IMG/VR virus record: IMGVR_UViG_3300049629_001734
Span: 18,488-82,487 of that record
Strand: one strand, 5' to 3'
Source of the DNA: a virus
Length of the DNA: 64,000 nucleotides
Position numbers and translations under genes: made by a program. The notes below the pieces were generated by a model. The model was not told the DNA's origin, did not search any database, and saw nothing but the letters and a program-made list of their open reading frames with translations. The stretch's first letter is position 1, and each line of letters starts with the position of its first letter. Positions 1 to 64,000 of this stretch are shown in pieces.

Positions 1-2462
1 GTTTCTAAATCTATTGTTGATAATCTTTGATTTGGTGCACTTAAGAATTTATTATTTTGATCATAAAGTGCTGATAGTTGAATATTAGCCTCTCCTTCTT
101 TACCATCTCCTTCGGGATCTTTTCTTCCAGAATAAAGTTGTGGATTTATTTTAACTTTTTGATAATGAACAGATCTAAAAGGAGATTCATTTATATCACA
201 ATAGAATATCCAAATTATACCATTTTTTTCGTACAAATATCCATAGTATATGTTAGGGTCAAGTTGTGTAACATCACTCCAATCTGTGTATCCAGTATAA
301 CTCGATCTATTATCTTCATAAAATTTATTTGCAGATAATGGAGTCTTAAAAGTTATTTTGACAGGATAAAACTTTATCGACACACCACCTGATTTTGTTT
401 CAACTTTATCTACTAATGATGTATCAAGAAAATTAACATAAATAGGAACATTACTTCCTGATTTATTTTGTAGAATATTACCGTAAGAAGTATTTTGTAT
501 TTCTGATTCCTCTTGTTGTGATATAGGATCTTTAGTAGTTGGGATGCACCACATGAATCTTTGTGTTGTTAGCGATGGTTTTACGTTCCAATATAAAAAA
601 TTTTGATTTGTATCACTGTTTTTACTCTTGTCGGCGGAATATCTCAAATCGGGTAATTTTTCTTGAATTTCTTGTCCAAAATATTTACGAGTGGCTTCGT
701 CTATTAAATCTTCACCTCTACATTTTGATGGGGTTGCTAAATCTTGAAGTAAGTTGAACAATACTGGTCCCATCTTGCCCTTCCCTTGAATTTTTGGTGT
801 TGATGAGTCCTGATTTTCCAATAATAATTTCCATTTGTATGAATCATTGAATTTATCCTCTGCTCCTGGATAATCAAAGTTTATATTTGCAAATATCTTC
901 CTTAATTTTTGGTCTTGAAGTAGTCGATTTACGAAAGTCTGAAACTTTCTATAGACGATCTTTTTTGCCCAAGGTCCGAAATCAGGAATTACAGCTTCTC
1001 CACCCGCATCTTTTAGTGTAGAACTAGCGTCTCTACCTTTAGATGGACCACCTCCCAATTTTTCATATTCTTGAAAAGTTTTCATCGAAACTCTACCACC
1101 TGGTCTACCCGAAGGTATATAATCTGTTGCAAATAATCTATATGCTACTGTTAATAAGTTAAATAGTCTTACCATAGCATCCGAAGCTATTTGATAGTCG
1201 AGTGTGAATGTTCCAGCGGAAAGTTGATTCTCTAGTTCTTCTAGTTCTCTTTCATCATCTCTAGTAAGTCTGAAAGCTGTTAAATTTTTCTCATTTACCA
1301 TAGAATATTCATAATGAAAATTCTCATTGATGCCTGCTTTTGGGAAATAACTTTTCCAAATATTAGCAATTGTTTCCGGTTTTAGTGTTGTTGTTGAGGT
1401 TGTTATTGTTGGCGTTGGAACTGGTGTTGTAGTAGTTGATGTTGTAATACTCTGTGTTGTAGTTGATGTATTTGTTTGCGTTACAGTTGAAGTATTTGTT
1501 TGAGTTACAGTTGAGGTATTTGTTTGAGTTACAGTTGAGGTATTTGTTTGCGTTACAGCTGGTGTAGAAGTATTGGTTTGTGTAACAACTGGTGTTGTTT
1601 TTATATTTTTTTTATTATATGAAGTAGAACCAAAACCTATTTTTCCCCTACCGTAATCCGTATTTTTAATACCTATTTGAGATTTTGTTTTTATTTCTTC
1701 TAATAATAATCTATATTCTTCAAATTCAGAAAATTTACGGAAAATTCCTTTATTTAGTGATTCATTTTTTACAGAAATTTCTTTTCTCAATACTTCGTCT
1801 GAATCAGACACAACAGTTCTCTCTTTCCACTGTTGTTTTCTAGCATTATCGCCTCCTAGATCTCTAGTTGGATTACATTTTTTCCATCTAAATCTTCTAA
1901 GTTCGATAGCGAAATCCGAGTGAATATCTCTCAAATCATTCAATTCTTCTCTTTTGAAAAGTTTTTTTAGTTCTTCTAAAGTTTCTAATTCTAGTAATAA
2001 ATCACCAATTAGTGAGCCTGGTGGTAGGTCTTTCCATTTATCTGTTATATCTTTATTGGAAATAAATTTAGCATCTGATGAATCGATGCCAATTAATAAT
2101 TTTAGCTTTGTGTCATCTGTGCCCGTGCCATCACAATCTACGTCTTCTTTCCAATCAGGTAGAGCATCATTTGTTGTTAAGCAAACATCTTTTATTTTAG
2201 CAACGTGATTTTTTATTCTTAGTCGATACAACTTTACTCTCAAATCTTTATTCATACTTTCTCTGAGAATCTCATAGATAGTATTTTCTATTTCTTGTAA
2301 AACCCCATCCATCCTCATAGAATCATATTGAAGTTTTAATTTTCTCAAAGTTGAGTTTATTAGCCTTCCAAATAAAGAACCACCCCAAGTTACTTCATTT
2401 TTGAATACTTCATTCATTTTATCTTTTTGTAAAAAAGTATCTCTTTTAAGAATATATCTCAT
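1..2462 (-). CDS. Large virion-like protein, N-terminal part (runs off left edge)
   Basis: From an ATG at 2462 the frame stays open for about 820 codons to the left edge, so the C-terminus is not visible. The first ~100 residues are basic and helix-like (start MRYILKRDTFLQKDKMNEV). A Thr/Asn/Ser linker with an 8-residue period (VTQTNTST) sits at about residues 287-361, followed by a mixed, probably globular region. Similar Thr-rich linkers occur in the fibre-like proteins at 15657-17384, 24182-28767 and 53923-56400, so a virion (tail or baseplate) role is inferred. I recognise no family. The reading frame itself is secure, because long antisense frames here are short and fragmented. Confidence 0.75.
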   Translation of the reverse strand, partial: MRYILKRDTFLQKDKMNEVFKNEVTWGGSLFGRLINSTLRKLKLQYDSMRMDGVLQEIENTIYEILRESMNKDLRVKLYRLRIKNHVAKIKDVCLTTNDALPDWKEDVDCDGTGTDDTKLKLLIGIDSSDAKFISNKDITDKWKDLPPGSLIGDLLLELETLEELKKLFKREELNDLRDIHSDFAIELRRFRWKKCNPTRDLGGDNARKQQWKERTVVSDSDEVLRKEISVKNESLNKGIFRKFSEFEEYRLLLEEIKTKSQIGIKNTDYGRGKIGFGSTSYNKKNIKTTPVVTQTNTSTPAVTQTNTSTVTQTNTSTVTQTNTSTVTQTNTSTTTQSITTSTTTTPVPTPTITTSTTTLKPETIANIWKSYFPKAGINENFHYEYSMVNEKNLTAFRLTRDDERELEELENQLSAGTFTLDYQIASDAMVRLFNLLTVAYRLFATDYIPSGRPGGRVSMKTFQEYEKLGGGPSKGRDASSTLKDAGGEAVIPDFGPWAKKIVYRKFQTFVNRLLQDQKLRKIFANINFDYPGAEDKFNDSYKWKLLLENQDSSTPKIQGKGKMGPVLFNLLQDLATPSKCRGEDLIDEATRKYFGQEIQEKLPDLRYSADKSKNSDTNQNFLYWNVKPSLTTQRFMWCIPTTKDPISQQEESEIQNTSYGNILQNKSGSNVPIYVNFLDTSLVDKVETKSGGVSIKFYPVKITFKTPLSANKFYEDNRSSYTGYTDWSDVTQLDPNIYYGYLYEKNGIIWIFYCDINESPFRSVHYQKVKINPQLYSGRKDPEGDGKEGEANIQLSALYDQNNKFLSAPNQRLSTIDLE
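1468..1563. repeat. 24-bp tandem repeat, 4 copies
   Basis: Four 24-bp units begin at 1468, 1492, 1516 and 1540. Copies 1-3 differ at one or two positions and copy 4 is more diverged at its end. They encode the 8-residue period VTQTNTST of the linker in the protein that covers this region, and the unit length keeps the frame. Confidence 0.85.
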
Positions 2463-2488
2463 AATAATATTAAATTTGTTCTATATAT

Positions 2489-2926
2489 TTATTTAAGCAT
2501 CTCGTTTTTCAGTGCGAACTCATAGATATCCAAAAAATTAACCTCTTTAAGAAATCCACTTCTTACATCTGAGAGTGTTTTTGCTTTTTTTGAGATTTTT
2601 ACAATTTTATCTGACCACTTTTCTGAAAATTTAGAGGAGAATCTACCCCAATTACCTCGATAATGCTCTGGTTGTCTCCATTCTTTGTGACCACCTGTTA
2701 GCCAATAAAGTGATTTTACGGGGTTTATATTTCTATCAAAAACAATTTTTGTAGACCATATCGGATCATCTTTTCTTATCTTTGTCATCATTATAGCCAC
2801 TGCTTCACAAAAATCTATTGTTATTTCATTTCCAATCTCGAAGAAAAATTGACCGTTGGCCTCTTTTTCGATAAGAACTACTTTAGTAGTTTTTAGGTTT
2901 TCTTTGCTCTCTAAATTCTTTTTCAT
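2489..2926 (-). CDS. Hypothetical protein, 145 aa
   Basis: ATG start and stop on the minus strand, directly upstream of the partial virion-like gene that ends the left side. The protein has a Lys-rich N-terminus, a central Trp-rich stretch (YWLTGGHKEWRQPEHYRGNW, about residues 74-93) and a helical C-terminus. No signal peptide or membrane segment is seen and I recognise no family. It is in the same orientation as its neighbours at 2462 and 2956-3240, so the three may be co-transcribed from the late-type promoter at 3254-3263. Confidence 0.7.
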   Translation of the reverse strand: MKKNLESKENLKTTKVVLIEKEANGQFFFEIGNEITIDFCEAVAIMMTKIRKDDPIWSTKIVFDRNINPVKSLYWLTGGHKEWRQPEHYRGNWGRFSSKFSEKWSDKIVKISKKAKTLSDVRSGFLKEVNFLDIYEFALKNEMLK

Positions 2927-2955
2927 ATCCGTAAATTATTTTTTTTTTTAAGTGT

Positions 2956-3240
2956 TTATTCTCGAACACCACTTATGAACTTCCCATAAAATTGACCACC
3001 TTCGATAATACCATTATGAAAAGTTCCCCAGAACTTTCCACCTTTCAAAATACCATAATACCAGTCACCTGAATAGAAAAATCCATCCCACCATATAAGA
3101 GTTCCCTTTTTTATTTCTATTTTGGCCATCTCTATTTCCGAGTCTATTAGCCAGTGAAAACCTTCAGATTTCAGGATTTCATCAATACGATCCTGATCAG
3201 TTATTATCGAAGTAGCGAATTTTAGTTGTGAATACCTCAT
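2956..3240 (-). CDS. Small protein with MORN-like aromatic/glycine repeats
   Basis: 94 residues. The N-terminal half looks helical; from about residue 46 it is a series of short strands with the pattern G-x-(F/L)-(W/Y)-x-G-x-(F/W)-x-(S/N)-G (GTLIWWDGFFYSGDW, GGKFWGTFHNG, GGQFYGKFISG). This resembles MORN-type or other beta-hairpin repeats; a similar short run (FRDGLFKGTFKDGLFG) occurs in the fibre protein at 53923-56400. Function unknown. A late-type promoter 10-mer lies 13 nt upstream of the ATG. Confidence 0.65.
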   Translation of the reverse strand: MRYSQLKFATSIITDQDRIDEILKSEGFHWLIDSEIEMAKIEIKKGTLIWWDGFFYSGDWYYGILKGGKFWGTFHNGIIEGGQFYGKFISGVRE

Positions 3241-3253
3241 AGATCAGATACTC

Positions 3254-3263
3254 TATATATAAA
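3254..3263 (-). promoter_or_regulatory. Late-type promoter 10-mer TTTATATATA (minus strand)
   Basis: Exact TTTATATATA on the minus strand, 13 nt upstream of the ATG at 3240. It is one of twelve exact copies placed 5-23 nt upstream of start codons in this window. It resembles the T4 late promoter core TATAAATA. Confidence 0.55.
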
Positions 3264-3285
3264 AAATAATATATAACTTCAAGAT

Positions 3286-4125
3286 ATGAAATCACACTTT
3301 TTCGATATAGATTGTTTATTGAAGGTTAATCAAAAAGCCTGGATTGTTGATAAGCTTAAACCAAACAAGCCTATCATGAAAATTTCACCCGAAGATTTCA
3401 ATTTATTTGAATCGGGTATCTACCAAAAAATGGGTCATAAAATAGATTTTAATGGAAAAAATTTCTATTTAGACACCGATACCTACAACCGTCTTCGTGT
3501 AAAAATAAAAAAATCAGGTGTTAATCTGGGAAATTTAGGTATTTCTCTACAAGAGTTCTTGAATCCAGATATTATTAATGAACTCGAATATAAAATAAAC
3601 TATCAAATACTAGAACCTCTGAAAAATTCACCGGATGATATTTATATTATACTATCAAAACAAACTAGAAACTCATACAAAAAAATGCTTGAAAAAATAA
3701 AAGAAGCCTTTAGAGAGTTCGGTGTAAATATAAAGAGGTATTATTTTGTTGCGGAAACTTTTTATTCTCAAAACAGAGATGATGTGAAATATGCTAAACT
3801 TAAATTATTAGCCGAACATCTCACGGGTCACAAAATCGAAGAGGATAAATTTGTTGATAAAGAAGTTGAAGAATATCGTGTAGTGAACTATTGGGATAAC
3901 TCAATAGAAACTCAAAAATATGGTAGTTATATTAATGATGTTATCAGACATTGTTTAAGGGGTTCGACTCCATCTATACAAGAAGTTATCAAAGAAAATC
4001 TTATTCAACTTCCTTGTAAGTTTATTACTCATCAAGTATTTGATAATGGTGTAAATCCAGTCTTAACTCGGGAAAATGATATTATACTTCAGAAGTTCAT
4101 AAAAACTTTCGAGTCTTTCAAATAA
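3286..4125 (+). CDS. HAD-like phosphatase/hydrolase family protein (tentative)
   Basis: 279 residues. The order of weak motifs fits the HAD superfamily: an N-terminal hydrophobic strand ending in D-x-D (HFFDIDCLL, D7 and D9), a strand followed by Ser (IYIILSKQ) near residue 118, a Lys-rich helix, and a later hydrophobic strand followed by D-N (VVNYWDN). If active, it would be a phosphohydrolase or phosphotransferase using D7 as nucleophile. The 3' end overlaps the convergent GNAT-like gene by 8 bp. A-rich leader with TATATA elements and no Shine-Dalgarno. The HAD assignment is an inference from the motif pattern only. Confidence 0.5.
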   Translation: MKSHFFDIDCLLKVNQKAWIVDKLKPNKPIMKISPEDFNLFESGIYQKMGHKIDFNGKNFYLDTDTYNRLRVKIKKSGVNLGNLGISLQEFLNPDIINELEYKINYQILEPLKNSPDDIYIILSKQTRNSYKKMLEKIKEAFREFGVNIKRYYFVAETFYSQNRDDVKYAKLKLLAEHLTGHKIEEDKFVDKEVEEYRVVNYWDNSIETQKYGSYINDVIRHCLRGSTPSIQEVIKENLIQLPCKFITHQVFDNGVNPVLTRENDIILQKFIKTFESFK

Positions 4126-4552
4126 TTTTGTTACTATCTAAAAGTATTACACCTCTAGATTTTGCACTCTCTATAATATGTGGTCTTATTTTTTTCCAAC
4201 CTTCTTTTGAATAATATCCGGTTACAAGAGTAACCTCATTTTTTTTAGACCAATCTAAAATTTCATCGATAATGCTCCTTGCTAATCCCCTTGATTCATA
4301 TCCTAAACGAGTAGAAATAAAAGTTATTTTCCAGGGATTTGGATGTCTAAAAGAAGATGTTTTTTGTGAAAAATCATAATCTTTGGATAGATGAGCTACA
4401 CAAACTGGATTTGAATCCTTTTCAATTACAAAAAAAATTACCGAATTCTCTGGATATAAAAACTTATCAAGTGAAGTAAAAAATTTGAATTGACCAGAAA
4501 AGCAATCCATTTTCCAGAAATAATTTGATGCTTCCGAAGAGTTCAGTTTCAT
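4118..4552 (-). CDS. GNAT-family N-acetyltransferase-like protein
   Basis: 144 residues. A central strand (WKITFISTR) is followed by a GNAT-type acetyl-CoA loop (LGYESRGLARSIIDEILDW, about residues 84-102; compare R/Q-x-x-G-x-G/A) and a helix, then a C-terminal strand (VTLVTGYYS). The length fits a single GNAT domain. The substrate cannot be inferred. The start codon overlaps the stop of the upstream gene (4549-5160) by 4 bp (ATGA), so the two are probably translationally coupled. Phages use such enzymes on host proteins or small molecules, but nothing here shows which. Confidence 0.6.
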   Translation of the reverse strand: MKLNSSEASNYFWKMDCFSGQFKFFTSLDKFLYPENSVIFFVIEKDSNPVCVAHLSKDYDFSQKTSSFRHPNPWKITFISTRLGYESRGLARSIIDEILDWSKKNEVTLVTGYYSKEGWKKIRPHIIESAKSRGVILLDSNKII

Positions 4553-5160
4553 TCCTTATTCTTGAGATATTTATCAATCATATCGTTTAGTGAGCGATTA
4601 TCCATAAGTCCAGTAGTTGAACCGCCTTGGTCATCTCCATCGGAAATTAGTTCTTCTCCTGTTGAAATTTCATTCAATCCAAAATCTTTACGCATATCTT
4701 TGTAAAATTTCTCAAGTTCAGTTCTTTGCGATTGAGAGAATTTAGTATTTTCCCTAATTTGTGAAATAGATTGATTGATAACTTCATGCATTCTAGCTGA
4801 ATTATCACCGTTATCTACTTGTTTAAGTTGAGTTAGAAAATTACGCCTTGCCATTCTCTGTAAAAAAAGAGCCTCTGCGTAAATATTGGCATCTTCCTTT
4901 AGTTTATTGATAACATAGGGATGCTTTCTAATTGAAGGATTATCACCCAGGTAAAGATCCACCAAACTCTCTAGTATTTCAATAGATTGTTCACTTGTTT
5001 CATCAATATCTTTGTCATAATCATAGATCTGAATGGTTCCAAGATCGGGTAAATCATCTCTGGTTGCTAGATATTTACCTATTTCAATCTCTTTACTCTC
5101 GTTTTGTAATCTTGCGTATTCCTCTTGAAGTTGAGACATTTTTTGCTCTTTTTTATCCAT
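4549..5160 (-). CDS. Hypothetical acidic helical protein, possible small terminase
   Basis: 203 residues, strongly charged, with a coiled-coil-like N-terminus (residues 1-35) and long predicted helices; the C-terminal third is acidic and Gly/Ser-rich. It lies immediately next to the large terminase gene but is divergently transcribed. The small terminase of T4 (gp16) is also a short, helical, poorly conserved protein beside gp17, so this is a positional guess. The start at 5160 is chosen over an internal Met at residue 8 because the upstream residues are equally charged; either is possible. Confidence 0.45.
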   Translation of the reverse strand: MDKKEQKMSQLQEEYARLQNESKEIEIGKYLATRDDLPDLGTIQIYDYDKDIDETSEQSIEILESLVDLYLGDNPSIRKHPYVINKLKEDANIYAEALFLQRMARRNFLTQLKQVDNGDNSARMHEVINQSISQIRENTKFSQSQRTELEKFYKDMRKDFGLNEISTGEELISDGDDQGGSTTGLMDNRSLNDMIDKYLKNKE

Positions 5161-5180
5161 TTACTTAAAAAACCGTTTTT

Positions 5181-5190
5181 TTTATATATA
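5181..5190 (+). promoter_or_regulatory. Late-type promoter 10-mer before the large terminase
   Basis: Exact TTTATATATA 23 nt upstream of the terminase ATG at 5214. Late expression fits a packaging gene. Confidence 0.6.
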
Positions 5191-5213
5191 TTATTAAAAA
5201 CATACTGGTTCAT

Positions 5214-7358
5214 ATGGCAGTAGCAAAAAAAGAAGAAGTTGTTAAGCAGATAGTATTCACAACCAAAATGGTTGAGAATGTTACCAAAAATATAAACGAC
5301 GGTGTAGTCGTAAAAAGATTTCAAAACCCTTGGTTTCAAAACGAAATCGGTGTAAGAAGAAGTGGAGTTGTATTCAATAGAACAGAAGAAGAACTTCAAG
5401 AATACATTAAATGTAAACTTGATATTAAATATTTTGCACAAAAATATTGTAAAATAAAAACAGAAGATGGAACGATAACACATATCGAGCTTCGTGATTA
5501 CCAAAAAGAAATCTTAGATCTATTCTCAAAAAATAGATTTTCTATACTTTGTTCGAGTAGACAAATAGGAAAAACCGTAAACACCGCGATCACGATATTA
5601 CATTTTCTACTTTTCAACAACGATAAAAACGCGATGATCGTAGCAAACGTAGCTGCTACAACAATTGAAATCGTAGATAAGATTAAGGCTATTTATGTTC
5701 TTCTACCTTTCTTTCTGAAGGCTGGTATAAAAAACTGGAATCAACGAAGTATTGTATTTGATAATGGTTGTAGAATAAAAACTGCGGCTAGGTCTAAAAC
5801 ACCAGCTATTGGTTTTACGATTGACCTACTTTATATGGACGAATTTGCGCATATTCCCTCGAATATCATCGAACCCTACTACACGGCTGCCTATCCAACG
5901 GTATCTGCTATACAGAACTCAAAAATTATTATTACTTCAACCCCGAACGGTATGAACCTGTTCTATAAACTTTTAACAGCTGCTGAAAGACCTGAGGGAG
6001 ATCCACTCAAGAACAACTACAAAGCTATGAGAGTTTATTGGTATCAAGTTCCTGGTAGGTTCGTGACTTACTACCGATTGAATCCATTTAAAATGAGAGA
6101 TTTTGATCTTACCAAAGAAATGGTCTTCAATATAGCTCGTGAAGAGTTTGAAGATTCTACAAAAGTTCTACTTAAATACAATCCAGATTTCGAGAAAGAT
6201 GTTGTTCATGTTTATAACAACGATATTATTACGGAGGATGTATCTAAAGGATTTAGATTCTTAACACCATCGGGTAAAGAAATACACATTTCACAGATAG
6301 CTGAAGTTTCAACTTGGAAAGAAGAAGCTATCAAAGATATTGGTGGAGAAGATGCATTTAATCAAGAGTTTGGATTGAGATTTATTAACTCTTCAAGATC
6401 CCTACTTTCAGAGAGTGTAATAGAGGGTCTTATAAAGGCTAAGAAAAACTATCAGTGGCAAGAGATTGATAAGATGGAGACTTTGCTTAATTTTTCCTAT
6501 CAAGATCTTAAATGGATCGATGATCCTGATATTTTTTCTCAAGAAAGAAGAAAGTTAGTTAAAGGTGTAATATCAATCGATATATCTGAAGGTTTAGGTC
6601 AAGATTATTCTGTTATGAATATATTTAAGATCTCACCGAAATCACTAGACACGGTAGAAGCTTTCAGCGTTGATTATAAAAATTTATCTGATTTCTTTTG
6701 TCTAGAACAAATAGGTTTATTTAGAAGTAATGTTATTTCAGTAAAGCAACTAGCTGAACTTTTCTATGTTTTAGCTTTTGAGTTTTTTGATCCCGATAAC
6801 TTTAAGGTTGTTCTAGAAATTAATACCTACGGAAATGAGTTTTTAGCTCATCTACCACATGTGTTTGATGGTAACAACAATTACGGTAGTAATATTTTCT
6901 TTAGATATAAGCATAAATCCGACGCTATAGAAGAAAAAGTCGGTCTTAAACTAGGTGAAAACAAAAATCTTTTAGTGAAAGATTATCAAGATAACATGAA
7001 TAAGAAAAATATTATCATCAATAACGAAGATAATATTAGAGAAATAACTACTTTTGTTAAGCACACAACAGCTCACGGCAACACTCGTTACGCCGCAGAT
7101 ATTGGAAATGATGATATAGTTATGACCGTAGTAAACTCATCGTCGGTTTTCCAAAAACATCCGTTCAGAGAAATTGTTGAAGATGCTGCTCCTGTCATAG
7201 CTGGAACCGAGTTATACAAACATTTTCAGGCAATATTAGGAAATCAAGTTGATGAAAACTCAATCAACTACTCGTCGATTATTAGAGAGCAGAAGTTCAG
7301 AAAGGATAGACTAAAGAAGATGTCAAGTTACGAAAAAAGTCCTTGGGCTAGAGATTAA
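5214..7358 (+). CDS. Terminase large subunit (T4 gp17-like packaging ATPase/nuclease)
   Basis: Motor of DNA packaging: an ATPase domain translocates DNA into the prohead and a nuclease domain cuts the concatemer. Walker A is SSRQIGKT (about residues 114-121), Walker B is DLLYMDE (204-210), and the coupling motif is TSTP (241-244). The RNase H-like nuclease shows its acidic residues in SIDISEG (D456), LEINTYGN (E535) and DIGNDD (D633/D634). At 714 aa it is longer than T4 gp17 (610 aa), with an N-terminal extension of roughly 60 residues. It starts 23 nt after a late-type promoter and its stop overlaps the convergent clpS stop by 4 bp. Confidence 0.95.
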   Translation: MAVAKKEEVVKQIVFTTKMVENVTKNINDGVVVKRFQNPWFQNEIGVRRSGVVFNRTEEELQEYIKCKLDIKYFAQKYCKIKTEDGTITHIELRDYQKEILDLFSKNRFSILCSSRQIGKTVNTAITILHFLLFNNDKNAMIVANVAATTIEIVDKIKAIYVLLPFFLKAGIKNWNQRSIVFDNGCRIKTAARSKTPAIGFTIDLLYMDEFAHIPSNIIEPYYTAAYPTVSAIQNSKIIITSTPNGMNLFYKLLTAAERPEGDPLKNNYKAMRVYWYQVPGRFVTYYRLNPFKMRDFDLTKEMVFNIAREEFEDSTKVLLKYNPDFEKDVVHVYNNDIITEDVSKGFRFLTPSGKEIHISQIAEVSTWKEEAIKDIGGEDAFNQEFGLRFINSSRSLLSESVIEGLIKAKKNYQWQEIDKMETLLNFSYQDLKWIDDPDIFSQERRKLVKGVISIDISEGLGQDYSVMNIFKISPKSLDTVEAFSVDYKNLSDFFCLEQIGLFRSNVISVKQLAELFYVLAFEFFDPDNFKVVLEINTYGNEFLAHLPHVFDGNNNYGSNIFFRYKHKSDAIEEKVGLKLGENKNLLVKDYQDNMNKKNIIINNEDNIREITTFVKHTTAHGNTRYAADIGNDDIVMTVVNSSSVFQKHPFREIVEDAAPVIAGTELYKHFQAILGNQVDENSINYSSIIREQKFRKDRLKKMSSYEKSPWARD

Positions 7359-7639
7359 ACAGATTCGATTGTTACTGAGAGACCGTTCAGCTTCAAGGCT
7401 TCGTAGGGTTTTTCAACTTCTGATTTCGATCCACGTTTTACATCACAAATGCCACGAAAATGAACAATATGAGCACATTGATTAGCTTGATCATAATCAT
7501 GATCACAAAACTCTATCAAGCAGTTTATAACATGTTGAAAACTATTATGGTCATCGTTATGAAGATAAAGAATATATCCTGAAGAATAGATCTGATCTAG
7601 TTTTTCTTCGGTTTTATCTCTGGTGATTGTTTTAGACAT
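7355..7639 (-). CDS. clpS: ClpS-like adaptor of the Clp protease
   Basis: 94 residues, the length of a minimal ClpS. ClpS binds the N-domain of ClpA/ClpC and delivers N-degron proteins for degradation. The signature YLHNDDHNSFQHVI (residues 25-38) carries the substrate-pocket residues N28 and D29, and IVHFRG supplies the conserved His (H60, equivalent to H66 of E. coli ClpS). The C-terminus (NGLSVTIES) matches the usual final strand. A phage-encoded ClpP lies at 52630-53346, so both the adaptor and the peptidase are phage-borne; no Clp ATPase is in the window. Confidence 0.88.
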   Translation of the reverse strand: MSKTITRDKTEEKLDQIYSSGYILYLHNDDHNSFQHVINCLIEFCDHDYDQANQCAHIVHFRGICDVKRGSKSEVEKPYEALKLNGLSVTIESV

Positions 7640-7674
7640 AGTGATTAATTTTTTTGTAAAGATAATGGATTTTT

Positions 7675-7684
7675 TTTATATATA
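7675..7684 (+). promoter_or_regulatory. Late-type promoter 10-mer, only 5 nt from the ATG
   Basis: Exact TTTATATATA ending 5 nt before the ATG at 7690. If transcription starts about 6 nt downstream of the element, as at T4 late promoters, the mRNA would be leaderless or nearly so. Confidence 0.6.
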
Positions 7685-7689
7685 AAAAT

Positions 7690-8127
7690 ATGAACGAACA
7701 AGATAACTCAAAAAAAGAAGCTCTCTGGAAGATTCATCTTATCTATCTACTTATTATTATTCTTTTAGGTGGATGGATAGTTTATACTCAAATCAAATCA
7801 GAAGAAACCAATCCAGAAAATAAAAAACTACACGAGGAGATTCAAAAACTCGAAGATCAAAGAGATTCACTTAGAACTGAAAGAGAAGGATTAAGGTCTA
7901 GAATACTAGGTATTGAATCTGATATCGAAAAGAAAGAACTCGAAATCAAAATAGTTAAGCAAAAAGTAGCTTCTCTTGAGGGAAAATTGACTTCGGCGAC
8001 AACAGATTTAAAAAACTCCGATAAAAAAGTTTCTCAAGTAAGATCTGAAATTCAAAACCTTGAAAAAAATATACCTCTTAAAGAAGGAGATGATCTTCTA
8101 AACTCATTAAAAGATAAATACAAATGA
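7690..8127 (+). CDS. Single-pass membrane protein with long coiled coil
   Basis: 145 residues: a charged N-terminus, one strong membrane segment (about residues 14-34, LIYLLIIILLGGWIVY) and then an almost uninterrupted charged heptad-like coiled coil (about 42-130). The topology matches an inner-membrane spanin (Rz-like): N-terminal anchor with periplasmic coiled coil. Its stop overlaps the start of the next gene (ATGA), which also encodes a secreted/membrane coiled-coil protein, so the pair could act together in lysis or at the envelope. I see no endolysin or holin beside them, so the role is only a suggestion. Confidence 0.7.
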   Translation: MNEQDNSKKEALWKIHLIYLLIIILLGGWIVYTQIKSEETNPENKKLHEEIQKLEDQRDSLRTEREGLRSRILGIESDIEKKELEIKIVKQKVASLEGKLTSATTDLKNSDKKVSQVRSEIQNLEKNIPLKEGDDLLNSLKDKYK

Positions 8128-8621
8128 AAAAAATATTATTAACCCTACTTACAACTTTTTTATTTTTCTCCCTCTCTGGCGCACAAACAACTGAAGAGAG
8201 TTTTCCACAACTTTACAAGCAAAATGGTAGTGTTGTGGGTATTGTTTTTAGTGTAAAACAAGCTCAACAGATTGATAGAGATAGAGAACTATTAGAACTA
8301 CTAAAAACACTGACCTCGGAGCTAGAAACCAACAAAGTAGCTAGTCTAGAAGTTATAAATGTTCAAAAGCAAACAATAGAAGCAAAAAATGATCAAATAA
8401 AAATCCTTGAGGATGAGATACTTGATTATAAACTGGATATCAAAACAAGAGATTCTTTAGAAAATAATCTACAGACTGATGTTAAGTATTGTGATGAACA
8501 ATCAAAGAAAAAAGACCAGATTATATCAAATAAAGATAAAGAAATTACTAAACTAAAAGGTCATAGATTACTTCTTGGTGGAACTACTTTATTATTTTTA
8601 GTTGTATCAATAATTTTCTAA
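8124..8621 (+). CDS. Secreted coiled-coil protein with C-terminal membrane anchor
   Basis: 165 residues. A classic signal peptide (residues 1-20, ending SLSGA before QTTE; no lipobox Cys) is followed by a small domain (about 21-50), a long charged coiled coil (about 52-145) and a C-terminal hydrophobic anchor (about 149-165). It is translationally coupled to the preceding membrane coiled-coil gene (4-bp overlap). The pair resembles a two-component spanin in general shape, or this one alone a unimolecular spanin, but the absence of a lipobox argues against the standard outer-membrane partner. An envelope role is inferred; no family is recognised. Confidence 0.65.
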   Translation: MKKILLTLLTTFLFFSLSGAQTTEESFPQLYKQNGSVVGIVFSVKQAQQIDRDRELLELLKTLTSELETNKVASLEVINVQKQTIEAKNDQIKILEDEILDYKLDIKTRDSLENNLQTDVKYCDEQSKKKDQIISNKDKEITKLKGHRLLLGGTTLLFLVVSIIF

Positions 8622-8670
8622 AAAAGTGATTTTTAAAAATAATATATAAACAAAAAAAAACGAACAATTT

Positions 8671-9306
8671 ATGAAAAGTTATGTAGCTAGATTTGATTCT
8701 TACCAAAAACAAAAAAGAAGAGAAGATATCATCAAAGAATCGGTTCTTCAAGTAAATGATATTTACAAGGTGAGAACCATGGTTGATATTCCACAGAGTC
8801 TTATCAACGCTTATGTTAAAAAAGTAAAAGATGTTACTGGTAACAATCTTAGACAATTTTTCGGTGATGTTGATATCGCTGAAGAAATAATCAAGCATAT
8901 CAATCTTAATTATTTAGATGCTGATAAAATTCCAGCAAATGCTTTGATGGGTGGTCCATCACAAACACAAACACAGACACAAGGACAAGCTCAAGGACAA
9001 GCCCAGACACAAGCACAACCACAAGCCCAGCCACAAGCACAACCACAAGGACAATCCCAGCCACAAGGTCAAGCTCAGGGACAAGTCGAGCCACAAGGTC
9101 AAGCTCAGGGACGACCACAAGCCGAGCCACAAGCTCAACCACAAGCACAACCAGAAGATGAAGGACAATCACAGGGTCAAGTTCAAGTTCAAACCCAAGT
9201 TCAAGGACAAGGCGAGCCTGAAGATGAAGATTTTGAAGATCTAGAAGATGAAGAAACTGGTGAAGATGAAGAAGAGAGAGAAGAAGATACGGAAGAACTT
9301 CCTTAA
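8671..9306 (+). CDS. Protein with Gln-rich repeat and acidic tail
   Basis: 211 residues in three parts: a basic helical N-terminal domain (1-95, ending IPANALMGG), a Gln-rich low-complexity region of QAQPQ/GQAQ units (about 97-183), and a strongly acidic Glu/Asp tail (about 184-211). It follows an AT-rich leader with TATATA and is closed by a terminator at 9331-9357. The N-terminal pattern (REDI...IYKVRTMVDIP) weakly recalls the protein at 14021-14458 (REDL...VYRIYTVINLP), suggesting distant paralogy. An acidic, disordered tail suits a prohead core or DNA-mimic role, but this is speculation. Confidence 0.7.
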   Translation: MKSYVARFDSYQKQKRREDIIKESVLQVNDIYKVRTMVDIPQSLINAYVKKVKDVTGNNLRQFFGDVDIAEEIIKHINLNYLDADKIPANALMGGPSQTQTQTQGQAQGQAQTQAQPQAQPQAQPQGQSQPQGQAQGQVEPQGQAQGRPQAEPQAQPQAQPEDEGQSQGQVQVQTQVQGQGEPEDEDFEDLEDEETGEDEEEREEDTEELP

Positions 9307-9330
9307 CATATAAAAAAAAATAGAAAATGA

Positions 9331-9357
9331 CCTCACTTTTTCAAGTGGGGTTTTTTT
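9331..9357 (+). terminator. Rho-independent terminator
   Basis: Stem CCTCACTT / AAGTGGGG (one G-T pair) with a short TTTC-type loop, followed directly by seven T. It sits 25 nt after the stop of the Gln-rich protein and before the isochorismatase-like gene. Confidence 0.85.
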
Positions 9358-9386
9358 CTGCCTCAAATATTTCAATATATAGAATT

Positions 9387-9998
9387 ATGATGATAAAAAC
9401 CTTCGAAAAGTTCAGGCACCAGGAGATACTCATTATTGTGGATGTTCAGAAAAGTTTCCGTAAATTTTTTACAGAGATGTATCTGAACGAGTTGAAAAAA
9501 TACTGCAAAGAGTTTGATAAGGTCTATTATATTTTTGATAATCATGTTGATGGTAAAAATGTTGATCAAGATTATCTCTATGATAGAAATGTTCAGGTCG
9601 AAGGTCATCCGGATCTCTATGAGTTTCCTAATATGGAAGATATGATTGAAAAAAGATATAATTATGATGTTGATGTTGAATTTTTCAAAGATGTTCTCAC
9701 TCACAAAACTTATCAAGAGATTAAAAAATTAGAATCAAGAAAAAAATTGAAACGTGGAGATTTTTTCAGAACAAAAGAAAATACGATACTCGTCTATATC
9801 GGAAATAATCATCAGTGGTTTCACTGCCCGAAGAAACTCTACGAAGTTTTAGTAGAGAACACAGAAAATACCATTACAATTGTGGGTGGTAGTGATAAAG
9901 AGTGCCTAGAAGATGTTTTTATCACTGCCTCTGCACTTGGCGTTGAGATGAAAAGAAATTGGAAATATATCTACTCGGGATCTCATTGTCCTTTATAA
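9387..9998 (+). CDS. Isochorismatase-like cysteine hydrolase
   Basis: About 203 residues from the ATG at 9387 (a second ATG follows directly). An upstream in-frame ATG at 9327 lies just before the terminator stem and would translate through it, so it is rejected. Fold signs of the isochorismatase-like family: N-terminal ILIIVDVQ with the catalytic Asp (D19) and C-terminal ITIVGGSDKECLEDV with the nucleophile Cys (C173), then an alternating strand/helix end. Members include nicotinamidases and other amide hydrolases; the middle of this protein is diverged, so the substrate is unknown. TATATA-type element just upstream (AATATATAGAATTATG). Confidence 0.6.
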   Translation: MMIKTFEKFRHQEILIIVDVQKSFRKFFTEMYLNELKKYCKEFDKVYYIFDNHVDGKNVDQDYLYDRNVQVEGHPDLYEFPNMEDMIEKRYNYDVDVEFFKDVLTHKTYQEIKKLESRKKLKRGDFFRTKENTILVYIGNNHQWFHCPKKLYEVLVENTENTITIVGGSDKECLEDVFITASALGVEMKRNWKYIYSGSHCPL

Positions 9999-10011
9999 AT
10001 AAGTATTGAAG

Positions 10012-10395
10012 ATGAGAAATATACTCGATTTTTACATACTTTATCCGGGTCATCCAAGATACGAAAGTGCTAATTTAATTGAAGACGATCTTATACGTAT
10101 CATTATTCAAAAATATGAGATGATTATTTTTACTATTAAAGGAGATGTTCTTGGTGATCCAAATTTTGGAGCTTCCCTAGAAAGTCTTCTTCATACCACT
10201 CTATTATCAGGAATTGCGGTAGAAGAGAGTATCAAGGCTCAAATAGACACTTATATACCAGAGCTACAGGGAAGAAAATACACATTAAGAGTTGAATTTA
10301 TTCAAGATAATACCGACTTCAGAGAAGTTATGGTAATTTATTTTCAAATCGCTGACTATGATGTCTATTCCATATTCGGCGAGAGTTCTATGTAA
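10012..10395 (+). CDS. Baseplate wedge protein, gp25/GpW family
   Basis: 127 residues from the ATG at 10012; a TTG six bases upstream is in frame but unnecessary. The family pattern is clear: G-D-V-x-G-x-P-x-F-G-A-S-L (GDVLGDPNFGASL) followed by a helix and the segment IKAQIDTYIPEL. T4 gp25 is part of the baseplate wedge and helps nucleate the sheath; its length (132 aa) is nearly the same. It overlaps the 3' end of the convergent clamp-loader gene by 8 bp. No Shine-Dalgarno. Confidence 0.8.
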   Translation: MRNILDFYILYPGHPRYESANLIEDDLIRIIIQKYEMIIFTIKGDVLGDPNFGASLESLLHTTLLSGIAVEESIKAQIDTYIPELQGRKYTLRVEFIQDNTDFREVMVIYFQIADYDVYSIFGESSM

Positions 10396-11410
10396 GGCTG
10401 ATTTCTCTCATACGACCTATGAACGCAACTGCTACTACTAGAGGATCAGAGGAAGTTTGTAAAAATCTCTGAGATTCACTCAAAATCCAATTGTATTTGA
10501 ATAATTTTTCAGAATCTACTTTTTTGTTTTCTAGATGCCAAAGTATAAAGCTCTTACCCCATAAATCTAAAAATTCTACTACACGATCAGAACCAAATTT
10601 ATCTGATATAAAAAAATATATCTTTTCATAATCTATATTTTTGTCATAAATAAGAGAATAGCACTCTCTGATCAAATCATTTGAAATACTTATACCTGAA
10701 AAATTAGATTGACCAGAATTTTTATAATACTCAAGTTCAACTAGTATAGATCTGAAATCTGGGAATTTTTTTTTGATGAGAGAGACCAAATCTTCTTTGG
10801 ACATCGACAGATTTTCACTAGGTAAGATTTGATCGTTGATCTTTCTGAACATTTCTATTTTTAGTGCTCTCTCCTCATCAATACTTTGACACTCAAGATT
10901 AATTTGTATGAAACGACTTCGAATACCTTCAGATATTTTACTAAGATGATTTGTAGATAGTATAAACCGAACATTCTTGGTAGAGTAATCTTCTATGTAT
11001 GCTTTAAGAGCGTCTTGATATTGAATTGAAGTTCTATCGAATTCATCTAAAAAAACATACTTAATCAGATTGGTCTCTGATTGTTCTATATCAAAGTCGA
11101 GAAATACTTTAGAGCAGAACTCGTCTATTTTTCCTCTCAAAATATCTATAGAAGTATAGAAAGAAGAGTTTATCTCGATGTGTGGTGAATTTTTAGAGTA
11201 TTTACCAATAAGAATTCTTGCAAGAGAAGTTTTACCTATGCCGTAATGTCCATGTAGAATAACATTTTGGGTGAGGCCAGATGAAAAATAATCTCTGACT
11301 CTTTTTGGTAATAGAAGATCTTCGAACTTTTTAGGTCTCCACTTATCAGAAATAAGAAGTTGTCTGTCCATTGGGTTGATTATATGTGGAGGATTTCCGA
11401 TTGTTTTCAA
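10388..11410 (-). CDS. Sliding-clamp loader ATPase (T4 gp44-like)
   Basis: 340-residue AAA+ protein of the replication-factor-C/gp44 class, which opens and loads the sliding clamp on primer-template DNA. Walker A GHYGIGKT (54-61), Walker B VFLDEFD (119-125), sensor 1 LSTN (151-154) and the SRF arginine-finger motif (165-167) are all present and in order, followed by helical lid and collar regions. T4 gp44 is 319 aa. It is encoded alone on the minus strand between structural genes; no gp45 clamp or gp62 is visible in the window. Confidence 0.9.
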   Translation of the reverse strand: MKTIGNPPHIINPMDRQLLISDKWRPKKFEDLLLPKRVRDYFSSGLTQNVILHGHYGIGKTSLARILIGKYSKNSPHIEINSSFYTSIDILRGKIDEFCSKVFLDFDIEQSETNLIKYVFLDEFDRTSIQYQDALKAYIEDYSTKNVRFILSTNHLSKISEGIRSRFIQINLECQSIDEERALKIEMFRKINDQILPSENLSMSKEDLVSLIKKKFPDFRSILVELEYYKNSGQSNFSGISISNDLIRECYSLIYDKNIDYEKIYFFISDKFGSDRVVEFLDLWGKSFILWHLENKKVDSEKLFKYNWILSESQRFLQTSSDPLVVAVAFIGRMREISLT

Positions 11411-11441
11411 GAAAGATTAAAAAACAAATATATACAAAAAT

Positions 11442-12176
11442 ATGATAGGAAACAAATTTAATTTTGATGATGTCTATTTCAGGGATTTGACTATTTGTCT
11501 TTTAGACTTATTACAAGGTAAGTTGAAATGGATAAATAGGTTTTCTGAAGGAGATAGACAAGTTGAAGTTCCTATGTATTATTCTCTAACAGGTGATGAA
11601 AGATACCTACTTGATTCTTTTTCCGATGACGTAGTTTCTAACAATCGTCTTGTTGAGATAAATACCGATATTATCCCACGAGGTCATATAACACTCAAGT
11701 CTTGGAACATCAAATCTGATGATTTCACGAATCCAAACGTTTGGCTTAAAACCATAGTTGAAAATGAAAGTGAAATAAAAACGATGCTTTCAAAAGTTAG
11801 AGCTATACCAATACAAGCTAGTTACGACCTTTCAATAAAAGTTAAAAGTGAAATAGACGTATTCAAATGTTCTCAAGCAATTATGAACACTCTGTGGTTG
11901 TATCGATATATGTATTTTGAGTATAATTATATGAACATCGATGCGGTGGTTATAGTTCCAGATACAGAACAAGTAACCATTTCTAGAGAAAAGAATTTAA
12001 CTTCAGATAATACAATAAAAATTGATGTATCACTTGAGGTTCACTCTTACTACCCAGCTTTTATGGAAAATTTAGAAGATTATAACTCTGCAGCTCTTTC
12101 ACAATGGCGAGGTAATCTATATACAACAAAAAGTAGATCTGGTAAATCAACCAACGATTTGGTCCAAAAAATATAA
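11442..12176 (+). CDS. Probable tail completion/sheath-stabiliser protein (gp15-like, tentative)
   Basis: 244 residues. The arrangement recalls T4-type gp15/gp3 tail terminators: an N-terminal helix, an early strand with a basic patch and a VPMYYSLTGDERY loop, a segment ending in IPRGHITLKSWN, then PIQASYDLSIKVKSEIDVFK leading to a helix (QAIMNTLWLY), and late beta strands. Those proteins form hexamers capping the tail tube and sheath. The match is architectural, not a clear sequence signature. Its position near the gp25-like gene supports a tail role. Starts with ATG after an ATATATA-containing spacer shared with the divergent clamp loader. Confidence 0.45.
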   Translation: MIGNKFNFDDVYFRDLTICLLDLLQGKLKWINRFSEGDRQVEVPMYYSLTGDERYLLDSFSDDVVSNNRLVEINTDIIPRGHITLKSWNIKSDDFTNPNVWLKTIVENESEIKTMLSKVRAIPIQASYDLSIKVKSEIDVFKCSQAIMNTLWLYRYMYFEYNYMNIDAVVIVPDTEQVTISREKNLTSDNTIKIDVSLEVHSYYPAFMENLEDYNSAALSQWRGNLYTTKSRSGKSTNDLVQKI

Positions 12177-12246
12177 TTTAAAAAAAGGTAAAAAACACAC
12201 TTTTTAAATAATATATATAGTTTAAAAAAAATAAACATTTTTTAAT

Positions 12247-13530
12247 ATGAAGAACTTGAAATTAGAATTATTTAACTTTGTAAGAAGTTTAAATTTAGAT
12301 CAGGAAGAAATCTCGACCATAGTAAATTCACATATGGGTGCTATAGGTAGAGTATCTGAAAAGCAGGTAATTTCCTCCTTGAACGAATCATTGAAAATTC
12401 ATACCTATGATAGATCAGTAAAGAATTTACTCGAATCACTCAATGATGACGTGGCAAATCATAGCCTTATTTATGAACTAAAGCACCTCTATAATGTTCT
12501 TAATTCTAAGAATCAAGGTGAGCTTTATAGACAACCTATTAATGTTGTTCTTGAAGTTATCAACATGGAGTCTGATCAAGATAGATTAGGAAAAATTGTA
12601 AATGAGCTAGCTATTTATGACTGGGTTCCTGAAATTAAACTATTTGTTCATAATCTTACTAAATCTCCTGAGCAAAGATCAAATCTTCTATCAGGGGGTA
12701 GTTCAGAAAGTGTCTATACTATAGTTGAGCAAGTAGAAGGTGGTTATTGTGCATTTATCAACGGCAGTTGGTTCCTTCTAACCGAGAGTGGCGTTGAAAA
12801 GACCCTTCTTGAAAACTGGGTTAAAAATGATGAAGATCTTAGAACTCTTAGAAACATCGAAACTGGTCTAAGGTATTCAATGATTCATGAAGATAGAATT
12901 AATTTCAGAATCTCTGAAAACTTAACTATCGGTCTTTCTGTAGCTAACGAAGGACTTATCTATATCAATGATGATAAGATGAACAAAGAAACTACACTAG
13001 AGACCTTATTTCAATCACCTATTATTCCTATTGCTAACAAAAACTTCTATCCCATTCTATTAGAAACACAGAAGAATATCGATAAGTTCGTTGAACTTGA
13101 TGTAGTTAAAAGAGTAACTAATTTAGTTAATCCATATTTAGAATGCTTTGTATTCAATTACAAAGCAGGCAACTATGTTTATCGTTGCGATCAAAGATAC
13201 GGCAATTCATTCTATAAATACGACACGGCACTTGAGCTTGTAAATGAAATCAAAAATGAATTAAATAGCGATCTTACCTATTTCTTTGAGAATAAGTTAG
13301 ATAAAGAAATTGTAAAAAATAGAAGATTAGAAGATAAAGAAAGAGAAATAACTCTAAAATTAGAAGACGTAAATATAAATCTATCAAAAATCAATAATTC
13401 ACTAAGAGTTACCGGAGAGTCAAAAATTCTTTTAGAGGCTCGTCAAAATCTTACAAAAAGAAAAGAACATTTAGAAGAAGAGTTGATGGCAGTCAAAGAA
13501 GTAAAGAGTTCAAATAAGTATAAAATGTAA
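12247..13530 (+). CDS. Hypothetical protein, 427 aa, with C-terminal coiled coil
   Basis: The first ~150 residues look helical, the middle (about 155-330) is mixed alpha/beta, and the last ~70 residues form a charged coiled coil (KLEDVNINLSKINNSL to the Lys-rich end). No catalytic motif, signal peptide or membrane segment is seen. A TATATATA element lies ~28 nt upstream and a terminator follows at 13551-13588, so it is a single-gene unit among structural genes. A virion or assembly role is likely from context only. Confidence 0.65.
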   Translation: MKNLKLELFNFVRSLNLDQEEISTIVNSHMGAIGRVSEKQVISSLNESLKIHTYDRSVKNLLESLNDDVANHSLIYELKHLYNVLNSKNQGELYRQPINVVLEVINMESDQDRLGKIVNELAIYDWVPEIKLFVHNLTKSPEQRSNLLSGGSSESVYTIVEQVEGGYCAFINGSWFLLTESGVEKTLLENWVKNDEDLRTLRNIETGLRYSMIHEDRINFRISENLTIGLSVANEGLIYINDDKMNKETTLETLFQSPIIPIANKNFYPILLETQKNIDKFVELDVVKRVTNLVNPYLECFVFNYKAGNYVYRCDQRYGNSFYKYDTALELVNEIKNELNSDLTYFFENKLDKEIVKNRRLEDKEREITLKLEDVNINLSKINNSLRVTGESKILLEARQNLTKRKEHLEEELMAVKEVKSSNKYKM

Positions 13531-13550
13531 AAAAAAAGTTCGGGAAGATG

Positions 13551-13588
13551 TAAAAACCTCTATATAACATAGGGGTTTTTACTTTTTA
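13551..13588 (+). terminator. Rho-independent terminator
   Basis: Stem AAAAACCTCT / AGGGGTTTTT with the loop ATATAACAT, ending in T-rich sequence (TTTTTACTTTTT). It closes the gene at 12247-13530. Confidence 0.75.
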
Positions 13589-13667
13589 AACAAAAATTGA
13601 AAACTTTTAACAAATTATACAATAAAAAAAATTAAAACCTGTGTATCTTCATAATAAAGATCTTTAC

Positions 13668-14006
13668 ATGGAGATAATTGTCTCCAAAGCAACTGGAAAA
13701 CTCACCAATAAATCTAAACTTATGCTAGAAATTCTAGCAAAAAGAACGATTAAAAAAATGAGATATAGAAGTAACGATGATAAACTTGACTGCTATCAGT
13801 CGGGAATTCTGGATATGTTCTCTAACTGGTATAATTTCAATGAAGAAAAATCAGATAATGCCTTTGCTTACTTTACCGAAATATTTAAAAGAGGTATTGC
13901 TCGTGGTTACAACGATTTATACAAGAAAAAAGGAGATAATGATCATCAAATAAGACTTATTTCTATAGAATCATCAAACGATGGACAAGGATTACATTCT
14001 ATTTAA
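13668..14006 (+). CDS. Late transcription sigma factor, T4 gp55-like
   Basis: 112 residues from the ATG at 13668; an in-frame GTG 27 nt upstream is less likely. The pattern matches sigma-70 region 2 as seen in T4 gp55: DDKLDCYQSGILDMFSNWYN, then NFNEEKSDNAFAYFTEIFK and GIARGYNDLYKKKG (core-polymerase binding and -10 recognition helices). gp55 is 185 aa, so this is a trimmed version with little beyond region 2. It would direct RNA polymerase to short -10-type elements, which fits the TTTATATATA 10-mer found before many genes here. Confidence 0.68.
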   Translation: MEIIVSKATGKLTNKSKLMLEILAKRTIKKMRYRSNDDKLDCYQSGILDMFSNWYNFNEEKSDNAFAYFTEIFKRGIARGYNDLYKKKGDNDHQIRLISIESSNDGQGLHSI

Positions 14007-14020
14007 GAAAAAATATTACT

Positions 14021-14458
14021 ATGAATAAAGTATCACTTCGTAAAAAAATACAACTTTATCTTACTTATAGAAAAACTTTGGAAAAAAACAGAGAAGATCT
14101 ATTTCAAAATTTCACTAGTCGTATCGATAAAGTTTATAGGATTTATACGGTAATAAATTTGCCTAAAGAAGAAATGGAAGAACCCTATAATTTCAGAAAA
14201 AGAGATTTAGATATTTTTGCAGAAAAATACATTCGAGAATATTCACAAAATATGGGTAAATATCTCAATAATTTAGGATTGAATGAACTTTATGATATTT
14301 ATGAAGTAAAAAAAGTAGATAAATTTTCGTATTTAATTGTTATAGGATTCAGATTATTCAACACAGATAAACTAGCAAAGAATTTTTGGTTGAAAGTATT
14401 ACCCTGGAGTCTCGGAACATTGATTTTAGGCTCTATAATTTTGAAACTTCTTCTATAG
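14021..14458 (+). CDS. Helical protein with C-terminal membrane anchor
   Basis: 145 residues, Lys/Glu-rich and helical, ending in a hydrophobic segment (about 125-145, LPWSLGTLILGSIILKLLL) that should anchor it in the membrane tail-first. The segment NREDLFQNFTSRIDKVY followed by RIYTVINLP weakly parallels RREDI...DIYKVRTMVDIP of the Gln-rich protein at 8671-9306. It follows the sigma factor gene by 14 nt, so it is probably in the same transcript. Function unknown. Confidence 0.65.
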   Translation: MNKVSLRKKIQLYLTYRKTLEKNREDLFQNFTSRIDKVYRIYTVINLPKEEMEEPYNFRKRDLDIFAEKYIREYSQNMGKYLNNLGLNELYDIYEVKKVDKFSYLIVIGFRLFNTDKLAKNFWLKVLPWSLGTLILGSIILKLLL

Positions 14459-14487
14459 GGTTTATATAAGTTACAAACAATTTAAAA

Positions 14488-14943
14488 ATGTCAAAATATT
14501 ATAATCTTTCACAAGACTCAATTAACCTATTCAATCAGATTTTTGATACCAAAGCATTTCCATTAGGAATAAACTTTGCTTTTATTGGTCACGAAGAGCA
14601 AAAAGAACTTATTAAAATCTCAAAAGTTCCCGATCAGTATAACTTTCTACTTCAAAATGAACTTCTTGTTTGTATGAACGAAGAGCTTATCTCTAAGTTT
14701 GATGAAGAAAGTGTTACTATTCTTATAGAACAAGAACTTGATAAAATAAGTATCAATCTAGATACTGGTAAAATTAAGTTTGTAAAACCTAATCTCTCTA
14801 CTTTCACTTCTCTTATCTCGAAATATGGTCTTGAAAAAGTAGGAAGAGCTAATCAAATTGAAGATTTATACAACGAACAACAACTCGATTCTGAACAAGG
14901 ATTTGTAGAACAAAAAAAATCACACTATGGAAAACGAAAATAA
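14488..14943 (+). CDS. Degenerate phage metallopeptidase-like protein
   Basis: 151 residues. The pattern 'ILI-x-HEL-x-HI ... TGK ... V-x-P-x-x-x-x-F-x-x-I-x-x-YG' of a putative phage metallopeptidase family seems recognisable in ESVTILIEQELDKISI, LDTGKIKFVKPNLSTF and LISKYG, but both zinc-binding His positions are replaced (EQELDK instead of HELxH). It is therefore probably catalytically dead, and the fold may serve a structural or assembly role. It overlaps the next gene by 17 bp. The family link is from memory of the motif and should be treated as a lead. Confidence 0.5.
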   Translation: MSKYYNLSQDSINLFNQIFDTKAFPLGINFAFIGHEEQKELIKISKVPDQYNFLLQNELLVCMNEELISKFDEESVTILIEQELDKISINLDTGKIKFVKPNLSTFTSLISKYGLEKVGRANQIEDLYNEQQLDSEQGFVEQKKSHYGKRK

Positions 14944-15595
14944 AAAACTAATTGAAACCGCTACGGTAAAGCCAAAACTTACAATATTCGAAAACGAAAT
15001 CGAATATAGACTTCTTGATCTAGAGGATGAAGTTCAAATGGATAGACTCATAAGTCAAATAGAAGACTATATGAAAAACAACAACGGATATGGTGAAAGT
15101 GATAACACGAAAGATATTCTTTATGCTGACGCACAAGGATTATGGAACGAATACGCTAAAATCTTGAGAGATGTAAAATTTACTTTTTATATTAATAGAA
15201 AGCAGTATCAATTTTTGACTGAACTTCTTCGTGATAAACTTGAATATGACGTTAATACAATATTTATAGCTATTGAACTGACCGATATGCTTGGAACTTG
15301 GGTCTCTGAAGGCACTAACAAAGATGATACTTCAGTAAAAGGGTACCAGGCTAATGCTACCGAAATGACCTATATGTATCACCTTATCGCAAAACATAAA
15401 GTAAAAGGTCTCGGATATTCTACCTATATTTTTGCTGATATTTTAAGGAGAATTGGTGAAATCTCTAAGATTATCAACTATTATGATAATCACGCTAAGC
15501 AACTCTCTACAGATATACAAAAATGGGTTGCTTCTTTTGAAGATCCAGAAACAGGTGATGATGTAGCACCACCAGAAGGTCAAGAAACAAAATAA
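14927..15595 (+). CDS. Hypothetical helical protein, 222 aa
   Basis: Acidic, largely helical protein (start MENENKKLIETATVKPKLTI) with an aromatic core around residues 85-170 and a Pro/Glu-rich C-terminus. It starts inside the previous gene (17-bp overlap), suggesting translational coupling, and ends before a strong bidirectional terminator at 15622-15654. Located in the structural block; a virion or assembly role is possible but nothing specific is recognised. Confidence 0.65.
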   Translation: MENENKKLIETATVKPKLTIFENEIEYRLLDLEDEVQMDRLISQIEDYMKNNNGYGESDNTKDILYADAQGLWNEYAKILRDVKFTFYINRKQYQFLTELLRDKLEYDVNTIFIAIELTDMLGTWVSEGTNKDDTSVKGYQANATEMTYMYHLIAKHKVKGLGYSTYIFADILRRIGEISKIINYYDNHAKQLSTDIQKWVASFEDPETGDDVAPPEGQETK

Positions 15596-15621
15596 AATCC
15601 CAACAGATTTTATCTATCCGA

Positions 15622-15654
15622 AAAAAAAACACACCTTAGGGTGTGTTTTTTTTT
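15622..15654. terminator. Bidirectional terminator between convergent genes
   Basis: Stem ACACACC / GGTGTGT with a TTAG loop, flanked by an A-run on the left and a T-run on the right, so it can end transcription from both sides: the gene at 14927-15595 and the convergent fibre gene ending at 15657. Confidence 0.9.
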
Positions 15655-15656
15655 GA

Positions 15657-17384
15657 TCAAATACAGTAGTAAGAGGACATAATCGACCCATTTGTATTGA
15701 TCTGTAGAGGTCTTTTTGTCCCTACACCACCAACTGTAAGTGCTATCCACTTTCCACCACCATTTGTAGGTGTGGTAAGTGCGGCATCATCATAGATAAT
15801 ATCTCCATTAATTAAAAACGCTAATGATTTAGTGCTATAATAAGCTCTGACTGTTTGATAAGTTGAACAAGCACCAGCTGCGTTTATAGCATCCGGAGTA
15901 GTTCTACCTAAGAATGTAAATAAGGTTGGAGTTGGTGTGGGTGTTCTTGTTGGAGTAACAGTTGGTGTTTTGGTTACTGTAGGAGTTGGGGTTTTAGTTG
16001 ATGTTATTGTGGGTGTAGGTGTAGGACTCATAACAGGATTTTCATTCTGTGGCAAACCCCAAACGAGTTTAATGGATTTACTTTGTGAGTACAAATTGGA
16101 AAGATTAACAGAAATCTGAGAGAAAGTTCCAGAGAATTTTATTATACCTGTAGCCATGTTAGCACCACTTAAAATATAACTAGATTCTGATACTAATGAA
16201 GATTTTAGTTCTGGACAATCGTTACAATCACAACACATAGAATAAGTTGAGCTAAATTGTAAATATTCCGTATTCGTAATACCTGATTGGGAGAAACCTA
16301 GATGATAGATAGCTAAAACAGGATCAGATACGGGAGAATTGAAGACAAAACTATGTGTTCCATTACAAACCATCCTGAATCCACCTGTTCTTTCAGGATT
16401 TCTAATATCACAACTCATGTAATTGTAGGCACTCGAATAAGTATTTCCACCACAAGAGAACGTAGCACAAGATCCAGCACCAATTTCGCAGTTGTGGCCA
16501 GCTATATCTATTGGATAAATTGTTCTACTTGGTGTTGTGCACAAACCAGATACGTTATTCTCTACCGTGTTTATGAATTGAGAAACTAAATTGTAAAGAC
16601 TAGAAGATGATGTTGGTGAACTATAGAAATTTGCTGTTCTAGGAACAGGATCTACAAAACTACCACCGTTGGGTTGAGACCAGTCAAGACCATTCAAGTA
16701 AGACCATAAATAAACTCCATCACCTTGTGTACATTCAGGACAACCAGGTGTTGCGCTAGGTGTCTGTGTTAATGTAGGTGTCAGGCTCGGTGTTAAAGTT
16801 GATGTGATTGATGGAGTAGGTGTGTTGGTGGGTGTCGCTTCTGGTGATGCACCGGGTGATCTTGTTATACTAGGTGTTACTGTTATTGTGGGTGTTAATG
16901 TAGGTGTAACTGTTGAGGTTGAACTTGGTGTGGATGTAGGTGTGTCAGTTGGTATTGGACTCTCAGTTGATGATGGTGTAGAAGTATTCGTTGGTGTTGG
17001 ATCTGGGGATATACCGGGAGTTTTAGTTAAAGTTGGTGTTGGTGTCGGGGTAGAAGTGACAGTGGATGTTACAGTTAGTGTTGGTGATACAGCAGGCAAA
17101 GAAGTGTGCGATGGAGATGGTGTAATAGAAGGTGTCAAAGTTATAGTAGGTGATGGTGTTGGTGTTAGAATATAGTTAGATACTAAAACTGTATAATCAC
17201 AACCATCACAGGTAAAAATATAAGTTCCATTTAACTCATCCGATCCTCGGCCGTATAAAATAGGATCAAAAGTCCAAGGAAAACTAAAAGTAGAACTAAT
17301 ATTTAAGACACCTCCACCACTGGGAAAAATAAGTTGTAATGTGCAGTTTTTAAGCGGACAAGCCTCAAAAGTTACTGTAGCCAT
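15657..17384 (-). CDS. Modular adhesin/tail-fibre-like protein with Thr/Pro linkers
   Basis: 575 residues. Residues 1-72 form a beta-rich module with FPWTFDPILYG, ELNGTYIF and CDGCDY, shared with the proteins at 24182-24826 and 27964-28767. A Thr/Pro/Ser linker (about 73-215) leads to a Cys-rich globular domain (about 216-455), then a second TPT linker (about 455-490) and a C-terminal module (about 491-575) with DDAALTTPTNGGGKW, also found at the end of the 24850-27942 protein. No signal peptide. A surface-exposed virion role (host binding or decoration) is inferred. It is the only one of the group on the minus strand in this block. Confidence 0.8.
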   Translation of the reverse strand: MATVTFEACPLKNCTLQLIFPSGGGVLNISSTFSFPWTFDPILYGRGSDELNGTYIFTCDGCDYTVLVSNYILTPTPSPTITLTPSITPSPSHTSLPAVSPTLTVTSTVTSTPTPTPTLTKTPGISPDPTPTNTSTPSSTESPIPTDTPTSTPSSTSTVTPTLTPTITVTPSITRSPGASPEATPTNTPTPSITSTLTPSLTPTLTQTPSATPGCPECTQGDGVYLWSYLNGLDWSQPNGGSFVDPVPRTANFYSSPTSSSSLYNLVSQFINTVENNVSGLCTTPSRTIYPIDIAGHNCEIGAGSCATFSCGGNTYSSAYNYMSCDIRNPERTGGFRMVCNGTHSFVFNSPVSDPVLAIYHLGFSQSGITNTEYLQFSSTYSMCCDCNDCPELKSSLVSESSYILSGANMATGIIKFSGTFSQISVNLSNLYSQSKSIKLVWGLPQNENPVMSPTPTPTITSTKTPTPTVTKTPTVTPTRTPTPTPTLFTFLGRTTPDAINAAGACSTYQTVRAYYSTKSLAFLINGDIIYDDAALTTPTNGGGKWIALTVGGVGTKRPLQINTNGSIMSSYYCI

Positions 17385-17428
17385 ATTAAACTATATATTC
17401 TAAAACAGAGCTATCACACAAACAAAAT

Positions 17429-17695
17429 TCATGAAAGTTTTATAAGTTTTATTTTTAGATCTCCTGAACCTTTGATTACTCGATGATAGACACCTTTTGG
17501 TATAAAAATTTTACCGGATATTATTTTAGGAAGTTCATTATCCATTTGTATCATCCAATCTGTTCCAGATAATGACTCAATTATTCTATCTTCTCGATCT
17601 CTATGCCAAACATAATCACCAGAATCAACATCTTGATCGAAAGTTCTTAGGAAGATATTTTCACCTATCGTTTTTTCTTTGAAAGGTAAATTCAT
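17429..17695 (-). CDS. Small cupin-like protein
   Basis: 88 residues with a cupin-type beta-barrel pattern: WHRDREDRIIESLSGTDWMI (first motif, one His and acidic residues) and the second motif GKIFIPKGVYHRVIKG, where P-x-G-x-x-H is typical. Cupins bind a metal or small ligand; substrate unknown. It lies between a fibre gene and the 17722-18303 gene on the same strand. Confidence 0.6.
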   Translation of the reverse strand: MNLPFKEKTIGENIFLRTFDQDVDSGDYVWHRDREDRIIESLSGTDWMIQMDNELPKIISGKIFIPKGVYHRVIKGSGDLKIKLIKLS

Positions 17696-17721
17696 AAATT
17701 TTTTTTTTAATATTTTTTATT

Positions 17722-18303
17722 TTACCAGAACCCCGGATATGACTTACCCCAAAGAGAGGAGAATCTGTTAGCACGACATGCCCAGTAACCAGGTGTCATT
17801 TTATCCTTTTTTTCACGACAATTATGTCTTTTCGAAAATCTAGCTCTTGCTTTCGGATCACTAACTTTAGCATTTAGACCACCTTTTACATCACCAAAAT
17901 GAACTACTTTCACATTTCCAGTCTTGGGGTTTTTAACATAAACTTTATACTTTTTAGGTCCTGAACTTCTCATAGGTTTTCCAAGACTTACTTTTTTTCC
18001 TTTATATTCAGCTTCTGTAATAAACTCATCACAAAGTATCGGAAAATCAAGTGGCACCATTTCCCCTTCGAACTTTGCCCAAAGACCTAGATCACTCTCT
18101 TCAAAAAGAACTCGATCAGCATCACTCAATAATTCTTGATGATTTCTTGATTCTCTTATCAACTCGAAAAATGAAGTAGATCCAGGTCTAAATATATTTT
18201 CCAAAACTGATATCTTATTTTCTAAGTGATAAACTAGATTATTACTTGGCTTCTTATCGATGAAGTCCTCGAATTTTAATATATTCTCGTAAATATTTTC
18301 CAT
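17722..18303 (-). CDS. Large-phage protein with RARHNC-like C-terminal domain
   Basis: 193 residues. The N-terminal half is helical and acidic. The C-terminal half is a compact domain with KKYKVYVKNPKTGNVKVVHF, DPKARARFSKRHNC and PGYWACRANR. This conserved Lys-rich/His-Cys domain is common in large myoviruses near head or structural genes, but I do not know its function; the paired Cys/His residues could bind zinc. Divergently transcribed from the giant baseplate-like gene. Confidence 0.6.
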   Translation of the reverse strand: MENIYENILKFEDFIDKKPSNNLVYHLENKISVLENIFRPGSTSFFELIRESRNHQELLSDADRVLFEESDLGLWAKFEGEMVPLDFPILCDEFITEAEYKGKKVSLGKPMRSSGPKKYKVYVKNPKTGNVKVVHFGDVKGGLNAKVSDPKARARFSKRHNCREKKDKMTPGYWACRANRFSSLWGKSYPGFW

Positions 18304-18331
18304 AACTTTATCCAGGGGTATTTTTTGTTAG

Positions 18332-18341
18332 TTTATATATA
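18332..18341 (+). promoter_or_regulatory. Late-type promoter 10-mer before the giant structural gene
   Basis: Exact TTTATATATA 23 nt upstream of the GTG start at 18365. Confidence 0.55.
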
Positions 18342-18364
18342 TATCTAAATTTGAAACTCAGAAA

Positions 18365-21300
18365 GTGATAGAAGAAAAACTTATTTTCTTTGATAAAGAA
18401 GGTAACCAGATTAATACCAAATGGAATGACGAATCCCAAGTGTGGGAGGCTGATTTAATATTTTCTGAAAACTCTTCAGACACCTTTAGAACTTATGGTC
18501 TTTATTCATTTGAAAAAATTGATGCCTTTAATTATCTCTCAGATAAGATGGTGCTTGAAAAATGGCAACTTTTCAATGAAAGAGGATTTGATTACTATGG
18601 ATCTTCTACTCAAAGTTACAAAGTATCAAAAATAGAACCAGAGAATAGAGATAACACATTCTATTCTAAATGGATCTATGGTCCTAATTTTGAAAGAAAT
18701 TTTCCAAAAGGTTCCTATTTGAGATTTGAAAGTAATATTTTTAATCTAGGAGATACCAATACAATTTATCAAATTATCGATACTAAGAAAGATGCGGTGA
18801 TGATTATATCAACACAAAGTAATTCTAGTTTTTATACAAATTGGTCTGGTTCTTATTCAAATTCAAATACTTACCTAGGTGTTACAGTTTCTGGGGTAAA
18901 TTTTCTTTCGGTTGGGGATTATAGATATTCTGATGGTTCAACCAAATTATCAAGTTGGTCAGAACAATATTTCGATAAAAGAGTTTTTAACGGCAGAAAA
19001 CTAACCGTTGTTAATTCTACAGAAAACGACGGCATCTATACTATATTAAATAAAGATCTTAAAGATAGTGAATATACTGAATATTACTTTTTTGAAGACT
19101 CAGTAGATACAGATGATAATATCATAGCTCGACTAACACTTCTTACAAGACTTCCTATTGTTTACCAGGGAAATATAGGTCTGAGTGGTAGTAATATATT
19201 TTTTTCGAATAGTATAGGAGATTTTCTAAAGCCAGGGAGCGTATTCTACATACCTGAATCTTCTTTGAATACTTCAACACTTCAAGTTGATAATATCTTA
19301 AATTTCAATCAGATTCTAACAGGTAGACTTTTTGATCAACGTGATTTGGTTGTTTATAATGGAAAAATTTATCAGTGTATTCAATCTTATACACATAGTA
19401 TAAACTCACCAGTATATCCATCAGATACTCTCTATTGGTCAGATTCACCAGATTATCTACCACTTACCTCAACAGTAACTACAGAAAATTTATCCAATGC
19501 TACTATTCAATTAAATAATAATGTTTTGATATTTGAGGGTGGAACTTATTCACCAGCAAATATTACTAATACCCAAAACATAGCAAAATTTGTAGATAAG
19601 TTTGAAGATGAATTTCTTAAGTTCGGTCTTATTTTAACATTTGATGGTAGAAAACTACTCGTAAAACCACAATATTCATCGAAATACTTTGATATAAAAT
19701 TCTATAAGAATAGTTACCTTACCGAAATCACCTCGAGTGAAATCACATACAATAGAAATTTAGAGATCACTGAAAAACTAGTTCTAGAGAAAAATAGAGA
19801 TTTTTCCCAAATTTTCAATTATAATATTTACCTTTCAGATATAGATGATTTTGGTATCGAAATTACTGTAAACTCACAGATTTATCATCAAGATACTGTT
19901 TGGGCTTATAATGGAGTGAGTGTAGATATTGAAAAAACAATAAATCTTACTCTTAAAGCTTGGAGAGATAAACATTTTGCCGAGCTTTCTAAGCTAGGTG
20001 TGGTTATTACTCTATCAAGTAAATGGGGAACATCCTACTACAACATTATAAATCTATCTAGTTTTTATCCAAATGTCGAGTTAAGATTCTCAGTTAGGGT
20101 AGGAACTACAGCAAAATATGATATTCTCTACTATGTTGGTGAGTTTTCACGCGTAGGGCCAAGATTAGGGTTAGTGCTTAACGGTCAAGAATTTACTGTA
20201 ACATCAGCAACATCTAATTCTGGATACTTAGTGAAAGAGACCATCGATAGTTTAATTACAACTTGGCAAGCTTATTTGAATCAATTGGGAGTGTTCATAA
20301 CAAGAGTTAATGATACTACTATAGAGGTCAATACTCAAGATATTACTAAAATTAGATCCCTTACATTTAATACCTATTTAAACCTTTTGCCTGGTGATTC
20401 TGCTGAAAATTATATTATCAAAGCAACCGGTAATTTAGGAAATCTTATCACATCAAACGCACTCATTTTGGGTAATTATCTAGGTGTGACTACTAGCAAT
20501 GTCCAGGATTTTTACGATGTGAATTTTTCTTTGGGTATGCCAGTATCTTTACTCAATTCTACTTTTACCTATAATAATCGTGATTATAACATCATAAACT
20601 TATTCAGAATGTTTATGAATCTGAGTTATGAAGGTCCTTTCTGGTCTTCCCCCTGCAGAGATACGGATAATATTATAGTTAGTTATCCGGATGGATTTAC
20701 CTATACTTATTGTCAGCCCTATTCAAATGTTATCGGTGCTGAATTTAGTATAGGCGCTTGGACTAGTTCTTTTTTTACTGGAACTTTTAGTCAAATTTCA
20801 AGTTATTTTTTATCTTCACAAAATATTCTTTCAGGTGCTGTTGATGTGATATACACACCTATTTCACAAAAATATTATGTTTTAAGTAATAGTCTTGAAT
20901 CATTTGATGCTGTCTCTAAATATCGTCTAAAAAATATTAATTTAACAGGTAATTCTGGGTCAAGATTCCTAAGAAATAACAGTTACAACGGATATCTTTA
21001 TGTAGCAACACAGTTTCTCATTTATAAAATAAATCCGTTCTCAGATGAAATTGTTTCAACTTTTTCAGTTCAAGAACCATATGATCTTGAAGTAAATGAA
21101 GTAAATGGTGATATTTATCTTACACTTACTTATGAAAATGATTTTCTTATTTATGACAAAAATCACACACTTTTAAAGAATCACGATCTTTTACAAAATG
21201 GTAGAAGAATTGAAATAAATCCAGTAGAGAAAAAAGTATACGCAACAACACAAACCAACAAACTTGTCGAGATAGATACACAAACAAGAGAAGTTTCAGC

Positions 21301-24121
21301 TTCTTATTCAATTACTAATTTGGGAAGAGATATATTTTATCACCCACCTTCTTCTACAATTATTGGTCTTGCTAATAATACAATCTATACACTCAAGAGT
21401 GGGACAGTTTCAACAAGTTATCCTATCACTTTGGATACTACTGGAAATGCCTTTTTCTCCTACAATACAGACAGATCAATTTCAATTCTCATGGATCCAG
21501 CAGGAAAATTATATGGATTCGATGATGAACTAAATAATGTATATTCGAGTAACTTTGCTAGTAACGGTCGTATTTCAACTAATCCAGTAGATCAAAACTT
21601 TTATGTTGGTCTGACCAATAAAGCTACTGTTATAAATTCACTTACCGGTCTTACTAGATACTCACTTACTACATCTGCAAATCTTACAACAAATACACAC
21701 AATCCCCAAAGAAGAAGTATTTTATTTTTACAACCCTCTTTGAATAAATTAGTTGAGGTGAGTGTTCAAATTGTTATAGCTCAATCATCTATTATTCAGA
21801 ATTTCGAAGAGATTGCTGATGAATATTTTGGAGCTCTTTCACAAGACTACATACCTGAGAGTACATATTGGGTAAGAGGCAGAGAATTTATAAGAAAACC
21901 AAGAGAAAAATTTGATTTTGAAGCTCCATATCCTACACAATTCATCTGGAAATGGAAAGATGTTGTAAATACTGATTTTTTTCTTTTTGATTTTTCTGGA
22001 AATTTACTCGAAACCACTGGTTCCTATTCATATACAGGTCCGAAACCATTGACTGAAATTGTTCTTAACAAAAAACCAAATAGATATCTAGATAGAGTAA
22101 AAGATCCCAAATATCAACAAACTATATTTGATGATATTTATTATAGTTTACCCTATAAAAACTCAAATACCGACCTAAGTTTTTTACCACAATCACAAGA
22201 AATTTTTATTGGTTTCAATACAAAAATTGAAGGTGTTAGTCTAAACACACTACAACTTTTCAAAAGAGATGTAGCTACTTTTTCTGTTATACCTACTCTA
22301 TCAAATAATAATATAATTCATTTAAAATTAGATACACGTGATGAAAAGATCATAGGTAAAATTTCTCTCGATTCAAATTCACTAGAAAATTTTCTAGAAG
22401 ATTCGAATGATGTGCCAAGAGGTTTCATAATAGGACAAATCATACAAATTAATTTAGTAGATGTAACAAATCTAAAAAATCAATATATTTCTTATAACAA
22501 CGGATTAAAAGTAAAAATATTAGAAATATACCCCAAAGAAATTGTAGTCGATTTTCTAGAGGATGCCTTTATACCGGAATCAAACATAGTTTATGATTAT
22601 CCAGAGAATGGTTCGAATACTTTTTTGAAAACAACAATTTTTGTTGTTGATAAGTTATTGGCTAAATTTAATTTTCTAGCACAAACAGAAATAGAAGATC
22701 CACGTTTTGAGGTTGAAATTTCAAACACCGGAAAAGATCTATCAACTGAAATTGCTTGGATATTCAAACAATATGATATAAATGAACAGGGTATAGACTG
22801 GAATTTTTTGAATCCAAAAAGAAAAGAATTTCTCTATACTAGAGATGAAATATTCAATTATGTAGGTAGTTATAAAGCTATTATTAATAGTATAAATTAT
22901 TTTGGATATAATGATCTTATCCTCAATGAATACTATAGAAATATTGATCCTGAATCTCAAAATTTTGGTAAACTATTCAAAGTTGAAATACCAGATATTT
23001 TTGATAATACAATAAAGGGTTGGAATGAAAGAGATTTTCTAAAATTCAATCTACCCAATCCTAAGTTTACATCTACGAAATTATTCAATCTAGCCTATAA
23101 AATAACTGATAGAGAAGGGAATTATGTAATTCACTATTCTGTAATAGAAGCTCTTGTAAAATTACACGGATTAAAATTATGGCTTTCAAAAAATGTTATA
23201 CCGATTACACATCGTATTTTAGATATTACCGGAGAAGCTAGTTTTGTTGGAACTAATACAGTTACACATAGAAATTATGATGTTAAAATCATTAAAATTT
23301 CAGAAGATTTTTCACCAATAGATTTTAAAATTAATGAAGCTTACCTACTACCCATAACAAGTGGTTCTTATGTATTCAATGTAGCAGTTGATTTCTTTAC
23401 TAAATTGACCTTGGAAGATCCTTTTAGTGTAGAAATACGAACCTATCAAACATTCAAAGAATGGGAACCGTTCAAATCTTATACGATAGGTGATAAGGTT
23501 AGATATTTTGATAAGTTATATGAATCTGTTAAGAATAACAACAAAATTAATAATCCGAGAAAGTATGAAAATACATCAAATTGGAATGAACTTACGAACT
23601 ATACGCCTGGACAGATTACGATTTATGATAATTTAGCCTATATTTATGTTGGAACACAGAGCTTGTTCGATTATTCGACCTTTTCACAAAGTCCTGTAGT
23701 AGATACAAACAAATGGACAAATATTTCTTATTGGAAAAAAATCGGACTAGAACCTGTTCAATCTATTAATCAATATAAAAACACACTAGATACTTTCAAT
23801 TTTACTGTTGATACAACGGTTGATCCTTTTATTACTCTAAAAACAATATCTGAAAATGGTAGAGGCGGATATTATATTGTTAAGAAAAACTATGAAATAA
23901 GATGGCTTGACGATAAAACACAACCAGTTCTTATTCTAGCCGAAGATCCACTACCTGATAGAACTTTATATACAACCACTACGACTTCTACAACAACAAC
24001 TTGTCCAGATAATTGTATCAACTATCAGTTCTGTGAAGATATTAACTTTACCTGGTATTTCTGTAGGAATGATGATTTTTCATATTGTGTGGATGATTTT
24101 ACCTATTCAACAACATCTTAA
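18365..24121 (+). CDS. Giant baseplate/tail-fibre structural protein (1918 aa)
   Basis: Start is GTG at 18365; no ATG lies closer and the late-type promoter is correctly spaced. Mostly beta-rich. Visible parts: a small aromatic sugar-binding-like module near 322-365 (VVYNGKIYQCIQSYT ... YWSD); a repeated six-to-seven-bladed-propeller-like region about 825-1137 (VYATTQTNKLVEIDT, TIYTLKSG, KLYGFDDELNNVY); a domain near 1500-1660 (YVGSYKAIINSINYFGYND) that looks like a baseplate wedge connector; a chitin-binding-like module about 1697-1792 (EWEPFKSYTIGDKVRYFDKL ... W); and a Thr-rich, Cys-containing tail (1879-1918). Baseplate or proximal fibre role is inferred from size, position and architecture. 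Confidence 0.8.
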   Translation: MIEEKLIFFDKEGNQINTKWNDESQVWEADLIFSENSSDTFRTYGLYSFEKIDAFNYLSDKMVLEKWQLFNERGFDYYGSSTQSYKVSKIEPENRDNTFYSKWIYGPNFERNFPKGSYLRFESNIFNLGDTNTIYQIIDTKKDAVMIISTQSNSSFYTNWSGSYSNSNTYLGVTVSGVNFLSVGDYRYSDGSTKLSSWSEQYFDKRVFNGRKLTVVNSTENDGIYTILNKDLKDSEYTEYYFFEDSVDTDDNIIARLTLLTRLPIVYQGNIGLSGSNIFFSNSIGDFLKPGSVFYIPESSLNTSTLQVDNILNFNQILTGRLFDQRDLVVYNGKIYQCIQSYTHSINSPVYPSDTLYWSDSPDYLPLTSTVTTENLSNATIQLNNNVLIFEGGTYSPANITNTQNIAKFVDKFEDEFLKFGLILTFDGRKLLVKPQYSSKYFDIKFYKNSYLTEITSSEITYNRNLEITEKLVLEKNRDFSQIFNYNIYLSDIDDFGIEITVNSQIYHQDTVWAYNGVSVDIEKTINLTLKAWRDKHFAELSKLGVVITLSSKWGTSYYNIINLSSFYPNVELRFSVRVGTTAKYDILYYVGEFSRVGPRLGLVLNGQEFTVTSATSNSGYLVKETIDSLITTWQAYLNQLGVFITRVNDTTIEVNTQDITKIRSLTFNTYLNLLPGDSAENYIIKATGNLGNLITSNALILGNYLGVTTSNVQDFYDVNFSLGMPVSLLNSTFTYNNRDYNIINLFRMFMNLSYEGPFWSSPCRDTDNIIVSYPDGFTYTYCQPYSNVIGAEFSIGAWTSSFFTGTFSQISSYFLSSQNILSGAVDVIYTPISQKYYVLSNSLESFDAVSKYRLKNINLTGNSGSRFLRNNSYNGYLYVATQFLIYKINPFSDEIVSTFSVQEPYDLEVNEVNGDIYLTLTYENDFLIYDKNHTLLKNHDLLQNGRRIEINPVEKKVYATTQTNKLVEIDTQTREVSASYSITNLGRDIFYHPPSSTIIGLANNTIYTLKSGTVSTSYPITLDTTGNAFFSYNTDRSISILMDPAGKLYGFDDELNNVYSSNFASNGRISTNPVDQNFYVGLTNKATVINSLTGLTRYSLTTSANLTTNTHNPQRRSILFLQPSLNKLVEVSVQIVIAQSSIIQNFEEIADEYFGALSQDYIPESTYWVRGREFIRKPREKFDFEAPYPTQFIWKWKDVVNTDFFLFDFSGNLLETTGSYSYTGPKPLTEIVLNKKPNRYLDRVKDPKYQQTIFDDIYYSLPYKNSNTDLSFLPQSQEIFIGFNTKIEGVSLNTLQLFKRDVATFSVIPTLSNNNIIHLKLDTRDEKIIGKISLDSNSLENFLEDSNDVPRGFIIGQIIQINLVDVTNLKNQYISYNNGLKVKILEIYPKEIVVDFLEDAFIPESNIVYDYPENGSNTFLKTTIFVVDKLLAKFNFLAQTEIEDPRFEVEISNTGKDLSTEIAWIFKQYDINEQGIDWNFLNPKRKEFLYTRDEIFNYVGSYKAIINSINYFGYNDLILNEYYRNIDPESQNFGKLFKVEIPDIFDNTIKGWNERDFLKFNLPNPKFTSTKLFNLAYKITDREGNYVIHYSVIEALVKLHGLKLWLSKNVIPITHRILDITGEASFVGTNTVTHRNYDVKIIKISEDFSPIDFKINEAYLLPITSGSYVFNVAVDFFTKLTLEDPFSVEIRTYQTFKEWEPFKSYTIGDKVRYFDKLYESVKNNNKINNPRKYENTSNWNELTNYTPGQITIYDNLAYIYVGTQSLFDYSTFSQSPVVDTNKWTNISYWKKIGLEPVQSINQYKNTLDTFNFTVDTTVDPFITLKTISENGRGGYYIVKKNYEIRWLDDKTQPVLILAEDPLPDRTLYTTTTTSTTTTCPDNCINYQFCEDINFTWYFCRNDDFSYCVDDFTYSTTS

Positions 24122-24152
24122 AAAAAAATATAGAGTTAGGATATAGAAAAAT

Positions 24153-24162
24153 TTTATATATA
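24153..24162 (+). promoter_or_regulatory. Late-type promoter 10-mer
   Basis: Exact TTTATATATA 19 nt upstream of the ATG at 24182. Confidence 0.55.
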
Positions 24163-24181
24163 ATCAAAAAGTGTTAAATAA

Positions 24182-24826
24182 ATGGCAATAGTAACTTGGA
24201 ATACAGCAAATCAAAATAATTGCACACTTACCTATACATCCAATTTAGGTGGTTCGATAACTGCTACAGCTGGTAATCCGTCCTTCCCTTGGGTATTCAA
24301 TCCGACAGATTATGGTCTAACTTCAAATGATATTTATGGCACTTATAGCTTTAATTGTAGTGGTTGTATTTATACTAGATTTTTAAATACACCTTCTACA
24401 ACTACTACTACTACTTCTACAACCACAGTAGCTCCAGCTAGCTCTACCCCAACACCAACTGTTACCAAAACACCAACAATTACACCCACACCAACTATCA
24501 CTGGAACACCGGGAACATCGCCATCGAATACACCAACAGAAACACCAACAGAAACACCGACACCTAGTGTCACCGGAACTCCAAATGCTTCACCTAGCCA
24601 AACACCAACAGAAACACCAACAGAAACACCGACACCTAGTGTCACCGGAACTCCAAATGCTTCACCTAGCCAAACACCAACTGAAACACCAACAGAAACT
24701 CCAACACCAACAGTGACAGAAACACCTACATCAACACCAACCCAAACCGTAACTATGACACCTAGTCAAACACCAACTACATCAGCCACAACATTATGTG
24801 CACCAGTCAGATTAACACTACTATAA
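24182..24826 (+). CDS. Short adhesin-like protein: shared N-module plus Thr/Pro tail
   Basis: 214 residues. Residues 1-68 are the N-terminal module ([22 protein letters not shown]) also found at 15657-17384 and 27964-28767. The rest is a Thr/Pro/Ser linker (about 69-205), including [10 protein letters not shown] and a 24-residue unit repeated at DNA level (24530-24673), ending in a short hydrophobic tail (CAPVRLTLL). Unlike its relatives it has no C-terminal globular domain, so it may be a truncated or minimal version, or one whose tail domain has been lost through repeat recombination. Confidence 0.75.
24530..24673. repeat. 72-bp tandem repeat, 2 full copies plus degenerate third
   Basis: Units at 24530-24601 and 24602-24673 are identical as read; a diverged third copy follows. 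Each encodes 24 residues of the Thr/Pro linker ([20 protein letters not shown] plus SPSQ). The length is a multiple of three, so copy-number change keeps the frame. Confidence 0.9.
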
Positions 24827-24849
24827 AATTAATAATATAAAATACATGA

Positions 24850-27800
24850 ATGGCAACATTCTCAGCGATAGAAAACTATTATGGAATCACCTCGAGTGCT
24901 AATGTCAATATATTTGGCGGTAAGTATATCGATTGCTCTATATGTAATGCCTTCATATCAGATTCTAAACTTCAAAATTGTTCATTAGATAATGATTTTG
25001 TTGAAAGAACAATAGTCATAGATACCAAGTTTACTGAATCGATTGTTAAAGATTCAGATATTGAATCTAGCAATTCCATTATTGTAAAAACAGTTGATAT
25101 TTGGACTTTTTTACCAAGTGCAACATCAAGTGATTTAGATAATGCGACTGGTGTTCTAAAGATTTATGTGAATGATTTTGATATTGAAAAGTTTAATATT
25201 TTCGATTCTATTTATACAACTAACTTAAATAAGAAGAACCTTATTCAAAATCTTAATTTAGATCAAATTATAGAACTACCCTATGAAACAAGATGGGTGT
25301 TCAATAACTTTTTGAATGATGATATATCGAATGATTTGATATCTGTTACATTCAAAAAATCTGATGAAAATAAATATAAGACTATTGTTATAAATGAATT
25401 AGATATTTATAATAGTTTTACATATTTAAATGATCTATTAGACGAGAACAACAAACCCTACGGTTCAATTGATATTGAAATTGGAAACTATTTAGCTAAT
25501 AGCTATTTTGGTTTAAGACACTATATTGATTTTCATATTGACGTATATTCTAGACCAATACTTATTTCGGCTACTGTTTCTTTTGTGCCTTTACTTGATG
25601 TAGATACTTCAATAAGTTTAAATTTAGTAATTAAAAATAGTTCACTTATTGACGTAAGTTTACCAAGTACATATTTTATAGCTAAGCAAAATAACTCAAC
25701 ATTCAAAGTAACAAATACTCTTCGTAACTTCATTTTGGATACCTCAACATATTCAATTAGTTATTCAATATCTAGTGATACGAGGGTTAGTTGGGTTCCA
25801 CGTTTTCATGTAAGGCTCATACCTGGGGATCCTCTCTGTGAATGTTGTACATCGACTACAACACTACCGGTTTGTGCAACAGATTTATTTACTTACTCTA
25901 TTATACTTGGATGTGCTCTAGATGATTTTACATATTCTTTTGTTTTACCAACACCTACACCGACAATTACATCAACGAACACACCTACAACTACTCCAAC
26001 TGAAACACCTATTACTTCTGCTTCGTCTACTCCAACGGAAACACCTACACCAACAGTAACAAAAACACCATCCACATCACCGTCACAAACACCAACGAAT
26101 ACACCTACATTATCAGTAACACCTACTATAACACAAACTATTTCTGAGACACCAACACTCACACCAACAAATACTCAAACACCAACGAATACACCTACAT
26201 TATCGGTAACACCTACTGTAACACAAACTATTTCTGAGACACCAACAAATACACCTACATTATCGGTAACACCTACTATAACACAAACTATTTCGGAAAC
26301 ACCTACAGAAACTCCTACCAATACACCAACTGTTACTATAACAAAAACACCAGGACTTTCTGATACACCTACACCAACTATAACTGATACTCCAACTCAA
26401 ACCCCCACGAATACACCAACACTAACCTCTACTCCAACTCTCACTCCTACAAAGAGTTTAACACCAACCCCTACTCAAACACCAACTCTCACACCTACAA
26501 GTAGTTTAACACAGACCCCTACAAATACACCAACACTTACACAAACACCAACTCTCACACCTACAAGTAGTTTAACACAGACCCCTACAAATACACCAAC
26601 ACTTACACAAACACCAACTACCACCTCATCATTGACCCCGACACCAACTGTTACTGAAACTCCAACCGAAACACCAACCGAAACACCAACACCTACACCA
26701 ACACCGATAGATGAACAGCAACAATCAGTCTATTTTTACGGGAATCAGGGATACGGTTCTGGAGAAGGTTCTTATCTATCGTTCTCAAACACAACATTTA
26801 TGAGCTTAACTGGATCTTTAATGGACGGAACACCAACCGTAGTTCCGAAATTTACATTATCTATGTGGATCGAACCAGATTGGACACCGGGGTTAGGATA
26901 TCCAGCCTATCTATTCGAATTGAGAACACAGGAATATCCGATAGCTTATGGGATCACAGGAAGTCAAATGAGAATTTATTATGATGCAGAGACCGGGTAT
27001 AATGCAGTGCAGATGAGCTTAGAGTATTTTATAGATGGAAAGTCTGCATCTACATATATGAATTGGATACTTTCTACTGGTAGTAACGCCGATATAACAG
27101 GTATCTACGCTACTGGCCAATCATCTTGGAATTCATCGACTAGTCCTACATTTTCTATGCTCACTTTTGTTATGGATGGTGATCAGACTGGAATTACAAA
27201 TCAGTTCAGAATGTTCTGGAATGGATTTACTCTTTCTGGAACGGGTAGTGCGACACCGGGGTTTGTTGCCGAAGAATCTGTGTATAGTTTTTACTCATCC
27301 AATAGATCAAGTTACATACCGGCAACCATGAGTGGCGTATTAGGTGCTTACTTTTGGCCAAGAGCTTTCTGGGCTGATAACCTATTCTTCTACTGGAATT
27401 CTCTTTCTCAACAGCAGATTAGAGACCAATTGTGGAACACTTCTCAACCACTTTGTAACTATTCAAATCTATTCACTGGATCCTTATATTGGAACTTTAA
27501 TTCCAACATGAATCCATACAGATCGGTTGGTAACCAACTAACTCTATCACCGGTGGGTGTAATACTTGATGCACCTACAATCTCAACAACTCATTCGGTT
27601 TCGTGTGTTACTCAGCTGTTGGATAATGTTTGGACTAATGTTTATGATAATTACTTTGGATGTGCTAACTATGTCAGAGGTGTCTATTGTGATGGATCTG
27701 GAGATCAATCATGTATGTCGTCACCCGATACTTACTATACAGACTATAACATTGGTTCAGAAGATAGGTTCTATCTAGGAATGACTTTCTATTCTGATGC

Positions 27801-27942
27801 TGCACTTTCTACACCTGTATCACTAGGGGGCACTTGGTATTTTGCCTTCACTCTTAGTGTTGCTCCTGGTAGTGGAACTCTTTATGAAATGAATAATTAC
27901 AATCTTTCTGCCACATATAGTTTGGGCGAAAGTTGTGTATAG
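24850..27942 (+). CDS. Tail-fibre/adhesin with Thr/Pro linker and LamG-like lectin domain
   Basis: 1030 residues. The N-terminal ~340 residues are beta-rich and probably attach to the virion. A Cys cluster (CECCTSTTT) precedes a very long TPT linker (about 367-617). Residues about 620-905 form a concanavalin A/LamG-like domain ([16 protein letters not shown]-type strands, [18 protein letters not shown]), which suggests carbohydrate binding. The last ~115 residues contain [17 protein letters not shown], matching the C-terminal module of the 15657-17384 protein. The segment [10 protein letters not shown] echoes CVDDFTYS at the end of the giant protein upstream, so the genes have exchanged sequence. 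Confidence 0.82.
26091..26300. repeat. 60-bp repeat units in linker
   Basis: Three near-identical 60-bp units at 26091-26150, 26181-26240 and 26241-26300, the first two separated by 30 bp of similar linker. They encode TPT-type sequence ([20 protein letters not shown]). Point differences between copies show they are partly diverged. Confidence 0.85.
26479..26610. repeat. 66-bp tandem repeat, 2 copies
   Basis: Units at 26479-26544 and 26545-26610 encode the 22-residue linker period ([20 protein letters not shown] plus TQ). In frame and nearly identical. Confidence 0.85.
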
Positions 27943-27963
27943 TAAATATATAACCTAAAAAAA

Positions 27964-28767
27964 ATGGCAAGAACCAGATTTAACTCACCAAACATAGGAA
28001 ATTGTTCTCTTGTCTACTACTCAGATCTTGGATCTACTCTAAGTGTAAGTGGGCCAATATATTTTCCCTGGTCATTTGATCCCACACTCTATGGTTTGAC
28101 TGCCACAGATTTGAACGGCACTTATAGTTTTCTTTGTAATGGTTGTGCTTATGTAGTTTCTGTGACAGAGTATAGTCCAGCATTGACACCGACACCTACA
28201 AAAACTTTAACACCAACACCAACACTTACACAGACACCTACTATAACATCCACAGTAACTGTAACACAGACCTCAACACAAACGAATACTATAACACCTA
28301 CAGAAACACCAACTGTGACTCCAACACCAACTATTACTTCAACACCAACAATCACAAATTCCTCAACACCGACCCCTTCAATTACACCAACTCTTGAAAC
28401 TTCATCAACACCAACACCCACCGTAACTAACACACCTACTGAAACACCAACAAATACACCTAGCTCTACTATTACAAATACACCAACAATCACACCTACA
28501 CCAACACTTACACCTACTATATCTTTGACTCCTACCCTAACACCAACACCAACTTGTCCTGCTTGCTACGAATACGAAATAAGTCAAGTTGGAAAAGCTA
28601 GTGGTGGTGAATATTCTATGATCTTATGTAGCGGAACACTGACTTCGGTAACAGTTAGTTTAGGTAATACATTCTCTACTGGCTGCCTAAAAGAAGGAAC
28701 AATTACACTTACCTCTGGTGTTCAGGGTGATATAACACAAGGTGTTAATTGTGGATCGGCTTGCTAA
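27964..28767 (+). CDS. Adhesin-like protein: shared N-module, Thr/Pro linker, Cys-rich C-domain
   Basis: 267 residues. Residues 1-75 are the shared N-terminal module (FPWSFDPTLYG, DLNGTYSF, CNGCAY). A TPT linker (about 76-195) leads to a ~70-residue C-terminal domain that starts and ends with Cys pairs (CPACYEYEIS ... CGSAC) and may be a small disulphide-stabilised beta domain. It lies 21 nt after the lectin-like fibre gene, probably in one transcript. Surface-exposed virion role inferred. Its stop overlaps the convergent nucleotidyltransferase stop by 4 bp. Confidence 0.78.
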   Translation: MARTRFNSPNIGNCSLVYYSDLGSTLSVSGPIYFPWSFDPTLYGLTATDLNGTYSFLCNGCAYVVSVTEYSPALTPTPTKTLTPTPTLTQTPTITSTVTVTQTSTQTNTITPTETPTVTPTPTITSTPTITNSSTPTPSITPTLETSSTPTPTVTNTPTETPTNTPSSTITNTPTITPTPTLTPTISLTPTLTPTPTCPACYEYEISQVGKASGGEYSMILCSGTLTSVTVSLGNTFSTGCLKEGTITLTSGVQGDITQGVNCGSAC

Positions 28768-29498
28768 TCCAAGCTATACATATAATCGTAAGCTTTTGAT
28801 TTAATCTCTAGAAGTTTTCCGATATATCCATTTCTACGAAGAAGCTTAAAGACTAAATTTTCAATTGAAAATTCTCCTGATTTTTCAAGTGATGATTTTC
28901 TAGCATCTTTAATTTTTTTCCAAATCTTTCTGAATCTTTGAGATATCTCTTCGTAATCCTTTGTTCTTTCGAGATCGAATCCTAACTCATCAATATCGTT
29001 CATTATTTTAGAAGCTTTTGTTTTGATGAGCTCTTCATCTGGCTTAAAATTTGATAAACTTGGTTTAATAATCCATTTATTTTTAAGTATTGAAAATTGA
29101 CCTGATGGTGTTCCCTTGTGAGATACATCTTGAATAAAACTCTCCACGTTGTAACCTTTTATTTTAATATCATGCTTTTCGTTCCAAATTTTACGAACTG
29201 AATCCATATACTTCTCAACAAGTTCATATTCTTTGTTGACATCTAAAAAATCAATAACAATGTGCAGATCAATATCAGAATATTTAGACCAGTTGTAGTT
29301 TGCTAAACTGCCTGTAAAAACAATATCTTCAATTTCAATACTCATTTCTAGACTATCAATAATATCAGTGGCTATTTTAATAAGATTGCCTCTAACTTCG
29401 GTATCGAGTTCCATTTTATCGTTCCAGAATTTCTTATTGAGCTCTTTTTGAAGATAGAAAGATTTTATAGGTGTAAATTTTTTAGTTCTGCTTATCAT
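28764..29498 (-). CDS. Nucleotidyltransferase (Pol-beta/KNTase superfamily)
   Basis: 244 residues. The signature is clear: FTGSLANYNW (G63-S64) followed by SDIDLHIVID with catalytic D75 and D77; a third acidic residue should follow around ESFIQD. Members transfer NMPs to RNA, proteins or small molecules, and include tRNA nucleotidyltransferases, antibiotic nucleotidyltransferases and MNT-type antitoxins. The helical C-terminal half (about 150-244) would be the substrate-binding part. The target is unknown. It is divergent from the 29541 gene, with an AATATATATT spacer between. Confidence 0.75.
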   Translation of the reverse strand: MISRTKKFTPIKSFYLQKELNKKFWNDKMELDTEVRGNLIKIATDIIDSLEMSIEIEDIVFTGSLANYNWSKYSDIDLHIVIDFLDVNKEYELVEKYMDSVRKIWNEKHDIKIKGYNVESFIQDVSHKGTPSGQFSILKNKWIIKPSLSNFKPDEELIKTKASKIMNDIDELGFDLERTKDYEEISQRFRKIWKKIKDARKSSLEKSGEFSIENLVFKLLRRNGYIGKLLEIKSKAYDYMYSLD

Positions 29499-29540
29499 AA
29501 ATTGTGATATAAATTTTTAATATATATTAAATCTTAAACT

Positions 29541-31079
29541 ATGATAATCACTAAACTTGAAAATTTTATTGGCGAATCTATTCTACAAGCTTCCAGTGAG
29601 TTGAAATCTTTACTTACTAATCTTGACGATCGGATATCGAAGGTATTACTGAGCCTAATTGGTAAAGATGTAAAAACAAATTATAATTTCTTAAACTTAA
29701 GTGACGAAGCTGGTAAATTTACTTTTACAAGTGATTCTCAAGCTAGTAGAAAACTCTCTAAAGGTGTAACTGAAGAAGAAATATTCTCTACTGGCAGTAA
29801 ATCTTATGTAGGAAGAATAGTTCACTCAATACTAGAAGACAACGGTATTGAACATACTATGCAAGAAATCGAAATATTCACCAATAAATTCAAAGCAGCC
29901 GTAGAGTTGGGAAGATTTCGTGATAGAATAAAAGTAGTTAGTGGTGATGATATAGCTTTTTGGTATTCAGAAAATAACTACAATGAGAGAACAAGAAAAG
30001 GTATGGGTCAACTTGGAAAATCTTGTATGAGAAGTAGCAGAATCTCGAAATTTTTCAAGATTTATACGATGAATCCAGATACGGTTAGAATGGTCATTAT
30101 TTTAGATGATGCTGAAAAACTCTCAGCTAGAGCACTACTTTGGAACTATTCAGGTAAATTTTATCTAGATAGAATTTACTTTACAGAAGATTCAGAGCAA
30201 GAGTTGATGAAAAAATGGCTTGAAAAATATTATTTACTAAGACCGTTAGATAAACTTTCTCTTTCGGATGATGTTGTTATTAAAAATACTGAAAACCCAG
30301 ATGGAACATTTAATAAGTATCCTTATATGGATACTTTTAAATTTTACAACCCAAAAAAGAAAACTCTTCGTGTTTTAGAACCATCAGACAAAAGTGGTTG
30401 GATTCAGATTTCAGATACTGGTGGTGGATTTGAGTATTTAGATAGAATATGGTGTGAGAATGAACAGGAGTGGTATCCAGAAGACAAGTGTGTTTATTCA
30501 CAATATGATGATATTTACATACATAGAGATAACGCGGTTTATTCTAAGTATTACTCGGATTACCTATATCGACCAGATGCTGTTTTTTCCGAAACGCAAA
30601 ATAGTTGGCTTAAAGAAGGAAACTCTATTACCTTTTACACAGATTTCAATCAAAATGGAAAGGACGTCGTTGATAGAGATGAAATTATGGGTATTTGTTT
30701 TCCTAAACTAATAGAAGTTAAAAAAACTTACAAGGTTGTGTGGTTTAGTGATAAACTTTTCGATTCTGGTGAAAATAGTAGAACGCTAGTTGAGGATTAC
30801 TACGATCTCCTAGTAAAATATTTTCCTCCAGAAGATGTCGAAATAAAATCAGAAGGTGAAAATAGGTATACCTTAAGTTCTCGTGAATATCCAAACTTTC
30901 TGGTGGTCGAAAAAAGGATATTGCTTGCTAATTTTTCATATCCAACATTACAGAAATTTTTTTGGGAAAAATTCAAATTAGTTGTTGATTATCATCTTGA
31001 AAAATATTGGTTTGAACAGGGCCTTAAAAGATACTGGAAAGAGATAAAGGCTAAAAAAAATATTCAAGTAGAGTGGTAA
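29541..31079 (+). CDS. SCMR-motif protein with capsid-targeting-like N-terminus (copy 1)
   Basis: 512 residues, clear paralogue of 32813-34321. The N-terminus MIITKLENFIGE-S resembles the T4 internal-protein targeting peptide (MKTYQEFIAE), including I-x-E before the presumed cleavage point. The core has FWYSENNYNERT, GMGQLGKSCMRSS, a strand MVIILDD, and ARALLWN...DRIYFT (about 135-225). The C-terminal half has a repeating pattern of aromatic, acidic modules (CVYSQYDD, NAVYSKYYSD, DAVFSETQNS) as in proteins often labelled PcfJ-like in phages. Biochemical role unknown. First of three adjacent genes with similar N-termini. Confidence 0.7.
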   Translation: MIITKLENFIGESILQASSELKSLLTNLDDRISKVLLSLIGKDVKTNYNFLNLSDEAGKFTFTSDSQASRKLSKGVTEEEIFSTGSKSYVGRIVHSILEDNGIEHTMQEIEIFTNKFKAAVELGRFRDRIKVVSGDDIAFWYSENNYNERTRKGMGQLGKSCMRSSRISKFFKIYTMNPDTVRMVIILDDAEKLSARALLWNYSGKFYLDRIYFTEDSEQELMKKWLEKYYLLRPLDKLSLSDDVVIKNTENPDGTFNKYPYMDTFKFYNPKKKTLRVLEPSDKSGWIQISDTGGGFEYLDRIWCENEQEWYPEDKCVYSQYDDIYIHRDNAVYSKYYSDYLYRPDAVFSETQNSWLKEGNSITFYTDFNQNGKDVVDRDEIMGICFPKLIEVKKTYKVVWFSDKLFDSGENSRTLVEDYYDLLVKYFPPEDVEIKSEGENRYTLSSREYPNFLVVEKRILLANFSYPTLQKFFWEKFKLVVDYHLEKYWFEQGLKRYWKEIKAKKNIQVEW

Positions 31080-32800
31080 TCAAAGATTTCAGGCAGTTTC
31101 TTATCAGGGAAAACTTAGATGCTGCTAGAAAGTTTTTAGATAAAACTATTTATAAAGAGGATGAACCTGCACAAAAATTGTTTCGTAAAACTTTTGACAG
31201 GATTATCAAAAGATTAGGATCGAAAGTTGGATGGTCATTACTTTTTACCCGATTTTATTTTCAAGAAGGTATCGAATTGTCTAGACTTTTTAGAGATGAG
31301 AATACACCTGAAATCGGAGCTCTTTACGATAGACTTTCAGGTATAAATCCGGGCGATCTACCTCGTCAATTGGATGAATATCCAAAGCTTGAAAATGGAT
31401 TCGAAATACTTTCTGATGATATTAGAGATTTAGAAGAGAGGGCGAGTGTGAAAGATTTCATACAAAACTTACCAGGTCAATTTGTTGTAACAAATAAATA
31501 TTCATCTAAACTTGGTCAAACTATACCTTCTATGAAAGAGGAGTTTAGAAGAATGTCGCCAGAAAAAAAAAGAGAAGTTATTCAACTTGCGATAGCTATT
31601 CGTCAATCAGGAGAGGCTAAATACAAAGCTTTCATACAAAAAGTTAAAAGATATGGATCCCTATCAGAACTTATAACAGCAGGTAAAAAATATTTACTTG
31701 CTCTAAATCTTGAACAGGAAGAAAACTATCTAGAAAAGATAAGTTCACTTCCTGAGAAATTTGTAGAAGTTCTTTTCGATAGATTTTCTATCTATATTGT
31801 AAAAGTAGATAGTTTTTTTGTAAATCAAAGATTACACGGTATGACTTCACATTGTATAGCAAAAGATATTGGACACTGGAATACCTATTATCTACCTGAA
31901 AATACACAATACTATATTACAAACTTTAATCTTGATTCGTCAGATCCTCTATCAGTTATAGGAGCGACGGTTTATCCCAATGGGAAATTCAAGACTATTC
32001 ACTCTAAATTCGATAAAAAGATGAGTACAGACGAACTTATTTCGTATCTTGATGGATTAGAAAAAGAATTTAGAATTGATATCGATTTACTAAAATTTCT
32101 AAAACCGATAACATATCCAGAAATATTAGTTCGAGAAAAAAGAAAAGAGGCAAATATAAAAATTAAAAAAACAGGACTTTCTTTAGTAGAGATCCAAAAA
32201 TTACTAGAGGATGGAGCAGATCCAAATGGAACTTTTGGAGAACCTCTCAAAAATGCCATAAACGAAAATAACATAGAAAAAGTTGAATATCTTTTACAAA
32301 ACGGAGCGGATCCCAATATCTTAGAAAGAGAACTATCTTTCGGAAATGTTTTTAGTATAAAATCAAAAGAGATTTTTTTCTTACTTATTCGTTATGGATT
32401 AAAGAACACATCTACTAAAACTTTATTTAGAATATACGATGATTTTTCTAAAGAGGGTCTACAATATTTAGTTAGAGAACTAGGTATAGAATCTATAAAT
32501 CGGTTTGATGCTCATTTATTGAGAAAGTCGGTTGTTCGTAAAGAAGTAGATTCTGTTAGGTGGCTGCTCCAAAAAGGAGCTAATCCTACCGTTAGAGGTG
32601 GCGAGCCTATACATCTAGCTATTGATGAATATAAAAAAATCGAGAAGATTTCACCTGAACAAGCTAAAAAAGTTCTAGATATTATTGGTTTATTATACAA
32701 TAGTCTTGAGACGAGTGAAATAGGTAGAAAAATTATTCAGGGTGTTAGTAAAAGTCCAGATAGATTGGAGATATTGAATAAATCTAGAAAAAAATATTAA
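31073..32800 (+). CDS. Capsid-targeting-like protein with ankyrin repeats
   Basis: 575 residues. GTG start at 31073 overlaps the end of the previous gene, giving MVIKDFRQFLIRE-N, again an aromatic-x-x-F-(I/L)-x-E-type N-terminus. A central domain has GMTSHCIAKDIGHWNTYYL and IGATVYPNGKFKTI, which resembles a Cys-containing domain common in large phages. Residues about 365-545 contain ankyrin-type repeats (LLEDGADPNGTFGEPLKNAI, YLLQNGADPN, WLLQKGANPT). Ankyrin repeats mediate protein-protein contacts and are unusual in phage proteins. An injected host-interaction factor is a reasonable but unproven idea. Confidence 0.68.
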   Translation: MVIKDFRQFLIRENLDAARKFLDKTIYKEDEPAQKLFRKTFDRIIKRLGSKVGWSLLFTRFYFQEGIELSRLFRDENTPEIGALYDRLSGINPGDLPRQLDEYPKLENGFEILSDDIRDLEERASVKDFIQNLPGQFVVTNKYSSKLGQTIPSMKEEFRRMSPEKKREVIQLAIAIRQSGEAKYKAFIQKVKRYGSLSELITAGKKYLLALNLEQEENYLEKISSLPEKFVEVLFDRFSIYIVKVDSFFVNQRLHGMTSHCIAKDIGHWNTYYLPENTQYYITNFNLDSSDPLSVIGATVYPNGKFKTIHSKFDKKMSTDELISYLDGLEKEFRIDIDLLKFLKPITYPEILVREKRKEANIKIKKTGLSLVEIQKLLEDGADPNGTFGEPLKNAINENNIEKVEYLLQNGADPNILERELSFGNVFSIKSKEIFFLLIRYGLKNTSTKTLFRIYDDFSKEGLQYLVRELGIESINRFDAHLLRKSVVRKEVDSVRWLLQKGANPTVRGGEPIHLAIDEYKKIEKISPEQAKKVLDIIGLLYNSLETSEIGRKIIQGVSKSPDRLEILNKSRKKY

Positions 32801-32812
32801 TAAATAGATATT

Positions 32813-34321
32813 ATGAAGATAAAAGGTTGGCAAGATTTCATACTAGAAAGTGTTCTACATAGTTCTGATAAGTTTTTAGATTATCTTAGAAGGATTGACA
32901 ATAAGATAGCTAGAGAATTGATAAATCTTCTAGGAAAGGATATTAAAACAAAGTATAACTTCTTGAATGTTGCAGATAGTGAGGGTGATATTTTTTTCTG
33001 GCCAGATTCTAAAGTTCAGAAAGATAGTTCAACACTTTCAACTAGACCCTCTAAAGGATCACTTGGAAGAGTTATAGGCGGAATACTTAGAGATAATCAG
33101 ATTGAGTTTACCTCTAAAGAACTCGAAGATTTTGTAAGAAGATTCGGAGCTCTATGGCTAGCCGAAAACGTTGACCCCAATAGATATCAAATAGTTGAAG
33201 GTGATGATATTCGTAAATGGTATTTAGAATCTAACTACTCAGAAGAAACCAAATCAGGGGTGGGGACTTTGGGAAAATCTTGTATGAGATACAAACATTG
33301 TAGTAAGTTTTTGGATATTTATGTTCTCAATCCAAAGGTAGTAAAGATGTTGATTCTTTTAGACCAGAAGGGTGAGCTAAGAATGAGAATGCTCGTTTGG
33401 GATTTAGATGATGAGTATTACTGCGATAGATGTTACTATACAAGAGAATCAGAACAAGGTGCAGCTATTCAATGGCTTGAAAAAAACCTAGACAAACCTC
33501 TTATAACCGATTTGGATTCAGAATATGAATACTACATAAAATTAGAAAAATCTACTCTATCTGGCGGTGAATTTACACATTACCCCTATATGGATAGTTT
33601 CAAGTATTATAATCCAAAAGAAATGGAGCTATCGACTGAAGAACCTGAAACTGAAAGAAAAGATTGGTATTTAATCAATCAAACGGATGGTGGCTGTGAA
33701 CGACTAGGTATCGTCTATTGTGTTTATGAAGACGGAGAGTATCCCGAAGAGGATTGTGTTTGGAGTGAACCAACCGGCACTTGGCTCTTACGAACCAATG
33801 CCGTAGAATCCACTTACCACCAGGGATGGTTACACAAACCAGCTAGCGTGTGGTCTGAAAAACTCGGAAGTTGGATAGTGAAAGCTGTCTCAAAAGAAGC
33901 TTGGATTGATCTAAAAAAGACTAAAAAAAGTTGGTTACCTACTAATTTAACTTCTAGTTTTATAAGTGGTGGTCGTCTAGAGTATTGGGATTCAGACCTA
34001 AAAAAGCAAGATGAAAAACCAGAAAAGGTTATATTGGACTGGTTACTCGAAAAATATCCAGTAAGTGAGCTAAAAATAAGTAAGCGGGAAAAAGATCAAC
34101 TTATGGATTCTCAAATTTACTACAAAAACTTTCCCGTTCTTGAGTTCATTTCTAAGATTGGTATAGTTGGTGGTACTGTTTTTTCAGATGAAATTACGAG
34201 AGAAATTATCCAAACTTTTTTCTCTGGTGAAGAAGATAGTTCTAATTATGAGATGGGTCAAATAATGCACAGTGCTAGATTTAATTATACAAAGATGATC
34301 CAAAAACACTTTGAAAAATAA
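32813..34321 (+). CDS. SCMR-motif protein with capsid-targeting-like N-terminus (copy 2)
   Basis: 502 residues, paralogue of 29541-31079 along most of its length: KYNFLNVAD, KWYLESNYSEETKSGVGTLG, KSCMRYKHCSKF, RMLVWDL and YPYMDSFKYYNP match, as do the acidic aromatic modules (CVWSEPTG, NAVESTYHQG, SVWSEKLGSW). The N-terminus MKIKGWQDFILE-S is the closest in the window to the T4 targeting peptide (F-I-x-E). The C-terminal ~120 residues diverge from copy 1. It ends 10 bp from the convergent carbamoyltransferase. Confidence 0.7.
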   Translation: MKIKGWQDFILESVLHSSDKFLDYLRRIDNKIARELINLLGKDIKTKYNFLNVADSEGDIFFWPDSKVQKDSSTLSTRPSKGSLGRVIGGILRDNQIEFTSKELEDFVRRFGALWLAENVDPNRYQIVEGDDIRKWYLESNYSEETKSGVGTLGKSCMRYKHCSKFLDIYVLNPKVVKMLILLDQKGELRMRMLVWDLDDEYYCDRCYYTRESEQGAAIQWLEKNLDKPLITDLDSEYEYYIKLEKSTLSGGEFTHYPYMDSFKYYNPKEMELSTEEPETERKDWYLINQTDGGCERLGIVYCVYEDGEYPEEDCVWSEPTGTWLLRTNAVESTYHQGWLHKPASVWSEKLGSWIVKAVSKEAWIDLKKTKKSWLPTNLTSSFISGGRLEYWDSDLKKQDEKPEKVILDWLLEKYPVSELKISKREKDQLMDSQIYYKNFPVLEFISKIGIVGGTVFSDEITREIIQTFFSGEEDSSNYEMGQIMHSARFNYTKMIQKHFEK

Positions 34322-34331
34322 AACTAAGCTG

Positions 34332-35936
34332 TTATACAGATTTACTTACAAGTAATTTTTCTTTAACAAAATATAAATAATCTATTTGTGTGTTTAAGAA
34401 ACAATCTATGGCGTGCTTTGGTGTTTCTACAATTGGTTCTTGGTTATTGAAAGAAGTGTTTAAAATCATCGGAACTCCTGTTTTTTCAAAAAACATCCTT
34501 ATAAGATCATAGTAATATCCATTATCTTGTGAAGTTACTGTTTGAAGACGCGCAGTATTGTCGTTATGTAAAATAGCAGGTACAAATTGTCTTTTTTCTT
34601 CTCTCACAGGAACTGCAAAGCTCATGTAGGGACTGTCTATATCAAATTCAAACCAATTTGGCACCTCTTCTCTCAATACCGAGGGAGCGAATGGTCGGTA
34701 ACTTTTCCTGTGTTTAACTTTTAAATTGATAAGATCTTTCATATATGCAAATCTTGGATCTGCTATAATACTTCGATTACCAAGAGCTCTTTTTCCTGAT
34801 TCACTGCCTTCGTTGAATAGAGAAATTATTTTTGAACCTGTCAATAAATCTACTATCTTATCAACATCTATATTCTGAGTAATAGTTAGATTTTCATAGT
34901 TTGTAAGAGTATCTAAGACTTGTGATGAAGTATAAGTTTTTCCCAAATAAGAGGTATGATGCTCTTGAACTCTTGGATTATCTAAAATATGATACCAAGT
35001 ATATTTAGCAGCTCCTATTGATAGTCCACTATCATTTGGTGCCTGATCACAAAATACGTTATATCCCTTTTCGATTAATATTTTAGATATTTTACCAAGT
35101 GCTACACAATTTAGAGAAACACCACCAGAAAAACAAATATTTTTAATTTGTTTGGTGTCCGGCGTAGTGTCTAGATGGGAAAATACAAAATGTATCATCA
35201 ACTCTTCTGTTGTGTATTGTAGAGCGGCTGCTATATGAAATCTATTCTCGTCTGATTTTTGGATCTCTTCTCTAAAAAAAGTTATGAGTTCGGTATATTT
35301 CATATTGGAAGATTCTTGCCAAGCCCAAAGATTTTCAAATCTTAGTTCATTTATTTTAGATAAATATTTTGAATGATCACCAAATGATGCCATAGCCATT
35401 AATGTTCCTGATTCATCCCCTTTGGGCGAACAGGCAAATCCCATATCTAATACAGATTGTAGAAAGAATGTCCATATAGATCCTATATTGAAAGTATGTC
35501 CACGATATACTGGATATATTTTATTTTCATTTCCAAGAAAAACACAATTTGTGGCGAGATACCAATCGTTTTCAAAGCCGCCACCATCAAATGTGAATAT
35601 TATAGATTTTTCGAAGTTAGAGTTATAAAAAACAGATGATGCGTGACAAGTATGATGTCCTACATAATCAATTTTTTTTCCTGTCTCGGTGAATATTTCT
35701 TCACCTATATCTGTGTGCCAACCCCATACACTAACAAACTGATCAAAATCTTCTATCTTGAAATCCTTAAAGATCAAATTCTTGATTGTATCTGAAAAGG
35801 GTGGTTTATTGTTAAAAAGGCCATCGTGTTTTATCCTAGTAAATCTTTCTAGTTCATTATGTAGAACTATTTTACCATTTTCTATTACACAATAAGATGC
35901 GTCATGTGGGGTAGAGGCATAAGATAATATTCTCAT
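34332..35936 (-). CDS. Carbamoyltransferase (NodU/TobZ family)
   Basis: 534 residues, close to the usual size. These enzymes make carbamoyl-adenylate from carbamoyl phosphate and ATP and transfer the carbamoyl group to a hydroxyl. The N-terminal ASKHA-like part shows PHDASYCVIENG, the metal-binding GHHTCHASS (H94/H95/H98), FTFDGGG (116-120) and CFSGGVSLNC; the C-terminal YrdC-like part shows ALGNRSIIADPR and RPFAPSVL, then LNTSFNNQEPIVETP. In phages such enzymes have been linked to carbamoylation of hydroxymethylated DNA bases; a cell-surface or small-molecule target is also possible. Divergent from the polymerase operon. Confidence 0.92.
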   Translation of the reverse strand: MRILSYASTPHDASYCVIENGKIVLHNELERFTRIKHDGLFNNKPPFSDTIKNLIFKDFKIEDFDQFVSVWGWHTDIGEEIFTETGKKIDYVGHHTCHASSVFYNSNFEKSIIFTFDGGGFENDWYLATNCVFLGNENKIYPVYRGHTFNIGSIWTFFLQSVLDMGFACSPKGDESGTLMAMASFGDHSKYLSKINELRFENLWAWQESSNMKYTELITFFREEIQKSDENRFHIAAALQYTTEELMIHFVFSHLDTTPDTKQIKNICFSGGVSLNCVALGKISKILIEKGYNVFCDQAPNDSGLSIGAAKYTWYHILDNPRVQEHHTSYLGKTYTSSQVLDTLTNYENLTITQNIDVDKIVDLLTGSKIISLFNEGSESGKRALGNRSIIADPRFAYMKDLINLKVKHRKSYRPFAPSVLREEVPNWFEFDIDSPYMSFAVPVREEKRQFVPAILHNDNTARLQTVTSQDNGYYYDLIRMFFEKTGVPMILNTSFNNQEPIVETPKHAIDCFLNTQIDYLYFVKEKLLVSKSV

Positions 35937-35961
35937 TCAATATTATATATCCTATATTGTA

Positions 35962-35974
35962 GTTGTTTAACAAC
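35962..35974. promoter_or_regulatory. Possible operator: inverted repeat GTTGTTTAACAAC
   Basis: A 6-bp inverted repeat around a single base in the 66-bp divergent spacer between the carbamoyltransferase and the 36003 gene. It is placed where a regulator could control both. No regulator candidate is known, so this is tentative. Confidence 0.3.
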
Positions 35975-36002
35975 CAAATGAAATATTTTAATAAAATGAG
36001 TT

Positions 36003-36563
36003 ATGAATACACCATTTTCAAATATTACTTTTCCGTCTAGGAAATCTATCTTAGAAAACAACAAAACACCAAATCTTGACTCTAGTGGATATGTCCAGAA
36101 GCTAGTTGAAGACGCACAAAAAATAGATCTTGATAAAGTTGATTTTTCCAACGAGGGAAATTTCAAACCTCGTTCTAAAATTGTAGAGAAACAAAAAGAA
36201 TATTTTTGGGTAAGAATTTATCTAGAACACGAAGTTAATCTTAAACAAGAAGATAAAATCATTATTAAAGATTTACTCTACGATGAAGAGCTTGAAGTAG
36301 AGTTTATGTTCTGGGGAAAAAAGTATAAAAAAGGTTCAGATGGAAGAGAACTTACCGAGTTTGATCCAGAAGACGATAAGAAATGCGCAGTTTTAATGAT
36401 TGATTCTATACGTATCAATACTAAATCTGATGATATTCCCTATATAAGAACTCTCTTTCCCTTAAGTAGATGGTTTAGACCCAATTATATTAAAAGAGAA
36501 GATCTTCAGTTTATACCAAAGAAAACTGGTGTTCCGATTGAGTATTATTCAGTAGATTTTTAA
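36003..36563 (+). CDS. Hypothetical protein upstream of DNA polymerase
   Basis: 186 residues: a polar, probably flexible N-terminus (about 1-65) and a compact beta-rich domain (about 66-186) with FWVRIYLEHEV, VEFMFWGKKYKKG and the end LSRWFRPNYIKREDLQF. It precedes the polymerase gene by 35 nt in the same direction, so a replication-associated role is possible. No family recognised. Confidence 0.6.
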   Translation: MNTPFSNITFPSRKSILENNKTPNLDSSGYVQKLVEDAQKIDLDKVDFSNEGNFKPRSKIVEKQKEYFWVRIYLEHEVNLKQEDKIIIKDLLYDEELEVEFMFWGKKYKKGSDGRELTEFDPEDDKKCAVLMIDSIRINTKSDDIPYIRTLFPLSRWFRPNYIKREDLQFIPKKTGVPIEYYSVDF

Positions 36564-36598
36564 GTGAAACTAAATAGTGTTTTTTTCTATAAATCTCT

Positions 36599-38095
36599 AT
36601 GTTAGTCGATGCTGTTTATATTTCACCAAAAAAGAAACTACTGGTTTCATACGTAGATAAAACCGGTAATATCAAATTTAAAAACTATAACTGGACCAAT
36701 CCAAAAAGATATATTACATGTGATAGTGGAGATCCAGATAAACATCCAAAATACAAATCTTGGGATGGTAAGTGTGCTAAGTTAGTAGATACCGATAATC
36801 CTGATAGATACGCTATTTACGAGTATCTAGATGCTCTTCCCGAAGCTGAAAGAGATATTCTTTTTGAGTATAATCTACCTAAAATTTACTTCATTGATAT
36901 CGAAACCGAGATCGTAGATGGTTTTCCAACAGCCGAAGATACACCTACACAAGTTCTCTCAATTTCTATTGTTTATGACGATAAAATTATATTACTTGGT
37001 CTAAAAGATCTCTCGATTGAATCTCAAGAAAAAATCATTTCAGATACCAACGAATATTTCAAAGATTTCAAAGCAGATTATAAACTTAAATACTTGAAAT
37101 ACGACGATGAGTTCGATCTATTGAACTCTTTTTTCAACAAGATGGTTCCACAAATGCCCCTTCTAACGGGTTGGAACTTCCTTGATTACGACTGGAAATA
37201 TCTAGTTAATCGTTCTAGAAAACTTAAAAAGATTATTAACGGTGTTGAATATACAATCGATCCGAATGTATCGTCACCAACCAAAAGAATGAGTAAAATC
37301 TGGATGAAAGAGATTGATATTCCCCAACATCGTATGGTGTTTGACTATATGCAACTCTACGAGATTTGTGATACTTCAATCAAAGTTAAAGAATCATCTT
37401 CTTTGGATTTTGTAGCTAATAAACTGACTGGAACTCAGAAGATTAAATATTCAGGTTCGTTACAAAAACTTTATGAAGATGACTTTGAGCTATTCATGTA
37501 TTACAACGCAGTTGACTCGGTGCTAGTTCAAAAGATACACGATGTCAAAAATTACATCTCTATTATTTTCGCTATATCGTGCCTTGCTAAAATAAAGATT
37601 GTTGATGTTATTTCTCAAATGAATAACTCTCTAGCTTCTCTTGCTATTACTGAAGGTGTGTTGAGATGTAGATTCAGAGAAGAAGAGAATATGGTATTAT
37701 TCAAAGAAGAGAAAAAAGGAGCCGACGCAGAAGGATTGAGTGGTGGTTGGGTTAAAGATCCGGTTGTAGGTATGAATAAGTGGTGTGCTATTTATGATTT
37801 TGCATCACTTTATCCTACGACCCAGCGTCAGTTCTACATAGCTCCTGAGACTTGTCTTGGTAAAAAAGATAAAGCTCGGCCTACACACACCGAGAGTGGT
37901 ATTGAGATCCAAAGTGACAAACATGTACTATGCGTGAATGATGTTATTTTTGAGAAAAGAGATTCACCAACACTAAGAATGCTGAAAGATGTTTATTCTG
38001 ATAGAAAAAAGAATAAAAAGATAATGCTTCAAAGAAAAGAAGAGCTTAAAGAAGTTCAAGAAAAAATAAAAAAATTAGAAGCTAGTCTTCTGTAA
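36599..38095 (+). CDS. Family B DNA polymerase, N-terminal part only (split gp43-like)
   Basis: 498 residues containing the 3'-5' exonuclease and the start of the polymerase domain. Exo I FIDIETE, Exo II GWNFLDYDWKYL, Exo III YYNAVDSVLV and polymerase motif A YDFASLYPT are all present. The protein stops after a charged helix (YSDRKKNKKIMLQRK ... EASLL) that in T4 gp43 immediately precedes motif B in the fingers. Motifs B (KxxxNSxYG) and C (DTD) are absent, and the next gene, 10 nt downstream, is a helicase. The polymerase therefore seems split, with the second half encoded outside this window, as known for gp43A/gp43B of some Aeromonas phages. Confidence 0.88.
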   Translation: MLVDAVYISPKKKLLVSYVDKTGNIKFKNYNWTNPKRYITCDSGDPDKHPKYKSWDGKCAKLVDTDNPDRYAIYEYLDALPEAERDILFEYNLPKIYFIDIETEIVDGFPTAEDTPTQVLSISIVYDDKIILLGLKDLSIESQEKIISDTNEYFKDFKADYKLKYLKYDDEFDLLNSFFNKMVPQMPLLTGWNFLDYDWKYLVNRSRKLKKIINGVEYTIDPNVSSPTKRMSKIWMKEIDIPQHRMVFDYMQLYEICDTSIKVKESSSLDFVANKLTGTQKIKYSGSLQKLYEDDFELFMYYNAVDSVLVQKIHDVKNYISIIFAISCLAKIKIVDVISQMNNSLASLAITEGVLRCRFREEENMVLFKEEKKGADAEGLSGGWVKDPVVGMNKWCAIYDFASLYPTTQRQFYIAPETCLGKKDKARPTHTESGIEIQSDKHVLCVNDVIFEKRDSPTLRMLKDVYSDRKKNKKIMLQRKEELKEVQEKIKKLEASLL

Positions 38096-38104
38096 AAACC
38101 AAAA

Positions 38105-39757
38105 ATGTCACTATACAAAGATGTAAATAGATTCAAACCAAGGCAAGAGCAAGTAGATTGCCTTGAGCATATGAAAGTTGTTTTAGATGAAAATCCAAAA
38201 ACAAAGTTTTTTCTACTGAACCTTCCGGTCGGAACTGGTAAATCACATCTAGCGATGATGTTTTCAGATTACTATACCAGAAAGATAAATAAAACTGCGA
38301 AAATCGATATCGTAACAGCTTCGAAAATCCTACAAGATCAATACGAGGATGAGTATGTAAGTATTTGTAATCTCAAAGGTAAAGAAAACTATAACTGTCA
38401 GCAGTATAGCTGCTCGTGTATGCAGGGTAAAGAGTTTGGAAAACTTAATAAATCTCCCTGTGATATGTGCCCCTATGACGAAGCTAGAAACGGTTGGATT
38501 GGTGGTAAAATTTCTCTTACTAACTTCTACCTCTATCTTATTTATACAATTTATAATGAAAAACTACTCGATCTGAGAAGTCCAAATGTTTTAATCGTAG
38601 ATGAAGCTCATGAACTTGATTCGGTGATATCTGATTTTATTTCTATTAAAATTACAGAAAACACAATCAAAAAGTTGAAGTTTCCAGATGAAAGAGGTAT
38701 TATCAATAAACTCAAACGTGTTACGAATATCGCCACCTACATTAACTTTCTAAAAGAGTTTGTTATTGATATTTCAGAGAATATAGCTGAGCTTCAAAAA
38801 ACGATGGGTGAATCACCAAGAAGTGCGAAAGCCGACAGACGTGAAAATAGAATAGGAAAAATCACTGGTAGTAAAAACCCTGATATGAAGCTCATGAATA
38901 TCTTGAATGATCTGACAAGCTATATCACCAAGATTGAACTTTTTCTAAAAGAATGGGAAGCCACACCAGACAATTGGGTATTAGAAACTAACTGGAACGA
39001 AAAGACACGTCAAAAAGAACTCTCACTTGAACCTATCTGGTCACAAGAATACTTGAATAAATATCTTTGGTCTAAGTATGATCTAGTTATTTTAATGTCT
39101 GGAACTATTATTGATAAGGAACTTTTTTGTGATATCAATGGTATCAATCCAAAAGAGGCTATTTATTACTCTATACCTTCCCCTTTTGATGCTCAGAATA
39201 GAAAGATTTTCTATTTACCGATGGGGAAAATGTCTTGGGAGAAAAAAGAAGAAACTTTCAAGAACTATGTCGAGGTCTTACCGAAAATCTTGAAAAAATA
39301 TTCCGGTAAAAAAGGTATTATCCATACGAACTCGTTTGAGCTTTCTGGTTGGATAAAAGAGGCGGTATCGGATGATAGACTACTTTTTCATGATAGTGAT
39401 AATAAAAATGAAATTTTACAACATCACTACCAAACCGACAAGCCTTCGGTGATTGTTTCACCATCGATGTCCACAGGTGTTTCTTTTGATCATGATAGAG
39501 CTAGATTTCAGGTGATTGCTAAGATTCCCTACCCAAGTCTTGGTTCTCAGAAAAATAAAATGAGAAAGCAGCAAAATCCAAACTATTACGCCTGGAAAAC
39601 TTGCTGTGGTATTATACAAATGTGTGGAAGAGCTGTTCGTTCACATACAGACTTCGCTGATACGATTATTATTGATTCGTCTTTTGGTGATGTTTTGAGG
39701 TATTCATCTAAGTATTTACCTCAATGGTTTTTGAGTTCAGTTCAGAGTAAAGGTTAG
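38105..39757 (+). CDS. XPD/DinG-like SF2 DNA helicase with iron-sulphur cysteines
   Basis: 550 residues. Walker A PVGTGKS (41-47), DEAH box VDEAHE (165-170), and Cys-rich insertion between them (C88, C98, C103, C105, C119, C122), where XPD/DinG helicases hold a 4Fe-4S cluster. C-terminal helicase motifs: LMSGTIID, STGVSFDHD and QMCGRAVRS (motif VI with Arg finger). These enzymes unwind DNA 5' to 3' and also act on R-loops and G-quadruplexes. It follows the polymerase part by 10 nt and is likely co-expressed with it. Its stop overlaps the convergent 39754 gene. Confidence 0.85.
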   Translation: MSLYKDVNRFKPRQEQVDCLEHMKVVLDENPKTKFFLLNLPVGTGKSHLAMMFSDYYTRKINKTAKIDIVTASKILQDQYEDEYVSICNLKGKENYNCQQYSCSCMQGKEFGKLNKSPCDMCPYDEARNGWIGGKISLTNFYLYLIYTIYNEKLLDLRSPNVLIVDEAHELDSVISDFISIKITENTIKKLKFPDERGIINKLKRVTNIATYINFLKEFVIDISENIAELQKTMGESPRSAKADRRENRIGKITGSKNPDMKLMNILNDLTSYITKIELFLKEWEATPDNWVLETNWNEKTRQKELSLEPIWSQEYLNKYLWSKYDLVILMSGTIIDKELFCDINGINPKEAIYYSIPSPFDAQNRKIFYLPMGKMSWEKKEETFKNYVEVLPKILKKYSGKKGIIHTNSFELSGWIKEAVSDDRLLFHDSDNKNEILQHHYQTDKPSVIVSPSMSTGVSFDHDRARFQVIAKIPYPSLGSQKNKMRKQQNPNYYAWKTCCGIIQMCGRAVRSHTDFADTIIIDSSFGDVLRYSSKYLPQWFLSSVQSKG

Positions 39758-40059
39758 TCTTGTGGCTTAGAGGCAAGAAGTTGTCTTCTTCTGGCAGCTC
39801 CTGCTTTTTGTCTAATCATCTTCATTATTTCTTCACGAGACTTTCTTTTGGGAGTTCTAGTCATAGAATTTCTCTCGGATCTTGATTCACCAAGTGGTGA
39901 GATACCCTCTGGCATATCATCATCACCTTCGATAGTATCTTCTCCTTCGAGATCAAACTCAGTAATCTTTTCTTTACCCTTTAACATAGGTGAGTCTTGC
40001 TCTATATTTTGAATTTCCTGCTCTGGTTCGTAATTTTCGAAAGTCTTTAAAAATTTCAT
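39754..40059 (-). CDS. Small acidic/basic protein, possible prohead core component
   Basis: 101 residues: N-terminus MKFLKTFENYEPEQEIQ, an acidic middle (EFDLEGEDTIEGDDDMPEG) and a basic C-terminus (KRKSREEIMKMIRQKAGAAR). The 'M-K-x-x-x-x-F-E' start resembles the tagged proteins at 29541-34321 and 52382-52549. Low complexity and split charge fit T4 prohead core proteins such as gp67/gp68, but there is no direct homology I can show. Preceded by a late-type promoter (18 nt from the ATG). Confidence 0.6.
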   Translation of the reverse strand: MKFLKTFENYEPEQEIQNIEQDSPMLKGKEKITEFDLEGEDTIEGDDDMPEGISPLGESRSERNSMTRTPKRKSREEIMKMIRQKAGAARRRQLLASKPQD

Positions 40060-40077
40060 GTTGTGTTTTTTTTCTTG

Positions 40078-40087
40078 TATATATAAA
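40078..40087 (-). promoter_or_regulatory. Late-type promoter 10-mer (minus strand)
   Basis: Exact TTTATATATA on the minus strand, 18 nt upstream of the ATG at 40059. Confidence 0.55.
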
Positions 40088-40217
40088 ATTTATTTTCTGG
40101 AAAAAATCAACTTTTTGATACAAAATATTTGAATATTCTCTGGGTGAGTCTTATACGAGCTTGTGAAAGAAATTCATCAATTGTATCGATTATGAAAATA
40201 TATATTTGAGAAATTAT

Positions 40218-40248
40218 TTTGTATAGAGAGATAAAATGGGTATATTTG
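40218..40248 (+). promoter_or_regulatory. Bacteroidota housekeeping-type promoter
   Basis: TTTG (40218-40221), 19 bp, then TATATTTG (40241-40248) match the known Bacteroidota consensus TTTG-N19/21-TAnnTTTG exactly. The ATG at 40265 is 16 nt after the -7 box, so the leader would be about 10 nt. A second TATATTTG lies at 40201-40208. This differs from the TTTATATATA element before most other genes and suggests that the 40265 gene is read by unmodified host polymerase. Confidence 0.7.
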
Positions 40249-40264
40249 CATATAAATAGACTAT

Positions 40265-42718
40265 ATGAAGAAACTATTATCCTGGGCACTTAACGAGAAA
40301 GATGTTGAGAATTTTTGGAGAGCTCAACTTATGAAACTTTTTCCAGGTGGAAAAATGACCTCACCGTTCAATACAGACGGATATTTAGAGGATGACGGTG
40401 GTAAAGTCACTGTCTTGTTCGAAGCTAAATACGAACAAAATCTTAGCGATAAGTTGTCCCAGGTTTCTGTTTTATCTCAGACCTTATTCTACTTGAAAAA
40501 GTTTGAAAAAAATGGTCAAAGACTACCCAGAGTAGTTTTTATTGCTGATAGAAATGAAGCTTTCGCTCTACATACAAATTGTCTTGCAAAATATCTAGAT
40601 TTTCCACTAGACTGGAACTCGGCAGCTTCGTCTAGTTCCAGATTGAATCCAGAGTTGATTTCTAAAATGTTAGAAGATGATACTATTTTACCTTTCGTTT
40701 TTAATGTAGTCGAAGGTTTCAATTTTGTAGCTATTCAAAAAAAGATATTGAGTCTATCTCACGATGTAAAAAGATTAATAAAGATCACTGAGCACAACAT
40801 CACTTCAGTGTTTGAATATTTTCAGAAAAATGTCTTAGTCAAGAATAAATTATCAGTCAATGAAACCGCTAATTTGTTTATTAACTTGATTATCAATCCT
40901 GAAGATAATTATCTACATCCAGTAAAAAGGCATACTCTAGTAACTAAATCGTTTGGTCCTATACAGATCAACGGTGAGAAGTTAATGGCATTTTTAGAGC
41001 ACTTTGATGGTAATCAATATTGTATGGAAGAAAAAGAAAAACTTACTTCTATTGTTGATAGGCTTATCGAAGATGAAACAAGAAGAAGAAAAGGTGAGTT
41101 CTTCACACCTACAGTTTGGGTAGATGAAGCACACAAGATGATCTCTGAAGCTTTTGGTGATAACTGGAAAGACGAGTATGTTGTGTGGGATCCCGCTTCG
41201 GGAACACTTAACTTGACCCGGGATTATCATTTTAGGGAGTTATACTGCTCAACTATTGAGGCGTCGGATTTACAAACAGCCGATCAGATGGGATATAATC
41301 CAGAGGCAGTCAAGTTTCAGTATGATTTTCTTAATGATGGTATAGTTGATGGTAATATTGATATTGAAGGTGATACAAAATTACCAGAGGGTTTGAAAAG
41401 AGCTCTGTTAGAGGGTAAGAAGATGATTGTTTTGATGAATCCACCTTATGGAACTGCTAATAATGCCGGAACCACAGAAGGTGATCATAAATCAGGCATC
41501 GCCATGACCGAACTGAATAAGATGATGAAAGTTGAAAAATGGGGCGCTTCGTCTCAACAACTATATGCGCAATTTCTGTTTAGATTGACTAAGTATCACA
41601 ATCTGAAAATTTGTCTTTTTTCTCCACCACTTTTTATGAGTGGAAGTTCTTATAAAGAATTCAGAAAAAAGTATTTTGATTTTTATGGATTTGATAGAGG
41701 ATTTCTTATGAATGCAGGTGAATTTGATGGAACATCTGATTGGGGGTTGTCTTTCACAATTTGGTCAGATGTGAACAATGACAGAACTGATTTTGAGCTA
41801 AGTGTTGGAAGTTCTAATGAACTTGGTGATGTTGAGTTTTTTACAAATAAACTTATCTATAACTTAGATAATAAATTAGAAGCCTCGAAATGGGTTAGGT
41901 CGCCATTGAAAGGATTGAAAACTTTTGATGTTCCAAATTTTTCTAGTGGATTAAAACTCAAAAATTCTGGTATATGTAAAGTTATCAAAAATAATCTAGG
42001 TTATTCATACAGTGATAATAATAATATTGCTAAAAATAATCAGAGTGTTGGGTTATATAGTCTGTCCAACGCTGCTGCTCATGGATTTTCTATCAATGAA
42101 TCTAATTTTATAATTTCATCCTGTCTATTCACTTCTAGAAGACTTATTTCTGGAAAACAAGCCACGTGGATAAATTGGTGTGACGAATATATGGCACCAG
42201 ATGAATCACATCCACTTTGGGAACAATTTAGTTTAGATTCTATTGTCTATTCTCTATTTGAATCCAAATCAAACCAATCCTCCCTTCGTCAAATAGATTA
42301 CAAAGACAAAAAGTGGGACATCAAGAATGAATTTTTCTGGATGTCTAAATCTGATATGTTAAAACTAGCATCGGATCATTCTTATGATGAACTCTATCGT
42401 GACGCCAGAACAACTGAAGAAAGACACGTCTATAATCTTCTTCATAATGAGGGTATATACTCTCGTCTTTCACCTGACGCTCGTGAGGTTCTTGATATGG
42501 CAACAGAACTTGTTAAAAAGTCATTCCCTATGAGAAAACCACTCAATGAACAACATCCAGAGTATCACTTAAATACTTGGGACGCAGGTTGGTACCAAAT
42601 CAAACTTATACTCAAAAAGTTCTATCCCGCTGAACTTATCGAATTCGGTAGAAAATACAGAGCCTTTGAGGACAGAATGAGACCACTCGTGTATGAGGTT
42701 GGATTTTTGAGGAAATAA
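40265..42718 (+). CDS. Type IIG restriction-modification-like protein (nuclease + N6-adenine methylase)
   Basis: 817 residues. N-terminal PD-(D/E)xK-type nuclease signs: D38 in NTDGYLEDD, then LFEAK (E53, K55) and QTLFY (72-76, Q-x-x-x-Y). The methylase has KGEFFTPTVWVDE (about 276), motif I WDPASGTLNL (about 308-317) and catalytic NPPYG (392-396), followed by FSPPLFMSGSSY. The remaining ~350 residues would be the target-recognition part. Such single-chain enzymes both modify and cut. Host-type promoter directly upstream. Whether both activities are intact cannot be settled by eye. Confidence 0.82.
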   Translation: MKKLLSWALNEKDVENFWRAQLMKLFPGGKMTSPFNTDGYLEDDGGKVTVLFEAKYEQNLSDKLSQVSVLSQTLFYLKKFEKNGQRLPRVVFIADRNEAFALHTNCLAKYLDFPLDWNSAASSSSRLNPELISKMLEDDTILPFVFNVVEGFNFVAIQKKILSLSHDVKRLIKITEHNITSVFEYFQKNVLVKNKLSVNETANLFINLIINPEDNYLHPVKRHTLVTKSFGPIQINGEKLMAFLEHFDGNQYCMEEKEKLTSIVDRLIEDETRRRKGEFFTPTVWVDEAHKMISEAFGDNWKDEYVVWDPASGTLNLTRDYHFRELYCSTIEASDLQTADQMGYNPEAVKFQYDFLNDGIVDGNIDIEGDTKLPEGLKRALLEGKKMIVLMNPPYGTANNAGTTEGDHKSGIAMTELNKMMKVEKWGASSQQLYAQFLFRLTKYHNLKICLFSPPLFMSGSSYKEFRKKYFDFYGFDRGFLMNAGEFDGTSDWGLSFTIWSDVNNDRTDFELSVGSSNELGDVEFFTNKLIYNLDNKLEASKWVRSPLKGLKTFDVPNFSSGLKLKNSGICKVIKNNLGYSYSDNNNIAKNNQSVGLYSLSNAAAHGFSINESNFIISSCLFTSRRLISGKQATWINWCDEYMAPDESHPLWEQFSLDSIVYSLFESKSNQSSLRQIDYKDKKWDIKNEFFWMSKSDMLKLASDHSYDELYRDARTTEERHVYNLLHNEGIYSRLSPDAREVLDMATELVKKSFPMRKPLNEQHPEYHLNTWDAGWYQIKLILKKFYPAELIEFGRKYRAFEDRMRPLVYEVGFLRK

Positions 42719-42800
42719 TACTATATAATTAAACAACATAATTTCAAATTATATAAATGATAACCTTGATACAGCTTCAGGGTAAAAAAAAAATCATAGT

Positions 42801-44411
42801 ATGAATAATAATCAATTAGATCATTACGAACAACCAGATGTTGAATTAAAAGATTTTTCAACAAATCAACAAAAACACAAAATCATCTTTACACCTAGAT
42901 CTTTACAAGATATGGTGAAAGGTTCAGGATTTACATTTAATCAATCTATAGCAGAATTTATCGATAATTCTTTAGATGCTGGCTCTACAAAAATAGAAAT
43001 AAGTGCTAGGCGTCAAAAAAATGATTATTTTTCTATAGAAATAAAAGATAATGGAAGTGGTATGTCTGATGATATACTAGAAAAATTTACACAAATAGGT
43101 TATGGAAACCCGGAAAATTACTCTACTACACAAATTTCTAATTATGGTTTAGGTGCGAAATTTGCTATAATCAACATTTGTAAAGAAGGCCCGGTCGTTA
43201 TTGAAAGTGTATCTAATGGAAATAAAATAAAATTGAATTTTTATACAGATATACAAGAACCTTATGTTTCAATTGAAAAAAAGGAAATTACTAACGAGGC
43301 TAATTATACAAAATTATACATACCTAATCTTGAGGTTAATGGTGCTAAAATTTCTAAAAATCAACTTGATTCTCTAAAAAAATTTATAGGCGCCACCTAT
43401 TTTCCACACATAGAACGCGGAAATCCTTTGAAAATTGAATTTTCCGTAGATAGAGAAGAACCAGTTAGTATAGATTTCACAGATCCCATTTATAGAAATT
43501 TAACAGAAAGGGACGGAGTAGAGAAAAATGATGAACAATGTATGATAGATGGATACCTAATCTCAGTAAGAGGAAGGTGGTTCAATAAAATGCTATTTTC
43601 TACAGATAATTTCAATTTACACGACAGTAAACAAGGTGGAACTGGTTTTGCTGCAGCTAGAAGTGGGATTTATTGGAGACTCAACGGAAGATATATCAAA
43701 ATGGGTGATGGGGATTTTATGAGTAGAGATTCTTTTCAACAAAAACTTAATCATTTAAGAATAGAGGTGGATTTAGATAGAGTTTTTATTGAAACTTTTG
43801 GTATAGGGTTCAATAAATCTAAAATTTCAATTGATCGAAACAATGAAAAATTGAAAGATTTTTTCAATTTAATAAACGATATCATTAAATGGGCTGAGAA
43901 AAAATACATAGATCAAAATAAACAAAATACCTCACAAGATCCAGAAATTACAGAAGAAAGAGACAATATAAATAGAGATCTTTCTGCTATTAGAAGACAA
44001 ATAGGTCATGAAAATTATAATGAGCTTTTACCAGAACTCTCAAAAGCTAAAGTCTTAACAGAAAAAGAAAAAACCGAGAAAACCAAAAATAGACCTGATG
44101 GATTGCAATATAAAAAATCTAACCTTCAGTTTAGGTATGTCAACAATGGAAAGTTTGATAGAGCTTTTGGTTACGGTAAAGAAAACGGTCAATTGGTCGT
44201 AGATCTAAATTTGGATCATCCATTTGTTGAAAATTATATAAAAGCAGATAGATCGTCGAAAAAAGCTTTTGATATGATGCTTTTATCCTTCATAGAGGGA
44301 TTACTTGATACTAGACGTGAATTCAACTCTGATGTAGATTTTGCTAATTGGGAAGATTACATGGTAGACAACTTCAGTCGTAGAATGTCCAGGTACTTTA
44401 CACACTATTGA
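42801..44411 (+). CDS. GHKL ATPase, MORC/MutL-like
   Basis: 536 residues. The Bergerat ATP-binding fold is clear: N box AEFIDNSLDAG (E52 catalytic, N56 Mg-binding), G1 IKDNGSGMSD (D83, G85, G87), and G2 NYGLGAKFA (115-122). A second domain of the S5/transducer type follows, with a conserved Lys-like region (GIGFNKSKISIDRNN), then a charged helical linker (about 360-450) and a C-terminal domain. Such ATPases are clamp-forming proteins; prokaryotic MORC-like members are known beside restriction-modification genes, as here after the type IIG-like gene (82 bp gap). Confidence 0.82.
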   Translation: MNNNQLDHYEQPDVELKDFSTNQQKHKIIFTPRSLQDMVKGSGFTFNQSIAEFIDNSLDAGSTKIEISARRQKNDYFSIEIKDNGSGMSDDILEKFTQIGYGNPENYSTTQISNYGLGAKFAIINICKEGPVVIESVSNGNKIKLNFYTDIQEPYVSIEKKEITNEANYTKLYIPNLEVNGAKISKNQLDSLKKFIGATYFPHIERGNPLKIEFSVDREEPVSIDFTDPIYRNLTERDGVEKNDEQCMIDGYLISVRGRWFNKMLFSTDNFNLHDSKQGGTGFAAARSGIYWRLNGRYIKMGDGDFMSRDSFQQKLNHLRIEVDLDRVFIETFGIGFNKSKISIDRNNEKLKDFFNLINDIIKWAEKKYIDQNKQNTSQDPEITEERDNINRDLSAIRRQIGHENYNELLPELSKAKVLTEKEKTEKTKNRPDGLQYKKSNLQFRYVNNGKFDRAFGYGKENGQLVVDLNLDHPFVENYIKADRSSKKAFDMMLLSFIEGLLDTRREFNSDVDFANWEDYMVDNFSRRMSRYFTHY

Positions 44412-44573
44412 AAGAACTTAAATTTTTCAATTTTTATTCCACTTTTTTTATTTTTATTCGTATTATTGTCTAATAAAATACAAAGAACTCTATCTGATAA
44501 CGAATCAATATGTCCATTCAAAGTATTTTTACAAAAAACTCGTGCTGGACGAAGAAAAAAATAATTTATTAAA

Positions 44574-45218
44574 ATGATAAGAACTTTTCATCAATTTATT
44601 CGACAAACATGTTGGAAATCAGATGACAAATATGCTATAATAGGAACAATTCATCCACATAGAGTAGATGATTTTGATCTGAACTTTTTTTATGGAAATA
44701 AGGGTTTTCTCTGGAGCATACTCGGACAAGCTTTTCCAAATCTAGATTTTACAACCGTAGAATCTATAAAAAGAATACTATCGAGAAATCGTATTTGGAT
44801 TACAGATATGATTGAAGAATGTAGTAGGCCACATGAGAGAGAAACCAGAGATAGTCATCTATATGATTTGAAATTGAATACTAAACTTATAGAAGAAGGT
44901 CTTCGGGGATCACAAATTGATACTATATTTCTAACTTCAAGATTTGAAAGGAATAACGCTGCTGAATTGTTTATAAGAGCTTTTGGTTTAGATCTTTTAT
45001 CATGGAACGAAGAATTATCACAGTTCATTATACCTTCTTCTAAATTTGGTAGAGAAATCAGAGCAGTAGTTCTCTTCTCACCGTCTGGTCGTGCGAATCT
45101 TGGTATTTCTAGATCAAAATCATATCTAGCCAGTAAAGATAGATACGGTCAAGAAAAGAATCCAGTGGCTTTATTCAAGATTGATTTTTATAGAGATAAA
45201 TTCGCATTCTTAGTATAA
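44574..45218 (+). CDS. Uracil-DNA-glycosylase superfamily protein
   Basis: 214 residues. Motif order fits MUG/hypoxanthine-type glycosylases: IGTIHPHRVDDFDLNFFYGN (24-42) as the active-site loop region, FLW shortly after, RNRIWITDMIEECSRP (71-86), IDTIFLTS (115-122) and LFSPSGRAN (167-175) as the DNA-intercalation loop (S-P-S-x-x-x-N). These enzymes remove deaminated or altered bases. It is third in line after the type IIG and GHKL genes and near a carbamoyltransferase, so action on a modified base is possible. The N-terminus MIRTFHQFIRQ also recalls the tagged proteins. Confidence 0.62.
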   Translation: MIRTFHQFIRQTCWKSDDKYAIIGTIHPHRVDDFDLNFFYGNKGFLWSILGQAFPNLDFTTVESIKRILSRNRIWITDMIEECSRPHERETRDSHLYDLKLNTKLIEEGLRGSQIDTIFLTSRFERNNAAELFIRAFGLDLLSWNEELSQFIIPSSKFGREIRAVVLFSPSGRANLGISRSKSYLASKDRYGQEKNPVALFKIDFYRDKFAFLV

Positions 45219-45223
45219 ATATT

Positions 45224-45233
45224 TTTATATATA
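45224..45233 (+). promoter_or_regulatory. Late-type promoter 10-mer, 6 nt from the ATG
   Basis: Exact TTTATATATA ending 6 nt before the ATG at 45240; predicted leaderless or near-leaderless mRNA. Confidence 0.6.
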
Positions 45234-45239
45234 CCCAAG

Positions 45240-46013
45240 ATGACAAACAACTTTAGAGTCTTAAAATGGAAAGATCATTCGCAAAGTATCGATCTAGCTC
45301 AAGATTTTCTAGAAAATATCAAATCTTCTCTATTTGAGGCGAAAACCGAAAACGATGAAAATGAAATAAAAAAGTTTCTCGAAAAAGTTAAAGCGGACCT
45401 TTCTCTAAACTTTGCCTTTGCCTCTACTTTTGGAACCGGTGTTGGATTTGCTCTACCTATTGTTAAAGATCTTATAGAAAATGGGAATCTTCAAATCGAA
45501 GCTTCTTCAGAAAACTTGATACTTCTTACGATTACTTGTTTTACTATAACCTACTTAGAAATCAAAAAAGGTCAACTAGAACCTTTACAAGTAGATCTTC
45601 TTAGAAAAGATTCAAAAAGTCTTCTTACAGAACTTAAACTCAGAGGTATTGGTGGTGGCATTGTTAAAAAAGTTATTCAAGTTTTTGAGGTCATTTCTCA
45701 GATTTTCAACTACATTTTCAAGGCTTTCGGTCTAGTTGTTCAGGGATTTTTAGATATTTTTGCCTATACAACGATTCTTGTTCCTTTTATGAACGGCGTG
45801 AAACATATCGTAGGTAAATACGATCTCACGGTTGATAATTTTGTAGGAAACTTTACTTCACTTGGTATTGGTGTTACTTCACTTGTTGCTAAGCATGGAA
45901 TAAACTACATCAAATCAAAACTCAAGAAGAACCTTGGTAAAGATTTTGATGGATTAGATACAACGAAATCTTCACAAAACGAAGTAGAAATAATACAAGA
46001 TAAGTTTTTTTAG
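45240..46013 (+). CDS. Membrane protein with several hydrophobic segments
   Basis: 257 residues. A soluble acidic N-terminus (about 1-55) is followed by hydrophobic segments near 57-76 (FAFASTFGTGVGFALPIV), 92-107 (LILLTITCFTITYL), 150-185 (IFNYIFKAFGLVVQGF, LDIFAYTTILVPF) and about 203-217. The C-terminus is Lys-rich. Four or so membrane passes are likely. Function unknown; it precedes the replicative helicase by 33 nt but may be an independent late gene because of its promoter. Confidence 0.65.
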   Translation: MTNNFRVLKWKDHSQSIDLAQDFLENIKSSLFEAKTENDENEIKKFLEKVKADLSLNFAFASTFGTGVGFALPIVKDLIENGNLQIEASSENLILLTITCFTITYLEIKKGQLEPLQVDLLRKDSKSLLTELKLRGIGGGIVKKVIQVFEVISQIFNYIFKAFGLVVQGFLDIFAYTTILVPFMNGVKHIVGKYDLTVDNFVGNFTSLGIGVTSLVAKHGINYIKSKLKKNLGKDFDGLDTTKSSQNEVEIIQDKFF

Positions 46014-46046
46014 AACATTTTTAGCTTTTTTATATAGAAATGAAAC

Positions 46047-47384
46047 ATGACTATTTCTCTAGAAAAGATATTCTTTGTTTGGATATTACAAAATAAAAGC
46101 TTCTTTGCTAAAGTAGAATCAAACTACTTTAGAAATAAGGAGATTGAAACCATTTATAGAATAGTTAAAAAATACCTGGTAGAAAATCCAGAAGCAGAAG
46201 TTCCTTCACCAAAACAAATCTGGGAGATGGTATCTCTAGAAGATAGAGATGGTCTTATTACTCGAGAAATCTTTAAGGCTATTCTTACAACTTCACTGAG
46301 TGAATATAATGAAGATCACTTTATACGACCTAAAATAGCTACTTGGATACTTACCAACCGTATGAAAAGCGGTGGTGTTGATATTATCGAAGAGCTCAGA
46401 TCACTTGATAACAAAGTAGAGCTCGAAGAGGTACAAACTTCAGCAGGTAAGATAAAAGAAATCGTTGATCTTATGTCTAAAGTTGAACTTGAAGACGACG
46501 AAGATCTAGGTAGTGATTTCGATGTAGCTGAATCACACGTTCAAGATAACTCAAAGTTTAAGGTAAAGTCAGGATTTGAAACGATTGATCATATGCTCGG
46601 TGGTGGGTGGGATATACAAACCTTAAATTGTGTGATGGCCGAGACCTCGAACGGTAAGTCGTTATGGATGCAGAACTTCGCCTGTAAATCAGCCGATAAC
46701 GGATTTAATGTTCTCTACATCACTTTAGAGATGAGTGAAAGAAAAGTCATGAAACGACTGGGTTCAATGCGACTTAAAGTTCCTATTAACGATTACGACA
46801 GAATATCAAAAGATACACCACTCATCTCTAGAAAAATCGAAGCCTTGAAATCTCAAGGTCAAGATATGGGTCAAGATCTTTTTGAGAAGAAACTTGGTAA
46901 AATCATTACCAAATTCTGGGCTGCTGGAACAGCTACCGTAGCTGATTTTGATAACTTTATACAAAAACTTCGTGATAAAAGAGGAATCAAAATTGATTTG
47001 ATTATTGTAGATTATATTACACTTGTAGCTCCACCAAAAGGCATCGGTGGTGATTCACTCTATATCCGCGGAAAGAATATAGCCGAAGGTCTAAGAGCTC
47101 TGGGAGCTAAGTGGAACGCACCGGTCATCACCGGTATACAAGTAGCTAAAGACGCATGGAACTCGTCTGATATAACACTAGAATCAGTTCCAGAATCAAA
47201 AGCCATCGCTGAGACAGCAGATACATTTTTTGCCATTATAAGAACTGAAGAGATGAAACGGGCTAAATATTATAGATTTAAATTATTAAAACAAAGAGAC
47301 GGCGATTTTTTAAGATCACAAATAAAAATAAATTTGAACGATAGTTACTTAACTCTCGAAAATGATCAATTTATTGATCAGTAA
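46047..47384 (+). CDS. Replicative DNA helicase, DnaB/T4 gp41-like
   Basis: 445 residues, close to T4 gp41 (475). N-terminal helical domain (1-160) and RecA-like motor: Walker A AETSNGKS (198-205), LYITLEMSERKVMKR (223-237, H1a), Walker B LIIVDYITLV (318-327), and the late motif ITGIQVAKDAW plus SKAIAETADTFFAI. It unwinds duplex DNA 5' to 3' as a hexamer at the fork. No primase is found next to it; the following gene is an acidic protein of unknown role. TATATA-type leader (TTTTTATATAGAAATG). Confidence 0.9.
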   Translation: MTISLEKIFFVWILQNKSFFAKVESNYFRNKEIETIYRIVKKYLVENPEAEVPSPKQIWEMVSLEDRDGLITREIFKAILTTSLSEYNEDHFIRPKIATWILTNRMKSGGVDIIEELRSLDNKVELEEVQTSAGKIKEIVDLMSKVELEDDEDLGSDFDVAESHVQDNSKFKVKSGFETIDHMLGGGWDIQTLNCVMAETSNGKSLWMQNFACKSADNGFNVLYITLEMSERKVMKRLGSMRLKVPINDYDRISKDTPLISRKIEALKSQGQDMGQDLFEKKLGKIITKFWAAGTATVADFDNFIQKLRDKRGIKIDLIIVDYITLVAPPKGIGGDSLYIRGKNIAEGLRALGAKWNAPVITGIQVAKDAWNSSDITLESVPESKAIAETADTFFAIIRTEEMKRAKYYRFKLLKQRDGDFLRSQIKINLNDSYLTLENDQFIDQ

Positions 47385-47419
47385 ATTCAATTAATTGAAC
47401 TAAAAAGAAAAAATTATGA

Positions 47420-48313
47420 ATGAAAGAAAACGACGAAGAACCGATCGTCCCTGAGCCAAATGATGAAGAAATCAGCGAAGAGATTATCTTTGATGATGAC
47501 GAATCTGGAGATATAGTAATAGAAATTGAAGAAGACCTGGACGATTTCTTAAAACCAGTAGAAGAGATAGCAGTAGAGAGCGATCCATTTGGCTCAGCGG
47601 ATCTTAGCGTTTCCAAGCACGCTGAAGAAGGTAAGCACCGCCTAAAATACGATACTATTTTCAAGGGCAAAAAAGATAACATCACACCAGAAGATGAACT
47701 CGAAGAACATATCAACTACGAAAATCTAGAGGTTGATAAATCATCAACTTATTGGTTTGAATCTCAAGATAATGAAAATTATATTCGCGAGAAAAAAGTA
47801 AAAGAGCGAATCTATAAAGTTCTTTCCCAAAAAACCGATTTAAACTTTGTAAATAATCGTAGAAAACCATCAAGAGTAGATTTCAATAACTACTATTACA
47901 TCTTAAAAACATCTCTAGTAGATGAAGGTTTCACAAACGTTGAGATATTTAATGAGTTATCGGTTTATTTTTCAGATAACCTTTTCAATATGTTCAAGCT
48001 TCTAGATAATAAATGGAGAAATCTCATTATAAACGAACTACAAGAGCATATCGGCAAAAGAAACTACTCAAAGGATGTTGAATATAAAAATATTTTTATA
48101 GGAACAGAGATAGAATTTGCCTGGTTCGATGAATTCGGAAACGAGATAAAAATAACCGGCGCGGTAGTTGAGAAGGTAGAATCGGAAGATTATCTAAAAG
48201 TTGATTCCTACGAGAGATTCTATGAGATGAAGCTCTCGAACGTTCTTAGAATATTAAATAACACAAAGTTCAAAAATAATCTCAATAAGTTAAACAACCT
48301 AGACTTTCTATAA
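47420..48313 (+). CDS. Hypothetical protein with acidic N-terminus, replication neighbourhood
   Basis: 297 residues. Residues 1-45 are extremely acidic (EEISEEIIFDDDESGDIVIE), the middle (about 60-190) is Lys-rich and helical, and the C-terminus (about 225-297) has beta strands (IFIGTEIEFAWFDEFGNEIK). It lies between the helicase and nrdA genes, 35 and 41 nt away, so co-transcription is likely. An acidic arm could contact DNA-binding proteins. No family recognised. ATG at 47420 is used; an ATG 4 nt upstream is in another frame and stops early. Confidence 0.65.
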   Translation: MKENDEEPIVPEPNDEEISEEIIFDDDESGDIVIEIEEDLDDFLKPVEEIAVESDPFGSADLSVSKHAEEGKHRLKYDTIFKGKKDNITPEDELEEHINYENLEVDKSSTYWFESQDNENYIREKKVKERIYKVLSQKTDLNFVNNRRKPSRVDFNNYYYILKTSLVDEGFTNVEIFNELSVYFSDNLFNMFKLLDNKWRNLIINELQEHIGKRNYSKDVEYKNIFIGTEIEFAWFDEFGNEIKITGAVVEKVESEDYLKVDSYERFYEMKLSNVLRILNNTKFKNNLNKLNNLDFL

Positions 48314-48354
48314 ATCTTTTTTTGCTCTAACTATATAATAATCCACTAAAAAAA

Positions 48355-50910
48355 ATGAAGACAAAAATGAATATAAGCGTTACGAAAAGAAACGGAAAAA
48401 AAGAACCCCTAATGCTCGATAAGATACTAGAAAGAATCAATCAGCAGACCTACAATCTTGACTCAAAATACATAGCACCTTTTGATATTGCTCAAAAAGT
48501 TATCGAAGGTATCTTTCCAGATATCGAAACCAGAGTTCTAGACAACCTAGCCATGGAGACTTCAGCTGCGCTGACAACAAAACATCCAGACTACTCAATA
48601 CTAGCAGCTAGACTAGCTATTACTTCTCTTCATAAAGAAACGAAGAAAAGTTTTTCTGAAACTATGAAAGATCTTTATGACTACATAGATCCAAAAAGTA
48701 AAAGGCATTCACCTGTAATTGCTAAGAATTTCTTGGATCTAGTTCTTTCTAATAGTGATAAACTAGACTCTGCTATTGTTCACTCGAGAGATCACCTCTT
48801 TGATTATTTCGGCTACAAAGTTTTAGAAAAATCATACCTTCTTAAACTAAATGGTCGAGTAGCTGAAAGACCACAATATATGTTCATGAGAACTGCTCTA
48901 CAGATTTGGGGTCAAGATATCGATAAAGCTATCGAGACCTACAATCTCATGAGTGAAGGATACTACACACACGCCACACCAACACTCTTCAACTCTGGAA
49001 CATCTAGACCACAACTTTCAAGTTGTTTTCTACTTGATGTAGAATCTGATTCTATTGAAGGTATCTTCAACACACTTCGCGAGTCAGCTCAGATTTCTAA
49101 AAACGCAGGTGGTATCGGAATTGCTTTTTCTAAAGTAAGAGCTAAAGGAACTTACATCGCTGGAACCAACGGTTCGTCAAATGGTATTATTCCTTTCTTG
49201 AAAATTTTTAACGAAACAGCAAGAGCAGTCGACCAAGGCGGCGGAAAAAGAAAAGGATCGATATCTATCTACATCGAGCCCTGGCACTCGGATGTTATGG
49301 AGTTTTTAGATCTCAGAAAAAACCAAGGTAAAGACGAAATCCGCGCTAGAGATTTGTTTCTCGCGATATGGATGAACGATCTTTTTATGGAAAGAGTAGA
49401 TTCTGATCTCGATTGGACCTTGATGTGTCCTCACGAATGCCCAGGTCTTACCGATACTTGGGGTCAAGAGTTTAGAGATCTCTACATAAAATACGAAAGT
49501 GAAGGACGTGGTAAAAGAACAATGAAAGCTCGTGAAGTTTGGAATAAAATTTTAGAATCACAAGTAGAAACCGGAACGCCTTACATTCTTTACAAAGATT
49601 CCATTAACGAAAAATCAAACCAGGCAAACATCGGTATGATTAAAAACTCGAATCTTTGTGCTGAAATCGTAGAAGCCGTAGGTATCACCAGGGCCGGAAC
49701 TGAAGCTCTGAAAAATAAAGAACTTCTCGAGAGTGTTGGACTGGGTGATTTCTGGGGTAGAGAAACTATCAATGAAACAGCAGTTTGTAACCTAGCATCG
49801 ATATCACTACCGAAGTTCATAAACAAAAACAAAAGCTACAATTTCAAGAAACTAAGTGAAGTTGCATATGCGGCTACTATAAACCTCAATAATGTTATTG
49901 ATACTAACTTCTACCCTATTGAAGGAGCAAAATTCTCGAATCTTCTTCACAGACCGATCGGCCTTGGAGTTCAAGGGTTAAGTGATGTGTTTTTTATTCT
50001 ACAACTCGCTCATGATTCACAAGAGGCAAGAAATCTTAATCGTGAAATTTTTGAGACGATTTATTTCTCTGCTTTAAGAGCGTCTTGTGATCTAGCTAAG
50101 GCACATGGTCACTATGCTACTTATCCAGGTTCTCCTATCTCACAGGGTCTTCTCCAACCTGATCTATGGGGCGTAACTCCATCAGATCGTTGGGAATGGA
50201 AAAAACTTCGTGAGGATATCAAAAAATGGGGTGTAAGAAACTCACTACTAACTTGTATTATGCCAACAGCTTCGACCGCTTCTATTCTAGGAAATGAGGC
50301 TTCTTGTGAAGCGCAGACCTCAAATCTTTATCTAAGAAGAGTTCTATCGGGTGAATATATTATTATCAACAAACATCTTGTTAGAGAACTATCGAAACTA
50401 GGTATATGGAACGAATCGGTTAAAAATAAAATCATACAAGAAAACGGTTCTGTTCAGAATGTTCCTGAAATACCTACAAACATCAAAGAGATCTATAAAA
50501 CCGTCTGGGAAATCAAACAAAAAGATGTTATCGATCTAGCTGCTGACAGAGGAGCCTTCATCGATCAAACTCAATCGATGAATATCTTTATGGAAAATCC
50601 AAATTTCGCAAAACTCACAGCGATGCACTTTTACGGATGGGGTCGTCGTAACTTCTTAAATGATAATGAAGGAAATCCACAAATACCTACTGGTGAAGAT
50701 ATCCAGATCTATTATGATGGAAACGGAAATCCAAAATATTATCGTCATAAGAAATCAAATCTAAAAACAGGTATCTATTACCTAAGAAACAAATCAGCCG
50801 CAGATGCGGTGAAATTCACCGTTCAAAACGAACAAAAGTCACAAGAAGAGCAACTCGAACAAATAGCTTGTTCTCTTGATTCGGATGATTGTCAAGCGTG
50901 TAGCGCTTGA
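48355..50910 (+). CDS. nrdA: Ribonucleoside-diphosphate reductase, large subunit (class I)
   Basis: 851 residues. Reduces ribonucleotides to deoxyribonucleotides. ATP-cone at the N-terminus (about 6-95), redox pair C224 (LSSCFLLD) and C478 (TAVCNLAS), thiyl-radical C435 and E437 (NSNLCAE), PTASTASILGNE near 640, and a C-terminal CxxC (C846, C849) for re-reduction. The loop between C435 and C478 is 43 residues, against 23 in E. coli and 15 in human enzyme, so it carries an insertion of about 20-28 residues. No NrdB subunit is in the window. The last codons lie in a hairpin. Confidence 0.95.
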   Translation: MKTKMNISVTKRNGKKEPLMLDKILERINQQTYNLDSKYIAPFDIAQKVIEGIFPDIETRVLDNLAMETSAALTTKHPDYSILAARLAITSLHKETKKSFSETMKDLYDYIDPKSKRHSPVIAKNFLDLVLSNSDKLDSAIVHSRDHLFDYFGYKVLEKSYLLKLNGRVAERPQYMFMRTALQIWGQDIDKAIETYNLMSEGYYTHATPTLFNSGTSRPQLSSCFLLDVESDSIEGIFNTLRESAQISKNAGGIGIAFSKVRAKGTYIAGTNGSSNGIIPFLKIFNETARAVDQGGGKRKGSISIYIEPWHSDVMEFLDLRKNQGKDEIRARDLFLAIWMNDLFMERVDSDLDWTLMCPHECPGLTDTWGQEFRDLYIKYESEGRGKRTMKAREVWNKILESQVETGTPYILYKDSINEKSNQANIGMIKNSNLCAEIVEAVGITRAGTEALKNKELLESVGLGDFWGRETINETAVCNLASISLPKFINKNKSYNFKKLSEVAYAATINLNNVIDTNFYPIEGAKFSNLLHRPIGLGVQGLSDVFFILQLAHDSQEARNLNREIFETIYFSALRASCDLAKAHGHYATYPGSPISQGLLQPDLWGVTPSDRWEWKKLREDIKKWGVRNSLLTCIMPTASTASILGNEASCEAQTSNLYLRRVLSGEYIIINKHLVRELSKLGIWNESVKNKIIQENGSVQNVPEIPTNIKEIYKTVWEIKQKDVIDLAADRGAFIDQTQSMNIFMENPNFAKLTAMHFYGWGRRNFLNDNEGNPQIPTGEDIQIYYDGNGNPKYYRHKKSNLKTGIYYLRNKSAADAVKFTVQNEQKSQEEQLEQIACSLDSDDCQACSA

Positions 50911-50927
50911 CAATCGTCTTACTTTTT
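50887..50927 (+). terminator. Hairpin over the nrdA stop codon, probable terminator
   Basis: Perfect 12-bp inverted repeat GATTGTCAAGCG / CGCTTGACAATC with a 5-nt loop (50887-50915), then GTCTTACTTTTT. The stem covers the last codons of nrdA and its stop. The T-run is slightly displaced, so termination efficiency is uncertain. Convergent gene ends at 50919. Confidence 0.6.
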
Positions 50928-52385
50928 AAATTTAGAGATTAACTCTACTTTTTCGTTGATTCTTTCAAGCTCTTGAAGATAAACTTTCGATTCTTTAAGA
51001 TATTTCGAAAGTTCTTTAACCCTATCGAAGTCGGCCTTATCAAGTGCCTGATCTATCTCATCATTAAGACGAGATTGTGACCAGGTAGATGGGTCGGCTT
51101 CTTTTTGTGCTGTTTTTTGCTTGAGATCAGCTATATCATCCTGTTCTTCTCCATCCGAACTAGTAGTTGCTAGATCACCATCATCTGGATAATCACGAGT
51201 AATCCAATCTATAATACCATCTATCTGGTTTTTAGCACTTGATGCTTTATATTTAGCATCATTAAGAACAAATCTACCATTCTGGAGATCGAAACAAGAG
51301 AATATTTCTTTAACAATATCTAAAAATAATTTATCCGAATATTCTCCGCCATTATTTGGGTGTCTTGAAAGTTCGATCAATACGAACTCGACCATGTTTT
51401 CACCATCATCAATTCTTTTTGAGCTATTTTTAATACAACGTTTTGTAAATTCAATAAACATCATACGAGCAACTGGCCCATAACGAAAATCTTCAGTTTC
51501 ATCTTTGAAGGATGAGGTATACTTTTTAATATCTTGTTCTTTTTCAACATCTCCGGTGTTAGATACTGCTCTTGGACCAAGACGAATAAGTGCTTTTGAA
51601 GCTTCGTGTAGTAGCATTGTAAAATCAAGAGCTCTTACGATAATCCATATTTGTTTTGGATCTCTATTCCAATCAACGTCATTTGAACCGGCCATACCAG
51701 CTGGTTGATTCTTCATCATTCTTGCTTTATCATCACCCGGCCAAGCCCAGTCTAATTTATTTCCTAAGCGCATCGTATCGCTTGTTATTCTTTTAAATTC
51801 AGTAGCTTTATATCCGAATATTTCTTCAAGATCTTGATCGATAGTAGGATAACTATTCATTATTTCTTCTACCTCAAATCCAGCACCTTGACCGAGCATA
51901 TCAATTATTTTTTGTTTTGACACGCTATATTTGATATCTTTAGGTGTGTCAGATGATAGAGTTTTTTGCGGAAATGCCGGTTTTTCTCTCAATCTTGGAG
52001 ATTCATCAATAACATCTTTACCTTCTGGTAAGATTTGCATATCAAAGATGATTCGTCTTTTCGTGGTCGCCTCAGCTACTTCGATAAGATCTTTATATTT
52101 GTGTTGAATAATCTTTTCTGCTAACTCAGAAAGACTATTTAATCTCTCTATTTTTTCAACTTGAGTTAATTTTTTACCCCTATCGTCTTTTGACATAATA
52201 TCTTTAGCACGATCAAGTAACCCCATGAGCTCTGGTCCAAACTGACGCATTTGACTTGGATCATCGGGTGTTGTTCCTAGAGTTTCTCTAGCGTATCTTT
52301 TCGATTTTGGAATAAAATCATCTGGTAATCCTTCGATATCTTTAACATCGACTTCTTCTTTGATAAACTTTAGAAAATTCTTCAT
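50919..52385 (-). CDS. Hypothetical protein with capsid-targeting-like N-terminus
   Basis: 488 residues starting MKNFLKFIKE-E, a basic-aromatic start followed by F-I-x-E as in T4 internal proteins. The rest is helical and charged, with ARETLGTTPDDPSQMRQFGP near the start, a conserved-looking core (RLGNKLDWAWPGDDKARMM and ALDFTMLLHEASKALIRLGP, about 205-270) and a Ser/Asp/Gln-rich linker near 410-440. No enzymatic motif is recognised. It is coupled by a 4-bp overlap to the small gene 52382-52549, which starts in a similar way. Confidence 0.65.
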   Translation of the reverse strand: MKNFLKFIKEEVDVKDIEGLPDDFIPKSKRYARETLGTTPDDPSQMRQFGPELMGLLDRAKDIMSKDDRGKKLTQVEKIERLNSLSELAEKIIQHKYKDLIEVAEATTKRRIIFDMQILPEGKDVIDESPRLREKPAFPQKTLSSDTPKDIKYSVSKQKIIDMLGQGAGFEVEEIMNSYPTIDQDLEEIFGYKATEFKRITSDTMRLGNKLDWAWPGDDKARMMKNQPAGMAGSNDVDWNRDPKQIWIIVRALDFTMLLHEASKALIRLGPRAVSNTGDVEKEQDIKKYTSSFKDETEDFRYGPVARMMFIEFTKRCIKNSSKRIDDGENMVEFVLIELSRHPNNGGEYSDKLFLDIVKEIFSCFDLQNGRFVLNDAKYKASSAKNQIDGIIDWITRDYPDDGDLATTSSDGEEQDDIADLKQKTAQKEADPSTWSQSRLNDEIDQALDKADFDRVKELSKYLKESKVYLQELERINEKVELISKFKK

Positions 52386-52549
52386 CTTTTTTCAAAATAT
52401 TGATTTATCTCTCCCTTCCCTTCGTTGGAGAGTGTTTTATAGATCTCTTGTAATCTCTCTACCATCATATCTGCACCACTTTTTGTCACAGGTTTTTGTT
52501 GTGTTGTGGCAGGATCCGAGAAACTTTCGAACTTACGAATGTGCTTCAT
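52382..52549 (-). CDS. Small 55-residue protein with MKHIRKFESF start
   Basis: ATG at 52549, TGA at 52382-52384 overlapping the ATG of the next gene (ATGA). The protein starts MKHIRKFESFSDP, has a Thr/Gln stretch and a helix (MMVERLQEIYKTLSNEGKG) and ends in EKR. Support comes from the exact coupling with the downstream gene, the late-type promoter 17 nt upstream, and the N-terminus similar to the tagged proteins (especially MKFLKTFENYE at 40059). Function unknown; packaged small internal protein is one possibility. Confidence 0.65.
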   Translation of the reverse strand: MKHIRKFESFSDPATTQQKPVTKSGADMMVERLQEIYKTLSNEGKGEINQYFEKR

Positions 52550-52566
52550 AATAAACTTTTTTTAGG

Positions 52567-52576
52567 TATATATAAA
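52567..52576 (-). promoter_or_regulatory. Late-type promoter 10-mer (minus strand)
   Basis: Exact TTTATATATA on the minus strand, 17 nt before the ATG at 52549; drives the coupled pair 52549 to 50919. Confidence 0.55.
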
Positions 52577-52629
52577 AAACTAAACTTTATTATTCTTCTT
52601 CATATACTATCTACTAAACGAAAAAACTC

Positions 52630-53346
52630 ATGAAAGAAGAATTTTTAAAGTATTTACAACTGGACCACGGTATTCCGAAAGACGGTCTTCTATCCCAGGT
52701 ATCTAATATGACACCTTACATCTTAGAAGAAAGAGAGATGCGTGTTACACAAATTGATGTATTCTCCCGTCTTATGCGTGATAGGATCATCTGGTTGTCA
52801 GGTGGCGTCGATCAGCACATGGCTGATATTGTTCAAGCTCAACTACTTTTTCTTGACTCGGTTGAAAAGAAAGATATTACTCTTTATATCAACTCACCAG
52901 GTGGATCGGTTATGTGTGGATTGGGAATCATCGATGTAATGAACTATATTAAGTCTGATATTGTAACGGTGAATGTTGGTATGGCAGCGTCGATGGGAGC
53001 TGTTCTATTATCTTCGGGAACTAAAGGTAAAAGAGCTTCCCTGGTCTATTCAAAAGTAATGACCCACCAAGTAAGTCACGGTCTTTCTGGTAATGTTCAA
53101 GATACCACAATTAGTCATCTCGAATCTCATAAATATAACTATATTTTATTCAAGATTCTAGCTCAAAATTGCGGAAAAACATTCGATGAAATTTTCGAGA
53201 TTTCAAGACGAGACAGATGGTTCAACTCTGATGAAGCACAGAAATACGGTCTTATCGATGAGGTCATCAAACCAGAAGGTTCAAAATCTATTACCCAACT
53301 TTTGGAAGGTTTTGACGAATACTACAAAAAAGAAATCTCTAGGTAA
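52630..53346 (+). CDS. clpP: ClpP-like serine peptidase
   Basis: 238 residues. The catalytic triad is complete: S121 in GMAASMGA, H146 in VMTHQ and D195 in RRDRWF, spaced as in E. coli ClpP. LYINSPGGSVMCGLGIID (oxyanion strand and handle region) is also intact. The N-terminus has about 15-20 extra residues (MKEEFLKYLQLDHGI), which could change the contact with the ATPase. ClpP forms a 14-mer degradation chamber fed by ClpX or ClpA/C, which must come from the host. Together with clpS at 7355-7639 it suggests redirected proteolysis. Confidence 0.92.
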   Translation: MKEEFLKYLQLDHGIPKDGLLSQVSNMTPYILEEREMRVTQIDVFSRLMRDRIIWLSGGVDQHMADIVQAQLLFLDSVEKKDITLYINSPGGSVMCGLGIIDVMNYIKSDIVTVNVGMAASMGAVLLSSGTKGKRASLVYSKVMTHQVSHGLSGNVQDTTISHLESHKYNYILFKILAQNCGKTFDEIFEISRRDRWFNSDEAQKYGLIDEVIKPEGSKSITQLLEGFDEYYKKEISR

Positions 53347-53372
53347 AAAAAGAATCTTTTCATCTCCAAAGT

Positions 53373-53382
53373 TTTATATATA
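53373..53382 (+). promoter_or_regulatory. Late-type promoter 10-mer
   Basis: Exact TTTATATATA 22 nt upstream of the ATG at 53405. Confidence 0.55.
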
Positions 53383-53404
53383 CTAAAAATATAAAATAAA
53401 CAGG

Positions 53405-53878
53405 ATGAAAAGATTTTCTCAAGACTTACGATTTCCATCAAGACCACTACAAAAAATATTCGAACAAGACCAGAGTGTTCAAGTTGTAGAAACTAAAACA
53501 GGACCAGCTCAGTTTTTCTCTAAGATTTTTGAATCTAGAGAAATAGCACACGTATATCATCTACAGCTCAAGGGTGACATGGGTTCCTATGCTTCTCACA
53601 TAGCTCTTGGTGAATACTACGACGGAGTAGTCGATCTTCTAGATGAACTTATTGAGGTTTATCAAGGTCAATACGATATCGTTCAAGGTTATAATATAAT
53701 TGATACGACTTCTACTCAAAATCAAGATAAACTAGAATATTTCAGTAGTGTAGTGGATTATCTTAAAAATTCAAGATATACCTTACTAAGTCAAGATGAT
53801 CCACATTATCAAGCTATAATTGATGAGATTATTAATCTATTATACAGACTTATCTATAAATTAAGATTTTTGAAGTAG
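53405..53878 (+). CDS. Ferritin/Dps-like helical protein (tentative)
   Basis: 157 residues. Four long helices with REIAHVYHLQLKGDMGSYASHIALGEYYDGVVDLLDELIEVYQG (given here in parts: REIAHVYHLQ, SYASHIALGEYYDG, LLDELIEVYQG) and YQAIIDEIINLLYRLIYKL. The spacing of His and Glu (H-x-x-H ... H ... E ... D/E-E) and bundle shape recall Dps/ferritin-like proteins found in large phages. Such proteins bind iron or DNA. The metal site is not certain, so the family call is moderate. First in a single-gene unit with a late-type promoter. Confidence 0.5.
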   Translation: MKRFSQDLRFPSRPLQKIFEQDQSVQVVETKTGPAQFFSKIFESREIAHVYHLQLKGDMGSYASHIALGEYYDGVVDLLDELIEVYQGQYDIVQGYNIIDTTSTQNQDKLEYFSSVVDYLKNSRYTLLSQDDPHYQAIIDEIINLLYRLIYKLRFLK

Positions 53879-53907
53879 ATTTTTATTCCTTCCAAAAATA
53901 GTAAAAT

Positions 53908-53917
53908 TTTATATATA
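53908..53917 (+). promoter_or_regulatory. Late-type promoter 10-mer, 5 nt from the ATG
   Basis: Exact TTTATATATA ending 5 nt before the ATG at 53923, the same spacing as at 7690. Near-leaderless mRNA predicted. Confidence 0.6.
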
Positions 53918-53922
53918 TTTTA

Positions 53923-56400
53923 ATGATAAAATTTTACTCGTCCAGACTTCTCAATAAAGTAGAAAAAACTACAATATCTGGAGTAGCCAAAACTTCTTTT
54001 TTTACAGAAATATCTACGGGTGTTTCTCCTGGAACCAGAATGTTTATTCTGAACGGTAACTACGACTCGAATGATTTCATTCGTAAAAGTAGATATGGTA
54101 AATTTGTGGATGGTTATCGAGTATTGAGAAGTGAAGCCAATAAACTTACACTTGATATAGATTGGACCGGGCTTCCACCAACGGGTGACGCACTATCCGG
54201 AAATTCTATCAACATCTGGGTTGTAAGAACAAAATCAGAGTTTGATTATTTGGATAGTATTCTTGTGGATCTATACGATACGAGATGTTCAAAATTTGAA
54301 TATCGTATTACTTCTAATGTTATCTATACTGAGAACTTAGTGTTTACCAATCAGTTTTTTATTAAAGGTTTCTGGGCAAAAGATGGTAATACTTGGAAAC
54401 TTATATCAACACATTTCGATCAAGGTTTTATTAACTATTTCTTACCAAAATGGACCGATTATGGATATTCTACGAACTATAAAATAAAGATAAGAAATCA
54501 TGGTTTTGTTTATAAAAATCAAGAGTTTATTAAAGGAGCTACCTACTTTTTCAACAATCCTGTTTGGCTTTATGATATACAAGTAGCAAATTCTTTTATA
54601 TCTCGTCTTAATTTTAGAGATGGTCTTTTCAAGGGAACTTTCAAAGACGGATTATTTGGTAGCAACGAGAAAAAGTTACTTTTCGAAGCTAAATGGATGT
54701 CGGGTATTACCATCAACTCACAAATAAAAGATTCACAAATAAGAACTAAATCTCAAGTAGGTGAAAATGTTACACTTGGGTTTGTTCAAGATAACATTAT
54801 TAACTTCTTTTCTGATAAGAGTAACAACGATAGTTATGGTCTTAGTTACTTTTTTGATTCAACAATTGAAAGTGCTCAGATTTATGCTGGTAATTTCATC
54901 AATTGTAACTTTGCTTGTGATCTAAATCCTGAAGTTACAGATATCATACCTACAACAACTACCAATTGTCTTCAATACGGCAATTGTTGTACTACAACAA
55001 CTACAACTACTTCTACATCAACCACTTCTACTACAACACTCTGTCCGTGTTGCGATCCAACACCATCGGTAACACAAACAAATACACAATCACCAACAAT
55101 TTCACTCACCCCAACTATCACACCAACAAATACTGGAACACCAACAAATACCGAAACACCAACCGAAACACCTACAAATACATCAACCAATACGGAAACT
55201 CCCACAAACACTTCAACTCAGACAACTACACCAACAATTACCGATACTCCTACGCAAACTCCAACCGAAACACCCACATCTACAATAACAGTTACAAATA
55301 CTGAAACACCAGGTACGTCACCATCTGAAACCCCTACCGAAACTCCGACTGAAACTCCTACACCAACACACACAAATACCGAAACTCCTACAAACACACC
55401 CACTGTTACACCAACAATCTCTTATTATTTTTACTTTCTTTTAGACTGTGATTTGAGTAATAATAAAATAGGTAGAAGTATTTCAAGTAGTCTAACCGGA
55501 ACTTACAATGTCTCACCTAACAAGTGCTATCAAATAGCAGGAATAGATTTAGGCCCTTCTTGGGATTATGATCTAGACATCTCAACCTCTGTTGCAAATT
55601 GTTCTGATATTTTGTGTATCCCTGTTACACCGACACAAACACCTACACCAACAATTACCGATACTCCTACCGAGACCCCAACTCAAACACCAACCAATAC
55701 TGAAACACCAACCGAAACTCCAACGGAGACCCCAATCGAAACACCAACCGAAACACCTACACCAACAATTACTGATACTCCTACCGAGACTCCAACTCAA
55801 ACCTCAACCAGTACAGAGACACCAACAAATACCGAAACACCGGGTGCGTCACCATCCGAAACCCCTACTGAAACACCTACGCCGACAAATACCGATACTC
55901 CTACGGAGACACCAACTCAAACACAAACACAGACACCTACTGAAACACCTATACCGACAAATACCGAAACACCAACCGAAACTCCTACGGAGACACCTAC
56001 TGAAACACCAACTGAAACACCAACCAATACCGAAACACCAACTGAAACTCCTACGGAGACACCTACTGAAACACCAACTGAAACACCAACCAATACCGAA
56101 ACACCAACTGAAACTCCTACGGAGACACCTACTGAAACACCAACTCAAACACCAACCAATACCGAAACACCGACTGAAACTCCTACGGAGACACCTACTG
56201 AAACACCAACTGAAACACCAACACAGACACCTACTGAAACATCTACACCAACACCTACACCAACACAGACACCTACTGAAACATCCACACCAACACCTAC
56301 ACCAACAATAACACCAACTGAGACTGAAACATTTTTCTTATTACAAGAAAATCTATCCACACTACTCCAGGAAAATGGTTCAAGAATACTAATCAATTGA
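53923..56400 (+). CDS. Tail-fibre/adhesin with two long Thr/Pro linkers
   Basis: 825 residues. Residues 1-345 are beta-rich and presumably attach to the virion; they include short MORN-like repeats (FRDGLFKGTFKDGLFG). A TTTTTT segment with CPCC (about 345-375) leads to linker 1 (about 379-499), a small Cys-containing domain (about 501-566), linker 2 (about 567-801, with the 66-bp DNA repeat) and a short C-terminal tail (FFLLQENLSTLLQENG). No N-module as in the 24182 group, but the same linker style and Thr/Cys boundary. Host-adhesion role inferred. Confidence 0.78.
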   Translation: MIKFYSSRLLNKVEKTTISGVAKTSFFTEISTGVSPGTRMFILNGNYDSNDFIRKSRYGKFVDGYRVLRSEANKLTLDIDWTGLPPTGDALSGNSINIWVVRTKSEFDYLDSILVDLYDTRCSKFEYRITSNVIYTENLVFTNQFFIKGFWAKDGNTWKLISTHFDQGFINYFLPKWTDYGYSTNYKIKIRNHGFVYKNQEFIKGATYFFNNPVWLYDIQVANSFISRLNFRDGLFKGTFKDGLFGSNEKKLLFEAKWMSGITINSQIKDSQIRTKSQVGENVTLGFVQDNIINFFSDKSNNDSYGLSYFFDSTIESAQIYAGNFINCNFACDLNPEVTDIIPTTTTNCLQYGNCCTTTTTTTSTSTTSTTTLCPCCDPTPSVTQTNTQSPTISLTPTITPTNTGTPTNTETPTETPTNTSTNTETPTNTSTQTTTPTITDTPTQTPTETPTSTITVTNTETPGTSPSETPTETPTETPTPTHTNTETPTNTPTVTPTISYYFYFLLDCDLSNNKIGRSISSSLTGTYNVSPNKCYQIAGIDLGPSWDYDLDISTSVANCSDILCIPVTPTQTPTPTITDTPTETPTQTPTNTETPTETPTETPIETPTETPTPTITDTPTETPTQTSTSTETPTNTETPGASPSETPTETPTPTNTDTPTETPTQTQTQTPTETPIPTNTETPTETPTETPTETPTETPTNTETPTETPTETPTETPTETPTNTETPTETPTETPTETPTQTPTNTETPTETPTETPTETPTETPTQTPTETSTPTPTPTQTPTETSTPTPTPTITPTETETFFLLQENLSTLLQENGSRILIN
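55960..56223. repeat. 66-bp tandem repeat, 4 copies
   Basis: Units start at 55960, 56026, 56092 and 56158, near-identical with a few base changes (CCAACC/CCAACT, GAA/CAA). Each encodes 22 residues of TETP-type linker beginning NTETPTETP. In frame, so copy number can vary without breaking the gene. Confidence 0.92.
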
Positions 56401-56482
56401 GAATAATCTAAATTTATGATAAATTCAATAGTTCATCCCCACAAAATATACAATAATCTCCTAAATAAAATTATAAAATCCT

Positions 56483-57166
56483 ATGAGAAGAACTTACATA
56501 TCACCTGAATTCACTTACGAACAAGTTCCAGGAACTCTCAATATGAAGGAGACTCGATTTTTCCAAGGATCGAAAATGATGGAAATAGAAGATACCATTT
56601 CTATTTCAGAAGATACTATCTATTGGTATCAGAACTCACAAAAAGAGCAAATAAATCCTATTTCAGAGGCTTCTACGAATCCTGTAGGTGTTAATTTAGT
56701 TGAGATCAAGCAAACAAATAGTAAACTATATCTACAGACAAATCAATCACCTTTAGCTATTGAAAGTAACGCTAGATGGGTTCTAGAAATTGAGTGGCGT
56801 GAGATATTGATACAATATATCTTTGCTAGAATAAAAGAATCCAGAACTTTCGAAGGTGTTACTGCTAGAGATACTCTTCGTCAAAATGTTGATCTTTCTA
56901 TAAGAGATTATATAAACTTTAATATCTTATCAAGATACGAGCTTTCAGAAAATTTATTTTGGACCAGATACTTAAAGATTTTAGATACCGGAAGACTACA
57001 ATACGATAATCTCTATGATAGAACTACAAAACTTGAGATGTTTAAGAACCGTCAATTTTCAACACGCATATCTGAAGGAAAGCTCTTTATTGAGTTTAAC
57101 CAACAACAACCAGCACTTGACTGGGTTTTTGATTATTATTATACCTTAAACTTTAGAAAAATCTAA
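56483..57166 (+). CDS. Hypothetical structural-type protein, 227 aa
   Basis: Beta-rich N-terminus (MRRTYISPEFTYEQVPGTLN, about 1-100) and a helical second half (about 105-190, IFARIKESRTFEGVTARDTL) ending in strands (FSTRISEGKLFIEFNQ). The ATG of the next gene overlaps the stop (TAATG). Placed downstream of a fibre gene, it could be a tail or neck component. No family recognised. Confidence 0.6.
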   Translation: MRRTYISPEFTYEQVPGTLNMKETRFFQGSKMMEIEDTISISEDTIYWYQNSQKEQINPISEASTNPVGVNLVEIKQTNSKLYLQTNQSPLAIESNARWVLEIEWREILIQYIFARIKESRTFEGVTARDTLRQNVDLSIRDYINFNILSRYELSENLFWTRYLKILDTGRLQYDNLYDRTTKLEMFKNRQFSTRISEGKLFIEFNQQQPALDWVFDYYYTLNFRKI

Positions 57167-57531
57167 TGAAAAATAAAGCACATAAAAACCTAGCACATAT
57201 TATTCACTCTTTTGGATTTAGACCAAATCTTTTAGCTAAATATTTCCTAGACAACGATGTCTTAAAACCAGCTTTTCTGAAAGTATTAGAGGAAGGGGAC
57301 TATTCAGATCTTGAAAAATCAGCACCGGTTTTTTCACATTTCTCACAAATTAGGGATTATTATAATGATGTGTTGAAAACCATCGATCTAAATTTGGACG
57401 ATGAAAACTTAGCACACAAGCTAAATGAAAAGCTTGATGAACTTATTCTTCAGGAGAGATACGAAGAAGCTATTGCTATTCGAGATTTCATGACTATAAA
57501 AAAAATACCTAGAAAATCGTCTGGATTCTGA
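57166..57531 (+). CDS. Small helical protein with UVR motif
   Basis: 121 residues. The C-terminal segment LNEKLDELILQERYEEAIAI followed by RD (about 86-107) fits the UVR helical hairpin found in UvrB, UvrC, ClpC and McsA, where it mediates protein-protein contact. The N-terminal part is also helical. Given the phage-encoded ClpP and ClpS, contact with a host ClpC-type ATPase is one idea; contact with Uvr proteins is another. Coupled to the previous gene by a TAATG overlap. Confidence 0.6.
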   Translation: MKNKAHKNLAHIIHSFGFRPNLLAKYFLDNDVLKPAFLKVLEEGDYSDLEKSAPVFSHFSQIRDYYNDVLKTIDLNLDDENLAHKLNEKLDELILQERYEEAIAIRDFMTIKKIPRKSSGF

Positions 57532-57575
57532 ACTTTTTTTCACCTCTCTCTATAAAGAGAGTTAAACAACAAATA

Positions 57576-58649
57576 ATGACAGACCATTTAATCGATACAC
57601 AAGATCCTTTTGAAGAATATTCATTTATTACTAAAAAGACAAAAAAACTTTCTCCTTACCAAAAACAATTTCTGAGTCTTTACGAATCAGAAAGTGTTAG
57701 ATTTCCGAAAATCGGAACTATTTATTCCCTGAAATATTTGGGAAGAACCAAAAAAGATCACCTTTTCGACGGTGGATTCAAAGACTTTGTTATGGTCGAA
57801 GCCAGACAAGTTGAAAATAAATACCTCGAAAACACCGAAATCGGACAAGATGTTGATGTTCTTGTTCTTGATGTAGTTGAAACTCCTTTCACTATCCGTG
57901 GATCGATTTCAGCTATCTACGAAAGTAGAGTACAAAGAGAACTAGTTCAACTCTCTGAAGATGATTTCATTGTTGGACTTATTAAGGAATCTTCTCCAGC
58001 TGGCTACAAAGTAGCTTTCTCTTACGGTGGTGTTACACTTACTGGATTCATGCCAAATACCCTAGCTGGTATGAATAAACTCTCGAACCCAGAGAGTATT
58101 GTAGGAAAAACACTTGAGCTTGGCGTTGAATCTTTTTCAAGAGAAGAGGGAACTTATATTGTTTCGAGAAGGAAATACCTTTATACATTGGTTCCTGAAA
58201 TGATGAAAAAACTTCAACTCAATGTAGCTTATCGTGGTATTGTTACTGGAACTACTGATTTTGGAATTTTTGTTGAGTGGTGGGACTGCCTAACCGGTAT
58301 GATTCACAAAACAAACATGAACCCAGATTATAAGATGTCCCAAATCCATCCAGGTATGGCTATTGAGTTCTACATCAAAGAGGTGATTAAAGATAAGATT
58401 ATACTTACTCAAATCTTGAAAGCTTCTCTTTGGGATGAAATCAAAGTAGGTATGGTTCTTCGTGGTAGGGTTAAAGAAAACAAAAACTTCGGAACACTCG
58501 TTGCTTTTGATGAAGAAACAGTGGGTCTAGTTCATAACTCAGAGATAGAAAAACATTCTCTGAAATTTACACCAGACACCGAAGCTGACGTGAAGATAAT
58601 CGCTATTGATAGACTCAATAGAAAGATTTTCCTCTCGGTTCCTCGATAG
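57576..58649 (+). CDS. S1-domain RNA-binding protein (ribosomal protein S1-like)
   Basis: 357 residues with about four S1 (OB-fold) domains: roughly 40-110 (diverged), 128-200 (IVGLIKESSPAGYKVAFSYG), 214-290 (YRGIVTGTTDFGIFVEWWDC, TGMIHKTNM) and 289-357 (VLRGRVKENKNFGTLVAF, VGLVHNSEI). Bacterial S1 has six and brings mRNA to the 30S subunit. In a host group with few Shine-Dalgarno leaders, a phage S1-like protein could favour phage mRNAs. A small hairpin (CTCTCT-ATAA-AGAGAG, 57546-57561) lies in its leader. A terminator follows. Confidence 0.88.
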   Translation: MTDHLIDTQDPFEEYSFITKKTKKLSPYQKQFLSLYESESVRFPKIGTIYSLKYLGRTKKDHLFDGGFKDFVMVEARQVENKYLENTEIGQDVDVLVLDVVETPFTIRGSISAIYESRVQRELVQLSEDDFIVGLIKESSPAGYKVAFSYGGVTLTGFMPNTLAGMNKLSNPESIVGKTLELGVESFSREEGTYIVSRRKYLYTLVPEMMKKLQLNVAYRGIVTGTTDFGIFVEWWDCLTGMIHKTNMNPDYKMSQIHPGMAIEFYIKEVIKDKIILTQILKASLWDEIKVGMVLRGRVKENKNFGTLVAFDEETVGLVHNSEIEKHSLKFTPDTEADVKIIAIDRLNRKIFLSVPR

Positions 58650-58690
58650 GTATAAATGTGGTAGAAGGCATAATCTTTACGAGGTTCTAA

Positions 58691-58724
58691 AAGTAGATAG
58701 TCAAAAGCTATCTACTTTTTTTTT
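58691..58724. terminator. Strong terminator, overlaps convergent stop
   Basis: Perfect 10-bp stem AAGTAGATAG / CTATCTACTT with a 7-nt loop (TCAAAAG), then eight T. It ends the S1-like gene and covers the stop region of the convergent gene (58723). A preceding A-run allows use in both directions. Confidence 0.92.
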
Positions 58725-59439
58725 ACAATCTAAGTAGTCTTTCGAGCTCTATATGTTTAATAAGATCAAAATCTGAAGCTGTAAGATCCAGTTTAGGTTC
58801 AATTTTTTCGATAGCCCAGTCCATCACTGAAAGGTTATTTCTTTTTGGATCAAGTAGTGACTTACAAGTAGCTTCGAGTAAGATTTTCATCTTTACCTCT
58901 TGAGAGTTTCTATCAAATTTACGTATATGACGTTGAACTCGCATATCAGGCACTTTTTCATCAAATAGATTACTCAACTGAATCTCGCGAAGCTCTTGCT
59001 GGGTAGCTCTACGAAAAGCGCCAATCGCGAGCCACCTTTGATAACCTTCTATTTTGACCTTCACATCAAACCATCTACCTGATGAACCACGTTGAACTTT
59101 ATTAACTTCTAGAATCTTGTAAAACTCACCACGTCGAAGGTATTTAGAAGACTCCCTTTCACAAACTAAAATCTCACCTCGAGTAAGTTGTTCGGGATTT
59201 TCAACCCAGGTTTTATAATCACTACCTACTCCATATCCAGAGGCTGTCCAGTTTGTTACCGGGATGGGATTTCCATTCTCAAGTGTGAAATATTCAGGCA
59301 AGTAGTGACCTAGAGATTTAATAACTACGTAAGGTCTAAAAAAACGATTGGTGTTTCCACTAACCATAACGGTTTTAACGCATTCGTAAGTTGCTCCTTT
59401 GACTAGACTTCGGTTTGCCTTTACACATTTCAAGTTCAT
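58723..59439 (-). CDS. Hypothetical protein with two SH3-like beta barrels
   Basis: 238 residues. Two small barrel-like segments begin with (V/R)-K/R-G-x-x-Y (LVKGATYECVKTVM near 12-25 and LRRGEFYKILEVNK near 101-114) and contain aromatic strands; the C-terminal third is helical (SQEVKMKILLEATCKSLLD and after). A -7-like TATATTTG occurs upstream on the minus strand (59456-59463), without a well-spaced -33 box. Function unknown; barrels of this kind often bind protein or nucleic acid. Confidence 0.65.
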   Translation of the reverse strand: MNLKCVKANRSLVKGATYECVKTVMVSGNTNRFFRPYVVIKSLGHYLPEYFTLENGNPIPVTNWTASGYGVGSDYKTWVENPEQLTRGEILVCERESSKYLRRGEFYKILEVNKVQRGSSGRWFDVKVKIEGYQRWLAIGAFRRATQQELREIQLSNLFDEKVPDMRVQRHIRKFDRNSQEVKMKILLEATCKSLLDPKRNNLSVMDWAIEKIEPKLDLTASDFDLIKHIELERLLRL

Positions 59440-59480
59440 AGATTACTTTTTTTTACAAATATACGAAAAACTTTTCAGAG

Positions 59481-59490
59481 TTTATATATA
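59481..59490 (+). promoter_or_regulatory. Late-type promoter 10-mer before greA
   Basis: Exact TTTATATATA 12 nt upstream of the ATG at 59503. Confidence 0.55.
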
Positions 59491-59502
59491 CAAACTAAAA
59501 TT

Positions 59503-59976
59503 ATGAAATACCCCGTAACCAGAGAAGGCCTACAAAAAATGGAAGGCGAACTAAAAGACCTAAGATCCAACAAACTTAGACGAGCGATTGAACTTTTACA
59601 AGATGCTAGAGAAAGAGGTGATCTTCTAGAAAACTCAGAATATCATACTGCTCGAGAAATCTACGAAGATTGTCAGAACCGTATCCAAAAACTCGAACAT
59701 CTTATATCTACAGCGCTTATCATCGAACAAGGCGCAGTTGGATCACAAACCGTTCAAATACTAACACTTGTTAGCGTCAAGAACCAAAAGACCGGAACTA
59801 TCCAAAAATTTGAGATTGTTCCAGAAAACGAGATAGATACCAAATCCGGGAAAATATCCTATAAAAGTCCGGTGGGTAGTGGTCTTATCGGAAAATCTCG
59901 AGGCGAGAGCGCTACTATACAAACACCAACTGGATCTATTGAACTTGAAATCTTAGATATTTCACCCTTAATCTAA
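59503..59976 (+). CDS. greA: Transcript cleavage factor GreA-like
   Basis: 157 residues, the normal GreA length (158 in E. coli). N-terminal coiled coil with the catalytic tip RGDLLENSEYHTA (D40, E43, matching D41/E44 of E. coli), and C-terminal FKBP-like domain with GLIGKSRGESATIQTPTG. GreA enters the RNA polymerase secondary channel and stimulates cleavage of backtracked RNA. The phage copy should help polymerase elongate through phage DNA, perhaps modified DNA, or change its promoter behaviour. Seven nt before the peptidase gene, so the two are likely one unit. Confidence 0.95.
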   Translation: MKYPVTREGLQKMEGELKDLRSNKLRRAIELLQDARERGDLLENSEYHTAREIYEDCQNRIQKLEHLISTALIIEQGAVGSQTVQILTLVSVKNQKTGTIQKFEIVPENEIDTKSGKISYKSPVGSGLIGKSRGESATIQTPTGSIELEILDISPLI

Positions 59977-59982
59977 AAAAAA

Positions 59983-60864
59983 ATGAATATAAGAGAACTT
60001 TTTCTAGAACTCACTACTAGAACGTATCCTTCTGGAACTGAAGATGAGATGTTTCATCTTTTACCAAAAGGAACTATTCGTGATTTTTCTGGAAATTATT
60101 TTATAGAAATCGGAGATTCTCAAACTATTTTTACCTCTCATTTAGATACGCACGGAGATACCGTTCAACCTATCAATCATCGTTTCAGTGGAGATCTTAT
60201 TCTCTCTGATGGTAAGACTATACTTGGTGCTGACGATAAAGCAGGTGTCTCTCTAATGATGTATATGATACACCACAAAGTTCCAGGTCTCTATTACTTT
60301 TTTAGATCAGAAGAAGTAGGATGCCTTGGTTCAAAAGAAATAGCTAATGAGATGAACTTGAGTAACTGGAAAAGAATTGTATCTTTTGATAGACGAGGAT
60401 ATAACTCAGTAGTAACCCATCAATCTTTGGTAAGAACTTGTAGTGATGATTTTGCTAACTCACTCGCCCAAAAACTAAATAGACACGGACTTGAGTATAA
60501 ACTAGATACTCAAGGTGTTTCATCTGATTCTTACTCTTTTATCGATAATATTTGTGAATGTACGAACTTATCGGTTGGATACCAAAACGAACACCTCACC
60601 AAAGAATCTCAAGATATACGGTTTCTTGATCTACTTGCTACAACTCTTATTAGAATAGATTGGGAAGATTTACCTACACAAAGAAAACCTCGACAAAGAG
60701 AATGGATCGGTCAATCTCAAATCAAACCATCAGATTATAAACCTCCACAAAAATCTTCTAAATCTTCAAATAAGGTTTCGACTGAATCTAAGAAATCAAA
60801 GAAATTCTCGAAAAGATTAAATCTTTTTGGTTCAAGTAAAGAATCAGGCTTCTGGACTCGCTGA
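59983..60864 (+). CDS. Zinc aminopeptidase-like hydrolase (M20/M28/M42 type)
   Basis: 293 residues. Metal ligands in the right order: SHLDTHGD (H53, with D55), LGADDKAG (D84), SEEVGCLGS (E110/E111), SFDRRGYN (D136) and QNEHLT (H204). The catalytic domain ends near residue 225; the last ~65 residues are Ser/Lys-rich and probably disordered. The short length without a dimerisation or PDZ-like insert is typical of a minimal member. It could trim peptides made by the ClpP system or act on cell-wall peptides. The substrate is not visible. Confidence 0.85.
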   Translation: MNIRELFLELTTRTYPSGTEDEMFHLLPKGTIRDFSGNYFIEIGDSQTIFTSHLDTHGDTVQPINHRFSGDLILSDGKTILGADDKAGVSLMMYMIHHKVPGLYYFFRSEEVGCLGSKEIANEMNLSNWKRIVSFDRRGYNSVVTHQSLVRTCSDDFANSLAQKLNRHGLEYKLDTQGVSSDSYSFIDNICECTNLSVGYQNEHLTKESQDIRFLDLLATTLIRIDWEDLPTQRKPRQREWIGQSQIKPSDYKPPQKSSKSSNKVSTESKKSKKFSKRLNLFGSSKESGFWTR

Positions 60865-61059
60865 TATAATATCTTTACGAGTGATTAGCTCGGCGGGTGC
60901 GTTTTTTATTTGTGAACCAGCCACCCCGTGATCTACTAAATACTTTCTACCACGAATTTCTTTAATACGCACCGGTGTTATCATGCCGTTATACCAATAA
61001 GATATATAAACAACATCATCTACTCCATAGTAGTTACTCCATTCGAGTAAGTATTCCAT
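60844..61059 (-). CDS. Small Tudor/SH3-like protein, 71 aa
   Basis: A compact beta-rich protein: WSNYYGVDDVVYISYWYNG, TPVRIKEIRGRKYLVDHG and a polar end. The pattern of three or four aromatic strands resembles a small SH3/Tudor barrel. Its 3' end overlaps the convergent peptidase gene by 21 bp. It is upstream of the DnaQ-like exonuclease block but ends before it in the same direction. Function unknown. Confidence 0.6.
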   Translation of the reverse strand: MEYLLEWSNYYGVDDVVYISYWYNGMITPVRIKEIRGRKYLVDHGVAGSQIKNAPAELITRKDIISASPEA

Positions 61060-61071
61060 AGAGAGTATATA

Positions 61072-61845
61072 TTATTTTGTAAGTCTGTTTTTAAGCATTT
61101 TTGCTACGACACGTGAGTTATTTTCGAGATTCTCGTTACCGATAATCCAATCTAGGTAATCAAGGTTTTCCCGAACAAGTGTTCCTTTCCATTTTCCTTT
61201 ACCAAAAAAGAACTCACCATCTTTATGACGAAACCATCCTGAAAAATCTAGGATTTTTTCTCCGTATTGAGTAGAACGTATAATACTTGAGATTTCATTC
61301 ATCGGTGTTTCTTCAAGTCCATAGAGTTTGATCTGGTGCTCGAAAACACGAATCGTTGCTTGAATATCATTTAGCGCTGAGTGCTGTCCATCAAAAGTTT
61401 CACCAAAGAAACGTTTATAGACTTCACCGAGCTTTCTAGTCTCGAATTTATTGAGAAGATTGTAGCAATCAATAATATTGACACCGAAAAAATTAATGTT
61501 TTTACCACACCTTGAAAATTCTTCATAGAGTATAGGTATATCAAAAAGTAAGCAGTTGTATCCACCAAGATCACATCCATTAAAGAAGTTGAAAAGATCA
61601 TCTGAAAGATCCTTGAAAGTAGGACATCCTACCAAGTCTTCGTTTTTTATACCATGAACTTCTGTAGCTTGTGGGTGGATTTCTTTTTCTGGGTTTATTC
61701 TACTTTGATAGGTTAGTTTTGAGCCGTCTTTTTTAAATTTTATAGCACAAATCTCGATTATTCTATCTTCTTTTAAGAGAATACCGGTTGTTTCAAGATC
61801 AAAAAAGATAATATCTTTTTCAATTTTATCAAAAATAGTTTTCAA
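61072..61845 (-). CDS. DnaQ-like DEDDh 3'-5' exonuclease
   Basis: 257 residues. Exo I FFDLETTG (D16, E18), Exo II GYNCLLFDIP, and the H-x-x-x-x-D motif HSALNDI identify a DEDDh exonuclease (proofreading/RNase T superfamily). A C-terminal module (FFFGKGKWKGTLVRENLDYL plus D-W) is a common partner of such phage exonucleases. The start is TTG at 61845: an in-frame stop lies five codons upstream and no ATG is near. It follows the GNAT-like gene by 12 nt in the same direction. Confidence 0.85.
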   Translation of the reverse strand: MKTIFDKIEKDIIFFDLETTGILLKEDRIIEICAIKFKKDGSKLTYQSRINPEKEIHPQATEVHGIKNEDLVGCPTFKDLSDDLFNFFNGCDLGGYNCLLFDIPILYEEFSRCGKNINFFGVNIIDCYNLLNKFETRKLGEVYKRFFGETFDGQHSALNDIQATIRVFEHQIKLYGLEETPMNEISSIIRSTQYGEKILDFSGWFRHKDGEFFFGKGKWKGTLVRENLDYLDWIIGNENLENNSRVVAKMLKNRLTK

Positions 61846-61857
61846 GTTAGGTGTGAT

Positions 61858-62262
61858 TTAAGAGCCGAGTTGTTTAGCTAACTTATATCTTGATTGACGA
61901 GGAAGTTTTTTAATTTTTTTCCAGCCAAGTGCTCCGTGAAAGCCAACACCTGATAGATCATCAACTACAAAAATGAGATGTTTGATACCCTGGTAGGATT
62001 CATCTAATGTTTTCTCTAAAAAAATAATGAAATCTTTTTGCTCTTGAGAAAAGAGGAACTCACCTTCAAAATGGTTGAAGAATCTAAAGTGTCCAGGATA
62101 AATCTCGATCCAACCACCAAATCCTATAATTGTATCCTGTTTTTCGAGGTAGTAAAGATTCCATTTATCTTCTAGATCCATCGAGAAGATTTCCAGAAAT
62201 TTATCTTTTGCCCAATCTTTTGTTAGAGAGCAGATTCTTTTTGGTGAGCTATGTTCAATCAC
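61858..62262 (-). CDS. GNAT-like acetyltransferase domain protein
   Basis: 134 residues. The end (FHGALGWKKIKKLPRQ) and the central strand IIGFGGW are GNAT-like, but the acetyl-CoA loop (R/Q-x-x-G-x-G/A) is not clearly preserved, so activity is doubtful. The start is GTG at 62262, two nt after the Nudix gene stop; the very tight spacing in 62840-61072 suggests one operon of Nudix, GNAT-like and exonuclease genes. Confidence 0.5.
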   Translation of the reverse strand: MIEHSSPKRICSLTKDWAKDKFLEIFSMDLEDKWNLYYLEKQDTIIGFGGWIEIYPGHFRFFNHFEGEFLFSQEQKDFIIFLEKTLDESYQGIKHLIFVVDDLSGVGFHGALGWKKIKKLPRQSRYKLAKQLGS

Positions 62263-62264
62263 TT

Positions 62265-62840
62265 TTAAATATTCAAATACGAACGAAACTTCATTAGACC
62301 CCAGTCTGTTATTATATCAGAAGGAATCAAATTGTTTATGTATTTTATATCTACACCTACTGTATGTGAAAGACTCTCGGTTCTACTACCATCACCACGA
62401 ATAGGTATTTCATCATAATCACGAGAGGTTAGATTAATAATAGAGAAATAAACTTTATTGACTTGACTTTTGTTGAAAAAGAAAGGTGGTTCAAAGTTTA
62501 ATTTAAAGGTATCAGAAAGAACAAGTCCGGCCTCTTCTTGTAGTTCTCTAAGTAGTGCTGTTTCTGGTGATTCACCTTCTTCGATACCACCACCAACGAG
62601 AGCTAAGTGATATTCAGAACCATCTCTATACTTGAATGTAGGTATGTATTCTTTTCTTATAATAAACTTGTTTTTCTCAATTAGATAGGGAATACAAAAA
62701 ACTGCGTCTTTTTGTTCGACTAGTGACCAGTCTTCGTATTCAATAACTTTCATAAAATCGTTGGACCATTTAACCCCCTTATGGTTTTTAGATGAAAACT
62801 CATCAACTAGTTTAGGTTTAATTTTTGAGAATGGTTTCAT
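62265..62840 (-). CDS. Nudix hydrolase
   Basis: 191 residues. A perfect Nudix box at about 84-106 (GGIEEGESPETALLRELQEE followed by AGL) gives G-x5-E-x7-R-E-U-x-E-E-x-G-U. Nudix enzymes cleave nucleoside diphosphate compounds such as ADP-ribose, NADH or oxidised nucleotides; the N-terminal region (YEDWSLVEQKDAVFCIPYLI) looks like the ADP-sugar subgroup, but the substrate is uncertain. Late-type promoter 10 nt upstream of the ATG. First gene of the minus-strand operon to 61072. Confidence 0.9.
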   Translation of the reverse strand: MKPFSKIKPKLVDEFSSKNHKGVKWSNDFMKVIEYEDWSLVEQKDAVFCIPYLIEKNKFIIRKEYIPTFKYRDGSEYHLALVGGGIEEGESPETALLRELQEEAGLVLSDTFKLNFEPPFFFNKSQVNKVYFSIINLTSRDYDEIPIRGDGSRTESLSHTVGVDIKYINNLIPSDIITDWGLMKFRSYLNI

Positions 62841-62850
62841 AATACAGAGG

Positions 62851-62860
62851 TATATATAAA
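62851..62860 (-). promoter_or_regulatory. Late-type promoter 10-mer (minus strand)
   Basis: Exact TTTATATATA on the minus strand, 10 nt before the ATG at 62840. Confidence 0.55.
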
Positions 62861-62874
62861 AATTATAGAGTTGA

Positions 62875-64000
62875 TTAATTCACTATCCAGGTTCCAACAG
62901 CTGAAGTTACTATCCAGTCACCGTTTGTATTCACTGAAATAAGAGCTGCTGCGTCTCTAGCGAAAGCCGCGGTCGATTGAATGTAACCACTTGTTACAGT
63001 TTCACTATCACCGAAATATATTTTCTTTCCCGATGGTGCTTGAACTCTATACCAACAATCACTTTGTGGTCCGAATCCAACAAACCTACATTCAGTTCCA
63101 ATACTTGTTACGGCAGGTAGAGTTATTGTAATAAAACACGATTCGGCTATATTACCGTAATTTTCTTGAGAAGTTCCGTCGTTAGGCCAACTTGTCCAGA
63201 GTAAGTAATTATAACCTGAACTACCAGAAGTACCGGAGGAATTAGAAACACCTGAAGTTCCAGCAGATCCTGAAGTTCCAGAAGTTCCAGAAGATCCTCT
63301 GGAACCTGAGCTGCCTGAGGTTCCGGATGATCCCCTAGATCCAGAGGAACCAGAAGTTCCGGATGATCCCCTAGATCCAGAGGAACCAGAAGTTCCAGAT
63401 GAACCAGATGATCCTGAATTACCGGAAGTTCCTGATGAACCTCTAGAACCTGATGATCCTGAAGTTCCTGATGATCCAGAGGATCCAGATGAACCTGAAG
63501 TTCCTGATGAGCCCCTAGAACCCGATGATCCTGAAGTTCCTGATGATCCTGATGAACCTGTAGTTCCCGAAGAACCAGAAGATCCTGATGAACCAGAAGT
63601 CCCAGAATTACCATCTACGCCAGCAGTTCCAGAAGATCCTGATGATCCCGATGAACCTGAAGTTCCCGAAGAACCAGAAGATCCCGATGAACCAGAAGTT
63701 CCCGAGGAACCTCTAGATCCCGACGAACCAGAAGTTCCTGATGAACCTGATGAACCTGAATTACCAGAAGTTCCAGAAGAACCAGAAGATCCAGACGAAC
63801 CAGAAGTTCCTGATGAACCGGACGAACCTGAATTACCAGAAGTTCCTGATGAACCTGAAGATCCCGATGAACCGGAAGTTCCTGATGAACCTGAGGATCC
63901 AGATGAACCAGAAGTTCCAGAAGAACCTGATGAACCAGAGGTTCCGGAAGATCCCGATGAACCTGAATTACCAGAAGTTCCTGAAGAACCAGAAGATCCA
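62875..64000 (-). CDS. Collagen-like fibre protein, C-terminal part (runs off right edge)
   Basis: The stop is at 62875-62877 and the frame stays open to the right edge. From about 63225 to 64000 every third residue is Gly, in units such as GTSGSSGSSGTS and GSRGSS, a collagen-like triple-helix repeat. The last ~115 residues form a globular C-terminal domain (YNYLLWTSWPNDGTSQENYG, ECRFVGFGPQSDCWYRVQAP, GDWIVTSAVGTWIVN). Phage fibres often have such Gly-x-y shafts with a terminal knob. The start and N-terminus are outside the window. Downstream of it lies the Nudix operon promoter in the same direction. Confidence 0.88.
   Translation of the reverse strand, partial: GSSGSSGTSGNSGSSGSSGTSGSSGSSGTSGSSGSSGSSGTSGSSGSSGSSGTSGNSGSSGSSGTSGSSGSSGSSGTSGNSGSSGSSGTSGSSGSRGSSGTSGSSGSSGSSGTSGSSGSSGSSGTAGVDGNSGTSGSSGSSGSSGTTGSSGSSGTSGSSGSRGSSGTSGSSGSSGSSGTSGSSGSRGSSGTSGNSGSSGSSGTSGSSGSRGSSGTSGSSGSRGSSGTSGSSGSRGSSGTSGTSGSAGTSGVSNSSGTSGSSGYNYLLWTSWPNDGTSQENYGNIAESCFITITLPAVTSIGTECRFVGFGPQSDCWYRVQAPSGKKIYFGDSETVTSGYIQSTAAFARDAAALISVNTNGDWIVTSAVGTWIVN
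63225..64000. repeat. Gly-x-y coding repeat of collagen-like shaft
   Basis: Dense 9-bp based repeats (reverse complement of units such as GATGAACCAGAAGTTCC) encode Gly-Ser/Thr-Ser triplets and continue to the right edge. A 45-bp near-exact duplication is visible around 63320-63400. Confidence 0.85.

Follow-up and report, generated by a model that had tools for sequence, protein, structure and literature searches.

The internal proteins IPI, IPII and IPIII of phage T4 carry a capsid-targeting signal (CTS; Mullaney and Black, 1996, as cited in PMC5694885 and PMC9024508), which sends proteins to the core of the prohead and is later cleaved off by the protease of the prohead (PMC5694885; PMC9024508; PMC3012670). 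In the T4 record, IPII and IPIII start with MKTYQEFIAE|A. Related strategies are described for other phages. Head proteins of SPN3US and phiKZ have N-terminal targeting propeptides that the prohead protease removes after x-x-E, but these are mostly longer than 100 residues and have no common short motif (PMC5694885), whereas the tag described here occupies residues 2-12. An N-terminal signal of P1 DarB suffices for the packaging of a foreign protein in the head; however, the Dar proteins show no common consensus and P1 apparently has no separate scaffold system (PMC9024508). For huge phages, no description of a comparable tag was found in the open-licence literature.

The DNA analysed here (the window) comprises 64,000 nucleotides, bases 18488-82487 of an AT-rich (33% GC) viral contig of 82,487 bases. 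The original prediction had drawn attention to a coupled pair of ORFs whose N-termini resemble capsid tags, and proposed that such starts, recurring on unrelated proteins, are a general cargo signal. Our preferred reading, to which we assign a probability of about three in four, is that the tag acts like the T4 CTS: it would dock proteins on the prohead core and be cleaved by the protease, leaving the cargo to be delivered with the DNA.

The tagged pair and its relatives

Both ORFs are present with the predicted N-termini, and both lie on the minus strand, which had been left unstated. The locus contains the following features:

50919-52385, minus strand: P0001, 488 aa, start MKNFLKFIKEEV / MKNFLKFIKEE, the downstream gene of an operon of two genes with a candidate late promoter
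52382-52549, minus strand: P0002, a small tagged protein of 55 aa, MKHIRKFESF, first gene of the operon
52353-52385, minus strand: residues 1-11 of P0001 (MKNFLKFIKEE), the N-terminal tag, which may direct capsid loading and be cleaved; several of its residues are invariant in alignments A1 and A3
50952-50966, minus strand: C-terminal ERINE of P0001 (residues 474-478), conserved protease-like I-x-E site
52567-52574, minus strand: late-promoter-like TATATATA, located 18-25 nt ahead of P0002
52630-53346, divergent to P0002 and adjoining the tagged pair: phage ClpP (Pfam CLP_protease, E 4e-57)

P0002 leads P0001, with an overlap of 4 nt between the ORFs. Of 1173 internal windows taken from this contig, none reaches the tag score of P0002 (15.9) and one reaches that of P0001 (13.0). 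Neither protein belongs to a Pfam or PHROG family, the bodies of both lack IPI-III homology in the same searches, and family searches of P0001 to P0004 came back empty. As a lone IMG/VR query P0001 found no match, while the orthologue alignment A1 used as query retrieved four more orthologues, from four IMG/VR contigs. Together with those of LR745206 and LR756502, the P0001 orthologues are just 28-36% identical. Nevertheless, M1, K2, N3, F4, F7, E10 and E11 (MKNFxxFxxEE) are all invariant in A1 and A3. At the C-terminus, RINE is invariant in A1 and present in four of the five sequences of A3, the fifth having ITE. The gene ahead of P0001 resembles P0002 in LR745206, LR756502 and two IMG/VR contigs, the syntenic homologues starting with MRFLKKFEKFNEE, MKFIKKFEKFLES, MRFIKNFEKFLES and MGHIKKFEDF, and a third tagged gene lies 3' of P0001 in every relative examined. 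The predicted structure of P0001 (mean pLDDT 76) has a mostly confident body, while residues 1-16 fall below pLDDT 50, with a helix at residues 4-11. The model resembles no solved fold in the PDB and has one viral structural match, the uncharacterised A0A6J5Q1V8.

This conservation and synteny across diverged huge phages, together with protease-like sites at both ends of P0001, would also be expected if the tagged proteins were structural components of the prohead core or scaffold, similar to gp67/gp68, with P0001 and P0002 as core components that are degraded or retained in the head. For the pair itself such a role is compatible with CTS-like targeting. As an account of the tag it is possible but unlikely, since it leaves unexplained the more than 100 mostly unrelated tagged proteins of LR745206, some of them enzymatic. 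The neighbouring gene raises the alternative that the tag is recognised by machinery other than the head, such as the phage ClpP, for which it could serve as degron or adaptor peptide; LR745206 encodes two ClpP homologues. There, however, the ClpP genes are located elsewhere (pieces L005 and L006), while the P0002-P0001 pair is surrounded by other tagged genes, and a proteolytic fate predicts neither a T4-CTS-like pattern nor the link to late-promoter-like motifs described below, which renders a ClpP signal improbable.

The contig belongs to a T4-like huge phage. Its 18 kb outside the window (L003) encode a partial T4-type MCP, a 709-aa protease-scaffold fusion and a tail sheath, the last assigned by its start sequence. 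The window contains a terminase, a DNA polymerase and a DnaB-type helicase, as well as NrdA-, UvsW- and clamp-loader-like proteins that were recognised by eye only. A carbamoyltransferase-like start (MRILSYASTPHDASYCVIENG) at 34332-35936 (minus strand) raises the possibility of DNA or surface modification, and the contig ends in repetitive low-complexity coding sequence (63147-64000). Among named records, LR745206 (634,780 bp) and LR756502 (642,428 bp) come closest, with a DNA polymerase 66% identical and protease-scaffold proteins 66-74% identical to those of the contig, which places all three in the same lineage. These two records, like LR756501 and LR756504, presumably stem from the work of Al-Shayeb et al. 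(2020; PMC7162821), who assign the five genomes of more than 634 kb to the Mahaphage clade and to Bacteroidetes hosts; a term search of that article returned no N-terminal capsid tag.

A short N-terminal tag on many unrelated proteins

LR745206 was taken in whole, with 945 ORFs called. The tag, located at residues 2-12, has the approximate consensus M-K-x-[LIF]-x-x-[FY]-x-x-[FY]-[ILNE]-x-E and comes in several flavours; typical starts are MKHLKKFNES, MKYLKTYKIFES and MIKKYNQFINES, and a further flavour is MKYLKxFExF. The pattern [FYW]xx[FY][ILVM]xE begins at residues 2-10 of 26 LR745206 proteins, where 2.1 are expected from internal positions, and [LIFYVM]xxFNE does so in 26 proteins against 0.8 expected, both with a sharp peak at residues 4-6. 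As these patterns had been picked after inspection of the data, a randomly chosen half of the ORFs served to train profiles. In the other half, these profiles find 78 of 472 N-termini tagged (5.6 expected, p 4e-46). The bodies of the tagged proteins fall into 139 clusters with no detectable similarity between clusters. In the contig itself, 4 of 75 ORFs score at least 9 (0.26 expected, p 8e-4), and the LR745206-trained profile is also enriched in LR756502, LR756501 and LR756504, while among 80 IMG/VR relatives 35 of 879 N-termini are tagged against 1.2 expected. Thus, a general N-terminal signal common to many unrelated proteins is statistically established in the clade. By score alone the DNA polymerase (start MNKQEKLERIEELKIK) also appeared tagged, and was discarded as a false positive.

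The AT-rich genome and the lysine-rich tagged N-termini could suggest that the tag is a by-product of Lys/Phe-rich, AT-biased starts or of a codon preference at initiation, with no function at the protein level. This is hardly credible. Composition-preserving shuffles of residues 2-22 yield 10.1 +/- 2.7 tagged ORFs in LR745206, not the 153 of 945 observed, so the motif is far commoner there than composition predicts; chance alone should account for about 10 of the 153. Codon usage within the tags equals the genome background, indicating that selection acts on the peptide, and the tag is kept in the P0001 orthologues despite their low overall identity. Where a family has homologues, these bear the tag in 46% of cases if the protein itself is tagged and in 5% if it is untagged. 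Furthermore, phage G, crAss001 and T4 pieces show no enrichment of the profile, and none is clear in 50-kb pieces of the Bacteroidota phages Tenacibaculum pT24 (1/48) and Chryseobacterium MA9V-2 (1/62). A codon-level or compositional artefact was rejected on the shuffles and the codon usage.

Beyond the pair, the contig has these tagged or tag-like starts:

39754-40059, minus strand: tagged protein MKFLKTFENYE, 101 aa, score 11.8 (2/1173 internal windows), late motif upstream
44574-45218, plus strand: MIRTFHQFIRQ protein, 214 aa, weak tag, score 9.2 (7/1173 internal windows), no late motif
17722-18303, minus strand: MENIYENILKFEDFI protein with tag-like start, 193 aa, score 12.7 (1/1173), late motif, PHROG 7595 (unknown function)
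L003 11309-11734, plus strand: tagged start
L003 17807-18361: weak tagged start
29541-31079, plus strand: MIITKLENFIGES protein, 512 aa, low tag score of 3.0, late motif, paralogue of 32813-34321
31073-32800, plus strand: VVIKDFRQFLIRE ankyrin-containing protein, 575 aa, weak tagged start
32813-34321, plus strand: MKIKGWQDFILES protein, 502 aa, weak tag, score 6.6

The first two had been proposed alongside the pair: the ORF at 39754-40059 is clearly tagged, while the one at 44574-45218 exists but is marginal. The starts at 17722-18303, 31073-32800 and 32813-34321 and the two in L003 had not been listed. The ankyrin-containing protein is homologous to the product of the gene that follows P0002 and P0001 as third cassette member in the relatives (MKLFKYNQFLGE, E 2e-41). 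Its neighbours at 29541-31079 and 32813-34321 belong to a family with no known domain that has at least eight copies in LR745206 (e.g. MIKKYLDFIKES and MLTKYESFLLER), several of them tagged.

Late-promoter-like motifs and tagged enzymes

An [AT]ATATATA motif, mostly located 10-40 nt before start codons, is the candidate late promoter (TTAATATATA). It stands ahead of the MCP, protease, sheath and terminase genes and was not found before those of the DNA polymerase, the UvsW-like helicase, the DnaB-type helicase, NrdA and the clamp loader; it is on the genes bearing it (MCP, protease, sheath) that we infer a late promoter. The expected reader is encoded in the window:

13641-14006, plus strand: gp55-like late sigma factor (PHROG 234, E 1e-7)

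In LR745206, where the motif is far more frequent than in shuffled upstream sequence, it precedes 49 of 55 tagged but 83 of 243 untagged genes (p 3e-14), and in the relatives 36 of 37 tagged versus 390 of 669 untagged genes; in the small sample of the contig itself the association is not significant (3/6 versus 31/60). Conversely, the element TAnnTTTG, which we take to be of the Bacteroidota -7 type and which is a candidate early element, is rarer before tagged genes (4/43 versus 53/222, p 0.04). The T4 late promoter TATAAATA was tried as well and is not associated with the tags, the clade using a different motif. At the pair, the motif at 52567-52574 is palindromic and hence also lies upstream of the divergent ClpP gene.

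Family searches leave most of the tagged proteins without a match. Confirmed exceptions in LR745206 include a T4 Rnl1-like RNA ligase (L013 20485, MKLFKYIEFINEN), a 2H phosphoesterase with an RNase T exonuclease (L012 48257, MKLKKYKQFIKES; its Acb1 match is sub-threshold) and an M15 peptidase, one of a few tagged proteins that would not be expected as head cargo. tRNA repair and cyclic-nucleotide cleavage would be sensible roles for proteins delivered with the DNA. So many tagged proteins with such diverse domains might instead be sorted to an intracellular phage compartment or replication site. Yet the DNA polymerase, DnaB-type helicase and clamp loader of the contig are untagged and lack the late motif, and the tagged genes appear to be of late type, so that a sorting signal of this kind would come as a surprise.

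Cleavage-like sites, scaffold repeats and the T4 model

The head genes in L003 offer a possible counterpart to the tag:

L003 954-3083 (G000:954-3083), minus strand: prohead protease with a fused scaffold domain, in which a 14-residue unit (NISYSEYLAENLDR) is repeated in tandem about 11 times

This protein matches annotated prohead core scaffold and protease proteins (E 1e-12 to 5e-16) and is conserved in more than 50 IMG/VR contigs and in LR745206, LR756502, LR756501 and LR756504. Its scaffold domain contains 9-14 octamers of the YSEYIAEN type, with the core Y-S-E-Y-[IL]-A-E-N, which resemble both the phage tags and the T4 sequence YQEFIAE. The structural model has low confidence (pLDDT 49) and suggests that the repeats form a single long helix (residues 274-448). 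MCP homologues start with KWxPxLE and carry a near-invariant HSINE|N where the propeptide is expected, and the C-terminal RINE of P0001 resembles this site. The tags, too, terminate in x-E, like HSINE|N and the T4 sites. Taken together, the sequences suggest one rule, with a single protease recognising [ILF]-x-E at the ends of the tags, of the scaffold units and of the MCP propeptide. The connection between repeats and tags is suggestive only: a profile of the scaffold repeats, applied as an independent tag detector, gave weak or no N-terminal enrichment, which is why docking by imitation of the scaffold stays conjectural. LR745206 additionally encodes, distant from the protease gene, a stand-alone 83-aa protein of scaffold repeats (L013 10435-10686, minus strand), possibly a scaffold accessory or competitor. 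A truncated second MCP-like ORF of this genome shares the HSINEN propeptide region (L009 41407-41880) and may encode a vertex protein or be a broken copy.

Compared with T4, two features of a T4-type CTS are found here: a short N-terminal aromatic-x-x-F-[IL]-x-E on unrelated proteins, spanning about 10 residues and reading aromatic-x-x-F-I-x-E in T4, and a T4-type MCP with a gp21-like prohead protease in the same phage. The likeness in how the two signals would work is strong. It is a likeness at the pattern level, as none of the 60 N-termini of the T4 piece with ipI-ipIII reaches the threshold of the huge-phage profile. The systems differ in the consensus (here MKYLKxFExF, MKHLKKFNES and MIKKYNQFINES), in the scaffold, which here is fused to the protease and made of tag-like repeats, and in scale, T4 having a handful of tagged proteins against about 140 of the 945 ORFs in LR745206. 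For this scale no precedent was found, and the scaffold design may be new too. The proposal that the tags mark capsid cargo gains support, since most indirect tests favour it, namely the likeness to the T4 CTS, the MCP and protease-scaffold, the late-promoter link, the peptide-level selection and the conservation of the tag.

The CTS-like route would run as follows. Late in infection, many otherwise unrelated proteins would be made with the tag, which would attach them to the core of the assembling prohead, perhaps through its resemblance to the scaffold's 14-residue YSEYIAEN repeats. As the head matures, the protease would cleave the tag, the scaffold repeats and the HSINE|N site of the MCP, each time behind the Glu of [ILF]-x-E, and the trimmed cargo would stay in the head until it is delivered with the DNA. 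P0002 and P0001 may thereby represent one two-gene cargo or core operon.

We tentatively extend this to the idea that Mahaphages carry a pre-packed proteome of more than 100 mostly lineage-specific proteins with a cleavable, scaffold-mimicking tag, in which any gene that gains the tag becomes cargo; we hold this broader view with less than even confidence. In the largest phages most genes have no assigned function. The tag would provide one function class for about a sixth of such a genome, as probable virion-carried proteins, and would point to the proteins that are first to enter the host, among them the RNA ligase and the 2H phosphoesterase as candidates for counter-defence. It may also offer a modular loading signal, and it raises for T4-like capsid targeting the idea that cargo tags resemble the scaffold repeat.
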